46,952 bases of DNA from Chloroflexota bacterium (GTDB lineage: Bacteria > Chloroflexota > Chloroflexia > Chloroflexales > Roseiflexaceae): NCBI GenBank assembly GCA_013388755.1, contig JACAEQ010000042.1, forward strand, positions 1-46,952. Reading direction: 5' to 3'. The translations under genes were made by a program, and so were the position numbers. How positions within the stretch are numbered: position 1 is the first letter of the stretch; every line of letters begins with the position of its first letter. Below, piece after piece: positions 1 to 46,952 of this stretch. The notes under the pieces were generated by a model. The model did not search any database. It was given only the letters and a program-made list of their open reading frames with translations, and was not told the DNA's origin.

Positions 1-158
1 CCCCCGGCGGGGGCGGGCCGGGGTGGGGGTGACGGGCGTATGTGAAAGATAGTGGCTCTAATGCACGTCGGCACGCGACACAACCAGACCGGAGGTTGAG
101 CAGCAGCTAGATACAGGCAACCGGCCGATCCAGGCGGAGTATGGGGTGCGGGCGGCCA

Positions 159-1511
159 TCACCGTACCGTCACAAGGCGCTGCTTCACCGGTTCCGCTCC
201 CACACCGAAGATCAGGCGCACGCCACGATCGTAGGTGAAGTAACTGTAGGCCCAGTTGAGCAACACCAGCACCCGGTTGCGAAAACCAACCAGCTCCATC
301 AGATGCACGAACAGCCAGCCGACCCACGCCGGCCAGCCGGTCATCTGAACGCCGAACGCATCGAGCACCGCCGCGCTGCGCCCGATGGTTGCCATCTGCC
401 CCTTGTCGAAGTAGCGGAACGGCTTCAACGGGTTGCGCCGGGTACGCGCAAGAATATTGCGTGCCGCCTGTTCACCCATCTGAATCGCCACCGGCGCAAC
501 CATCGGATACGCGACGCCCGGACGATATCCCTCCAGGTATGCCATGTCGCCGATCACAAACACGTCTGGCCGCCCGGGCAAGGTGAGCGTCGGCTCGATC
601 TTGATCCGCGCGCCTCGCCCCAGCGCCACGCCAAGCGCCTCGGCCAGCGGCGCAGCCCGCACTCCCGCCGCCCATACCACGGTCTCCGCTGCCAGTTCCG
701 TGCCATCTTTGAACAGCAGCGCCCCAGGTCGTGCATCGGCAACCGGCACGTTGCGCCGAACATCCACGCCCATGCGCTCCAGACGCTGCAATGCGGCATG
801 CTGCAACGACTCAGGAAAGGTTGCCAGGATACGATCGGTCGCCTCAACGAGCATAACGTGCGCCTGGTTGACATCCAGCATCGGGTAGTCTTTGCGCATG
901 ACATGGCGGATCAGCTCGCTGAAGGCGCCGGCCAGTTCCACGCCAGTTGGCCCACCGCCAACAACGACAAAGGTGAGCATTGCGGCGCGCCGCGCCGGAT
1001 CGGGTTCAGCAGCGGCATGCTCAAAACAGGCCAGGATGTGGTTCCGCAGCCGTTGCGCCTCGTCAAGATCCTTCATGCCAAGGGTGTGGGCCTCCACGTG
1101 CGCATTGCCGAAAAAGTTGGTCGTACTGCCCGCCGCCAGCACCAGGTAGTCGTACGTTACTTCGCCAACATCGGTCAACACGGCACGTCGTTCGAAATCA
1201 ACGCCGCCGACTTCAGCCAGCAGGAAATCGGCATTGCGATAGCGGCGCAAAATGGCGCGCGCCGGGTAGGCGATCGACTCCGGCTCCAGGCCCGCTGTGG
1301 CAACCTGGTAGAGCAACGGCCAGAAGCCATGGTAGTTGGTGCGGTTGATCACCAGGACATCAACATCGGCATGCGCCAGTTCGCGCGCTGCCGCCAGCCC
1401 GCCGAACCCGGCACCCACGATCACCACGCGCGGGCGTTTGCGCGGTTCCGGCCGCATACCGTTTCTACGCGCGGTATGTGCATCCTGCACCGCAGGTATG
1501 ATGGTCTTCAT
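159..1511 (-). CDS. ndh: Type II NADH dehydrogenase (NDH-2)
   Basis: A 450-residue FAD-dependent pyridine-nucleotide oxidoreductase that would pass electrons from NADH to quinone at the inner face of the membrane without pumping protons. An N-terminal Rossmann motif (VIVGAGFGGLAAARELA, about residues 29-45) binds FAD. A second one (VVVGGGPTGVELAGAF) in the middle of the chain binds NADH. A late VFVIGDMAYLEG stretch is the usual FAD-contact motif, and the C-terminal 70 residues form the amphipathic membrane-docking region typical of NDH-2. Length matches the family (400-450). The ATG has only a weak purine-rich site (AAGAGAGAA) upstream. It is transcribed alone, away from the next gene, and its promoter carries a Rex-like operator, implying control by the NADH/NAD ratio. 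The specific quinone is not deducible. Confidence 0.93.
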   Translation of the reverse strand: MKTIIPAVQDAHTARRNGMRPEPRKRPRVVIVGAGFGGLAAARELAHADVDVLVINRTNYHGFWPLLYQVATAGLEPESIAYPARAILRRYRNADFLLAEVGGVDFERRAVLTDVGEVTYDYLVLAAGSTTNFFGNAHVEAHTLGMKDLDEAQRLRNHILACFEHAAAEPDPARRAAMLTFVVVGGGPTGVELAGAFSELIRHVMRKDYPMLDVNQAHVMLVEATDRILATFPESLQHAALQRLERMGVDVRRNVPVADARPGALLFKDGTELAAETVVWAAGVRAAPLAEALGVALGRGARIKIEPTLTLPGRPDVFVIGDMAYLEGYRPGVAYPMVAPVAIQMGEQAARNILARTRRNPLKPFRYFDKGQMATIGRSAAVLDAFGVQMTGWPAWVGWLFVHLMELVGFRNRVLVLLNWAYSYFTYDRGVRLIFGVGAEPVKQRLVTVR

Positions 1512-1529
1512 GTGATTCTCTCTTATTAG

Positions 1530-1574
1530 TTGTGAATTATGTCACAATTATACTACGCCAGTGTGACGTGTCAA
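1530..1574 (-). promoter_or_regulatory. ndh promoter with Rex-like operator
   Basis: On the minus strand there is TTGACA (1574-1569), a 16-base spacer and TATAAT (1552-1547), a consensus sigma-70-type promoter. Touching the -10 and covering the expected start point is the palindrome TTGTGA-N6-TCACAA (1530-1547). It matches the known Rex box TTGTGAA-N4-TTCACAA with one mismatch, and also the looser CRP/FNR pattern. The position, 19-36 bases before the ATG and over the start site, fits a repressor. Rex control of ndh is known in other bacteria; here it is inference from sequence. Confidence 0.75.
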
Positions 1575-1809
1575 GGTGATACCGTGCGGCACCCGTTCAC
1601 TACCGGGTGCATCATCACCACGCGGCGAGCGGTTCGCCGATGGTTCCATCTGGGATGACCATGACCATCATGCTGTCGCTCCATTGAAACCCTGCCACGC
1701 GAGTGAGACGCCCGCGCGCCCGGGAGACCGCGAACAGCTCCACCGCGATCGCCGCCTGCCGCAGAGTGGTGTATCATACACGCACGCGTTCAGCAGAAAG
1801 GCAGGCGGC

Positions 1810-2580
1810 ATGTTTCCGCTCCGCGTCGGCATACAACTTCATCCACAGCATACTTCGTATGTATCATTCGCTGAGGCCGTGCGCCAGGTCGAGGCACTCG
1901 GCGTTGACTCGATCTGGAACTGGGACCATTTTTACCCGCTGTATGGCCCGTCGGATGGCCCGCATTTCGAGGGCTGGACGTTGCTGACCGCAATGGCAAC
2001 TCTTACCAGTCGCGCCGATATCGGCTGCCTGGTGACATGCAACAGCTACCGAAATCCGCACTTGCTGGCCGACATGACTCGTACAATCGACCATATCAGC
2101 GGCGGGCGCGTGATCCTCGGCATTGGCGCCGGCTGGTTTCAACGCGACTATGATGAATACGGCTATGAGTTCGGAACGGCTCCCGACCGGCTCCGCGCCC
2201 TTGGCCGGGCATTGCCGCAGATCAAGGAGCGTATGGCCAGGCTGAACCCTCCGCCACTGCGCCATCCCGTCCCGATTTTGATTGGCGGTGGCGGCGAGAA
2301 GGTGACACTCAAACTTACCGCGCAATACGCCGACCTGTGGAACGGCTTCGGCCCGCCTGAAACGTTTCGCCGCAAGAACCAGGTGCTCGACGGCTGGTGC
2401 CGTGAGCTTGGCCGCGATCCGGTAAGCATCGAGCGCACTGCTGCCATCGGCGGCGGCGATCTGGATCACCTCGACGCCTTCATCGAGGCCGGCGCAACAC
2501 ACCTGATCCTGGGGCTTGGCGAACCATGGAACTTCCAGGCCGTCGAGCGCCTGGTCGCCTGGCGCGAACGGCAGCGCTGA
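1810..2580 (+). CDS. Luciferase-like (F420-type) oxidoreductase
   Basis: A 256-residue protein of the bacterial luciferase/LLM superfamily, a TIM barrel that binds coenzyme F420 or FMN. Typical family stretches are visible: IWNWDHFYPLYG near residue 32, SGGRVILGIGAGWFQRDYDEYG around residue 100 and HPVPILIGGGGEKVTLKLTAQYADLWNG around residue 155. The ATG at 1810 is preceded by AAAGGCAGGCGGC; reading frame continues upstream to 1576, but that extension has no homology-like content and overlaps the ndh regulatory region. A TATCAT at 1772-1777 may be its -10. It is shorter than many LLM enzymes (300-350) but matches the short TIGR-type F420 subgroup. Substrate unknown. A zincin of the F420-associated family lies further along (12641-13813). 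Confidence 0.85.
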   Translation: MFPLRVGIQLHPQHTSYVSFAEAVRQVEALGVDSIWNWDHFYPLYGPSDGPHFEGWTLLTAMATLTSRADIGCLVTCNSYRNPHLLADMTRTIDHISGGRVILGIGAGWFQRDYDEYGYEFGTAPDRLRALGRALPQIKERMARLNPPPLRHPVPILIGGGGEKVTLKLTAQYADLWNGFGPPETFRRKNQVLDGWCRELGRDPVSIERTAAIGGGDLDHLDAFIEAGATHLILGLGEPWNFQAVERLVAWRERQR

Positions 2581-2628
2581 TCACCGGATCCGTTCGTGCA
2601 CCAGTGTCGTGCCAGGGCGCGAGGTAAC

Positions 2629-2730
2629 TGTTCACATCTGGGGTAACCGCCATCCTGGGAGCGAGGACGTCCCGCCCTTGTTGCGGGATACGAGGGCAGG
2701 CTGCCTTCGCTCCCGGGTGAAGTGTGAACA
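2629..2730. repeat. 102-bp palindromic intergenic element
   Basis: The ends are exact inverted 8-mers, TGTTCACA (2629-2636) and TGTGAACA (2723-2730). Inside lie an imperfect pair (about CTGGGAGCGAGGAC at 2655-2668 against GCCTTCGCTCCCGG at 2703-2716) and a perfect central hairpin, TCCCGC (2670-2675) with GCGGGA (2683-2688). The nested symmetry suggests a small non-autonomous element or REP-like sequence. The left end (TAACTGTTCACA.TC.GGGGT) resembles 29418-29440. Confidence 0.6.
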
Positions 2731-2749
2731 CGTACGGCTCGATCCGGAT

Positions 2750-2778
2750 TTGCGATACTGGCGTACCTTCGTTATGAT
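2750..2778 (+). promoter_or_regulatory. murI promoter
   Basis: TTGCGA (2750-2755), 17-base spacer, TATGAT (2773-2778). Transcription would start near 2785, leaving about 50 bases before the chosen murI ATG. It lies 20 bases after the palindromic element at 2629-2730. Confidence 0.5.
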
Positions 2779-2837
2779 GGCAGGCTGCACCGGTCTGGCG
2801 CATGACATCCGCCATGTGCGCCCTGCCATTATGCACC

Positions 2838-3674
2838 ATGCATCACCAGTCACACGCACCCATCGGCCTGTTCGACAGCGGCATCGGTGGCATCACGGTC
2901 CTGCGCGAACTGCAACGCCTGCTCCCTGCCGAGCAGTTCCTCTACCTGGCCGATCAGGCGCGTTGCCCGTACGGCCCACGACCAGCCGAGGAGTTGCGCA
3001 CGATTGCCGCGGCCTGCGCGGCCTGGCTGATCGAACGCGGCGCCAGACTTATCGTCGTCGCTTGCAATACTGCCAGCGCGGCTGCGCTGGCGGATCTGCG
3101 TCGTCGCTTCCCGGCTGTCCCATTCGTTGGCATGGTGCCGCCAGTAAAGCCCGCGGTAGCCCATACGCGCAGCCGCGTTGTGGGCGTGCTCGCCACGCCG
3201 GCAACGATTGCCGGCGATCTGTTGCGCGATGTTGTGGATCGCTGGTCAGGCGGCGTGCGTGTCATCGAGCAACCATGCCCCGGCCTGGTCGAACAGATCG
3301 AGGCCGGCGCGCTCGACACGCCTGGCTCGATGGAACTACTGCACCGCTATGTGACGCCGTTACTGGCGGCCGGCGCAGACACGATCGTGCTCGGCTGTAC
3401 GCACTACCCGTTGCTGCTGCCGCAGATCCAGCGCATTGCCGGTGCCGATGTGCTCCTGCTGGACGCCGCTCCCGCCGTGGCTGGCCGGGTCGTTCAGGTA
3501 CTGGCAGAGCGGCGCCTGGCGTACCCGGAAAGCGCTCCTGCCGGCACGCTCACGTACGCAACCACCGGCGATCCGGCGTCGCTGACGCGGCAGATTGAAC
3601 GCCTCGACCTGCCGCGCGGGCCAGTGCAGGCCGCGCGCCTGGAGCTCGACATGGAACCTGCGGCAAAATCGTGA
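2838..3674 (+). CDS. murI: Glutamate racemase
   Basis: Interconverts L- and D-glutamate in the cytoplasm, supplying D-Glu for peptidoglycan. With the ATG at 2838 the protein has 278 residues and the diagnostic IGLFDSGIGG starts at residue 9, as usual for MurI. The two catalytic cysteines are in VVACNTASA (Cys76) and LGCTHYPLL (Cys187, with His189); Asp13 and the ADQARCPYG segment complete the active site. In-frame ATGs at 2802 and 2817 would add 12 or 7 residues with no better ribosome site, so the start is uncertain. A short palindrome (GACAC-C-GTGTC) overlaps the stop codon, but no T-run follows. Stands alone between the oxidoreductase and the FHA protein. Confidence 0.95.
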   Translation: MHHQSHAPIGLFDSGIGGITVLRELQRLLPAEQFLYLADQARCPYGPRPAEELRTIAAACAAWLIERGARLIVVACNTASAAALADLRRRFPAVPFVGMVPPVKPAVAHTRSRVVGVLATPATIAGDLLRDVVDRWSGGVRVIEQPCPGLVEQIEAGALDTPGSMELLHRYVTPLLAAGADTIVLGCTHYPLLLPQIQRIAGADVLLLDAAPAVAGRVVQVLAERRLAYPESAPAGTLTYATTGDPASLTRQIERLDLPRGPVQAARLELDMEPAAKS

Positions 3675-3750
3675 GACACCGTGTCACGATTCGCCCTTGC
3701 CGCACGTTATTCTTATCGTAAGAGTCACTCACATATCGTTGGAGGTGCAG

Positions 3751-6700
3751 ATGCCGCCACAGATTGTCGCGACCAGCGGCGCACAGGCAGGCAAGAGCTT
3801 TCCACTCGGTGATGCGCCTATCACATTCGGGCGTAACCCCGACAATACCGTCGTCATCGCCAGCGCGCGAGCGTCACGCCGCCACGCCGAGATCCGCCGT
3901 GAGGGCGGTGATTATGTGCTCTACGACCTGGGCAGCGCCAACGGGACGGTGGTCAACGGCCAGCGGCTTGCGGCGCCACACCGCCTGAAAACTGGCGACA
4001 TCATCGAGGTGGGGGATGAGACGTTCCGCTTCGAACAACCACAGCCGGCCCTCGATGCGACGCTGGTTGCTGCGCCAGGACCGATCAGTGCACCACCAAC
4101 GACACCAGCCACGGCCACTCCCCCACCTGCGCAGCCACCGCAGGGATTCCAGCTCCCGCCGTCGCAGCCCCCGCCTGCGCAGCCACCGCAGGGATTCCAG
4201 CTCCCGCCGTCGCAGCCCCCGCCTGCGCAGCCACCGCAGGGATTCCAGCTCCCGCCGTCGCAGCCCCCGCCTGCCCGACCGCAGTACCAGCCGCCGCCTG
4301 TCCCACTGCCTGATGTGCAACCCGCTCGCAAAGGCGGCATGCCGCGCTGGCTCATCCCGGTTGCACTGGTGGCTGTCGTGCTGGTTGCGGCATGCATCGG
4401 CGGTGCCGTTGTGGTCACGCGCAGTGTCGGCGGGCTCTTCAGCGACCAGGTAACCACCGAGAGCGCGACGGCCCGTCCTACCGAGCAGACTGCCGCCGGT
4501 AGCACCACCGTCCCGGTGCCGACCCGCACGCCCGCCCAGGCTGCCGGCGATAGGGCCGACTGGACGATCCTGGTCTACCTCGACGGTGACAACAACCTGG
4601 AACAGGACGCCGTCGGCGACTTCAACGAAATGGAACTGGTCGGGTCCACGGACCAGGTGAAGATCGTCGTTTTGCTCGATCGCATCCGCCAGAACGGCCC
4701 GCAGGACGATGCCTCCAATGGCGACTGGGAAACTGCCAGACGGTTTCTGGTCACCCGGGATGACGACGAGGATGAGATTCGAGCCCAGGAGATTGACGAC
4801 CTGGGTGAAGTCAACATGGGCGATCCGCAGACGCTGGTTGATTTCGCCGTCTGGGGCATGCAGACCTACCCTGCCGAGCGATACGCGCTTATTCTCTGGG
4901 ATCATGGTTCATCCTGGGCCGGTATCGCCTTCGATGAAACCGACGGCGAGGATGGCATCAACATGCCGGAACTCGATGCAGCACTGCGTACCATCAAACA
5001 GCAGACGGGAGAGCAGATCGACCTGATCGGCTTCGATGCCTGCCTGATGGCGCAGATTGACGTGCTGCAGACCGTCGCACCCTATGCAGATGTGATGGTT
5101 GCGTCCGCCGAGCTCGAACCCAATGAAGGCTGGGCCTGGGATCTCTGGTTACGTCGCCTGGTGGACGACCCGCAACAGGATGCCGCCAGCGTCGCCGAAA
5201 TAATCGTAGATACCTACCGCGAGTTCTATGAGGCGGGCGATGACCCGACCGTCACACTTTCGGCATTCGACCTGACGCGATCAGACGACATCCTGCAGAA
5301 ACTGAATGCTCTGTCGGATGCCATGCTGGCCGGCATGGGCGACTCATACACGGCGATTGCCGAAGCGCGATCGTATGTTGATGCCTACAGCCAGCCGCGA
5401 CCGGAGGAGTTCAGCGCGGTGGATCTGGGGCATTTTGCCCGGCTGGTGGTCGAGCGCGGCGCACGTCCACCTGTGGCTGAACCGGCGCGAGCCATGAACG
5501 AAGCACTGGCGCAGGCGCGAATTGCCGAGTGGAACGGCGGGTTCCACAACAACTCCACCGGTATGTCAATCTTCTTCCCGCAGTACGCCCAGTTCTACCC
5601 TGAAATCTATGGCCAGGCATCACCTTTACCACAGCAGACCTCGTGGGGTGATTTTCTTGCCGCCTTTCACACGGCCAACACCGGCCTGCAGGCTGCCGCA
5701 GAGATCACTGATCTCCAGCTCTCCAGCACGACCGTCAGCGTGAACAGCCCGATCAATGTCGAAGGCACGGTTTCCGGCAACAACATTGCCTATGTCTTCT
5801 TCTTCGCTGGCATTCCCAACCGTGACCGTAGCGGCGTACTGCTGACCAGCATCGACTTCATGTATCCTCCGGGTAGCACGCCCGGCAGCAGCATTCCACC
5901 CTGGACTGGAACACGGACCACGCTCAGGATTCCATATGACGGCACCCAGTGGGGATTGACCAACGGCCAGGATACCATTCCGGTTCTGCTCGGGCCGGCC
6001 AAGTACGGCACGGCACTCTACGGCGTCGAGGGGATCTATACGCGCCAGCCCTCGAATGAGCAGATCGCGGCAGCGCTCGTGTTTACGGTCGAAAGCGGCG
6101 CGCCACAACTTGTGACGATCTACGGCTTCCCGAAAAACCAGAAGCAGGAATCCCAACCCTTCGAAATCTCACCGACGCCTGGCGATACCTTCACTGCCAT
6201 GATCCGCACCTACACCGTGAAGGGCGACCGCCTCGAACCTGGCTTTGTCGAGGGCGACACGCTCACAATCGGCAATCAGTCGCTTGCCGTACAGCGCATC
6301 CCGGTCGCAAGCGGCGACTATGTGACCGGCTTTCTCGTGCGCGATATCGCCGGTCGCTTCAGCTACCAGTACGAGGATATCACGATCGATAACTCCGGCG
6401 CGGGCGCCAATGTCCCACCGCCTGCGCAGACATCGCCCGGCGCCCAGGCCGGTTACCAGTCGTACGACAACCAGGGGCTCGGGTTTTCGATCGAATATCC
6501 TGACGACTGGGAAACCTTCGATACCGGCAACGATCAGATCTACTTCTACGATCCGGCGCAGAATGGTAATGTCTTCGTCAGTGTTGATGTCTACAACACT
6601 AGCCTGCCGCCGGCGCAGGCCAACCAGGCACTGCTCAGACAGTTCCTCGAGTCGTTGAGCCAGCAGCAAGGCTTTCAGCAAGCGAGCGGCGACCCGATCG

Positions 6701-6900
6701 TCATCGGCGGCGAGACAGGGCCGTCGGCACAATATACGTTCACCGACCAGAACGGCGTACCCGTCACTGGTCTCGTTGTCGCCGTAACCAGCCCGCGAAC
6801 CGGCCTGAGTTACCTGGTGTCATTGCAGGCGCCATCCGCCGAGTTTGACCAGCACGCTGACAAACTGGGCACGATCGCCGACTCGATGCAAATCGAGTAG
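3751..6900 (+). CDS. FHA domain-TM-C11 (clostripain) peptidase protein
   Basis: A 1049-residue membrane protein. The FHA phosphothreonine-binding domain fills residues 15-90 (GRN 27-29, SRRH 42-45, NGT 64-66). A Pro/Gln-rich linker with three identical 16-residue repeats follows (about 126-173), then one transmembrane helix (200-222). A clostripain-type C11 peptidase domain starts near 270; its catalytic pair is visible as WDHG (His385) and FDACLM (Cys431). Residues 650-900 are beta-rich and unassigned, and the last 145 carry a PsbP/DUF-like YPDDW domain. The ATG at 3751 has an excellent GGAGG site. Expected topology is FHA inside and protease outside. A terminator-like hairpin separates it from the kinase gene downstream, its probable partner. 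The C11 and FHA calls are firm; the signalling role is inference. Confidence 0.9.
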   Translation: MPPQIVATSGAQAGKSFPLGDAPITFGRNPDNTVVIASARASRRHAEIRREGGDYVLYDLGSANGTVVNGQRLAAPHRLKTGDIIEVGDETFRFEQPQPALDATLVAAPGPISAPPTTPATATPPPAQPPQGFQLPPSQPPPAQPPQGFQLPPSQPPPAQPPQGFQLPPSQPPPARPQYQPPPVPLPDVQPARKGGMPRWLIPVALVAVVLVAACIGGAVVVTRSVGGLFSDQVTTESATARPTEQTAAGSTTVPVPTRTPAQAAGDRADWTILVYLDGDNNLEQDAVGDFNEMELVGSTDQVKIVVLLDRIRQNGPQDDASNGDWETARRFLVTRDDDEDEIRAQEIDDLGEVNMGDPQTLVDFAVWGMQTYPAERYALILWDHGSSWAGIAFDETDGEDGINMPELDAALRTIKQQTGEQIDLIGFDACLMAQIDVLQTVAPYADVMVASAELEPNEGWAWDLWLRRLVDDPQQDAASVAEIIVDTYREFYEAGDDPTVTLSAFDLTRSDDILQKLNALSDAMLAGMGDSYTAIAEARSYVDAYSQPRPEEFSAVDLGHFARLVVERGARPPVAEPARAMNEALAQARIAEWNGGFHNNSTGMSIFFPQYAQFYPEIYGQASPLPQQTSWGDFLAAFHTANTGLQAAAEITDLQLSSTTVSVNSPINVEGTVSGNNIAYVFFFAGIPNRDRSGVLLTSIDFMYPPGSTPGSSIPPWTGTRTTLRIPYDGTQWGLTNGQDTIPVLLGPAKYGTALYGVEGIYTRQPSNEQIAAALVFTVESGAPQLVTIYGFPKNQKQESQPFEISPTPGDTFTAMIRTYTVKGDRLEPGFVEGDTLTIGNQSLAVQRIPVASGDYVTGFLVRDIAGRFSYQYEDITIDNSGAGANVPPPAQTSPGAQAGYQSYDNQGLGFSIEYPDDWETFDTGNDQIYFYDPAQNGNVFVSVDVYNTSLPPAQANQALLRQFLESLSQQQGFQQASGDPIVIGGETGPSAQYTFTDQNGVPVTGLVVAVTSPRTGLSYLVSLQAPSAEFDQHADKLGTIADSMQIE
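4126..4269 (+). repeat. Three identical 48-bp tandem repeats in the FHA-peptidase linker
   Basis: Three contiguous identical copies (4126-4173, 4174-4221, 4222-4269) encode PAQPPQGFQLPPSQPP. Perfect identity, including silent positions, points to recent expansion by slippage or recombination. The reading frame is kept because 48 is a multiple of three. Confidence 0.95.
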
Positions 6901-6910
6901 GCCGGCATGG

Positions 6911-6954
6911 CCGGGGAGATGGGCGATACCCTCGCGCGGTTACCATCTCCCCGG
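6911..6954 (+). terminator. Hairpin after the FHA-peptidase gene
   Basis: A perfect 12-bp stem, CCGGGGAGATGG (6911-6922) with CCATCTCCCCGG (6943-6954), and a 20-base loop. It begins 10 bases after the stop codon. No T-run follows, so it may be a factor-dependent terminator or an mRNA 3' stabiliser. Confidence 0.55.
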
Positions 6955-6998
6955 TGATATACCCGTTTCTTCATCGCGCCCGTCACGGTACAATTGGC

Positions 6999-9251
6999 AT
7001 GAGCGCCGTCGTATCAGCAACACCCATGCTCGCGCCAGATACTCTCCTGCAACATCGTTACCGCATCGTGCGCCAGATCGGCAAGGGCGGCATGGGCGCC
7101 GTCTACGAAGCAATCGATCAGCGGCTGGGCAATCGGGTCGCACTCAAGCAAACGCTGACCACCAGTGACCAGATGGCGCGTTCACTCGAACGCGAGGCGC
7201 GCCTGCTCGCCGCATTGCGCCATGCCTCACTGCCGAAAGTCACCGACCATTTTGTTGACGGCAGCGGCCAGTATCTGGTGATGGAGTTCATCGCCGGCGA
7301 AGACCTCGACACCCTGCTCACCCGGCGCAAGCGGGCATTCGAGGTGGAGAACGTGCTTGCCTGGGCCGATCAACTGCTCCGGGTCCTGGAATACCTGCAC
7401 CGGCAACACCCACCGGTGCTCCATCGCGACATCAAGCCGCAAAACCTCAAACTGACGGCGGATGGTGAGGTGGTACTCCTCGATTTTGGCCTGGCGAAGG
7501 GAATCGCAACCTCGCATACTCACGCCAACGAGAGCATTTTCGGTTACACGCCGCACTATGCGCCGCTAGAGCAGATTGACAACAGCGGCACCGAACCACG
7601 CAGTGATCTGTATAGCCTGGCTGCGACCCTCTACCACCTGGTCACCGGCGTCCAGCCACCCGACGCGCTGACGCGCGCCACGGCCATACTGCGCCAGTTA
7701 CCCGATCCCCTGATTCCGCCGGCAGCGCTCAACCCGGTGGTACCACCGGCTGTCGACCGGCTCGTGATGCAGGCGATGGCACTGAATATTGATGAGCGTC
7801 CATCGAGCGCGGCATCAATGCGCGCGGATCTCGAACAGGCGGGCCAGAGCGCCATGCCGGCCAACCGGGAGGAATCGCTCCAACGCCAGCGATTGCACGA
7901 AGCAGAGACCATCGCCGCCGATGGGGCCGCACCCTGCGCCGTGTGGCGCGATCATGGCAACGAGCATCGGCAATCGAACGGCACGCCTGCTCCGTCGGCC
8001 CATACCGCGCCATACAACGAGTCGTCTGCGACACAATGCGCCGGGGAGGATGTGGCACGTACGGCCCTGGCAAAGGTGCGCGAGGTCATGCTGCAGATCG
8101 TCACAGCCGTCACTGCCGCAGTGCCATCGCCATGGCGACGGTATGCCATTCCGGCAGCCCTTATCGCCCCGGTGGTCGTGATCGCGCTTGGAGTAGCACT
8201 GGCCGGCCGCACACCGGCCCGGCCCGAGACAGCCCTGTCGGCAGTCACGGCTGGCCATGCCGTTACTCCGGTCACGCAGGCCGCACCGACTATCACCGTC
8301 CGGGCAATGCCTTCGCCCCGGCCTCCCATCGCCACGCAGATCACCGCCAGCACGCCCGTCGCAACCACACTCTCACCCACCGAGGTCTATACCGCGACCC
8401 TGCCGATTGCCTTGACCGTGCAGGGTACCGATCTCGATCGGGGGCGCACCTTTGCACTGGTGGCTGACGATCACACCATCGCCCTCCAGCGTGAAAGCGC
8501 CACCGGTAACCGGGCGACGTTACGCCTGGCGCGCATAACGTTCCCGATCCAGGGTGAGCTTACGCTGACACTGGCCATTGACGGTGTACCACAGCCGGAG
8601 ATCAGAGTCACACTGCGCGATTTCCTGGCACAGAAGCTGGTACAGGGGGTACGACCCGAGTATGTCTTCACCGACCGGGTCGGCATTGACGAGCTGGGTG
8701 CCTATACCAGCCTGCGCATGCTTCCGGACGCCACGAGCGATCGCTTCGCTGTACTCCGCAACGGCGACGAAGTCGAACTCCTGCGGGTGGATACGCCAGA
8801 ATGGTACCAGGTGCGCATCCGGCGTAGCGTGGCTGCCATGCATATCGGGGCGATCGGCTGGATCGAACGCTGGCTGATTGACAGCGAGGGAGCGCCATCA
8901 CCACCACAACCCGTCTTCATCGGTCGCCTGGGAGCAACGGCAACTGATGCCGCCATCCGCTGCGGCACGGAGTTTCGCTCAAGTATCTATGGAAGCGTGG
9001 AAGACAAAGCAGGGAACGGTATCGCTGGCGCAACTATCACAGTGACGAGCGCCGACGGCCGCAACCGTTTCAGTACCACGACACAGCGCAACGGAACCTA
9101 CGTCATCCCTGGCCTGGGCTGCACCAACTGGATCGTGCGACTGGTTGCAGCGCCCGGCATTCCCGAAGTGCAGGCCAACACCATTACGGTGACAAACCTG
9201 AACGGCGGCAAATATACCGCCGCCGAGGTTCGCTTTCGCCAGGCGCCGTGA
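6999..9251 (+). CDS. Transmembrane serine/threonine protein kinase with SH3b ectodomain
   Basis: A 750-residue Hanks-type kinase. From the chosen ATG the kinase domain spans about 15-280: GKGGMGAVYEA (28-38), VALK (Lys50), HRDIKPQNL (142-150) and DFG (162-164). A low-complexity juxtamembrane region follows, with a single helix near 381-402. The external part contains an SH3b-like fold (about 565-630, SLRMLPDATSDRFAVLRNGD) and a carboxypeptidase-regulatory/Cna-like beta domain (about 660-750, IYGSVEDKAGNGIAGATITV). SH3b domains often bind cell wall, so it may sense the envelope. Start options are GTG 6954 (inside the preceding hairpin, rejected), ATG 6999 and ATG 7026; a TACAAT at 6989-6994 makes 7026 also possible. 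Stop is 2 bases from the convergent lipoprotein gene. Confidence 0.9.
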   Translation: MSAVVSATPMLAPDTLLQHRYRIVRQIGKGGMGAVYEAIDQRLGNRVALKQTLTTSDQMARSLEREARLLAALRHASLPKVTDHFVDGSGQYLVMEFIAGEDLDTLLTRRKRAFEVENVLAWADQLLRVLEYLHRQHPPVLHRDIKPQNLKLTADGEVVLLDFGLAKGIATSHTHANESIFGYTPHYAPLEQIDNSGTEPRSDLYSLAATLYHLVTGVQPPDALTRATAILRQLPDPLIPPAALNPVVPPAVDRLVMQAMALNIDERPSSAASMRADLEQAGQSAMPANREESLQRQRLHEAETIAADGAAPCAVWRDHGNEHRQSNGTPAPSAHTAPYNESSATQCAGEDVARTALAKVREVMLQIVTAVTAAVPSPWRRYAIPAALIAPVVVIALGVALAGRTPARPETALSAVTAGHAVTPVTQAAPTITVRAMPSPRPPIATQITASTPVATTLSPTEVYTATLPIALTVQGTDLDRGRTFALVADDHTIALQRESATGNRATLRLARITFPIQGELTLTLAIDGVPQPEIRVTLRDFLAQKLVQGVRPEYVFTDRVGIDELGAYTSLRMLPDATSDRFAVLRNGDEVELLRVDTPEWYQVRIRRSVAAMHIGAIGWIERWLIDSEGAPSPPQPVFIGRLGATATDAAIRCGTEFRSSIYGSVEDKAGNGIAGATITVTSADGRNRFSTTTQRNGTYVIPGLGCTNWIVRLVAAPGIPEVQANTITVTNLNGGKYTAAEVRFRQAP

Positions 9252-9253
9252 CA

Positions 9254-9898
9254 TCACGGCGTCGCCGCCTCCACCCGCCGCCGCATTTCACGCACATCGA
9301 TCGGCGCCAGCGACTCGGCCACGCGCAGCAGGTCCTCACGCGTACAGCCCAACCCGAACACAAAGAGCGTTCCCGGTGCGCCATCATCAATGACGATCAA
9401 TGTCTGATCGCCCTGGTCGACAATGCGTGCGCCGCGCGCACCGAGACGGATACGCTCGATCGTTCCACTCAGACTGAATGGCTCGACTGCTCCGCCCCCG
9501 ATGACCAGCTTTTTTGCACCACTGTTGAACGTCACGAGATAGAATCCCACGCCACCATCGCCAACCTCGCCGTCGCGCGCAATGCGCGACTCCGATGGCG
9601 CGAGGGCCATGCCGTCCGGCAGAAACGCCGGCCATTGATAGGCGAACAACGCCACATCACCATTCTCCAGCGACGCCTGCCCGGCAGGTTGTGCCGGCGG
9701 CTGCGCCAGCACGGGCGCCGGGGATGGGGTGGGCATTGTGGAAGGCACGGCCATCACCTCCGGCGGCATGGCGGCTATCGTCGGCGATGGCGATAGCGTG
9801 ACGGCCCGCTCCATTGATGCGCCACAGGCAACGGTCGTGAGCAATGCAGCGATCACAGCGACGACCGGCAATAACGAGCGTCTGCAGTTTCTTGACAT
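9254..9898 (-). CDS. Putative lipoprotein, unknown function
   Basis: A 214-residue protein with a lipoprotein-type signal: positively charged start, hydrophobic stretch PVVAVIAALLTTVAC and candidate lipidated Cys25 (the -3 residue is Thr, so the lipobox is imperfect). A Ser/Pro/Ala-rich linker (residues 33-75) precedes a globular part containing FLPDGMALAPSESRI and a VGFYLVTFNSGAKKLVIGGG segment. This vaguely resembles the sensor part of anti-sigma or DUF4367-like proteins, but no family is assigned. The ATG at 9898 has AAGGAT directly before it. It is convergent with the kinase gene and divergent from selB, so a link with the FHA/kinase block is possible but unproven. Confidence 0.75.
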   Translation of the reverse strand: MSRNCRRSLLPVVAVIAALLTTVACGASMERAVTLSPSPTIAAMPPEVMAVPSTMPTPSPAPVLAQPPAQPAGQASLENGDVALFAYQWPAFLPDGMALAPSESRIARDGEVGDGGVGFYLVTFNSGAKKLVIGGGAVEPFSLSGTIERIRLGARGARIVDQGDQTLIVIDDGAPGTLFVFGLGCTREDLLRVAESLAPIDVREMRRRVEAATP

Positions 9899-9902
9899 AT
9901 CC

Positions 9903-9931
9903 TTGCCGCGACGTGATGAGCATGGTACAAT
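9903..9931 (+). promoter_or_regulatory. selB promoter, extended -10
   Basis: TTGCCG (9903-9908), 17-base spacer, TACAAT (9926-9931) preceded by TGG (9923-9925). The resulting leader to the selB ATG would be close to 90 bases. It overlaps the 5' region of the divergent lipoprotein gene. Confidence 0.55.
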
Positions 9932-10025
9932 GCCTCCAATTCTACCCGATCTCGCCCGATCAGTGGGATGTTTGATCATCGTTCAGGCAGAGCGATCGTC
10001 GCGCCCGCCCGCTACCCCGGCATCC

Positions 10026-11945
10026 ATGTACGTCATCGGAACCGCTGGCCACGTTGACCATGGAAAATCAACGCTCGTCAAGGCTCTCACCGGAATCGAT
10101 CCTGACCGCCTGGAAGAAGAGCAGCGGCGAGAGATGACGATCGATCTGGGATTTGCCTGGCTCAGGCTACCAGGCGGCCGGCAGATCAGTATTATTGATG
10201 TTCCCGGGCACGAGCGCTTCATCAAGAATATGCTGGCAGGCATCGGCGGCATTGATGCAGCGTTGCTGGTCATTGCCGCCGACGAGTCGGTGATGCCACA
10301 GACGATCGAGCACCTGGCCATTCTCGACCTGCTCGAGGTCACTCACGGGTTGGTGGCGCTAACCAAGATCGATCTGGTTGATGAGGAATGGCTGGCGCTG
10401 GTGCGCGACGAGGTGCGCGATCGCTTGCGCGGCACCAGTTTTGCCACGGCGCCGATCGTGGCCGTGTCGGCGCGTACCGGGCAGGGGATTGACGACTTGC
10501 TACGCACCCTTGACACGACGCTTGATCATGTGCCTTCACGCGCGGATGCGCGCGGCAGGGCGCGTCTCTCGATCGATCGTTCATTCGCCATCAGCGGTTT
10601 TGGTACGGTGGTGACCGGCACACTCAGCGACGGCCCGCTGCGCGTGGGTGATGAGGTCGAGATCCTGCCACATGGGATGCGTGCACGGGTGCGCGGGCTG
10701 CAAACGCACCAGACCAGGGTTGACGAAGCGCGCCCGGGATCGCGAGTCGCCGTCAATCTTGCAGGCGTGGCCCACCAGGCGATCCGGCGTGGCGACGCAC
10801 TGGTGATCCCCGGGTACATCCAACCAACAACAGTGATCGACGCACGCCTGCGCGTCGTCGCCAGCGCGCCGCACGTGATTGAACAGAATGATCGGCTTGA
10901 GCTGTTCGTGGGCGCGGCCGAAACCCCATGCCGGGTGACACTGCTCGACTGCGAGAAACTGGCGCCTGGCGAGATGGGCTGGGTGCAACTCCGCCTCGAC
11001 CGGCCGGTTGTCACACTGCGCGGCGACCGCTATATTCTGCGCCAGCCGTCGCCAGGGTGCACCATTGGCGGAGGGCGCGTCATGGATGCGCATCCTGCGC
11101 GCCATCGCCGCTTCCGGCCAGAGGTTATCAGGATGCTCGAGGCGCTGGCGCGTGGCACGCCTGCCGATCTGGTGCAGATGGCGCTGGCGGACGACATGCC
11201 GCATCCCTGGTCGGGTATTGTGCAAACCAGTGGCCTGAACGACTCCCTGGCGCGTGAAGGGCTTGCAGCATTGCTTGAGACGCAACAGGCACTCGTTCTT
11301 GCGTTCCGCCAGCCAGGCACGTTTCATCCGGGCCTCGACCCTGCAAAGTCGGGCGATGCCGAAGCGCCCGAGCCGGGAACGCTCATCTCTGGTACCGGCT
11401 GGCGCATGCTACGCGAGCGCATGGTGGCAGTGTTGCGCCAGTACCACGCCCGTTATCCGCTGCGCCGCGGCATGCCGCGTGAGGAACTGCGCAGCAGGTT
11501 GAACCTTGCTAATGAGGCGCTCGACGATGTGCTGGCCTATGCAAGCACACATGGCGATGTCCAGAGTGAGGGGGCATTTGTTCGCCTGCCGGAGCATGAG
11601 GCGCGACCAACCGCCGAACAGCAGCGCCAGATACAGCAGGCGCTCGATCTCCTGCGCACAGCGCCCTATGGCCCGCCTGCGCCTGACCTCGACACCGAAC
11701 TGCTCGGCTGGCTGGTGGAGCGTGGCGTTGTGACGCGCGTCACGCCCGACGTCGTCTTCTTGAATAGTGCCTACGAGGAAATGGTGAGCTGGGTATGTGA
11801 TCAGATCCGCGACGGCGGAAGCGTGACCGTGGCCCGGTTCCGCGACCGTTTTGGCAACAGCCGGAAGTATGCGCTGGCATTGCTCGAGCACCTTGATGAG
11901 CGGCGCATTACGCGACGCAGCGGCGATGTACGCATTCGTTACTGA
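10026..11945 (+). CDS. selB: Selenocysteine-specific elongation factor SelB
   Basis: A 639-residue translational GTPase that in known systems brings Sec-tRNA to recoded UGA codons. The GTPase domain at the N-terminus has GHVDHGKST (8-16), the switch threonine in [28 protein letters not shown] and VSAR. EF-Tu-like domains II and III follow. The C-terminal 250 residues have the winged-helix character that contacts the SECIS RNA. The ATG at 10026 starts right at the conserved [14 protein letters not shown]; upstream in-frame codons are not conserved-looking. No selA, selD, selC or in-frame UGA gene is visible here, so use of selenocysteine by this organism cannot be confirmed from the window. 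Two small coupled genes follow 27 bases later. Confidence 0.92.
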
Positions 11946-11972
11946 CACGATTGACAGGGAGTGACTGGACCA

Positions 11973-12236
11973 ATGCAAAAAGAGCGCATTGACTACCCGG
12001 AGCTACTGCGCTCGCTTGGGCACTTCATCCAGCAGCAGCATCTCAACGAGGTCACGATTCTGGAATTCGATCGCGGCTGGATCATCACCGGTATCACGTA
12101 CCAGAGCACAGCGCAGGGGTTCATACGCGTCCCGGCAGATTATGTGCTCTCTCACGACGAGGTGCGCCGCTTGATCCAGACAATGCGCGACCAGCGCAAG
12201 CCGGAGCAGCATCAGAAACGGGGGTGGCTGGGATGA
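11973..12236 (+). CDS. Small protein, first of a paralogous pair
   Basis: An 87-residue acidic/basic mixed cytoplasmic protein of unknown function. Key stretch: DYPELLRSLGHFIQQQHL then an alternating hydrophobic beta-like segment (VTILEFDRGWIITGITYQ) and a helical DEVRRLIQTMRDQRK near the end. It aligns without large gaps to the next gene, which has the same length. ATG at 11973 is used; a GTG at 11961 in frame would add four residues and sits in the GGGAG sequence that likely serves as ribosome site. It follows selB by 27 bases, and its TGA overlaps the next ATG (ATGA), so it is probably co-transcribed and coupled. Confidence 0.8.
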   Translation: MQKERIDYPELLRSLGHFIQQQHLNEVTILEFDRGWIITGITYQSTAQGFIRVPADYVLSHDEVRRLIQTMRDQRKPEQHQKRGWLG

Positions 12237-12496
12237 GACTCTTTCGTGGCATGGGAAAATCTGATTACCAGGATGTGTTGCGCGCAATCGGGCACTTTAT
12301 CGATGAGCATGGCTATACCGACGTGCGTATCGTCGAAATCGAAGACGGGCTGGTGTTGCAGGGGCGTGTTCCCGAACGGCGCGAGATCGGCACATCTAGT
12401 TATGAAACGCTGCTGATTACCGATGATGATCTGAAGGAAATGGTGCGCAATGCCGCGCAGCGTCGTGGGCACAGGCCGCCAACATTCGCTCGCTGA
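12233..12496 (+). CDS. Small protein, second of a paralogous pair
   Basis: Also 87 residues. Shares the pattern DYQDVLRAIGHFIDEHGY, then VRIVEIEDGLVLQGR, then DDLKEMVRNAAQRRG with its upstream neighbour, at clearly diverged but recognisable identity. The start ATG overlaps the upstream stop by four bases; a GTG at 12224 in frame is less likely. No membrane segment, cysteine cluster or nucleotide-binding motif is seen. Function unknown. The pair may act as a heterodimer, which is inference from equal length and coupled translation. Confidence 0.8.
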   Translation: MRLFRGMGKSDYQDVLRAIGHFIDEHGYTDVRIVEIEDGLVLQGRVPERREIGTSSYETLLITDDDLKEMVRNAAQRRGHRPPTFAR

Positions 12497-12640
12497 CGCC
12501 ACGCGCTGTTGCCTACCGACACATATCCGTCAAGGTCACAAACCTTCGTTGCAACAGAACCCTGCTGAAAGCGCGTGACTGTCAGGACGAACCGGATAGG
12601 ACCACCGCGACGGCAGCTCTGCTATCGAAAGGACCAGGCA

Positions 12641-13813
12641 TTGCCAACCGATTCGCAACGCGATCTGCGCCGCTTTGGCGCCGCATTACTCCTCGCCATC
12701 GTTGCGGGCGCCAGCGTGCGGTACGTGACTGCACGCGCCGCAGCGAGCACGTCCCGGCCACGCGTTATTGACTGGCGCCAGGCGCGTATGATCGGCCTGG
12801 CGGTCTCGCAATCCCACCTCGCTCCTGTCCCTGACCGGGCAGCGCGGCAGGAGCAGTACTTGCGGCTGGTGCAGCGCAGCGAACCTCTGATTGCCACCTA
12901 TATGGGCGTTCAGCTACCGCAACCCATCAATCGCGTCTATGTCTTCGATCGCGCCGAGTGGATCGAGGCGAACCTGACGTCATTCCAGGCACTGTTTGCG
13001 CCGCTGGAGGAACTGTATGCCGATGTGAGCGCCCGCCAGGGAGCACTGGCGCTGGCATTTGGCCGGCTCAATAGCCAGATCATCGGCGCGCAAATGGGTG
13101 CGCTTATCGGCTTTCTGGCGCGCCGTGTGCTTGGCCAGTATGACCTTGGCCTGCTCTCGCCCGATCCGGAGCTCCGTGGCGCACTCTATTTCGTCGAGCC
13201 GAACATTGCGCGGGTGCGCGCCCAGCTTGGCCTCCACGACGAAGATTTCCGCATGTGGATCGCGCTGCATGAAACAACGCACGTCTTCGAGTTTGAAGCC
13301 TTCCCCTGGGTGCGCGACTATTTTCAGGATCTGCTGCGCCAGTTCCTCGGCCAGGTCACCGACCAGTTCTCGGCGCTCGGGGTTGGCATCGCCCGTCTGA
13401 TCGAGCGCTTGATTCAGGGGCTTCCACCCGATCAGCACTGGATCGAACTGATGCTGACGCCTGAACAGCAACGTATATTTGCGCGGATGCAGGCGCTTAT
13501 GTCGCTGGTAGAGGGGTATTCAAACCACATCATGAATGCAATTGGCGGGCAGTTGTTGCCCAGCTACCAGCAGATCGAAGACCGGGTGCGCCAGCGCCAG
13601 TTGCGCCGGCCGCTCATCGAAGAAGCGTTCAACCGGGTAACCGGGATGGACCTGAAGCTGGCACAGTACCAACAAGGCGAAGCATTTATCAACGCGATCG
13701 TGGCCATGCGTGGCCCGGCATTCGCCAACCGGGTCTGGGAGCGTGCCGAGCACCTGCCTACGATGGAAGAAATCCGCGCGCCACAGCGCTGGATCACGCG
13801 CATGGAAGCGTAA
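12641..13813 (+). CDS. Membrane-anchored zincin metalloprotease-like protein (DUF2342/F420-associated family)
   Basis: A 390-residue protein with an N-terminal hydrophobic anchor (FGAALLLAIVAGASVRYV) and a zinc-binding HETTH motif (His210, Glu211, His214) inside MWIALHETTHVFEFEAF. Sequence resembles the Zincin_2/DUF2342 proteins annotated as putative hydrolases or coenzyme F420 biosynthesis-associated proteins in Actinobacteria and Chloroflexi. Start: TTG at 12641 has AAAGGA seven bases upstream; GTG at 12575 lies in frame and would add 22 residues ahead of the anchor without a good ribosome site. Substrate unknown and protease activity unproven. A strong bidirectional hairpin follows. Confidence 0.8.
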   Translation: MPTDSQRDLRRFGAALLLAIVAGASVRYVTARAAASTSRPRVIDWRQARMIGLAVSQSHLAPVPDRAARQEQYLRLVQRSEPLIATYMGVQLPQPINRVYVFDRAEWIEANLTSFQALFAPLEELYADVSARQGALALAFGRLNSQIIGAQMGALIGFLARRVLGQYDLGLLSPDPELRGALYFVEPNIARVRAQLGLHDEDFRMWIALHETTHVFEFEAFPWVRDYFQDLLRQFLGQVTDQFSALGVGIARLIERLIQGLPPDQHWIELMLTPEQQRIFARMQALMSLVEGYSNHIMNAIGGQLLPSYQQIEDRVRQRQLRRPLIEEAFNRVTGMDLKLAQYQQGEAFINAIVAMRGPAFANRVWERAEHLPTMEEIRAPQRWITRMEA

Positions 13814-13909
13814 CGCCCCACCCGTATGGAACTCTTCCCGTGAAGGCGTCACGCAACGGCCATCGAATGACACGTCGCCTGACGGTGCGCGCCGGAAGTG
13901 TACCCGATT

Positions 13910-13945
13910 GCGCCGTAGGACACAGCACATCACGTCCTACGGCGC
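13910..13945. terminator. Bidirectional terminator hairpin
   Basis: Perfect 12-bp stem GCGCCGTAGGAC (13910-13921) with GTCCTACGGCGC (13934-13945) and a 12-base loop, extended by ACCC/GGGT flanks. It lies between convergent genes and includes the last codons and stop of the minus-strand gene. T-runs are lacking on both strands. Confidence 0.6.
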
Positions 13946-14380
13946 CGGGTCAAACCGCCGGATATCGCTCAATGTGCCGGCTGCGAACTCACCTGCAACC
14001 TCGGCCCGCGCAATATCCTGCTCTTCCGTTTCGTAGAAATCCGGCCGCCAGAGAACCTCGTCGCGCTGCGGCTGAGGATACTCAGCACGGCTGTGCACGC
14101 CACGCAGCGTATCGGACGTAACGGCAGTCACACGGAAATAAGCGAAGAAGCGCCGGCCATCGCGTTCAACATAGCGCGTGAACTCATACACATCGCCCGG
14201 GCGTGGATCAGGCACATAGGCGGCAATGTTGCTCTGGCGCCGTTTCGCAGTACCGAGAGCATCGCGCGCCACCAGCGCAATACTCCCACTGACGACGAGT
14301 AATAGTGTGATGAGCAGAGCGCCCTGCAGCAAACCATTGCGGCTACGCTGCGTCATACCCGCATGATCGGCCGAATACAT
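13937..14380 (-). CDS. Small single-pass membrane protein
   Basis: A 147-residue protein of unknown family. One N-terminal helix (about residues 17-40, LLQGALLITLLLVVSGSIAL) is followed by a roughly 100-residue soluble part starting YVPDPRPGDVYEFTRYVERDG, which would lie outside the membrane. The ATG at 14380 has an ideal GGAGG seven bases upstream; an internal ATG at 14356 is less likely. It lies 99 bases downstream of the CPA2 antiporter gene on the same strand, but has its own candidate promoter, and its ribosome site falls in a palindrome. Confidence 0.75.
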   Translation of the reverse strand: MYSADHAGMTQRSRNGLLQGALLITLLLVVSGSIALVARDALGTAKRRQSNIAAYVPDPRPGDVYEFTRYVERDGRRFFAYFRVTAVTSDTLRGVHSRAEYPQPQRDEVLWRPDFYETEEQDIARAEVAGEFAAGTLSDIRRFDPAP

Positions 14381-14387
14381 GGCAACA

Positions 14388-14408
14388 CCTCCCCGATCGG
14401 GGAGTATA
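14388..14408 (-). promoter_or_regulatory. Palindrome over -10, start site and ribosome site
   Basis: On the minus strand TATACT (14408-14403) is a plausible -10. CTCCCCGATCGGGGAG (14389-14404) is a perfect 16-base palindrome next to it that contains part of the GGAGG site (14392-14388). It could be an operator, or in RNA a hairpin with a GATC loop hiding the ribosome site. Confidence 0.4.
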
Positions 14409-14479
14409 CACGATGCCCGGGGATCGCATGGCAGTAGTTCATTACACCGCTATCACAGCCGTCATCTGAGCCATGGATA

Positions 14480-15682
14480 TCACTCCGCGGCCTCGATCAC
14501 CGCGCCGCGCTCCTCAGCAGGTGGGAGCTTCCGCTGTGCAAACGCCAGGCGCAAGAGTGGCGGCGTCACCAGCGTTGTGACCAGCGTCATCACAATCGTT
14601 GCGGTGAACAGCGTATCGTTCACAAGGCCGGCCACGCGCCCCGCAGCAACCATCACCAGCGCCACTTCGCCTCGCGCCACCATGCCAATACCGACCTGCA
14701 GCGCTTCGCGCCACGAGAGTCGCATCAGCAATGCGCCGATACCACAGCCTGCAAGTTTCCCTGCCAGTGCCAGCACCAGCATCAAGACGGTGAACAAGGG
14801 TGCCGCCCCCAGGGTGGTGACGTTGGCTTCAAGGCCAATGTTCACAAAGAAGACCGGTACCACGAAGGCGTAGGCAAGCGCTGAGCTGCCGTGATGCACG
14901 ACATGCTCTTCATCGGTATAGCGCGCAACAACGATACCCAGCAGATAGGCCCCGGTAATATCCGCCACGCTGCCGAGCGCTTCAGCGGCCCAGGCAAACA
15001 GCATAACCAGGCCAAGCATTATTGCCAGCACCGCGTCGCGCCCGCCGGCCAGATGTTCGAGCCTTACCAGGACCGGCAAGAGCCGTTCTCCCACCAGCCA
15101 CGCAACCGGGAAGAACAGCGCCATCTGCCCGATTGCCAGCAGCGGATTGCCTTCACCCGCCAGGCCGAGTACCAGCGAGAGGACGATCACGCCCAGAACG
15201 TCGTCAATGACCGCAGCACCCAGAATTGTTGCACCGACCTTCCCACGAAGCTGCCCAAGTTCACGCAGCACCTCCGCCGAGATCGAGACCGACGTCGCCG
15301 TCAGCACCGCACCGACAAACAATGCAGGGAGGAGCGGGAAGCCGAACAGCGATGCGAGCACGAACCCGCCACCGAATGGAAGCAACACGCCGCCAAAGGC
15401 AACCACCGTGGCGAGCGCACCGACCTGGCGCATCTGCACCAGGTCGGTCTCCAGGCCGGCGCGAAACATCAACAGAATAACGCCAACCTCGGCCAGCAGC
15501 GCCAGTGGTTCATTCGGCCGGATGAAATTGAGCAAGGAGGGACCAAGCACAATACCAAGCAGCAGCTCGCCAAACACCGCCGGCAGACCGAAGCGCTGGC
15601 TCAGGCGCCCGGCAAGCTTTGCGCCGATCAGGATCGCGGCCAGTAACGGCAACAACTCGACTGGCGAGTGATGTTCTTCCAT
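14480..15682 (-). CDS. Cation:proton antiporter (CPA2/KefB type)
   Basis: A 400-residue integral membrane protein with about 12 hydrophobic helices, belonging to the CPA2 sodium or potassium/proton exchangers. Characteristic pieces are LAGRLSQRFGLPAVFGELLLGIVLGPSLL near the start, FRAGLETDLVQMRQVG in helix 3 and GAAVIDDVLGVIVLSLV, whose adjacent aspartates are the ion-binding pair. It lacks a C-terminal RCK/TrkA domain, unlike KefB/KefC. AAGGAG lies just upstream of the ATG at 15682; frame upstream to 15790 is not used. It lies 142 bases from the symporter gene on the same strand and may belong to the same ion-homeostasis cluster. Ion specificity cannot be read from sequence. Confidence 0.9.
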   Translation of the reverse strand: MEEHHSPVELLPLLAAILIGAKLAGRLSQRFGLPAVFGELLLGIVLGPSLLNFIRPNEPLALLAEVGVILLMFRAGLETDLVQMRQVGALATVVAFGGVLLPFGGGFVLASLFGFPLLPALFVGAVLTATSVSISAEVLRELGQLRGKVGATILGAAVIDDVLGVIVLSLVLGLAGEGNPLLAIGQMALFFPVAWLVGERLLPVLVRLEHLAGGRDAVLAIMLGLVMLFAWAAEALGSVADITGAYLLGIVVARYTDEEHVVHHGSSALAYAFVVPVFFVNIGLEANVTTLGAAPLFTVLMLVLALAGKLAGCGIGALLMRLSWREALQVGIGMVARGEVALVMVAAGRVAGLVNDTLFTATIVMTLVTTLVTPPLLRLAFAQRKLPPAEERGAVIEAAE

Positions 15683-15824
15683 GCGCGCTCCTTCCTGTAG
15701 ACCGGCTGAAATGATGTGAGGCAGGGAGATCTCCCTGCCTGGATGCGGATCATGATTCGGAAGATGGCCCTCCCGCCAGAAGCACTCCAACGGGGGGCCT
15801 CAATTCGGCTAGCCGTCTTTCACA

Positions 15825-17999
15825 TCAGTGCGCCCCGGCTGCAACCTTGCCCTTCGTACCGGCAAGCTCGGTCATCAGGTCATCGTCGAGTTGCGGGTTA
15901 CGCAGGTGATCGACCAGATCCTGAACCTCTTGCGACGGTGCAGCCGTCAACTTGCTCACAATGTAGCACAGTAAGAAGTTGACCGGCAAGCCGAAGATCC
16001 CGGAGGCCAGGTGGGTAATGCCCAGCACATTGAACGATGGGTTGAGATAGTTGCTGGCCATGTAGAAGATCGTCACGCTCAGGCCACCGACCATACCGGC
16101 GATTGCTCCCGGGCCGTTACAGCGCTTCCAGAAGATGCCAAGCAACACCACCGGGAAGAAGGATGCCGCTGCCATTGAGAAGGCCCACGCCACCATCTGG
16201 GCGATGAGGGCCAGGCGCGGTAACGCCAGCAACGCCGCAATCACCGCCGCCACGATCAACATACTCTTGCCCAGCCAGATACGGGTATTCAGGCTGGCCT
16301 TCGGATTAATGATCCGGAAGTAGAAGTCGTGTGCGATGGCCGACGAAATCACCACCAGCAGACCATCGGCGGTGGAGAGGGCCGCTGCCAGGCCACCGGC
16401 GGCAATCAATGCCGCCACGGTATACGGGAGACCAGCAATCTCAGGCGTGGCCAGCACGATGGTGTCGGCATCAATATTGAGCTCGCCGAACTGCAGGATG
16501 CCATCGGTGCTATTCTTGGTGATGGCCGTACCCGACAACTCGCCGAACGTGCCGATCTTCTTGCCGTCAACCTCACTTTCGCTGAAGGTTGCGCCGGCGA
16601 CATCAATCTTACCGTTGCCGTTGGCGTCGGTGATGACAAGCGCGCCACTCGTCACCTGCGGCGCCGCCCAGGCCGGCAACTTCGCGATATCGCGGCCCTC
16701 GAGCGTCCTGTAGTCGCGCTGCGTGATCAGGCCCAGCTTGCTCCAGTTCTGCGTCCACACCGGCAGCGAGCTGATCTCCTTACCGACCACATTCTGCAGG
16801 ATCTCCCAGCGCGCAAATGCAGCATAAGCCGGCGCAGTGAAGTAGAGCAGGAAGATAAAGACCAGCGCCCAGCCAACACTCATACGGCTCTCACGCACAC
16901 TCGGCACCGTATAGAAGCGAATGAGAATGTGTGGCAGGCCAGCGGTGCCTACCATCAGACAGAACGTGAGTGCCAGGAAGTTCCACGGTGTACCGCGCCA
17001 GTCAGGCTGAATCTCCTCGGCAGGCTTCGTGGTGTTGGGGATCGACTGCACTGCCGGCGGCGTGAACCTCGTGCCGAAATAGGAATTGATCTGCCCCACG
17101 GCCGTGACCGCCGGAGCATTGCTCAGGCCCTCATTATAGGCCGGCACATACCCCTGCTGAATGACGCGCCCGGTACCGTCGCGCGCCGGCGCTTCCGACG
17201 AAATCTTCAGTTCGCCTTCGAGCCGGGTGATGTTCTGCAGCGCCACACCATAGCTGAACTGCGGGATCGGGAAGCCGGTCAGTTTCAGCGACAGGAACGT
17301 CACCGGGATCAGGTAGGCAATGATCAGAATGATGTACTGCGCCACCTGCGTCCAGGTCACCGCTTTCATACCACCCAGGAACGAGCAAACCAGCACGCCC
17401 GACAGGCCGATGACCACACCCCATTCATACGGCACGCCGATGAAGCGCGACATAATGATGCCAACGCCCACCACCTGCGCCGTAACATAGGTCAGGCTGA
17501 CGATGATCGCCGAAACAGCAGCGACCAGGCGCGGCCATCTTCCGCCATACCGGGTACCGACGAAGTCGGGGATGGTATACTGGCCGAATTTGCGGATGTA
17601 TGGCGCAAAGAGCAGCGCCAGAAGCACATACCCGCCCGTCCAGCCCATGATATAGGCCAGACCGTCGTACCCGAGCGCGTAGAGCGTACCGGCCATCGAA
17701 ATAAACGATGCCGCGCTCATCCAGTCGGCGCCGGTGGCCATGCCGTTGAAGATTGCCGGCACATTGCGCCCGGCCACATAATACTCATCAAGCGCCTTGG
17801 TACGGCTCATGATGCCGATGAACGCATACATGCCCATCGTCAGCATCAGGAACGTCCAGCCGATCCAGGCCTGCGGCATACCGGCGACCAGTTCCAGCGC
17901 GCCCATGATCAGGCTGATCACAATCAGGCCGACCGTGAACATGCCATAGTACTGCGCCAGCCGGTTGTTGCGTAGCTTAATTGCTTCGTTTGCTGCCAT
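15825..17999 (-). CDS. Sodium:solute symporter, large subunit
   Basis: A 724-residue SSS-family transporter resembling acetate permease ActP and the VC_2705-type symporters, with about 13 helices. SSS motifs include YVAGRNVPAIFNGMATGADWMSAASFI near residue 75 and GLAAALSTADGLLVVISSAIAHDFYF in the latter part. Between helices it carries an unusual soluble insertion of roughly 55 residues (about 455-510) with an EF-hand-like loop DANGNGKID (458-466) and a second acidic stretch (FGELNIDAD). GGAGG precedes the ATG. It lies 22 bases after its partner small subunit (18022-18297), clearly one operon. Substrate is probably a monocarboxylate such as acetate, by family; calcium binding is a hypothesis. 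Confidence 0.9.
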   Translation of the reverse strand: MAANEAIKLRNNRLAQYYGMFTVGLIVISLIMGALELVAGMPQAWIGWTFLMLTMGMYAFIGIMSRTKALDEYYVAGRNVPAIFNGMATGADWMSAASFISMAGTLYALGYDGLAYIMGWTGGYVLLALLFAPYIRKFGQYTIPDFVGTRYGGRWPRLVAAVSAIIVSLTYVTAQVVGVGIIMSRFIGVPYEWGVVIGLSGVLVCSFLGGMKAVTWTQVAQYIILIIAYLIPVTFLSLKLTGFPIPQFSYGVALQNITRLEGELKISSEAPARDGTGRVIQQGYVPAYNEGLSNAPAVTAVGQINSYFGTRFTPPAVQSIPNTTKPAEEIQPDWRGTPWNFLALTFCLMVGTAGLPHILIRFYTVPSVRESRMSVGWALVFIFLLYFTAPAYAAFARWEILQNVVGKEISSLPVWTQNWSKLGLITQRDYRTLEGRDIAKLPAWAAPQVTSGALVITDANGNGKIDVAGATFSESEVDGKKIGTFGELSGTAITKNSTDGILQFGELNIDADTIVLATPEIAGLPYTVAALIAAGGLAAALSTADGLLVVISSAIAHDFYFRIINPKASLNTRIWLGKSMLIVAAVIAALLALPRLALIAQMVAWAFSMAAASFFPVVLLGIFWKRCNGPGAIAGMVGGLSVTIFYMASNYLNPSFNVLGITHLASGIFGLPVNFLLCYIVSKLTAAPSQEVQDLVDHLRNPQLDDDLMTELAGTKGKVAAGAH

Positions 18000-18021
18000 G
18001 GTTGCGTCACCCCCTCCGCGC

Positions 18022-18297
18022 TTACTTATCTTTCAGATGATACTTGCTGTCCAGTTTGTTCATGGCGTAGGCGTAGTAAAAGATCAAAACGACGAACACA
18101 GCCAGCGAAAACTGACTGCCGAAGTAGTAGCCGAGCGGAAAGCCCACGATCCGGATCTGGTTCAACTGGTTGATGAAGAGTGGCGGGATGTAGGCAACGG
18201 CGAACCAGATCACCAGCAGCGAGATAATCAGCCGGTTGTTCTCGTTCCAGTAGGCATTGATCCGCTGCTGGCGGTCCATATCCTTCGTGTCTGACAT
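18022..18297 (-). CDS. Symporter small subunit (DUF4212)
   Basis: A 91-residue protein with two membrane helices (RLIISLLVIWFAVAYIPPLF and a second ending FVVLIFYYAYAMNKLD). It matches the DUF4212 small subunit always found directly upstream of an SSS symporter. The basic N-terminus MSDTKDMDRQQRINAYW is typical. AAGGAGG six bases upstream of the ATG is close to ideal. It is first in the operon and is followed after 24 bases by the large subunit gene. A TATAAA on the minus strand around 18318 could be its -10, but no -35 is recognisable. Confidence 0.93.
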   Translation of the reverse strand: MSDTKDMDRQQRINAYWNENNRLIISLLVIWFAVAYIPPLFINQLNQIRIVGFPLGYYFGSQFSLAVFVVLIFYYAYAMNKLDSKYHLKDK

Positions 18298-18573
18298 GTC
18301 GCCTCCTTAAACTCAGACGGATTTATACGAGCAACTACAGTTCTGGCGCGCATACCAGCGCGAGATGATCCGGAGCTACACCATCGCGATCGCGCCAATC
18401 CGATGAAGGCACCTCCTTTCCCCTCACGATCGCCGCTACATGCGCCACAACGCCGCATGGCGCCTCCGGCGCGCGGGTAACACCCGACTACCCACGGTCA
18501 GGGTGGGTGGTGCCGGCGATCGGAACATCGCTACAACAGGTGACATAACACCCGTTGCAATCGGACATACATC
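18298..18573. other. Non-coding region upstream of the symporter operon
   Basis: No convincing gene. On the minus strand AAAGGAGGTG (18419-18410) is a nearly perfect ribosome-binding sequence without a credible start codon at proper spacing. A hairpin ACCCAC/GTGGGT around 18494-18513 has no T-run. The region must hold the symporter promoter. Confidence 0.5.
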
Positions 18574-18600
18574 TTGAACAGTAACTGGCGATGGTACAAT
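18574..18600 (+). promoter_or_regulatory. Promoter of the potassium-channel gene
   Basis: TTGAAC (18574-18579), 15-base spacer, TACAAT (18595-18600) with TGG directly before it (18592-18594), an extended -10. Transcription would start near 18607, leaving a leader of about 175 bases before the ATG at 18784. Confidence 0.5.
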
Positions 18601-18604
18601 AGTA

Positions 18605-18733
18605 CGCTGCATTTTTCAGCGCACGATAAATCTTGTGTAAAGTTTCTGTAAAACTGACACGAGTTACACAGTGGCGCGGACTTCGCTTCGTCACGGAGCA
18701 CGCGCTCCGTCAGGGCGGTGCACGAGCCGCCCC
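18605..18733 (+). ncRNA. Candidate structured 5' leader of the potassium-channel gene
   Basis: Several exact helices follow each other within 130 bases: CGCTG/CAGCG (18605-18609 with 18617-18621); TGTGTAA/TTACACA (18634-18640 with 18664-18670) enclosing AGTTT/AAACT (18641-18645 with 18651-18655); ACGGAGC/GCTCCGT (18693-18699 with 18704-18710); and GGGCGG/CCGCCC (18713-18718 with 18727-18732). It does not match a riboswitch class I can recognise. The helices are seen; function as a regulatory RNA is inference. Confidence 0.4.
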
Positions 18734-18783
18734 AACCTCGGGATCATTCGCAGTGCATCCGCATATGTGTGATATAGGCACAT

Positions 18784-19809
18784 ATGTCATCAAGCAGCGT
18801 ACAGGCGTCTATGCAGCAGAGCATTCCACGTCTCAGCACCAGGTTGCTGATCGGGAGCGGCTTTCTGGCCGCTGTGTTGCTCATTGGCACGATTGGTTTT
18901 GCGATCCTCGAAGGCTGGTCGCTGCTTGAATCGTTCTTTACCACGCTCCTGATTGTGTCAACGCTCGGGTTCAGCGATCTGCGCCCGGTGGATACGTATG
19001 GTCGCGCGCTGACGATTGTCCTGATCCTGGCCGGCGTCGGCACGCTTTATTACATCGCGGTCACGCTGGCACAATCAGCGATTGAAAACCAGTTCGGCTG
19101 GGGGAGGCGGCGTCAGATGGATCAACAGATCGCTCGTATGCGCGACCATGTGATTGTGTGCGGCTATGGCCGGGTGGGGCGGGAGACATGCCGGAGCCTG
19201 GCGCGCCACGGCGCGCCGTTCCTCGTCATTGACAGCGACCCTGCGCGCCTCGCCACCATTCAGGCTGATGGTTACCTGGCGTTGAATGGCGATGCGTCCG
19301 ATGATGCGACGCTGATCAGAGCGGGTATTGCCCGGGCGCGGGCATTACTGACGGCGGTGCAGAGTGATGCAGCCAATGTCTATATTACGCTTTCGGCGCG
19401 CGCCCTCAACCCCTCATTGCTGATCATCGCCCGCGCCGCCACGACCGAGGCCGAACATAAATTGCGCATCGCCGGCGCCACCAAGGTCATCTCGCCCTAT
19501 GTACTTGGTGGGCGCAGTATGGCATCCATGGCGCTTCAACCGGCAGTCATGGATTTCCTCGACCTCTTGATGCACAGCGATGATGCCGATACATGGCTCG
19601 AGGAACTGGTGGTCGGGCCGGATTCGGCGTTACAGGGGATGCGCGTGGATGAAACGAACCTGCGCGAGCGGGCAGGCATGACCATCCTGGCAGTGTGGCG
19701 CGCCGACGGGCGCATGCTGGTGAATCCGCCACCAGACACTATACTGAAGCACGGCGATACGCTGATCGTCCTGGGGAGTCGCGCCGCAGCGGATCGGATG
19801 GGCGATTAA
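18784..19809 (+). CDS. Potassium channel with RCK (TrkA-N/TrkA-C) domain
   Basis: A 341-residue ion channel subunit. Two helices flank a pore loop, TTLLIVSTLGFSDLRP, whose filter reads TLGFSD (60-65) instead of the usual TVGYGD or TVGFGD. A Rossmann RCK domain starts at VIVCGYGRVGRETCRSL (about 118-134). A TrkA-C domain occupies the last 90 residues (LEELVVGPDSALQGMRVDETNLRERAG). This is the MthK/Kch arrangement, expected to gate on ligand or ions. The ATG at 18784 has no Shine-Dalgarno sequence; an ATG at 18814 is an alternative. A long structured leader precedes it. It lies divergent from the symporter operon. Serine in the filter may alter selectivity. Confidence 0.9.
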   Translation: MSSSSVQASMQQSIPRLSTRLLIGSGFLAAVLLIGTIGFAILEGWSLLESFFTTLLIVSTLGFSDLRPVDTYGRALTIVLILAGVGTLYYIAVTLAQSAIENQFGWGRRRQMDQQIARMRDHVIVCGYGRVGRETCRSLARHGAPFLVIDSDPARLATIQADGYLALNGDASDDATLIRAGIARARALLTAVQSDAANVYITLSARALNPSLLIIARAATTEAEHKLRIAGATKVISPYVLGGRSMASMALQPAVMDFLDLLMHSDDADTWLEELVVGPDSALQGMRVDETNLRERAGMTILAVWRADGRMLVNPPPDTILKHGDTLIVLGSRAAADRMGD

Positions 19810-20169
19810 GCTGAACCCACGCCGGCGGGCTGATGAAGGTTACCTATTAAACCCGATACGCTTCAACTACGCCCGTCACTCCCACCCCAGCCCTCCCCCA
19901 GCGGGGGAGGGAGTCCGACTCCTCCTCCCAGCGGGGGGCTGTGCGGTGCGAAGCCCGCCTGCGCGGGCTCACCAGCAGGCCATGCCGACGGCCTTCGTGC
20001 CCGCGAGCCGAGCCCTTCAGGACGACGGCGAGCGCGTCTACCGGTTTGCATTCTGAATGTTCATCACCCGGTTAGATACAGACAGACACGGACTCAGGAG
20101 CGACGGCATGCACCCTTCGCTACGCTGCCGCACGGCTCCGCAGGGTGCTGTCATGAATGCTATCTGGTA
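19810..20169. other. Intergenic region with repeat and hairpin
   Basis: Between the channel gene and the convergent DUF2007 gene. It contains a copy of a GC-rich repeat (19881-19949), a perfect hairpin AGCCCGC-CTGC-GCGGGCT (19952-19969), and a GCACCCT/AGGGTGC pair around 20110-20150. No gene seen. Confidence 0.6.
19881..19949. repeat. GC-rich intergenic repeat, copy A
   Basis: Runs from CCCACCCCAGCC to GCTGTGCGGTGC and matches 33205-33288 closely; copy A lacks a block of about 15 bases (GGGGAGAGGTTGGGT) present in copy B. Both contain a C-run/G-run hairpin. Confidence 0.75.
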
Positions 20170-20478
20170 TTACCCATCGCCGAGGTCGAGTTCGGCAAGT
20201 AGCGCGCGGGCTTCTTCGGCAACAGCCGTCGGTACATAGACCTGCACGACGCTGAGCGGCCCTTGCAACAGGCCGTACACACCCGCGACGGCTTCCCCGG
20301 CCAGGTGGACCGGTATACCGGCGTCTTCCAGGTATGAACGTACCAGCTGGGCGCGTATGATGCCATCAACCTCGGCGATACACACCGGGCCGACCCCACC
20401 GCCGCCACCGCCGCCGGTATGCTCGCCTGCAGCATCGTCTGCCGGTGAAAAGAACCATTGAAGCGCATGCTCGTTCAT
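20170..20478 (-). CDS. DUF2007-like protein
   Basis: A 102-residue protein. After an N-terminal MNEHALQWFFS and a glycine run (seven in a row), the C-terminal 65 residues show the DUF2007 pattern: VDGIIRAQLVRSYLEDAGIPVHLAGEAV then a beta-rich part and a final helix VAEEARALLAEL. DUF2007 proteins are small ferredoxin-like-fold proteins suspected in signalling or metal handling; function is not established. The ATG at 20478 follows a TACAAT -10 by only about seven bases, so the message may be leaderless. The frame upstream is open to 20541 but crosses the promoter. Convergent with the potassium-channel gene. Confidence 0.75.
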   Translation of the reverse strand: MNEHALQWFFSPADDAAGEHTGGGGGGGVGPVCIAEVDGIIRAQLVRSYLEDAGIPVHLAGEAVAGVYGLLQGPLSVVQVYVPTAVAEEARALLAELDLGDG

Positions 20479-20485
20479 ACCGGTT

Positions 20486-20491
20486 ATTGTA
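20486..20491 (-). promoter_or_regulatory. -10 of the DUF2007 gene, likely leaderless
   Basis: TACAAT on the minus strand (20491-20486), within the palindrome ATTGTACAAT. TGCACA lies 16 bases upstream as a partial -35. The predicted start site coincides with the ATG at 20478. Confidence 0.4.
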
Positions 20492-20604
20492 CAATATGCT
20501 GCATATCTGTGCAGGGGCGCTGAGAGATCGGGGATGAGCAACGAGGGGTACGTTCTCCATTCTCAGTTTCAGGTTCCAGGTTCTCGCTTCTTCGTGCCAG
20601 GTTC

Positions 20605-20620
20605 TCAATGCTCAATCCCC
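20605..20620. repeat. 16-bp inverted repeat, left copy
   Basis: TCAATGCTCAATCCCC here is the exact reverse complement of 22410-22425. The neighbourhood (20555-20607) is a degenerate run of CAGGTTCT/TTCTCA-like words. Confidence 0.6.
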
Positions 20621-20676
20621 ACTGTGATCAGCGCCACGTCTCAGGCACCTTCGCCAAGCAAAGAAAGCGATGTTAC

Positions 20677-21702
20677 GTGACAGCGACAATTCGAGTCTTC
20701 GACGGCCACAACGATACACTCCTTCGTCTGTACCGGCCCGAGGCCGGCGACTCGTTCTTCGGCTCGCCGCACGGTCACATTGACCTGCCGCGCGCACGCG
20801 CCGGCGGCCTGGCAGGCGGCTTCTTCGCCGTCTTTGTGCCCACCCCGCCAGACGCGCCGGAGTATGCCGATGACGAACTACCTGCGCCATTACCACTCGC
20901 CTATGCGCAGCAAACTGCACTCAGCATGGTGGCGCTGCTCTTCCGCATCGAAGCGCAGGCGGAAGGCCAGGTGCGCGTTGCACGTACGGTCGAGGATCTC
21001 ACAACCGGCTTGCAGCAAGGGGTGCTGACGGCGATCTTGCACTTTGAAGGCGCCGACCCGATCGATACCAACCTGGATGCGCTGGAAGTGCTGTACCAGG
21101 CCGGACTACGCTCGCTCGGTATCGTCTGGAGCCGGCCAAACGCCTTCGGCAACGGGGTGCCGTTTCGTTTCCCTCACGGCCCCGATACCGGCGCGGGCCT
21201 GACCGACGCCGGGCGCCACCTGGTGCGGGCATGCAACCGTCTCGGTATTCTGCTTGATCTCTCACACCTGAACGAAGCTGGCTTCTGGGACGTGGCACGA
21301 CTGAGTACCGCGCCGCTGGTCGCAACACATTCCAATGCCCACGCTATCTGCCCCTCGCCGCGCAATCTGACGGACCGCCAGCTCGACGCCATTCGCGAGT
21401 CGGACGGCATGGTAGGCGTCAATCTGCACGTCGGGTTCCTCCGCCCCGATGGCGGGCGCGATGCCAGGATACCACTCGATCTGGTCGTTGACCATTTCGT
21501 TTACCTGGTCGAACGTCTGGGCATTGAGCGCGTCGGGCTCGGATCGGATTTCGATGGCGCGCTGATGCCGGCTGACGTTGGCGATGCCACCGGGCTGCCA
21601 CGCCTGTTCGCTGCATTGCGCCGGCGCGGCTTTGACGAACCGTCGTTGCACAAACTGGCGCACGAAAACTGGCTGCGTGTGCTGAAGAAAACCTGGAAGT
21701 GA
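20677..21702 (+). CDS. Membrane-type dipeptidase (M19)
   Basis: A 341-residue zinc dipeptidase of the renal dipeptidase family, an amidohydrolase TIM barrel cleaving dipeptides, often with a D-residue at the second position. Zinc ligands are visible: DGHNDTL (His11, Asp13), the bridging Glu in LHFEGADPI, the histidines in THSNAHAICPSPRNL and Asp in GLGSDFDGALMP. GTG at 20677 starts MTATIRVFDGHND, at the conserved beginning; an in-frame ATG at 20608 would add 23 residues within repeat-like DNA. Three bases separate its stop from the next gene, implying coupling. In this context it may take part in cell-wall peptide turnover, which is inference. Confidence 0.92.
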   Translation: MTATIRVFDGHNDTLLRLYRPEAGDSFFGSPHGHIDLPRARAGGLAGGFFAVFVPTPPDAPEYADDELPAPLPLAYAQQTALSMVALLFRIEAQAEGQVRVARTVEDLTTGLQQGVLTAILHFEGADPIDTNLDALEVLYQAGLRSLGIVWSRPNAFGNGVPFRFPHGPDTGAGLTDAGRHLVRACNRLGILLDLSHLNEAGFWDVARLSTAPLVATHSNAHAICPSPRNLTDRQLDAIRESDGMVGVNLHVGFLRPDGGRDARIPLDLVVDHFVYLVERLGIERVGLGSDFDGALMPADVGDATGLPRLFAALRRRGFDEPSLHKLAHENWLRVLKKTWK

Positions 21703-21705
21703 CCG

Positions 21706-22425
21706 GTGAAAGCACTGATTCTGGCAGCCGGAGCAGGAACGCGCCTGCGCCCGCTCACCGATACATGCCCGAAGCCGATGCTGCCAGTTGCAGGCAGGCC
21801 GTTGCTGGCCTGGACGCTGGAGTGGCTGCGACGCTACGGCATCACCCAAGCCGCGCTCAATCTCTTCCACCTGCCCGATGTCGTACGCGATGGGTTGGGT
21901 GACGGCGAGCGCTACGGCATGCGTCTCCACTATGCCGTGGAAGATCATCTGCGCGGGACGGCGGGCGCGCTGCATAATTTCCCCGGCTTTTTCGACCAGA
22001 CTTTTTTCGTCATCTATGGTGACCTGCTGCTCGACTTCGACCTTGATGACCTGGTGGCGTTTCATCGCCGGCAACGCGCGCTGATGACCCTGGCGCTCAA
22101 ACGCACCGCGACGCCCCATTCGCAGGGTATGATCGAGACGGACGGCGAGGGACGGGTGCTACGTTTTGTGGAGAAACCAGCGACGTGGGATGGCGGTGAT
22201 ACGGCGAATGCCGGAGTGTATGTCTGCGAGCCGGAGGTTGTGACCCACGTGCCGCCGGGGTTCAGCGACTTCGGTCACGATATCATTCCGGCGTTGTTAC
22301 GTGACGGCGCGCCGGTATACGGCAGGCCGCTACGCGGTTACCTGCTGGACATCGGTACACCGGAAGCGTATGCCCGGGCCCAGGAAGACTGGCGCGGAAG
22401 AGCAGGCGCGGGGATTGAGCATTGA
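21706..22425 (+). CDS. Sugar-phosphate nucleotidyltransferase
   Basis: A 239-residue GT-A-like enzyme that transfers a nucleotide to a sugar 1-phosphate. The signature AAGAGTRLRPLTDTCPKPMLPVAG begins at residue 6 and holds the nucleotide-binding loop and the catalytic lysine. YGDLLLDFD is the metal-binding motif and FVEKP the sugar-binding one. Length equals the short MurU/mannose-1-phosphate guanylyltransferase types, without the C-terminal hexapeptide domain. Start is GTG at 21706, three bases after the dipeptidase stop. MurU activity (MurNAc 1-phosphate recycling) would suit its dipeptidase neighbour, but mannose- or glucose-1-phosphate is equally possible from sequence. Confidence 0.88.
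   Translation: MKALILAAGAGTRLRPLTDTCPKPMLPVAGRPLLAWTLEWLRRYGITQAALNLFHLPDVVRDGLGDGERYGMRLHYAVEDHLRGTAGALHNFPGFFDQTFFVIYGDLLLDFDLDDLVAFHRRQRALMTLALKRTATPHSQGMIETDGEGRVLRFVEKPATWDGGDTANAGVYVCEPEVVTHVPPGFSDFGHDIIPALLRDGAPVYGRPLRGYLLDIGTPEAYARAQEDWRGRAGAGIEH
22410..22425. repeat. 16-bp inverted repeat, right copy
   Basis: GGGGATTGAGCATTGA, reverse complement of 20605-20620, forming the last codons and stop of the nucleotidyltransferase gene. Confidence 0.6.
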
Positions 22426-22455
22426 ACGCTGAGCAGTGGAGATCAAGAAGCCGCG

Positions 22456-23505
22456 CTACTGCATCAGGCCACGCGCCGCAACCGGCCACATCACTTCGAC
22501 CAGGCCGGCGCGCGCGCCGATGACCTGGTTGAACAGATTGCTCACCACGCAGACGTGGTTCGGCACAATCGTCACACGCTCGCCGATGACCGGCGCGCGC
22601 GCGCAGGCGTTGAAATCAACGTGGCCATGCTCCTCAGAGAGCGCATAGATCCGTGCCCGGGGGTATTCGAGGATCATGCCATATCCATCAAGCCCCGGCA
22701 TGTCGGATGACAGTGCTTTGCTGCCGGCGTCGAGAATGCCGCGCCCATTGGTCGGACGGCTGATGACGGTCGCCACGACGGTCAGGGCGCATTCGTCGAG
22801 CGTCATGGCGCCATTGTTCACCTGTGACCGGTCGCCATAGACATAGGTGCCGGCGCGATATTCGGTCACTTCGTGCGTCTCGTGGGCGCGCCACATCCCC
22901 GGCGTACCACCGCCGCTCACGCGATCCACGGCAATGCCACTGGTCGCCAGCAGTGCCTTCGTCTCGCGCACGAACGGGTCGGTCTGCGGGCCGCTGGGGT
23001 AGGTCATCAGGCCGGCGAAGCGCAATCCGGGCGATCCGACGATGCGTCGCGCCAGTTGTGCGGCCTGTTCCGGCGTCTGCACACCACAACGCTTGCCGCC
23101 GGTGTCACATTCAACCAGCACTGCGAGCGTCAGGTTCGCTGCCGTCATTGCTGCGCTCAATCCAGCAACGACGATCTCATTATCGGCGGTGACGCTCAGG
23201 TTTACACGACGCGCCAGGCGTGCCAGACGTTCCATCTTTGCCGCACCAAGCAGATTGTACGGTAGGAACATGTCGCGAATGCCGGCCTGCGCCATAACTT
23301 CGGCTTCACCCAGTTTCTGGCAGGTAATGCCAATCGCACCGGCGGCCAGTTGCATGTGCGCGATTTCCGGGATCTTGTGGGTTTTGATATGCGGCCGATT
23401 GGCGATCCTGTGCGCGTCGAGGTACCGTTGCAGTTTTACGATATTGGCTTCGAGCCGGTCAAGATCGACCAGAGCGAACGGTGTGTCAATATCGCAGGTA
23501 TCCAT
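22456..23505 (-). CDS. D-threonine aldolase-like PLP enzyme (alanine racemase fold)
   Basis: A 349-residue fold-type III PLP enzyme. TPFALVDLDRLEANIVKLQRYL at the start and RPHIKTHKIPEIA (the PLP lysine in the THK segment) are typical of the D-threonine aldolase/D-serine dehydratase family. A C-terminal beta domain contains the metal site (EEHGHVDF and CARAPVIGERVTIVPNHVCVV, with His and Cys ligands). The enzyme would split D-3-hydroxy amino acids such as D-threonine to glycine and an aldehyde, or dehydrate D-serine. ATG at 23505 has AAGGA five bases upstream; the longer open frame to 23763 has no such site. It faces the nucleotidyltransferase gene with a 30-base gap. Confidence 0.88.
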   Translation of the reverse strand: MDTCDIDTPFALVDLDRLEANIVKLQRYLDAHRIANRPHIKTHKIPEIAHMQLAAGAIGITCQKLGEAEVMAQAGIRDMFLPYNLLGAAKMERLARLARRVNLSVTADNEIVVAGLSAAMTAANLTLAVLVECDTGGKRCGVQTPEQAAQLARRIVGSPGLRFAGLMTYPSGPQTDPFVRETKALLATSGIAVDRVSGGGTPGMWRAHETHEVTEYRAGTYVYGDRSQVNNGAMTLDECALTVVATVISRPTNGRGILDAGSKALSSDMPGLDGYGMILEYPRARIYALSEEHGHVDFNACARAPVIGERVTIVPNHVCVVSNLFNQVIGARAGLVEVMWPVAARGLMQ

Positions 23506-23617
23506 GTATTTCCTTATGGCGAGTCGTTCCCATAGCGGTAGTATATCCCGGCGCCGGAGCGCCCGCAACTCGTGGACGCGTGACGATACGGGAACGCTGT
23601 GCCTGCCGGCGCGCGTT

Positions 23618-24988
23618 CTACCGCACCTGATACCCCACGGACGGCGCGAGGGAGCGTTCACGCACCAGCGCGGCCCATCCCAGCGACTCCAGGCGCACGC
23701 TGCCATCATCGTCGAGGATGAAGATCGCCCGTTCGAACACCTGCTGCAGGCGGATGCTCCCATCAGCCGCCCGGGCCATCACTTCTTCGCTCAGCGGGAA
23801 GCCAAAGACGTTCAACCCGCCGCCCCGATCCCAGTACGCCGCGAATGCTCCGCGTAGCGTATGGCCGGTTTCCGCAAAGGTACGACACTCAGGAGACGTA
23901 CAGTCGCCGTGTGGTACGGTTACCCCGGGCCGGTCATGCAACCGCCCGAGCGGCGCAAGCTGCACCAGGTAGGGAGTATCCGCCTGGTCCGGATGTAGTT
24001 CCAGCATGGCGCGCTCGAACGCCTGGCGGGTCACGCCGCCTTCGACTGTCGCCGGCGCGAGCGGCGCGCCAAAACGCTCCATCCCCCCATGCATTTGCCA
24101 GTAACGCCAGAGCAACGCTGGCACCGGTACGCCGCCTTCGATACGTGTCTCGGGCACGGGCAGCAATGCTTCGGCAGCGTCAAGAACGGCGCGCACCCCG
24201 CCCAGATTCTGCTCGAACTCTGGTTCCGTACCGGTCACCAGCTCCGGAACGATCGCCGGAATGCCCAGGCTGGAGGCCCAGTCGTGCATGCCTCCCGTAA
24301 TCACATACTGCTCCCAGAAGCGCGTATACCTGTAGCCGGCGCCACCAGCATACGTCTGAGCAAGCGCGATGGACGGCGCATGGTCGCAGAAGGCCGGAAA
24401 GACGTTTCCCGCTGCGGAATGCAGGAAAATGGCCCCCCAGGCATCGAGCAGAAAGGCGCGCAGCAGCCGGCTCTCGACTTCAGAATCGGCGTAGGGGCCA
24501 CCGGTATCGGAGACAATGCCATATGCGCCGAAGACCGTTACCCGCCAGTCATTCTCCGGGCAGGTGTCGAAGCTGGTGTTCATGTTGCGGTTGAGATCGA
24601 CGCCACGAGCGTTGAAGCGCGTACCGAGCGCCAGCCCATCAGGATTGATGGTGGGGACGATATACAATCGCACCGCCGGCGGCACGTCCTGGGGATTGGC
24701 GCGAAAATGGTCGGCGAGCATCGTCGCCAGCACATAGGTGTTGGCCTCCGGTGCGCCGTGGGTATTGCCAACGATCACCAGTTTGATCGGCCCGTCCCCG
24801 ATGCGCAGTGCCATAACCGGACGGCCCTGCGTTGAGGCACCGATCGTCAACTCCTCGACGGTCACCTGGGGAGCCGGAGCGGCGGAGGTCGGGAGCGCGA
24901 ATCCGGCGTAGATACCTGCGAGTGCGCAGCAGACGAGTCGGGCAATGAGGCAACTAGGGAAGGAAGCGACAAAGCGACGGAGTGACAC
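23618..24988 (-). CDS. Secreted M14 zinc carboxypeptidase with LGFP-like tail
   Basis: A 456-residue exported protein. A long signal sequence (about residues 1-37, hydrophobic LIARLVCCALAGIYAGFAL, cleavage near SAAPAP) precedes an M14 peptidase domain. Zinc site: GNTHGAPEAN (His77, Glu81, the HxxxE form) and the later IFLHSAAGN histidine; the general base is in AIVPELVTG. The last 150 residues (MERFGAPLAP, YWDRGGGLNVFGFPLSEEV, QVFERAIFI) form a tail repeat seen on many secreted Chloroflexi proteins. No ATG fits: GTG at 24988 is chosen, and TTG at 25081 overlaps the upstream helicase stop by 4 bases. The start is therefore uncertain. Probably trims peptides outside the cell. Confidence 0.85.
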   Translation of the reverse strand: MSLRRFVASFPSCLIARLVCCALAGIYAGFALPTSAAPAPQVTVEELTIGASTQGRPVMALRIGDGPIKLVIVGNTHGAPEANTYVLATMLADHFRANPQDVPPAVRLYIVPTINPDGLALGTRFNARGVDLNRNMNTSFDTCPENDWRVTVFGAYGIVSDTGGPYADSEVESRLLRAFLLDAWGAIFLHSAAGNVFPAFCDHAPSIALAQTYAGGAGYRYTRFWEQYVITGGMHDWASSLGIPAIVPELVTGTEPEFEQNLGGVRAVLDAAEALLPVPETRIEGGVPVPALLWRYWQMHGGMERFGAPLAPATVEGGVTRQAFERAMLELHPDQADTPYLVQLAPLGRLHDRPGVTVPHGDCTSPECRTFAETGHTLRGAFAAYWDRGGGLNVFGFPLSEEVMARAADGSIRLQQVFERAIFILDDDGSVRLESLGWAALVRERSLAPSVGYQVR

Positions 24989-25077
24989 GGTGGCGCAGCG
25001 GCAGGATCGTCGTGGACGCCGAAGTGCACCTTCCAACCTGCTCACCCTGCAATCTTCAACAACTGACGTTCCCACGT

Positions 25078-28000
25078 TCAACTGAACAACACATCAACAT
25101 CCTCACGCGACAGCGACTTCAGCATGCCCGCATCGGCAGCAATCAACTGCTCGACCAGTTCGCGCTTGCGATCCTGCAGTTGCAGGATCTTCTCCTCGAC
25201 CGTATCGCGGGTGACGAGCTTGTAGACGAATACCGGCTTTTGCTGGCCAATCCGATGCGTCCGGTCGGTCGCCTGCATTTCGACTGCGGGGTTCCACCAG
25301 GGATCGACATGGATGACATAGTCGGCAGCAGTCAGGTTGAGCCCGACCCCGCCGGCCTTGAGGCTGATAAGGAAAAATGGCAACGATTCGTCGTTCTGAA
25401 AGCGATCGACGACCTGCTGACGATGGCGTGTCTGCCCGTCGAGATAGGCATAGGGGATCGCGCGTGTGTCGAGCGCCTCGCGAATGAGGCCCAGCATCTG
25501 GACGAATTGCGAGAAGACCAGCGCCTTGTGGCCTTCGGCGGCCAGTGTTTCGAGGGTCTCGATCAGCAATTCAAACTTGCCCGACGCACCGCGGAATCCT
25601 GGATCGGTCAGCTTCGGGTGATTGCAGATCTGGCGCAGGCGCAGCAATCCTTCGAGGACCTTCATGCGCGCATTGTTGATACCCTGATCGTCAATCAAGC
25701 CGAGCAACAGCGAGCGGTAATAATCACGCTGCTTCGCATAGAGGCGGCGCTGCGCCGGCTCCATCTCCGTCTCGATCACACGTTCGCTGCGCGGCGGCAA
25801 CTCAGGCGCAACCTGATCCTTGGTGCGCCGGAGAATGAACGGGTAGACCATCCTGCGTAGAAACTGCGCCGCGTCGCCATCCTGCTTCTTTTCGATGGGT
25901 GTAACGAACTCTTCGCGAAAGTAGTCGAGGTTACCGAGCAGGCCTGGATTGAGGAAGGCAAACTGGCTCCACAGCTCCAGCGCCGAATTCTCGACCGGCG
26001 TGCCGGTCAGTGCCAGCCGGCGTTCGGCATCCAGCAAGCGTGCCGCCTTCGACGTTTCGGCCAGCGGATTCTTGATCGCCTGCGATTCGTCGAGAATGGC
26101 ATAACGGAAGCGATAGCGGCGCAGCAACTCAATGTCACGCAGCATGGTGCCATAGGTGGTGAGCACCAGATCGTAGCGATCGAAGAGTGACGGATCATCA
26201 ACGCGGTCGGTATCGTGATGAAGATAGATACGGAGGGATGGCGTAAATGTCGCCGCCTCGCGTTCCCAGTTGAACAGCAGTGAGCGCGGCATCACGATCA
26301 GGCTGGCCGGCCCGTCGGGCCGGTGCTCCTCGAGCGATTGCAGAAATGCCAGGGTACTGACCGTCTTCCCGGTGCCCATATCGTCGGCGAGGCACCCGCC
26401 GAAGCCATAGTCATTGAGGAAATGCAGCCAGTCATAGCCGGTTTTCTGATATGGTCGCAGTTCGCCGCGAAACCCGTGCGGCAGCGCCTGTTGCTGGATG
26501 CGTTCAAACGAGCGCAACCGCTCGCGCCGGCGTTCAAACTCCGCGTCAGCCTGCGCACGGTCAGCTCCGGCGAGTAACTGGTCAATGAGCGTGACATGCG
26601 CTGGCGCGAGGCGAACGCCGGCATCGGTTTCCTCGCCAAGGGCGAACAGATGACGATATCGTTCGATCCATTCATCAGGTAGCGCGCCGATCGTGCCATC
26701 AGCCAGTTTGATATACTTCTCACGCCGGCGGATGGCGCGGCGCACATCCTTCAGCGACACCTCAAGATCACCGAAACTGACCACCGCCTCCAGGTCGAAC
26801 CAGTCAATGCCTGAACTGACGCGAAACGAGATCTGCGGCCGGTTCCGATTGACGCGCGCCGCCTTGATCTGCTCTTCACCATAGATTTCGCAACCATGTG
26901 CTGTCAGGAGCGGAATGCGATGCATCAGAAAATCAACCGGATGCACCGCTTTCCGGAGTTCGAACCAGCCGGCATCCGCACCTTTCTTCAATCCATAGGT
27001 CGTACCGCCAAGCGACTGCATCAGGGCAGTTTCGTCGTCGGGGCGGCGGCGAATACGCGCCAGGGTCAGCGTGCCGTCACGGCGATGGACGGTACAGTCA
27101 GCGGGCGTTCGCTCGGCAGGAACCTCGTAGGCGCCATAGGCAAAACGCAACTGCGCCCGTAACGTGCCATGCACCTCGCTGAGATAGAGCCGGGGGACCG
27201 GTGTCGCATCAACTTCTTCCCAGGTGAGCACCTCGCCACGAATCGGCAGCTTTTCGGCCAGCGGCAGGAGATAACGGTCGAGAAACTCCGCCTGTTCAGC
27301 GGCGGGAATGGTAAGTTCAGGATAGTCGATCAGCGCGGCGATCGCGCCATCGCTGGCACGTATCGGCGCCAGCATCTCGCCCACCAGTAACCAGAGTGGA
27401 TTGCGGATGACGACTTCCGTCTCGCGCGGGTTGAGTCGCTGCGTATACCCGGCGGCAACCAGTTGTAAGGATACGCGCAATGCTCCTTCCGGCGCCGGAT
27501 CGATCACCAGCTCAATGGTCGCCGGATCGGCGAGTACGATGGCACGACGGCGAAACGGCGCGCCTTCGTCGCCGACAAAAACGAGTTGATCGGTCAGCAT
27601 CGCCAGCACCGGTTCATACAGTGCCGACGGATCATAGTTATAGTTGTACGCATATCCTGACGCAGCCATGACGGCCGCGTTGGCGGCGGTCAACGTCTCA
27701 GCGGAAACATAGGGGTAGGTGTGGCGACTGAGGCGCGAGCGGAGCGGGCGCGCCTCGCTCCCGGCATCTCCCATGAAAGCCGTTGCGAGTGTGTCGCGAT
27801 CCTGTAGCGCTTCGGGCGGCACGTGCCGTTCCGCCAGGATGTACGGAACAACCAGCCAGCCATAGGTGCCACGCTGCAGGCTGAATGCAATCCGGGCGCG
27901 ATGGACCGACGGGCCACGGCGCGCAGGCGCGTCAACCACCTGGCCGATCACCACGCGCCAGATGCTGGGTGGATGCTGGAGCAGGTGCTCGCGGAGCGCC

Positions 28001-28275
28001 AGCAGGCCGGCAACTCGGTGACGGCACAGCGACCAGTAGTGCCGCTGCGGGCATGTACACCCAACCAGCAACTGGTTGTAATTCAACCGAACGGTCACAT
28101 AGTGCGCCACATCAGGGGACTCGAACACGCTGATACGGGCACTTTGCGCGTCCACCTGTTCGACGCGCACCTGACCTCGCTCGTAGTATTTGCGACCCTG
28201 CTGGACAGTCGAGCGTGCAACCGATAGAAAGAGCTGGTCGACATTCAGCATGTCGGCCGAGAGCACCTGCAACAT
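25078..28275 (-). CDS. SWIM zinc-finger SNF2-family helicase
   Basis: A 1065-residue DNA-dependent ATPase of the bacterial SNF2 group. An N-terminal SWIM finger (Cys73, Cys75, Cys84, His86 in CTCPQRHYWSLCRH) is followed by a long SNF2-associated region. The two RecA-like helicase lobes then carry DDMGTGKTVST (Lys637), DESQAIKN in place of DEAH, LTGTPVENSALELWSQF, SLKAGGVGLNLTAADYVIH and TDRTHRIGQ. The domain order matches HepA/SNF2-like proteins with a C-terminal helicase. The motif II variant DESQ and the GTGKT loop are common in this subgroup. ATG at 28275 is used; ATG at 28251 is an alternative. Its role is probably chromosome remodelling or RNA polymerase recycling; exact function unknown. 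Confidence 0.92.
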   Translation of the reverse strand: MLQVLSADMLNVDQLFLSVARSTVQQGRKYYERGQVRVEQVDAQSARISVFESPDVAHYVTVRLNYNQLLVGCTCPQRHYWSLCRHRVAGLLALREHLLQHPPSIWRVVIGQVVDAPARRGPSVHRARIAFSLQRGTYGWLVVPYILAERHVPPEALQDRDTLATAFMGDAGSEARPLRSRLSRHTYPYVSAETLTAANAAVMAASGYAYNYNYDPSALYEPVLAMLTDQLVFVGDEGAPFRRRAIVLADPATIELVIDPAPEGALRVSLQLVAAGYTQRLNPRETEVVIRNPLWLLVGEMLAPIRASDGAIAALIDYPELTIPAAEQAEFLDRYLLPLAEKLPIRGEVLTWEEVDATPVPRLYLSEVHGTLRAQLRFAYGAYEVPAERTPADCTVHRRDGTLTLARIRRRPDDETALMQSLGGTTYGLKKGADAGWFELRKAVHPVDFLMHRIPLLTAHGCEIYGEEQIKAARVNRNRPQISFRVSSGIDWFDLEAVVSFGDLEVSLKDVRRAIRRREKYIKLADGTIGALPDEWIERYRHLFALGEETDAGVRLAPAHVTLIDQLLAGADRAQADAEFERRRERLRSFERIQQQALPHGFRGELRPYQKTGYDWLHFLNDYGFGGCLADDMGTGKTVSTLAFLQSLEEHRPDGPASLIVMPRSLLFNWEREAATFTPSLRIYLHHDTDRVDDPSLFDRYDLVLTTYGTMLRDIELLRRYRFRYAILDESQAIKNPLAETSKAARLLDAERRLALTGTPVENSALELWSQFAFLNPGLLGNLDYFREEFVTPIEKKQDGDAAQFLRRMVYPFILRRTKDQVAPELPPRSERVIETEMEPAQRRLYAKQRDYYRSLLLGLIDDQGINNARMKVLEGLLRLRQICNHPKLTDPGFRGASGKFELLIETLETLAAEGHKALVFSQFVQMLGLIREALDTRAIPYAYLDGQTRHRQQVVDRFQNDESLPFFLISLKAGGVGLNLTAADYVIHVDPWWNPAVEMQATDRTHRIGQQKPVFVYKLVTRDTVEEKILQLQDRKRELVEQLIAADAGMLKSLSREDVDVLFS

Positions 28276-28340
28276 ACACTCACAACGGTTTAACTACCGC
28301 GTATCGCTTCAACATAATCATAACGCGCCAGGGTATTGCT

Positions 28341-28349
28341 ATTATACCA
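28341..28349 (-). promoter_or_regulatory. Extended -10 promoter of the SNF2 gene
   Basis: TGGTATAAT on the minus strand (28349-28341); no clear -35. The message would have a leader near 60 bases. Divergent from the similar promoter at 28423-28431. Confidence 0.55.
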
Positions 28350-28422
28350 CTGCGCTCTGGCGACTTCTTATTGAATTCTCACCGAAATCCATGAACCGTA
28401 ACCGTGTTGATCCATACGGCGA

Positions 28423-28431
28423 TGGTATAAT
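28423..28431 (+). promoter_or_regulatory. Extended -10 promoter of the DsbA-like gene
   Basis: TGGTATAAT (TGG 28423-28425, TATAAT 28426-28431) without a good -35. It is about 70 bases before the ATG at 28502. Confidence 0.6.
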
Positions 28432-28501
28432 AGCGCGAGCCACGCGGTCGCACTGCGTAGCAGCATAACCACTGGCATGATGCGAAAGAGGCGAATGACA
28501 T

Positions 28502-29257
28502 ATGAGCACACGTTCGCAACGCGGGCGGTCGGTTCAGGCAAAGAAGAGTGGCGGCTCGGCGCGCACCCTGTATATTGCCATGGGCGCTGCCGTCCTGATC
28601 ATTATTGCTGCCGCGGCCACGATTGCACTGCAGAACCGGCAGACAGCGGCGACACCAGGGCGTGATCCGGCCCGGCCTGAACGCACGGTTGCCATGGGAG
28701 TGGGAAATGATGGTTTCTTCTTCAAGGGCCGCGCCGACGCGCCGGTGACGGTGACCGAGTACTCGGACTTCCAGTGCCCGGGATGCGCGTATTATGCAAC
28801 CGCGCTGTCCGTGCAGTTTGAACAGCAGTATATCGAAACGGGCCGGGTGAAGTTCGTCTATCACGAGTACCCCTTGAGCGGGCATGTCAATGGCGTTCCG
28901 GCTGCCAGCGCCGCGCGATGCGCCGGGGATCAGGGTGCCGACAGGTACTGGGCGATGCACGATTATCTCTTCACGAACCAGCGCCAGTGGGGCGCCCAGG
29001 CCGATCCTCGATCGCAGTTTGTTGCCTACGCCGGCCAGATCGGACTCGACACGGCGGCGTTTGAGCGTTGCTATACCAGCAAGCAGTTCGTACCGGCAAT
29101 TGAAGCGGCCCGGAGCGCCGGCGACACCCTCCGTCTGCCGGGAACACCGTCGTTTGCCGTCAATGGTCGCCTGGTCGATACCACCGGCGCCAGCAGCGTG
29201 GATGAGATCTATGCCCGTATGCGCCAGGCGGTTGACCAGGCGCTTGCCGGGCAGTGA
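28502..29257 (+). CDS. DsbA-family thiol oxidoreductase, membrane anchored
   Basis: A 251-residue thioredoxin-fold protein. A basic N-terminus and one membrane helix (about 22-45) hold it at the outer face. The redox motif CPGC (Cys92-Cys95) sits in VTEYSDFQCPGCAYY, and the cis-proline loop is LPGTPSFAVNG. Additional cysteines in ARCAGDQG and ERCYTSKQF could form a second pair. It resembles the DsbA/BdbD-like thioredoxin_4 group, which oxidises or isomerises exported proteins. The ATG has a weak GAGGCGAA site. It lies upstream of secDF, separated by a mobile repeat and a strong promoter, so it is probably a separate unit. Confidence 0.9.
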   Translation: MSTRSQRGRSVQAKKSGGSARTLYIAMGAAVLIIIAAAATIALQNRQTAATPGRDPARPERTVAMGVGNDGFFFKGRADAPVTVTEYSDFQCPGCAYYATALSVQFEQQYIETGRVKFVYHEYPLSGHVNGVPAASAARCAGDQGADRYWAMHDYLFTNQRQWGAQADPRSQFVAYAGQIGLDTAAFERCYTSKQFVPAIEAARSAGDTLRLPGTPSFAVNGRLVDTTGASSVDEIYARMRQAVDQALAGQ

Positions 29258-29415
29258 GTGCCCATCCGAAAAACGCTACGCCTCCCGTCATTGCGCGGCG
29301 CGTGAGCGACCGCCTGCAGCGCGCGACGTGTGGCTGAAGCAATCGAGCGGCGCGAGAGGAGATTGCTTCGCTCGCGCTCGCAATCACAGTGACCATCTGG
29401 TTTTCGGATAGGCAC
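29258..29415. mobile_element. 158-bp MITE-like element, copy 1
   Basis: Starts on the base after the DsbA-like stop codon. Termini GTGCCCATCCGAAAA (29258-29272) and TTTTCGGATAGGCAC (29401-29415) are inverted repeats matching at 14 of 15 positions. The interior has a GCAATC...GATTGC imperfect hairpin. Two related copies begin at 46731. No coding capacity, so it is non-autonomous. Confidence 0.8.
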
Positions 29416-29573
29416 CTGATAACCGTTCACAGTCAGGGGTGCGGGGGAAGCCCCCGAAAAAAATCGGCCGGGAAGGCTTCCACAAACGCCAGCTCGCGTC
29501 GTCCCGCCGATGGGAAATCACCATTTCCAGTGGAACAGGTACCATTGACAGGCATCCCCGACACGACTATAAT
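29416..29573 (+). promoter_or_regulatory. secDF promoter region
   Basis: TTGACA (29545-29550), 17-base spacer, TATAAT (29568-29573), perfect consensus at both boxes, giving a start near 29580. The preceding stretch (29416-29544) is non-coding. It holds TAACCGTTCACA similar to the end of the element at 2629-2730, and a CGGGGG-AAG-CCCCCG hairpin whose A-run puts the T-run on the wrong side for a plus-strand terminator. Confidence 0.75.
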
Positions 29574-29632
29574 GCCGCAGCTTTGAGCAAATCATCGTCG
29601 GCGCAGCGCCGCCGCAGGAGATATGTGCCATC

Positions 29633-31060
29633 GTGCGTAGCCGAGACATCTATTTCTTTGTCTTTGTCGTGCTGCTGACCGGGATCGCGCTCTCGATCAT
29701 CTTTGCACCGGGCGGACGCTGGTTGTTCGACCGCGATGTCGCCATTCGCCTGGGGCTCGATCTGCGCGGTGGCACCCAGGTGTTGCTGCGCGCCGCTGAA
29801 CCGGTCGAGCGAAGCGTCATGCAGACCGCTGCCGGCGTGATCGAACGCCGCGTCAACGGGCTGGGTGTTGCCGAGTCGGTCGTGCAGTTGTCGGGCACAG
29901 ACCGGGTGATTGTCGAGATTCCCGGCATCGCTAACCCGGAACAGGCGATTGAGACGCTGCGCGGTACAGGGAAACTCGAATTCATTGATACAAATGGTGA
30001 ATTCCTTACTGCGGGCACGATTGTGCGAACCACCGGCAGCCCGAACCCGGTGGCGCTCCTGCCAACCGCGACAGCACCGCTGACCGGCACCGAACCCACG
30101 GCAACACAACCGATTTCGCCGACTGCGGCAACCGGCCCGATCTATCAGAGCATCACCGATGGTAAGGACCTCGACTTGAACGCGGTTCAGCCGCCGCAGA
30201 TTTCGGGCCAGAGCATTTCCAACCAGTTTGCCGTGTCATTCGCGTTTACAGGCGAGTCGGCCAGCCGCCTCGAACAGTTCACAGCGGCGAATATCCAGCG
30301 CCCGATGTGTATTGTGCTGGACAACCAGGTGTTCAGTTGCCCGGTGATCCAGGCGGCGTTGATCGGCGGGCGCGGCGAGATCACGACGAGCACGCGCCAG
30401 GACGCCGAGCAGATCTACACTCAGCTCAAGTATGGTGCATTGCCGGTGCCACTCCAGGTTGAGTCAAGCCGCACCGTCTCCGCATCGCTCGGGCAGAACT
30501 CGGTGGATGCCAGCATTGTCGCCGGCATTGTCGGGCTGACCACTGTGGCGCTCTTCATGATCCTGTTCTACCGCCTGCCCGGCGTTCTGGCGACACTGGC
30601 GCTGCTGATCTACACCGCGATCAGTTTTGCACTCTATCAGTTGATCCCGATCACGCTCACGCTGCCAGGCATCGCCGGGTTCATTCTCTCAATCGGGCTG
30701 GCGGTTGATGCGAATGTCTTGATCTTTGCGCGTCTGAAAGAAGAATTGCGCAAAGGCAAGTCGCTGCGCGCGGCGATCGAGTCAGGCTTTGATGAAGCCT
30801 GGCCCGCGATCCGCGACTCAAGCGTGGCAACGCTGATCACCAGTACGATTCTGTTTATGTTTGGCAATACGTTCGGGGTTAGCCTGATCAAAGGGTTTGC
30901 GCTGACCCTCGGCCTTGGCATTCTACTCAACCTGTTTACCGCCGTCGTCGTGACGCGCACCTTCCTTCATCTGGTCAGCCCGCTGCCATTCGCACAGAAT
31001 CCGTGGCTGTACGAACTGAAGGATGCGCCGGGCATGCGCTACGCGCGTGAAACAGCCTGA
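29633..31060 (+). CDS. secD: Protein translocase subunit SecD
   Basis: A 475-residue RND-type membrane protein that, with SecF, uses the proton-motive force to help release proteins exported through SecYEG. One N-terminal helix, a periplasm-side P1 region starting LGLDLRGGTQVLLRAAEP, and five C-terminal helices are visible. The GFILSIGLAVDANVLIFARLKEEL stretch holds the conserved aspartate. A Thr/Pro-rich loop (about 125-170) replaces part of the large domain of enteric SecD (615 residues), consistent with the shorter non-proteobacterial form. GTG start at 29633 with GGAG twelve bases upstream. SecF follows 11 bases later. Confidence 0.95.
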   Translation: MRSRDIYFFVFVVLLTGIALSIIFAPGGRWLFDRDVAIRLGLDLRGGTQVLLRAAEPVERSVMQTAAGVIERRVNGLGVAESVVQLSGTDRVIVEIPGIANPEQAIETLRGTGKLEFIDTNGEFLTAGTIVRTTGSPNPVALLPTATAPLTGTEPTATQPISPTAATGPIYQSITDGKDLDLNAVQPPQISGQSISNQFAVSFAFTGESASRLEQFTAANIQRPMCIVLDNQVFSCPVIQAALIGGRGEITTSTRQDAEQIYTQLKYGALPVPLQVESSRTVSASLGQNSVDASIVAGIVGLTTVALFMILFYRLPGVLATLALLIYTAISFALYQLIPITLTLPGIAGFILSIGLAVDANVLIFARLKEELRKGKSLRAAIESGFDEAWPAIRDSSVATLITSTILFMFGNTFGVSLIKGFALTLGLGILLNLFTAVVVTRTFLHLVSPLPFAQNPWLYELKDAPGMRYARETA

Positions 31061-31071
31061 CGAGACAGGTC

Positions 31072-32046
31072 ATGGATAAGCTGGTCAAACTGCGCTACTG
31101 GTGGTTCGCCATCTCGCTCCTGGTGATTGTGCCGGGCGCGATCTCGCTGGCATTGTTCGGTTTGCGCCTCGGTATTGACTTCAGCGGCGGCGCCCTGTGG
31201 GATCTGCAGTTTGTTGAGCGCGCTCCCGGGCAACTCGATACGGAACGAATCCGCGCCATCTTTGCGGCGCAGGGTTTTGACGGCGCTCAGGTGCAACTGA
31301 GCGATACGCAGTTCGAGGGGCGCACGGTTGCCGGTGCACTGGTGCGTACCCGGCCGTTGAGCGAAACGGAGCCGGAACCGCAACGCCAGAACGTGCTGGA
31401 TGCGCTGCGTGCCGAGTATGGCCAGGTGACGCAGCAGTCGCTGCAAACGGTGGGCGCGACGGTGAGCGCCGAGTCGACACGCAGCGCCATCATCGCTGTC
31501 ATCGCGGCCTGCCTGGTCATCCTCGTCTACCTGACACTGGCGTTCCGTCGCGCGCCACATCCGGTGCGCTATGGCGTCTGCGCCATCCTGGCGATGATGC
31601 ATGATGTCCTGGTGGTGCTGGGGGTTGCTTCAATCCTGGGATATTTCATCGGTCTGGAAGTGGATGCCCTGTTCCTGACCGCGCTCCTCACGGTCATCAG
31701 TTTCTCGGTGCACGATACCATCGTGGTGTTTGACCGTATCCGCGAGAACCTGATCAATCGCCGGCCAGGCGAGCTGTTCGATGATATCGTCAATCACAGC
31801 ATTGTGCAGACATTGCCGCGATCGGTGAATACGCAACTTACCACGTTCTTCACGTTGATGGCGCTATTGCTGTTCGGTGGTGAGACGATCCGCAACCTGG
31901 TGCTGATCCTGCTGATTGGCCTGATCAGCGGCACCTACTCGTCAATTTTCAATGCGGCACAGTTGCTTGTCGTCTGGGAAAATCGCGAATGGAACCGCTG
32001 GTTCCGCCGCAGTGCTCCTCCTGGGCCGGAAGCGTCCACCGCGTAA
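31072..32046 (+). CDS. secF: Protein translocase subunit SecF
   Basis: A 324-residue partner of SecD with six membrane helices. LGIDFSGGALWDLQF is the SecF counterpart of the SecD P1 start motif, MMHDVLVVLGVASILGYFIGLEVDA and FSVHDTIVVFDRIRENL are the family-specific membrane segments, and PRSVNTQLTTFF follows. Starts 11 bases after secD with only an ACAGGT-like site, suggesting translation coupled to secD. The stop lies 2 bases from the convergent tsaD stop, with no terminator hairpin between them. Confidence 0.95.
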   Translation: MDKLVKLRYWWFAISLLVIVPGAISLALFGLRLGIDFSGGALWDLQFVERAPGQLDTERIRAIFAAQGFDGAQVQLSDTQFEGRTVAGALVRTRPLSETEPEPQRQNVLDALRAEYGQVTQQSLQTVGATVSAESTRSAIIAVIAACLVILVYLTLAFRRAPHPVRYGVCAILAMMHDVLVVLGVASILGYFIGLEVDALFLTALLTVISFSVHDTIVVFDRIRENLINRRPGELFDDIVNHSIVQTLPRSVNTQLTTFFTLMALLLFGGETIRNLVLILLIGLISGTYSSIFNAAQLLVVWENREWNRWFRRSAPPGPEASTA

Positions 32047-32048
32047 CA

Positions 32049-33170
32049 TTACCCGAGCCGTAATCCGGGATTGACGTCCAGATCCCATCCATCCTGCCGG
32101 CCAACGTCGAAGCGATAGAACGCCGCCGCTCCGATCATGGCGGCATTGTCGGTGCAGAGTGCAACTGGCGGTACACGCACGCCCACTGGCGCGCGCCGCT
32201 GGAGTTCTTCGCGTAGCCGCACATTGGCCGCCACGCCACCCGCCAGCAGTATTTCGGTTGCACCATATGCGCGCGCCGCTTCCACGGTCTTCGTTACCAG
32301 AACGTCAACGACCGATTCCTGGAACGCGCGCGCCAGCCGGGCCACAAATGCCGGCGAGAGGCGTGGTGGCCCGCCTGCCTGACTCACCGGCGGCGCACCG
32401 CCACTCTTTGGCCCTGATCCGCGCCGGCCGGTAGCGCCTTTCGCCGCACCGACCTGGAGCGATGCTTCACGCGCCTCGTGCTCACGGATCTGGTGCAACA
32501 CGGCGGTTTTCAGGCCGCTGAAGGAAAAATCGTAGCTGTCGCGCAACCAGGCGCGTGGCAGGGTCACACCGCCAGGCGCATCCGCGGCGGCCTGCTGGAT
32601 CGCCGGCCCGCCGGGGAAGCCAAGCCCCATCAGGCGCGCCACCTTGTCAAATGCCTCACCGGCAGCATCGTCACGCGTCTGGCCGAGCATCCGGTAACAG
32701 CCATGATCCTCGAGCAGTGCCAGCAGTGTGTGGCCGCCGCTCACCACCAGCGCTATCAGCGGGAACTGCGGCTCACCCGATTGTTCGCCGGCCAGCAACC
32801 AGTTGGCGTAGATATGCGCCTCGATATGGTTCACGCCAACAAACGGCAGGTTGCGAATCCAGGCGATGGCCTTGGCGGCATTCAGACCAGTCATTAACGC
32901 GCCTGCCAGACCGGGGCCATAGGTCGCGGCGACGGCGTGGATGTCGTTCCAGCCGCCAGGTAGCGGTTGCAGCGCCTCGCGCACCACAGCATCGAGCGCC
33001 AGAATATGCTGGCGCGACGCCACCTCGGGCACGATGCCCCCATAGCGGCGATGCTCGTCAAGCTGCGACGCGACAACGTTGGAAATGATCGTGCGCCCGC
33101 CACGAACAACGGCCGCGGCCGTTTCGTCACACGATGTCTCGAGCGCCAGAATCGTAAAGTGTGCGTCCAC
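32049..33170 (-). CDS. tsaD: tRNA threonylcarbamoyladenosine transferase TsaD
   Basis: A 373-residue ASKHA-fold enzyme that transfers the threonylcarbamoyl group to A37 of ANN-decoding tRNAs, with TsaB/TsaE (not seen here). ILALETSCDETAAAVV at the start, the metal histidines in VNHIEAHIYANWL (His115, His119), VVSGGHT and the later LLAGGVAANVRLREEL and CTDNAAMIGAAAF are all present. A low-complexity Gly/Pro/Lys insertion (about 241-270) lies between the two lobes. GTG start at 33170 with TAGGTG before it. The length is slightly above the usual 335-345 because of that insertion. Confidence 0.96.
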   Translation of the reverse strand: MDAHFTILALETSCDETAAAVVRGGRTIISNVVASQLDEHRRYGGIVPEVASRQHILALDAVVREALQPLPGGWNDIHAVAATYGPGLAGALMTGLNAAKAIAWIRNLPFVGVNHIEAHIYANWLLAGEQSGEPQFPLIALVVSGGHTLLALLEDHGCYRMLGQTRDDAAGEAFDKVARLMGLGFPGGPAIQQAAADAPGGVTLPRAWLRDSYDFSFSGLKTAVLHQIREHEAREASLQVGAAKGATGRRGSGPKSGGAPPVSQAGGPPRLSPAFVARLARAFQESVVDVLVTKTVEAARAYGATEILLAGGVAANVRLREELQRRAPVGVRVPPVALCTDNAAMIGAAAFYRFDVGRQDGWDLDVNPGLRLG

Positions 33171-33204
33171 CTAGACCCAATACCTTTCAAATAAGCTCTT
33201 CGCC

Positions 33205-33288
33205 CCCACCCCAGCCCGCCCCCGCTGGGGGCGAGAGCCCGACTCCTCCCCCCAGCGGGGAGAGGTTGGGTGGGGGGCTGTGCGGTGC
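33205..33288. repeat. GC-rich intergenic repeat, copy B
   Basis: Second copy of the repeat at 19881-19949, longer by an internal block (GGGGAGAGGTTGGGT). It lies between iolE and tsaD on a stretch free of genes. Confidence 0.75.
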
Positions 33289-33316
33289 ATAACGCCGTAT
33301 TTGCAAGGTATTGCAC

Positions 33317-34225
33317 CTAGACCCCTAGCCCGCGGAGATAATCGCGCGCTGCTGTCATGCCTTCCAGCGGCGTGCGCCCAAGCGCATCCCGCTCGCCGAG
33401 CATGTCCTGCTCCACCACGGCCCAGCCATGATAACCACGCGCCTGTAGATCCGCGACACAGCCGGCAATATCGGCAATACCCTGCCCCAGCGCCGTGAAG
33501 ACGCCATGCGCCACGGCTGCGACGAAGCTCCAACCCTCGCTCCGCGCCTGTGCCAGCCGGTCGCCGTCGATATCTTTCAAATGAACGTATGGAATACGCT
33601 CGCCCAGTGTGGCCAGCGCCTCGCGCGGATCGCCGCCGCCGTAGACATAGTGCCCTGTGTCGAGACAGACACCCAGCACCTCCGCGCTGGTTCGGCGCAG
33701 CAATTCGCCCAGCTCCGCCGGCGTTTCAACATATGTACCGGCGTGGTGATGAAACACTGCCTGCACGCCGAGATCCCGGCAACGCAGCGCCAGGTGTTCG
33801 ATCGCTGCCGCCGCCGCCGCCCATCCGGCAGCGTCGAGACCGGCACTACCGTCCGGCGGTACGCGACCGGCGAGGGCGGCACGGCACGTATCGCCGGCAG
33901 ATGCGAGCACTATGTAGCGGGCGCCCAGCGTAGCCAGCAAACGCGCAATCTGGAATACCTCGCTGGCCGCCGCCGGGAACGCCGCCATATCGTGGATTGG
34001 CAGTGGTACAAACGCTGATGCCAGCACCAGACCGCGCGCTTCGAGCGCTGCGCGCAACTCGTCAGCTCCAGCCGGGTAGTAGCCATACGGGCCAAGTTCC
34101 GTTGCGGCATAACCAGCGCGCACGATCTCGTCCATCACCTGCTGCCAGGGCAGGCGCGGCACACCTTCCGCTACCTCGGTGATCCCCCACGAAACGGGCG
34201 CCGCCGCAAGATAGATCGTACTCAT
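33317..34225 (-). CDS. iolE: Inosose dehydratase-like sugar isomerase (IolE)
   Basis: A 302-residue AP-endonuclease-2-fold TIM barrel. It fits IolE, which dehydrates scyllo-inosose (2-keto-myo-inositol) in myo-inositol breakdown: APVSWGITEV at the start, GYAATELGPYGYYP, VFHHHAGTYVE, VCLDTGHYVYGGGDP, PYVHLKDIDG and AVVEQDM contain the metal and substrate residues. The gene begins 8 bases after iolD ends, with a weak ribosome site, so translation is likely coupled. IolD adjacency makes the assignment strong. No iolG, iolB, iolC or regulator lies in the window. The rest of the pathway must be elsewhere. Confidence 0.87.
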   Translation of the reverse strand: MSTIYLAAAPVSWGITEVAEGVPRLPWQQVMDEIVRAGYAATELGPYGYYPAGADELRAALEARGLVLASAFVPLPIHDMAAFPAAASEVFQIARLLATLGARYIVLASAGDTCRAALAGRVPPDGSAGLDAAGWAAAAAAIEHLALRCRDLGVQAVFHHHAGTYVETPAELGELLRRTSAEVLGVCLDTGHYVYGGGDPREALATLGERIPYVHLKDIDGDRLAQARSEGWSFVAAVAHGVFTALGQGIADIAGCVADLQARGYHGWAVVEQDMLGERDALGRTPLEGMTAARDYLRGLGV

Positions 34226-34233
34226 GACGGTCT

Positions 34234-36096
34234 CTACAGATAATAACGCTTCCGCGCGCGCATCTGTTCATAGATCGAGCGCGCCGCGCGCGCCGATTCG
34301 ACGTCGGCGACCTCCGCGACCGGCACATCCCACCAGGCCTCATAGCCGGGAACACGTTGCTCGCGATCGACCTCGACAGCAATCACCACCGTGCGGTCAA
34401 CGCTGCGCGCGTCAACGAGCGCCTGTTGCAGATCGGCCACCGTTGCCGCACGAAAGACATGCGCTCCCAGGCTGGCCGCGTTTGCCGCCAGATCCACCGG
34501 CAGATAGTCACCCTGCAGTTGCCCCGTCGCATCGCGGTAGCGATACTGGGTACCAAACCCTTGCACGCCGACGCTGGCCGAAAGCCCGCCAATGCTACTA
34601 TAGCCATGGTTGTCCAGCAACACAATCGTCAGCTTCAATCCTTCCTGCACCGATGTAACAATCTCGCTGTTCATCATCAGGTACGAGCCGTCACCAACCA
34701 TGACATAGACCTCGCGCGAGGGATCGGCCAGTTTGACCCCCAGGCCGCCGGCGATTTCGTATCCCATACACGAATAGCCATACTCCAGGTGATACCCGCG
34801 TGGATCGCGCGTGCGCCAGAGTTTGTGCAGATCGCCTGGCAGGCTGCCGGCGGCGCAGACCACGACATCACGTGGCCCGGAAGCAGCATTCACCGCACCG
34901 ATCACTTCGCCCTGGCTGATTGGCGGACCATGCTCCAGGTGATAGATCCGTTCGACTTCGGCATCCCATTCCTGGTTGAATTGCGCTGCACGGCTGCGGT
35001 ATTCCGCGCCAGTATCGTAGCCTTCGAGTATGGCGGCAAGTTCTTCAAGCGTGACGCGCGCATCCGCTGTCAGCGGCAACGCGCCATGCTTGGCGGTATC
35101 AAACTCTGCAACATTGATAGCAATGAAGCGCACCTCGGGATGCTGGAACGCGGTCTTCGAGGCGGTCGTGAAATCGCTCAGTCGCGTGCCGACGGCGATC
35201 ACCAGGTCTGCATCGCGCGCCATACGATTCGCGCCAGGGGTGCCGGTCACACCGATCGCGCCCAGGTTCAGCGGGTGATTGTATGGCAACGCACCCTTGC
35301 CGGCCTGCGTTTCACCCACCGGGATGCCCGCCTGCGTGACAAATTGCATCAACGCAGCGGTCGCATCGCTATAGTGGACACCGCCACCAGCAATGATCAG
35401 CGGCGCCTTGCTGGAGCGAATCAGGCTGGCGGCACGCTGCAGCAGCGCCACATCAGCACGTGGGCGTGGCACGATCCAGGTTCGTGGTTCGAAGAGCGTC
35501 TCAGGGAAATCAAATGCTTCCGCCTGGACGTCCTGCGGCAGCGCAATCGTTACTGCACCGGTCTCGGCAGGCGACGTCAGTACACGCATGGCCTCAGGCA
35601 ATGACGCGATCAACTGCTCTGGCCGGTTGATCCGATCCCAGTAGCGCGATACCGGGCGAAAGCAATCATTGACCGAGCCATCCTGCGTGCGCGGGTCCTC
35701 CAGTTGCTGCAACACCGGCGCAACCGAGCGATTGGCAAAGATATCGCCAGGGAGGAGCAATACCGGCAACCGGTTCACCGTTGCGAGTGCAGCGCCAGTC
35801 ACCATGTTGGTAGCGCCCGGGCCAATCGACGAGGTACACGCCAGCGTGCGCATACGATTGGCATGTTTGGCAAAGGCCGCCGCCGTGTGCACCATCGCCT
35901 GTTCGTTCCGCGTCTGGTAATACCGCAACGAGTCGGCGCGCTGATGGAGCGCCTGGCCAAGCCCGGCGACGTTGCCATGGCCGAAAATGCCGAACACGCC
36001 GCCGAAGAATCGCTGGCGTTCGCCGTCGCGTTCGACATACTGTTGTTCGAGAAAGGCGACCAGCGCCTGTGCCATTGTGAGCCGGCGTCGCTGCAT
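34234..36096 (-). CDS. iolD: 3D-(3,5/4)-trihydroxycyclohexane-1,2-dione hydrolase (IolD)
   Basis: A 620-residue thiamine-diphosphate enzyme that opens the ring of the IolE product, giving 5-deoxyglucuronate. IolD-specific FGIFGHGNVAGLGQAL lies near residue 34, followed by CTSSIGPGATNMVTGAA, the central LPLTADA region and the ThDP-binding VGDGSYLMMNSEIVTSVQEG. Length is near the family's 640. AAAGGAGG, seven bases before the ATG, overlaps the stop codon of the small membrane protein upstream, suggesting coupling. With iolE it sits at the end of the mre/PBP2 gene run, an unusual place for catabolic genes. Confidence 0.92.
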   Translation of the reverse strand: MQRRRLTMAQALVAFLEQQYVERDGERQRFFGGVFGIFGHGNVAGLGQALHQRADSLRYYQTRNEQAMVHTAAAFAKHANRMRTLACTSSIGPGATNMVTGAALATVNRLPVLLLPGDIFANRSVAPVLQQLEDPRTQDGSVNDCFRPVSRYWDRINRPEQLIASLPEAMRVLTSPAETGAVTIALPQDVQAEAFDFPETLFEPRTWIVPRPRADVALLQRAASLIRSSKAPLIIAGGGVHYSDATAALMQFVTQAGIPVGETQAGKGALPYNHPLNLGAIGVTGTPGANRMARDADLVIAVGTRLSDFTTASKTAFQHPEVRFIAINVAEFDTAKHGALPLTADARVTLEELAAILEGYDTGAEYRSRAAQFNQEWDAEVERIYHLEHGPPISQGEVIGAVNAASGPRDVVVCAAGSLPGDLHKLWRTRDPRGYHLEYGYSCMGYEIAGGLGVKLADPSREVYVMVGDGSYLMMNSEIVTSVQEGLKLTIVLLDNHGYSSIGGLSASVGVQGFGTQYRYRDATGQLQGDYLPVDLAANAASLGAHVFRAATVADLQQALVDARSVDRTVVIAVEVDREQRVPGYEAWWDVPVAEVADVESARAARSIYEQMRARKRYYL

Positions 36097-36109
36097 AGGG
36101 CAGCCTCCT

Positions 36110-36418
36110 TTATGAGCGCGATGCGCGGCGGGTACGCCAGGCGATCAGCGCAATCAGCGCCGCAATCACCGGCAGACTCGCCAGCCAGTAGGGAAAGAGG
36201 GGCGCGGCGCCGCCGGGCATGACGCCCCGGCGCCCGCCCCAGGGCGTCACCGTCGGCGTCACGTCGGGCGCGGCAACCCCGGCCAGAGCCGCCGGCGGCA
36301 TCATGATTGCCACAGCGATTATCATGATCACGATCGCCGTGATTGCGATCAGCGCCAGTGCAAGATGACGGCGCCGGAGACCGGCTGTCCCGGCGCCCTG
36401 CTGCATCAACACGGGCAT
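36110..36418 (-). CDS. Small two-helix membrane protein
   Basis: A 102-residue protein of unknown family. Two hydrophobic stretches, HLALALIAITAIVIMIIAVAIMM (about 16-40) and a C-terminal PYWLASLPVIAALIALIAW ending in basic RTRRASRS. Between them is a Pro/Thr/Gly-rich 35-residue loop with TPTVTPWGG. ATG at 36418 has GGGAG/AGGAT upstream; the open frame reaches 36463 at the PBP2 stop. Its TAA overlaps the iolD ribosome site, so it bridges PBP2 and iolD in one transcription unit. Topology predicts both ends inside or a hairpin. Confidence 0.65.
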   Translation of the reverse strand: MPVLMQQGAGTAGLRRRHLALALIAITAIVIMIIAVAIMMPPAALAGVAAPDVTPTVTPWGGRRGVMPGGAAPLFPYWLASLPVIAALIALIAWRTRRASRS

Positions 36419-36462
36419 GATCCTGTCTCCCTCTCTCCGGCCGCGGTACGCTTCTGGTCGCA

Positions 36463-39033
36463 TCAGCGCCCACTCGGATGCTGGATCGTGCTGAGATCGG
36501 CGGGTGGTGGCGTTATGACCGGGGGCGGCAACCGCGGCATGTCCTGCTGGCAGCCGCGTGGCAGCGGATCTGGCGGCGTCACACCGAAGTACGCCTGCAT
36601 GATCTGCGTCACTGCCGGCACAGCAATCGTCGCTGAACCATCATTCATGTCACCTGCTCCCTCGACCAGCACCAGCACCTCGATCTGTGGATCATCGTAT
36701 GGCGCAAAACCCACGAACCAGGCATGGCTCTGGCGCACCTCACGGGTACCACGCCCATCAGGACTGGGGATCGTGATCACCGGGCCAAACTCGGCCGTTC
36801 CGGTTTTGCCAGCGATGCTCAGACCGGAGCACTGATCGCGCGCGGCAACATTTGACCCCTCCGTAACCGAAAGGCGCATGCCCTCGCGCACGATCTGCAG
36901 GTATTGCGGATCGACCGGGATGCGCCGGATCGGTTCTGGTGCTATTTCACGCATCAGGTTCCCACTCGGATCCGTAATCGCCCTGACGATCTGCGGCCGG
37001 TACAACTCGCCGCCGTTGGCAATCGCCGCGCTGGCGGCAACCAGTTGCAGCGGGGTAACTTCCAGATTTCCCTGGCCAATGGCAGCATTGTACGTATCGC
37101 CCGTTGTCCAGGCGGCACGCATGGCCTGTTGCTTCCATGCCGGCGTCGGGACACGTCCCGCTTCCTCCGCCACCAGCCGGATACCGGTCGGCTCCCCCAG
37201 ACCGAACCAGCCCAGCCCTTCCGCAAGAGCACCGATCCCCAATCCTTTGTCTATCGTCTGTTCCTCCGGTTTGAGATTCACCACATTCTCGCGATTGCCG
37301 CCGGCAATCGACATGAAGAAGATGTTCGACGACACTTTCAGCGCCTCACGCACATCAATCATGCCATTGTCGCGTAATGAGGCATTCACGTACTGGTAGA
37401 CGACCCCGGCAACGAATTGATCTTCCACGAGCAACTTACCAGGATCGCGTATCTTCGTATCAGCGGTGATCACACCCTTTTGCAGGGCAATGGCGGCATC
37501 AAACTGCTTGAGTGTTGATCCGGGCGGATACTGACCGCTGATGGCACGATTCGTCTGGAGCGAGAGGCGGGCAAGTTCCTTCTGCTTCGCAGGGTCCTGC
37601 GGGAAGAAAAGTTCCTGCAGCTCGGCGGCGCGCGAAGGATCCCAGATATTGTTATCGTATGCCGGCCAGTTCACCAGGGCCAGAATACGCCCCGTTTTTA
37701 CTTCCATCACAATCGCCACACCGCTGCGTATCGGGTTGTAGTCGCGCTTGTAGGCGAAGCGATCCGGCATGGCCTGGCGGCGTCGCTCACTTTCATCGAT
37801 CCAGTTGCGCAGGATCTGTTCCGTCTGGCGCTGTAACGGCACATCAATGGTCAACACCAGGTTGCTTCCATCCTGCGGCGCCTGAACGACCTCCGGAGGG
37901 CGCACCAGGCGGCCATAGGCATCAACAACAACTTCCTGCATACCGAGCCGGCCACGAAGTTCGGCCTCGTAGCTTGCTTCGACACCGAACTTGCCGATCC
38001 GGTCCTCGGGCAGATAGCGCGGCAACCCGAGTTCAAAGGGGTTGACCTGTTTCTGAATGATGCCGCACTCGATCGAGTGGCCAATCGAGTCCAGCAACCC
38101 GATCACCCATGATCGCGCCGGATTCTGGCGTACCAGTTCGCACTCATTGACTCGCCCGATGTAGCCGAGCACGTAAGAGAGGGATGGTATCTCAGAGCTG
38201 AGGGTGTACCGCCGGCGGTAATCCTGTTCGATCACGACACCCGGCAGGCTCGCCTGATTTTCGCGGAGCACCAGCGCAATATCGCGTGGAACATCCTCGC
38301 GTATCTTGAGCGTTTGATAGCCAGGAATGTTGGCCAGCTCAACCTGTGTGGCAATAGGATTCGTGAGTGTCACCGTATCGCTGTAGGCGGTTGCCAGGCG
38401 TAATGCGCCGAGCGTCAGTGACGGCGGAACATCAATATCCAGCCAGGACGCCACGCTCGCCGAGGAGGCAGCCACGCCGCGAGACAGACGCAGCGCGTCA
38501 TTGCGCAAGGCATCATCGGATTGCAGTGCCGGCGCCATAAGCGCCGGCGCCGCCTGGTCATCACCCTCGCTGGTCGTATCTTGCGACACGCCGGGTACGT
38601 CACCGGGCGAAGCGCTGCGCGCGCGCGCGCGTGCAATCGTTACGGCACCGAGGCCCTGCAGTAGATCGCTACGCAGGATCGGGTCACGATCCAGCGCGCT
38701 TGCCGGCGAAATCGTCAGGGTACTGGTGATGCCAAGCGCCTGGCCAAGATGAGCAAACACGCGCGCGCGCGCCGCCGGGTCGGACGGCAAATCGGACGGC
38801 CGGATGGCAGCCGTATAGATCGGAACCGTCTGGGCAAGGAGGGTTTCGCCGTCGGCGGCATAGATCTCACCGCGCAGAGGGCGCACCGGCAGATAGCGGG
38901 TCACGCGCACTTCGGTTCGATAGCGAAACCGATCGGCCTCTGCGTCAACAAGTTGCAACTGGTATAACCGTCCGATAAGAACGGCAAAGATCAGCAACAC
39001 AACAACTTTGAGGCCAAGCGTGCGAGTCATCAT
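36463..39033 (-). CDS. mrdA: Penicillin-binding protein 2 (elongation transpeptidase)
   Basis: An 856-residue class B PBP for side-wall synthesis with the Mre proteins. One N-terminal helix (LGLKVVVLLIFAVLIGRLYQL), a dimer/pedestal domain and a transpeptidase domain with the three catalytic motifs: STLK (Ser506, Lys509), SSN (568-570) and KTGT (743-746). The N-terminal part is longer than in E. coli PBP2 (633 residues), with an Ala/Ser/Asp-rich stretch (about 135-190) that looks like disordered insertion. ATG at 39033 (or the adjacent one at 39030) starts MMTRTLGLK; no good ribosome site is seen. It lies 31 bases after mreD and precedes the small membrane protein. Confidence 0.93.
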   Translation of the reverse strand: MMTRTLGLKVVVLLIFAVLIGRLYQLQLVDAEADRFRYRTEVRVTRYLPVRPLRGEIYAADGETLLAQTVPIYTAAIRPSDLPSDPAARARVFAHLGQALGITSTLTISPASALDRDPILRSDLLQGLGAVTIARARARSASPGDVPGVSQDTTSEGDDQAAPALMAPALQSDDALRNDALRLSRGVAASSASVASWLDIDVPPSLTLGALRLATAYSDTVTLTNPIATQVELANIPGYQTLKIREDVPRDIALVLRENQASLPGVVIEQDYRRRYTLSSEIPSLSYVLGYIGRVNECELVRQNPARSWVIGLLDSIGHSIECGIIQKQVNPFELGLPRYLPEDRIGKFGVEASYEAELRGRLGMQEVVVDAYGRLVRPPEVVQAPQDGSNLVLTIDVPLQRQTEQILRNWIDESERRRQAMPDRFAYKRDYNPIRSGVAIVMEVKTGRILALVNWPAYDNNIWDPSRAAELQELFFPQDPAKQKELARLSLQTNRAISGQYPPGSTLKQFDAAIALQKGVITADTKIRDPGKLLVEDQFVAGVVYQYVNASLRDNGMIDVREALKVSSNIFFMSIAGGNRENVVNLKPEEQTIDKGLGIGALAEGLGWFGLGEPTGIRLVAEEAGRVPTPAWKQQAMRAAWTTGDTYNAAIGQGNLEVTPLQLVAASAAIANGGELYRPQIVRAITDPSGNLMREIAPEPIRRIPVDPQYLQIVREGMRLSVTEGSNVAARDQCSGLSIAGKTGTAEFGPVITIPSPDGRGTREVRQSHAWFVGFAPYDDPQIEVLVLVEGAGDMNDGSATIAVPAVTQIMQAYFGVTPPDPLPRGCQQDMPRLPPPVITPPPADLSTIQHPSGR

Positions 39034-39064
39034 GACGACTGGCGGCGAGTCAAGCGAATGGCCA

Positions 39065-39604
39065 TCAGTAGACGTCCACCGGCACACTCCGTCGCGTTCG
39101 CTCCTGATTCCAGCGCAGCGCCATATACAGCGGCAACGCAGGCGTCAGCACGATCAGTATATCGGGAAGGGCGGCATACAGCGCATAGACCGCTGGCTCG
39201 AAGCCGGCCACGAACAGCGCGGTGAGCAGCGCATACACGGTATGATACGCCAGCCCACCCAGCGCGACACCGGCGATCGGCACGAGCCAGTTACCACGGC
39301 GGAATCGCGCCAGGGGCCATGTGGCCACAACAACGCCGGCGAGCAGTGCCAGGGAATGGCTACCCAGCAAACTCATGGCGCAGAGATCGAGCGCCAGGCC
39401 GCCATAGAATGACCAGCGTGCCGCCGGCGCCGTTCCTGCCACCAGGCCATGGCACACCGCCAGCAGCAACATCAGGTTTGGCGCCACGCCCGACAGGCGC
39501 GGCAGCAGTGTTGTCTGCGCCAGCGCCACAACCAGCAATGCCAGCATCAATGCCAGTTCGCGCGCGACAATCTCTTCTACTCGTTGCCGTCGAGAATGAC
39601 CCAT
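39065..39604 (-). CDS. mreD: Rod shape-determining protein MreD
   Basis: A 179-residue integral membrane protein with about five helices (LALMLALLVVALAQTTLLP, LLLAVCHGLVAGT and others) and the MreD-like NLMLLLAVCHGLVAG segment. MreD is poorly conserved, so position between mreC and PBP2 carries much of the assignment. The ATG lies 28 bases inside the end of mreC, so the two are translationally coupled. Helps position the elongasome. Confidence 0.85.
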   Translation of the reverse strand: MGHSRRQRVEEIVARELALMLALLVVALAQTTLLPRLSGVAPNLMLLLAVCHGLVAGTAPAARWSFYGGLALDLCAMSLLGSHSLALLAGVVVATWPLARFRRGNWLVPIAGVALGGLAYHTVYALLTALFVAGFEPAVYALYAALPDILIVLTPALPLYMALRWNQERTRRSVPVDVY

Positions 39605-40449
39605 GCGTACCGTACCCGGTCAGGATCGACAAACGGCCGCACGTCGGCGCTCTGGCCACGGCCGGTATAGTGGAGCGCTTCGATCGTGCCGATAGGAACA
39701 TCGGGCGGGATCGCGGCAAGCGGCAGATCACCGGCAAACTGCGCCGTCAATCCGGCAGTCACGACCGCATCGCCAACGGCAATCGCTGAATCGCGATCGA
39801 TCGAATCGAGCAGCAGGCGCGATCCGCGCTGCCACTGACCCTGCACCACGCCCCGCGCCACGCCGGTGTTGCGATAGACCTGCGCGCTCAATGTGCTGCT
39901 GTAGTCGGTAATCAGCAGCACCGAGGCGCTGCGCGGCCCTGCTTCCGCCACCACGCCGATCAGCGCCGGCGGGCTGCTCCCTTCACGGGCAATCACCGCC
40001 ATGCCGGGCCGAACTCCCTGCTCCGCGCCGACCGCCAGCAACGCCAGGCGTCGCCCGGCATCGGGGGTGATCGCTGCAACATCGGCGCCAAGCAACCGCC
40101 AGGGATGCGCCTGTTCGATTCGCACCTGCTCACGCAGGCGCGCATTTTCGAATGCCAGCGCTTCCGCCTGGATCAGGCGCGCCTTCAACGCGCTGTTCTC
40201 TTCCCGCAGCGCGGCCAGTTCCACCTGCAGCGCCTGATCGTTGCCAGGCGACCCGAACCGGTCAGCCGTACGTTTCAGCGCACTCAATGCCGGGCTAAGC
40301 AAGGTATCAGCCTGCGCCCGCAATGGCCCCAGCATGCCGGCCTGATCCGCAACCATCATGATCAGCGCAAGCAACCCCAGGGCAATCACCAGAAGTAACG
40401 AGCGCCTAGGCGCCTGGTGCATGGGGCGGTAGGAACGATCACGGATCAT
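39577..40449 (-). CDS. mreC: Rod shape-determining protein MreC
   Basis: A 290-residue single-pass protein linking MreB to the periplasmic synthesis enzymes. An N-terminal helix (LLLVIALGLLALIMMVA) precedes a coiled coil (ALQVELAALREENSALKARLIQAEALAFENARLREQV in parts) and the MreC beta domain (LLITDYSSTLSAQVYRNTGVARGVVQG). AGAGGATCT lies directly before the ATG at 40449; a TTG at 40467 and an ATG at 40422 are other options. A 151-base gap without recognised signals separates it from mreB. Confidence 0.92.
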   Translation of the reverse strand: MIRDRSYRPMHQAPRRSLLLVIALGLLALIMMVADQAGMLGPLRAQADTLLSPALSALKRTADRFGSPGNDQALQVELAALREENSALKARLIQAEALAFENARLREQVRIEQAHPWRLLGADVAAITPDAGRRLALLAVGAEQGVRPGMAVIAREGSSPPALIGVVAEAGPRSASVLLITDYSSTLSAQVYRNTGVARGVVQGQWQRGSRLLLDSIDRDSAIAVGDAVVTAGLTAQFAGDLPLAAIPPDVPIGTIEALHYTGRGQSADVRPFVDPDRVRYAWVILDGNE

Positions 40450-40600
40450 AGATCCTCTGGGCGACAATGAAGATTCACGCTGCCGCCTGGACGTATCACA
40501 ACAACCGGCGTTCGCCTGTCAGCCGCCACACGCAGCCAAGCCGCACATGGAGCCTGTTTCAATCGTGGTCGTACATCCGGCGCCGGTTGCCTGCGTGGCA

Positions 40601-41683
40601 TCAGTAGCGAACCCGACGGGTACGTTGCGTACTGGTAAGGATATCCCGGTACACCGGATTCTCGAACTCCTCAACCATCTTCCCTGCACCACGCGCCACG
40701 CATGAGAGCGGGTCCTCGGCAACATGGACCGGCATCTTCGTTTCCGCCGCGATACGTCGATCGAGGCCGTGCAACAGCGCGCCGCCGCCGGCAAGCACGA
40801 TGCCGTGCTCCATCACATCCGCCACAAGTTCGGGTGGTGTCTCTTCGAGCGCGGCGCGTACCTCGGCAACGATTGCATTGACCGGGCCGGCAATGCCTTC
40901 ACGCAACTCGACGCTTGAGATCTCGACCGCCTTGGGCAGGCCGGTCAGGAGATCGCGGCCACGCAACACAACCCGGATCTCTTCCTCCAGCGGGAAGGCG
41001 CTGCCGGCGGCGATCTTCACTTTCTCGGCCATCCGCTCACCGATTAACAGGTTATACTCGCGGCGTGCGAATTGCACGATCGATTCGTCAATCTCATCAC
41101 CGGCGGTACGGATCGAATGATTGATGACGATACCGCCCAGTGATATCACGGCGACTTCCGTCGTCCCCCCGCCAATATCAACAATCATTGAACCAACCGG
41201 CTCATCAACCGGGAGACCGGCGCCGATCGCAGCCGCCATCGGCTCTTCCACCACAAATGCCTCGCGCGCGCTGGCGTTGAGCGCCGCATCGCGCGCCGCG
41301 CGCATCTCGACCTGCGTGACCCCCGACGGCACGCCCACAACAACACGCGGGCGCGGCGAAACGACCCCCAGCGATCGATCGTGCGCCTTGCCGATGAAAT
41401 ACTTGAGCATCTTTTCGACAACGTCGAAATCGGCGATCACACCATCTTTCAGGGGGCGAACAGCAATGATATTGGCCGGCGTCTTCCCGACCATCGCTTT
41501 GGCCTCGGCGCCGACCGCCTTGACCTCCTTGGTCTTGTTGTCGATTGCGACGACCGACGGCTCGCTGATGACAATGCCTTTACCGCGGACATGCACCAGC
41601 GTATTGGCAGTTCCAAGGTCGATCCCAAGATCGCGGCTGAGTGCGCCGAACAACGAGTTAAGCGGGTTGAACCCCACACGCAT
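40601..41683 (-). CDS. mreB: Rod shape-determining actin homologue MreB
   Basis: A 360-residue actin-fold ATPase that forms membrane-bound filaments guiding side-wall synthesis. Phosphate-1 motif DLGIDLGTANTLVHVRGKG at residue 18, VVVGVPSGVTQVEMRAARD, phosphate-2 MIVDIGGGTTEVAVISLGG and the GIVLAGGGALLHGLD adenosine motif are all present. Length is slightly above the usual 345. ATG at 41683 is preceded by AGAAGG. It is first in the run mreB-mreC-mreD-PBP2, with an extended -10 promoter and a leader hairpin CCGGC/GCCGG at 41699-41713. Confidence 0.97.
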   Translation of the reverse strand: MRVGFNPLNSLFGALSRDLGIDLGTANTLVHVRGKGIVISEPSVVAIDNKTKEVKAVGAEAKAMVGKTPANIIAVRPLKDGVIADFDVVEKMLKYFIGKAHDRSLGVVSPRPRVVVGVPSGVTQVEMRAARDAALNASAREAFVVEEPMAAAIGAGLPVDEPVGSMIVDIGGGTTEVAVISLGGIVINHSIRTAGDEIDESIVQFARREYNLLIGERMAEKVKIAAGSAFPLEEEIRVVLRGRDLLTGLPKAVEISSVELREGIAGPVNAIVAEVRAALEETPPELVADVMEHGIVLAGGGALLHGLDRRIAAETKMPVHVAEDPLSCVARGAGKMVEEFENPVYRDILTSTQRTRRVRY

Positions 41684-41747
41684 GCCTTCTGCTACATCCC
41701 GGCCGAAAGCCGGTTATGCCATTATGTCCATCCACGTTGTGCGCTGC

Positions 41748-41756
41748 ATTATACCA
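41748..41756 (-). promoter_or_regulatory. Extended -10 promoter of the mre operon
   Basis: TGGTATAAT on the minus strand (41756-41748), start expected near 41741; no good -35 is seen. It would drive mreB and possibly the whole run down to iolE. Confidence 0.6.
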
Positions 41757-41777
41757 CACGCCTCGCCACGGAACACG

Positions 41778-41804
41778 ACAGGCTCGCAACCAGGTTGCGC
41801 CTGT
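41778..41804. promoter_or_regulatory. Near-palindrome between divergent mreB and ABC promoters
   Basis: ACAGG, CT, CGCAAC, CAG, GTTGCG, CCTGT: an 11-bp symmetric arm pair with a two-base bulge, sitting upstream of the mreB -10. May be an operator or a DNA-bend site; no protein can be named. Confidence 0.35.
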
Positions 41805-41842
41805 ATTGCAACCATCTGTGGCTGCGCATCTCGCGTACAGGC

Positions 41843-41851
41843 TGGTATACT
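41843..41851 (+). promoter_or_regulatory. Extended -10 promoter of the ABC genes
   Basis: TGGTATACT (TGG 41843-41845, TATACT 41846-41851), about 97 bases before the ABC ATPase ATG; weak TGCGCA at -35. Confidence 0.5.
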
Positions 41852-41947
41852 GAAACACGCAGGCGCCCCGACCTTGCCGGCGCCCGTATGTGCTAGCTGT
41901 GCGCTGGCGGCCAGGATCCGCGAGCGCCACCCTGCGAAACGCGAGTC

Positions 41948-43015
41948 ATGATCGAAGCGGATAACCTTCACAAGACCTTCGGCGCGTTTCACGCCGTACG
42001 CGGTGTGACCCTCACCGTCGCCCCCGGCGAGGTCGTCGCTCTGCTGGGGCCAAACGGTGCCGGCAAAACGACAACGGTTCGCATGCTGGGCGCCATCCTG
42101 AAACCTACCCGTGGCCGCGCCCGGGTGGCCGGCTATGATGTCGTGGAGCAGGCGCGCGATGTACGACGCGTCGTCGGATTACTCACCGAGTTCCCCGGTC
42201 TCTACCTTCGTATGCGCCCGCAGGAATACCTGCATTTTTTCGGCGCGCTTCAGGGCATGGATGCGGTCGACAGCGCACACCGCGCCCAGCGCCTGTTGCA
42301 GCAATTCGGTCTGTGGGATGCACGCGACAAGCGCCTTGACAGCTTCTCGAAAGGGATGAAGCAAAAGATTGCACTCATCCGCGCGCTGATCCACGATCCG
42401 CCCGTCCTGTACCTTGATGAACCGACGACCGCAATGGACCCGCACAGTGCGCGCGTGGTGCGCGATGCGATGATGGAACTACGCGCCGCCCGGCGCACTA
42501 TCCTTCTGACCACCCATAACCTGACCGAAGCCGAGGAGCTTGCCGATCGGATCGTTATCATCCGCGGTGGCGCGCTGGTGGCTGAAGGTACCATTGCACA
42601 ACTCACGCACCGCTTCCTCGGTATGCCGCTCTGGGAATTGCGCCTCGCTCAGCCCGCCACCGCCGCTGCGCCCGCCCTCGATGGCCTGGTGCACGTCGAG
42701 GCCATCGAGGGTGTCTCGCTGCGCTTCCGCACCAATGACGCCCGGCATGTCAATCCGCAGATTATCTCTCGGCTCGCCGCCGCCGGAATCCCGGTCGTCG
42801 CACTGAGCGAAATGCCGCGCCGCCTGGAGGATGTCTACCTTGAGATCATCGCCGGCGACACGGGTCGATCCGGCGATGATACCGTACCGGCCAGTGGGCC
42901 GGCAGAGCGCGCCGCCGTGACCGGCGACATGCGCCGTAACGACGACGATGGCGACATTGGCCTTGCGCCGTTGCCGGTCACGGCCTCACACGATGAAGGG
43001 GAGGCGCTGCCATGA
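41948..43015 (+). CDS. ABC transporter ATP-binding protein
   Basis: A 355-residue ATPase of the ABC-2 exporter type. Walker A GPNGAGKTTTVRML (about residues 36-49), signature LDSFSKGMKQKIAL (a variant of LSGGQ), Walker B VLYLDEPTTAMDP and the switch histidine in TTHNLTEAEEL. The last 100 residues extend beyond the core and end in an Asp/Ala-rich tail. ATG at 41948 has no clear Shine-Dalgarno. Its TGA overlaps the next ATG by four bases, so it forms a two-gene operon with the permease. Substrate unknown. Confidence 0.93.
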   Translation: MIEADNLHKTFGAFHAVRGVTLTVAPGEVVALLGPNGAGKTTTVRMLGAILKPTRGRARVAGYDVVEQARDVRRVVGLLTEFPGLYLRMRPQEYLHFFGALQGMDAVDSAHRAQRLLQQFGLWDARDKRLDSFSKGMKQKIALIRALIHDPPVLYLDEPTTAMDPHSARVVRDAMMELRAARRTILLTTHNLTEAEELADRIVIIRGGALVAEGTIAQLTHRFLGMPLWELRLAQPATAAAPALDGLVHVEAIEGVSLRFRTNDARHVNPQIISRLAAAGIPVVALSEMPRRLEDVYLEIIAGDTGRSGDDTVPASGPAERAAVTGDMRRNDDDGDIGLAPLPVTASHDEGEALP

Positions 43016-44463
43016 GCATGAGCGCCATTCGTTTGATTGCGCGGCGCGAGGTCAATGATACCTTGACCGACTGGCGCATTCTGGTGCCGATCTTTATTCT
43101 GACCTTTGTGCTACCGCAAATCTTGATTGCTGCGTCGAGCATGGCAATCGACTTCGTCGGCGATCGCGGCTCGATCATCCGCCTCATTCCGTTCGCCATG
43201 CTGCTGGTCGGCTTCGTTCCGGCGTCATTCTCGCTGATTACCGCGCTCGAATCATTTGTTGGCGAGCGTGAGCGCAACAGCCTTGAGGCACTCCTGGCCA
43301 TGCCGATATCGGATAATGCCCTCTACCTCGGCAAACTGATCTCGTCGCTGATCCCGCCGCTCATGTCGTCATTCCTGGCCATGGCGGTATTTGGCATCTC
43401 ATTGCGTGTACGTGAACCGGACCTGTTCGCCCGCGGGTTGACATTTGAATACCTGACGGTGGTCCTGCTGTTGATCATGGCAAAAGCGGTCATGATGGTT
43501 GCCGGCGCCGTGATCATTTCCAGCCACACGACCAGCATCCGCGCCGCCAATCTCCTGGCCAGCTTTGTTCTGCTGCCGACGGCTGCAATCGTCCAGCTCG
43601 AGGCATTGCTGGTGATCGGGCAGCGCCGGGACATGCTCTGGCTCAGTGTGGTGCTGTTGATGGTTATTGCAGCTGTCCTGACGCGCACCGGCATGGGAAC
43701 GTTCAATCGCGAGGAGATTCTCTCGCGTGAGCATGAGCAGTTGAACCTGCGCCAGATCGCGACAACCTTCACCCTGTTTTTACGCGAGTACCAGCCAGCC
43801 GGCACGCCACCGGAAACATACACCGGTGCGCCATTCTCGCTACGCCGTTTCTACCTTACCGAACTACCGGCACTGCTCCGCGAGTACCGTTTACCGCTGC
43901 TGGTCGCCTTGCTCGCGGCGCTGGCAGGCGCCGCCGCCGGGCCCGCGCTCGGCGGCTTTTTCGAACGCATCGGTGCATCGCCGGGGCGCGTCGGCGTGAC
44001 ACCCGAGCCGGACCTGGCGCTCGGCATCATAACCGGCGCCGCCAACAGTCTACGCCTGATGATCACAGCCATCCTGGCAATCTTCAGTTTTGGCATCTTC
44101 TCGCTCATGGTGCCGTTCTTTGCCTTCGGCGGCGTGAGTTACGTGACCGCAGCGCTGGCGGCAGGCGGGGGAAGCTGGTTCGAACTCGGGCCGGCAAGCC
44201 CGCTCCAGTTCATCCTGGGGTATGTGGCACCGCATGGCCTGATGGAACTGCCAGCAGCCATTCTTGGCGCGGCCCTCGGCGTACGGATCGGCGCCGCGGT
44301 CATGGCGCCCCCCAGAGGATTCACCGTCGGGCAAAACATCATGTGGTCACTGGCACAATTCGCCAGAGTCTGGGCGTTCGTGCTTCTGCCAATGTTTCTG
44401 CTGGCCGGGCTGGTGCAACAACTCGTCACGACGCGCATTCTGGCGGCGCTCTACGGCGCCTGA
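43012..44463 (+). CDS. ABC-2 type permease with SpoIIM-like C-terminus
   Basis: A 483-residue membrane protein. Residues 1-230 look like an ABC-2 permease of the NatB/sodium-efflux type: IARREVNDTLTDWRILVPIFILTFVLPQ, ALESFVGERERNSLEALLAMPIS, then several helices. After a soluble linker (about 235-285), the C-terminal 190 residues carry new helices and GYVAPHGLMELPAAILGAALGVRIGAAV, the hallmark of the SpoIIM/DUF95 family. So it appears to be a fusion of two membrane modules. It overlaps the ATPase gene by four bases. SpoIIM proteins serve engulfment in sporulating Firmicutes; outside them their role is unclear. Confidence 0.85.
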   Translation: MSMSAIRLIARREVNDTLTDWRILVPIFILTFVLPQILIAASSMAIDFVGDRGSIIRLIPFAMLLVGFVPASFSLITALESFVGERERNSLEALLAMPISDNALYLGKLISSLIPPLMSSFLAMAVFGISLRVREPDLFARGLTFEYLTVVLLLIMAKAVMMVAGAVIISSHTTSIRAANLLASFVLLPTAAIVQLEALLVIGQRRDMLWLSVVLLMVIAAVLTRTGMGTFNREEILSREHEQLNLRQIATTFTLFLREYQPAGTPPETYTGAPFSLRRFYLTELPALLREYRLPLLVALLAALAGAAAGPALGGFFERIGASPGRVGVTPEPDLALGIITGAANSLRLMITAILAIFSFGIFSLMVPFFAFGGVSYVTAALAAGGGSWFELGPASPLQFILGYVAPHGLMELPAAILGAALGVRIGAAVMAPPRGFTVGQNIMWSLAQFARVWAFVLLPMFLLAGLVQQLVTTRILAALYGA

Positions 44464-44469
44464 TCGCGA

Positions 44470-44499
44470 TTGACGAACATGCCGACTGTGTGATAAGAT
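44470..44499 (+). promoter_or_regulatory. Promoter of rplI
   Basis: TTGACG (44470-44475), 18-base spacer, TAAGAT (44494-44499). Start near 44506, giving a leader of roughly 80 bases. Confidence 0.5.
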
Positions 44500-44588
44500 A
44501 CGCCACGTTCGCATGATGCGCGCCTTACGCCATAACAGCGTTGGCGCTTCTCTTTATTATAGGCTTGCCGTTTCCAGGAGCATGTACC

Positions 44589-45086
44589 GTGGGCAGCAAA
44601 ATGAAAGTGATATTGACGCAGGATGTCGCCAATCTTGGCGCAGCCGGCGATGTCCGCGAAGTTGCGGGCGGGTATGGCCGCAACTATCTGATCCCACGCG
44701 GGATGGCCGTGGTGGCGACGCGTGGCCAGATCAAACAGGCCGAGGAACGGCTGGCATCGCAACGCAAGCGTGAGGAGGCCGTGCGGCGCGACGCGCAGGC
44801 AATCGCCAGCCGGCTCCATGGCCAGACGCTGCGGTTTACTGCGCGGGTCGGGGAGCTTGACCGCCTGTATGGTTCGATTACCAGCAGTGACATTGCCGAG
44901 AAGATCGGCGCGCTGCTTGGCGAGACGTTTGACCGCCGCAAGATCCAGCTCGATGAGCCAATCAAGCGCATCGGCATCTTCCCGGTCTCCATTCGCCTGA
45001 TGGCCGGCATTGAACCCGTGGTGAACGTGGTGGTTGAAGGTGAAGAAGGCGCGATCCAGCTCCCGCCCGACCCTGACGCCGCCTGA
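44589..45086 (+). CDS. rplI: 50S ribosomal protein L9
   Basis: A 165-residue protein binding 23S rRNA at the base of the L1 stalk. MKVILTQDVANLGAAGDVREVAGGYGRNYLIPRG is the L9 N-terminal domain; a long connecting helix (QAEERLASQRKREEAVRRD) and the C-terminal domain (GSITSSDIAEKI) follow. GTG at 44589 is preferred because AGGAG sits seven bases upstream; the conserved Met at 44601 would leave a spacing near 19. Ends 309 bases before dnaB, a pairing conserved in many bacteria. Confidence 0.95.
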   Translation: MGSKMKVILTQDVANLGAAGDVREVAGGYGRNYLIPRGMAVVATRGQIKQAEERLASQRKREEAVRRDAQAIASRLHGQTLRFTARVGELDRLYGSITSSDIAEKIGALLGETFDRRKIQLDEPIKRIGIFPVSIRLMAGIEPVVNVVVEGEEGAIQLPPDPDAA

Positions 45087-45395
45087 ACAGCTGCGCCATA
45101 ATTGCCGGGATGTGCGTGGTAGAACTGAACCGGGTGGATCACTACAAAAGAAGTTGAGTATCGCTCTGCCGCAGGCACCAAGAAGAGGTTGCGCGTCACC
45201 GCCAGAGGTGACCACGTACCTCCCGTAATTGAATAGCACACCTGCACCGATAATGTGCCACGGCTTCGTGCCCTGGCACATTATCGCTTCTCACGAGGCA
45301 TGTGGAGAGGCATGGGATAACCTGTCGAAGGATGGGGCATAAGCCGGGAAATATCGTGCGATCGGCCTAGCACGCCACCGGTCTGGAGAAAGAGT
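45087..45395. other. rplI-dnaB intergenic region
   Basis: 309 bases without a gene. It contains a perfect 6-bp hairpin GTCACC/GGTGAC (45195-45212) and a long hairpin (45249-45285, listed separately). No -10/-35 pair for dnaB stands out, and no tRNA is seen. Confidence 0.55.
45249..45285 (+). terminator. 12-bp hairpin between rplI and dnaB
   Basis: GATAATGTGCCA (45249-45260) pairs exactly with TGGCACATTATC (45274-45285), loop 13 bases; a smaller CACG/CGTG hairpin nests within the apex. No T-run follows. May be an rplI terminator or processing site, or part of the dnaB leader. Confidence 0.5.
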
Positions 45396-46730
45396 ATGAC
45401 GACGCTGCCGGACCTGCCGCAAAGTATCGATGCCGAAAAGGCGACTCTCGGCTCTATCTTGCTCAACCGCGACGCAGTGGTAGCCGTTGCTCCCTGGCTC
45501 CAGGCCGACTACTTTTACATCCAGCGTCACGCACAGATCTACGAGGCCATGCTGGCATGTTACAACGCTCGCATTCCCCCCGACACCCGCACCGTCTCCG
45601 AGGAATTGCGCCGCCGCAATCAACTCGAAGCCGTCGGGGGCGTCCTCTACCTCTCCGAACTGGTTGACAGCGTCCCGACATCGTACCACGTCGAATACTA
45701 TGCGCGGATCGTTGAGCGTACCGCGCTGTTGCGCCGCCTGATCGCTGCAGGAGGCAAGATCGCGGCGCTTGGCTATGAGGAACAGCACGACCTTGAAACA
45801 ACGCTCGACCGCGCGGAACAGACCCTGTTCGAAGTGTCGCAGCGCCGCACGAAGCAGGATTTCGTGCATATCGGCCAGGTCATCGACGCCTACTACGAGC
45901 AGATCAACTACCTTCAGGAGCATCGTGGCGAGGTCGTCGGCCTGCCAACCGGCTTTCGCGATCTCGATCAGATCACCGGCGGGTTGCAGCGCAGCGACCT
46001 GATTATTCTTGCTGCGCGGCCAGGGGTCGGTAAAACGAGCCTCATCATGAGTATTGCATACAATATCGCCACGCAGTACCAGGGCACCGTCGGCATCTTC
46101 AGCCTCGAAATGAGCCGCGACCAGCTGGTGCAGCGCCTGCTCTCGATGGACACCACAATCGACACGCACCGGCTACGGCTCGGCCAGTTGCGCGAGGATG
46201 AGATGGAGCGCGTGATCGGCGCCATGGGGCGCCTGGCGGCAACGCCGATCTATATTGAAGACACTGCCGGGCTGAGCATTATGGATGTTCGCAGCCGGGC
46301 GCGCCGTTTACAGGCGCAGGCCGGTGTGGATCTGATCATTATTGATTATCTGCAGTTGATGCAGGGACGCCGTACCGATAACCGCGTCCAGGAAGTGAGC
46401 GAGATTTCACGTGGGCTCAAAGCCCTGGCGCGCGAACTGAACGTACCGGTGATCGCCCTGTCGCAACTCTCGCGCGCCGTCGAAGGGCGCACGAGCCACG
46501 TGCCGATGCTGAGCGACCTGCGCGAGAGCGGCTCGATCGAACAGGATGCCGACATTGTGATGTTCATCTATCGCGAAGAATTGTACGATTCCAACACCGA
46601 CAAGAAGGGCATCGCCGAGATCCATATCGCCAAGCATCGCAATGGCCCGGTCGGCGTGGTGCCGATGCGCTTCGACCCGTCAACGACGCGCTTCATGGAT
46701 CTGACATATCGCGTACCGGAAGGCTACTAA
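45396..46730 (+). CDS. dnaB: Replicative DNA helicase DnaB
   Basis: A 444-residue hexameric helicase that unwinds DNA 5'-3' at the replication fork. N-terminal domain with PQSIDAEKATLGSILLN; C-terminal RecA-like domain with LPTGFRDLDQITGGL, Walker A ARPGVGKTS (Lys213), FSLEMSRDQLVQRLL, Walker B LIIIDYLQLMQG, SQLSRAVEGR and LRESGSIEQDADIVMF. No intein is present at the usual Walker A or Q-loop sites. GGAGAAAGAG lies before the ATG. The TAA stop directly abuts a mobile-repeat copy beginning at 46731. Confidence 0.97.
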   Translation: MTTLPDLPQSIDAEKATLGSILLNRDAVVAVAPWLQADYFYIQRHAQIYEAMLACYNARIPPDTRTVSEELRRRNQLEAVGGVLYLSELVDSVPTSYHVEYYARIVERTALLRRLIAAGGKIAALGYEEQHDLETTLDRAEQTLFEVSQRRTKQDFVHIGQVIDAYYEQINYLQEHRGEVVGLPTGFRDLDQITGGLQRSDLIILAARPGVGKTSLIMSIAYNIATQYQGTVGIFSLEMSRDQLVQRLLSMDTTIDTHRLRLGQLREDEMERVIGAMGRLAATPIYIEDTAGLSIMDVRSRARRLQAQAGVDLIIIDYLQLMQGRRTDNRVQEVSEISRGLKALARELNVPVIALSQLSRAVEGRTSHVPMLSDLRESGSIEQDADIVMFIYREELYDSNTDKKGIAEIHIAKHRNGPVGVVPMRFDPSTTRFMDLTYRVPEGY

Positions 46731-46888
46731 ATGCCTATCCGAAAACCCATGGGCATGCGGTCATGGCGAGGAGCGCCAGCGACTGCCTGCAGCGAGCGCA
46801 GCGTGGCTGACGCAATCGAGCGGCGCGAGCGGAGATTGCTTCGCTTCGCTCGCAATGACATCCCGTCCGTTATTCGGATAGGCTCTAA
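46731..46888. mobile_element. 158-bp MITE-like element, copy 2
   Basis: Begins ATGCCTATCCGAAAA right after the dnaB TAA and ends TTATTCGGATAGGCTCTAA. Inverted termini share GCCTATCCGAA. The interior shares GCAATCGAGCGGCGCGAG and GGAGATTGCTTCGCT with copy 1 (29258-29415). The word CTAAATGCCTATCCG occurs at both junctions, 158 bases apart. Confidence 0.8.
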
Positions 46889-46952
46889 ATGCCTATCCGA
46901 AAACCCATGGGCATGCGGTCATGGCGAGGAGCGCCAGCGACTGCCTGCAGCG
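46889..46952. mobile_element. MITE-like element, copy 3 (cut by window end)
   Basis: The 64 bases to the window edge are identical to 46731-46794, so a tandem copy of the element starts here and continues beyond the window. Confidence 0.8.

Follow-up and report, generated by a model that had tools for sequence, protein, structure and literature searches.

An FHA domain joined through a membrane helix to a C11 peptidase is conserved in the Chloroflexales and may place an extracytoplasmic protease under phosphothreonine control

The gene at 3751..6900 of the window (the whole stretch of 46,952 nucleotides that was analysed; the features given for this gene and for the neighbouring kinase lie on its + strand) starts with ATG at 3751, ends with a stop codon at 6898-6900 and encodes a protein of 1049 residues plus stop, with known orthologues. 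From the N- to the C-terminus, the protein comprises an FHA domain, a proline-rich linker, one transmembrane (TM) helix, a Peptidase_C11 domain, an all-beta region and a PsbP/Mog1-like domain. The residues that an FHA domain requires to bind phosphothreonine (pThr) and the catalytic His/Cys dyad of the peptidase are both conserved. The arrangement is best explained as a membrane-anchored extracytoplasmic C11 cysteine peptidase with a cytoplasmic phosphothreonine switch, a reading that we prefer tentatively and place somewhat below an even chance; that a phosphothreonine signal would control the protease is suggested by the architecture and is helped by a conserved candidate phosphorylation site, Thr104. 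The FHA-TM-clostripain order had been put forward in the original prediction and is confirmed here by Pfam domains scoring above curated cutoffs together with a single hydrophobic segment. Among the checks proposed with the prediction were a structural model and a search for proteins that combine FHA and C11 domains, and both agree with it. An AlphaFold2 model, based on 32 aligned locus proteins, is mostly well determined in the C11 region and disordered in the linker, and its C11 part superposes on clostripain (9cip_B) with a Z score of 35.9 and an rmsd of 3.2 over 357 residues. The search yielded 27 FHA-TM-C11 proteins from two families of the order (82 genomes searched, loci translated).

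Full-length relatives from Roseiflexus share 74-77% identity with the window protein, and those from the second family, which we take to be the Chloroflexaceae, about 44-54%. Because the whole architecture is repeated in 27 proteins from many genera at 44-77% identity, a chance fusion can be excluded. Two proteins were left out of these counts: L070, whose FHA label is an artefact of training the HMM on its own sequence, and L177, a fragment at a contig end. When samples of 61 genomes from the class and 101 from the phylum were searched with the family profile PF03415, C11 proteins of any kind proved rare outside the order, and none carried an FHA domain in the loci read. Beyond the phylum, a pattern scan of genome contigs returned one archaeal C11 match, with the peptidase only, and is a scan from which absence elsewhere is not inferable. 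The source genome itself contains 25 FHA matches, more than 20 kinase matches and one C11 protein. No NCBIfam model scores above its cutoff for the 1049-residue protein.

The C11 (clostripain) domain, including its C-terminal part, occupies residues 264-645 (4540..5685), with PF03415 matching at residues 275-568 (173.4 bits versus a cutoff of 25.8, E 1e-50). The motifs DHG (384-386) and GFDAC (427-431) identify His385 (4903..4905) and Cys431 (encoded with Asp429 at 5035..5043) as the dyad. Both residues had been named in the original prediction, for which their replacement in close homologues would have been telling; they are invariant in 27/27 proteins. Asp429 is likewise invariant and is predicted to be the S1 residue for Arg or Lys, as Asp177, also two residues before the cysteine, is in PmC11 (PMC4850288), which strongly suggests a P1 specificity for Arg/Lys. 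The clostripain equivalog model TIGR02806 scores well below its curated cutoff (51.7 versus 550 bits); judged by its sequence, the protein is a C11 family member by domain and not clostripain itself. The possibility that close relatives are catalytically dead was considered and rejected, since histidine and cysteine are kept in all 27 proteins and in those FHA-less close paralogues whose C11 domain is complete; the His/Cys motifs are missing only in distant C11-like proteins. As a separate observation, the Chloroflexales encode many large secreted C11-like proteins (L133-L149; G009, G014, G025, G034, G006 and others), several of them apparently without the His or Cys motif.

A feature that had escaped the original prediction is the absence of any basic residue between His385 and Arg413: the stretch of residues 386-412 that follows the catalytic histidine (4906..4986) contains no Lys or Arg. 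Clostripain (Arg181, Arg190), PmC11 (Lys147) and globupain (Lys137, Lys144), in contrast, become active by cutting themselves behind basic residues of the corresponding loop (PMC4850288, PMC10315481). In the 13 residues that follow the histidine, orthologues have 0 or 1 Lys/Arg, which is not conserved. As the alignments by sequence and by structure disagree on where the loop is shortened and whether part of it is deleted, our claim is limited to the missing conserved basic site, and self-activation by cleavage at Lys/Arg was not treated as a requirement for C11 membership. The lipoprotein clade that is sister to the FHA proteins (see below) also lacks a conserved basic site in this stretch, so that this absence either predates or is independent of the fusion to FHA. 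With no basic residue in the activation loop, it is plausible that an inner switch controls the enzyme in place of the canonical self-cleavage.

The single TM helix spans about residues 200-222 (4348..4416), within the one hydrophobic peak of the protein (residues 198-224), with Arg/Lys ahead of it and a stretch rich in Ser, Thr and Pro behind it. According to hydropathy-based assignment, the positive-inside pattern holds in 27/27 proteins, with a mean net charge of +2.7 on the inner side versus +0.4 on the outer. In a tree of the C11 domain (FastTree, midpoint-rooted), the FHA proteins form one clade, and its sister clade combines C11 and the same beta region with an N-terminal signal, in which the lipobox is clear in 8/9 members (e.g. 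LAAC, LSAC) and reads only VGGC in the ninth. The export of the C11 module in the sister clade and the charge pattern together support a cytoplasmic FHA domain and an outer peptidase. The original placement of the two domains thus gains support, an N-inside/C-outside (type II) topology being strongly implied, and nothing in the analysis puts both domains on the same side of the membrane. Given the midpoint rooting and the FastTree method, replacement of a lipoprotein signal by the FHA-TM module is only an inferred direction. Within the FHA clade, one subclade (L130, L170-L173) has no FHA domain and, where the N-terminus is complete, a TM anchor only; it keeps the catalytic His and Cys, Ser replaces the Asp before the catalytic His-Gly, and the genomes concerned also hold the FHA form. 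The FHA domain can therefore be lost and the peptidase can do without it, which counts against the preferred reading.

The FHA domain covers residues 24-88 (3820..4014; Pfam PF00498, 75.9 bits versus a cutoff of 20.7, E 3e-21), and the best sequence match of its core in the PDB is GarA. The five conserved residues Gly, Arg, Ser, His and Asn listed for FHA domains (PMC4238996) are present as Gly27, Arg28, Ser42, His45 and Asn64, and the pThr-pocket pattern GR...SR[RH]H...S.NGT is intact in 27/27 FHA-C11 proteins. The domain might nevertheless be non-canonical, that is, a phosphate-independent protein-binding part or merely a retained membrane anchor, as could be read from the additional match of the YscD-type FHA profile PF16697 and from the absence of the domain in the paralogue subclade just described; the invariant pocket and a PF00498 score well above that of PF16697 make this distinctly improbable.

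Past the FHA domain lies a cytoplasmic proline-rich linker (4042..4347) of low model confidence, whose length varies among orthologues. It includes Thr104 (4060..4062) in the motif DATLVA, also missed by the original prediction, which is the best candidate for a phosphoacceptor. A Thr followed by Leu, Val or Ile stands directly past the FHA core in 26/27 FHA-C11 proteins, in most cases with Asp or Glu at position -2 relative to it, in a linker that evolves fast and is otherwise variable in both length and sequence. The site is also found, as DAT[LV]L, in the five FHA-TM paralogues that were compared, whose outer regions are of other kinds (ZU5-like in two). Of the 32 linkers of these proteins (27 FHA-C11 proteins and 5 paralogues), 31 contain T[LVI], against a mean of 4.6 and a maximum of 12 after shuffling, and 26 contain [DE].T[LVI], against a mean of 0.13 and a maximum of 3. 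These counts are descriptive and not probabilities, since they disregard common descent and thereby overstate the independence of the proteins. The site was counted by pattern because the MAFFT alignment of the linkers misaligned Thr104, the spacing of which varies by a few residues. The FHA-Thr-TM module thus appears to have been shuffled among outer domains. Two FHA-linker-TM proteins with ZU5-like outer regions are encoded in the same genome as the window protein, at G000:C24:56631-57305 (L063:5264-7495, - strand) and G000:C85:44637-45059 (L064:6578-8554, + strand).

That the FHA-linker-Thr-TM module is combined with unrelated outer parts, ZU5-like ones among them, is what would be expected of a general anchor, and the nearest rival to the preferred reading is a scaffold or address tag without switching. 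The outer peptidase would then be constitutively active, and the FHA-TM part would place it at sites marked by phosphoproteins, such as kinase clusters or division sites. The absence of a canonical activation site fits a peptidase that is not a zymogen, but the conserved Thr104 is not explained by placement itself, unless it is also a localisation site; on balance, we regard this alternative as rather unlikely, if deserving of serious attention.

In the preferred reading of a phosphothreonine switch, Thr104 would be phosphorylated by a cellular kinase of the Hanks type, which need not be the neighbouring one, and the FHA domain would bind pThr104 in its own chain, or in another copy or partner. 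Binding of pThr in the own chain is known for proteins of the GarA/OdhI type. There is also precedent for FHA proteins that are phosphorylated and bound by kinases (PMC4238996). The binding may in turn alter clustering or the recruitment of partners, by which the outer peptidase would be switched or positioned. A narrower version, a one-protein inside-out switch in which pThr104 is read by the protein's own FHA domain and turns on the outer caspase-like peptidase, is doubtful. Three further points weigh against the preferred reading: it is not obvious how an allosteric signal would travel along the long flexible linker and the single helix; PmC11 is reported to be monomeric (PMC4850288), so that clustering need not activate; and the kinase neighbour is not conserved.

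This neighbour, a membrane Ser/Thr kinase, lies directly downstream (6996..9251; a GTG start at 6954 is also possible). The original prediction had pointed to it as a binding partner of the FHA domain, a suggestion that fares less well than the architecture. The window and four Roseiflexus loci have protease and kinase in the same order and on the same strand, as would be expected of a dedicated kinase-protease pair. Another Roseiflexus genome, G068, which is 99% complete, keeps the protease but has lost the kinase, and a search for the outer part of the kinase found no copy there; such a kinase occurs in 0/22 Chloroflexaceae loci within the fetched flanks; and in G007 the nearest homologue of the kinase's outer part lies ~1.6 Mb from the protease gene. 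Together with the many kinases and FHA domains of the source genome, this comparison makes the adjacent kinase a possible, though not a conserved, partner found at genus level; a dedicated pair is very improbable, and a dedicated operon as a general rule is ruled out by the loss in G068 and by the 22 Chloroflexaceae loci. A role in anti-phage defence was also considered and rejected, the C11 protein having no PADLOC match and the matches of the neighbouring kinase being to generic kinase domains only. Elsewhere in the window, a small gene without Pfam match at 9254-9979 (minus strand) is conserved beside the C11 and kinase genes in Roseiflexus, 9729-11945 encodes SelB (selenocysteine-specific elongation factor), and no tRNA gene was found in the window.

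The C-terminal outer parts were absent from the original prediction. The all-beta region (residues 648-892, 245 residues; 5692..6426), common to the lipoprotein C11 sister clade, is confidently all-beta when modelled alone (pLDDT 90.8), has no counterpart in the PDB at an E value of 0.001 or better and is present in 27/27 FHA-C11 proteins. The PsbP/Mog1-like domain (residues 898-1049; 6442..6897) is matched by PF01789 at residues 900-1047 (29.1 bits versus a cutoff of 23.5), superposes in the AlphaFold2 model on cyanobacterial PsbP (2xb3) with a Z score of 14.6 and is found in 16/27 proteins. These outer parts and the C11 domain might sense, or be processed by, extracytoplasmic events, with the FHA end passing the signal on to the cytoplasm. 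Compatible with such envelope sensing, Chloroflexaceae genes are followed by a histidine-kinase cluster protein within two genes in 16/20 loci with downstream sequence and by a MacB/FtsX-type permease as the next gene in 11/20 (L041-L060 being the loci with permease and/or histidine kinase downstream of the C11 gene); the downstream genes often overlap or lie within 40 bases, and a Pfam check of some of them identified three histidine kinases and one permease. Of the four histidine kinases checked for membrane segments, however, three have no predicted TM helix and one a single weak one, leaving direct contact unproven, and the dyad intact in 27/27 proteins argues for an effector enzyme. Outside-in signalling is judged improbable.

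Compared with the characterised members of family C11 (clan CD), clostripain, PmC11, iotapain and globupain, the window protein is alike in fold (Z 30-36 to full-length solved chains), in its dyad with the Asp two residues before the Cys and in secreted or extracytoplasmic use, but has the FHA-TM module where these enzymes have a secretion signal. It shares with FHA regulators of the GarA/OdhI and FhaB types the pThr-binding residues of the FHA core and a probable phosphoacceptor Thr outside the domain; GarA and OdhI, however, are soluble proteins with cytoplasmic enzymes as their targets, whereas in the window protein the Thr comes after the domain and the effector lies across the membrane. 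MupFHA of Mycobacterium ulcerans is likewise an FHA protein encoded near a membrane Ser/Thr kinase, PknQ (PMC4238996), in a system without a protease and with a measured interaction in place of the unconserved adjacency seen here. In the type VI secretion system of Agrobacterium, a pThr-FHA contact between TssL and Fha is reported to govern an envelope activity, though the FHA and membrane parts are separate proteins and the output is secretion, not proteolysis (PMC3953482). Prokaryotic metacaspases and orthocaspases (C14) similarly join a caspase-like domain to TM and regulatory domains, but belong to a different peptidase family, with no FHA architecture mentioned in that account (PMC3501461). 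A search of open-access full text found nothing on FHA combined with clostripain or peptidase C11, and one open-access paper on peptidase C11 and Chloroflexi, where a hypothetical C. aurantiacus protein is merely listed as clostripain-like. The earlier statement that no characterised protein has this role holds for the open-access papers searched, none of which describes the architecture; it is built from known kinds of domain.

The usual view of bacterial membrane Ser/Thr kinases is that they perceive external cues and respond within the cell. A conserved FHA-TM-protease would connect the two sides directly in the opposite direction, from the inside to the outside, and the recurrence of the FHA-Thr-TM module with different outer domains points to inside-out signalling as a general scheme in these bacteria. 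The proposal is testable, as fully sequenced Chloroflexales genomes carry the FHA-TM-protease. Its conservation extends over a group of photosynthetic bacteria, and the arrangement looks like one in which an internal signal may steer a protease on the cell surface.
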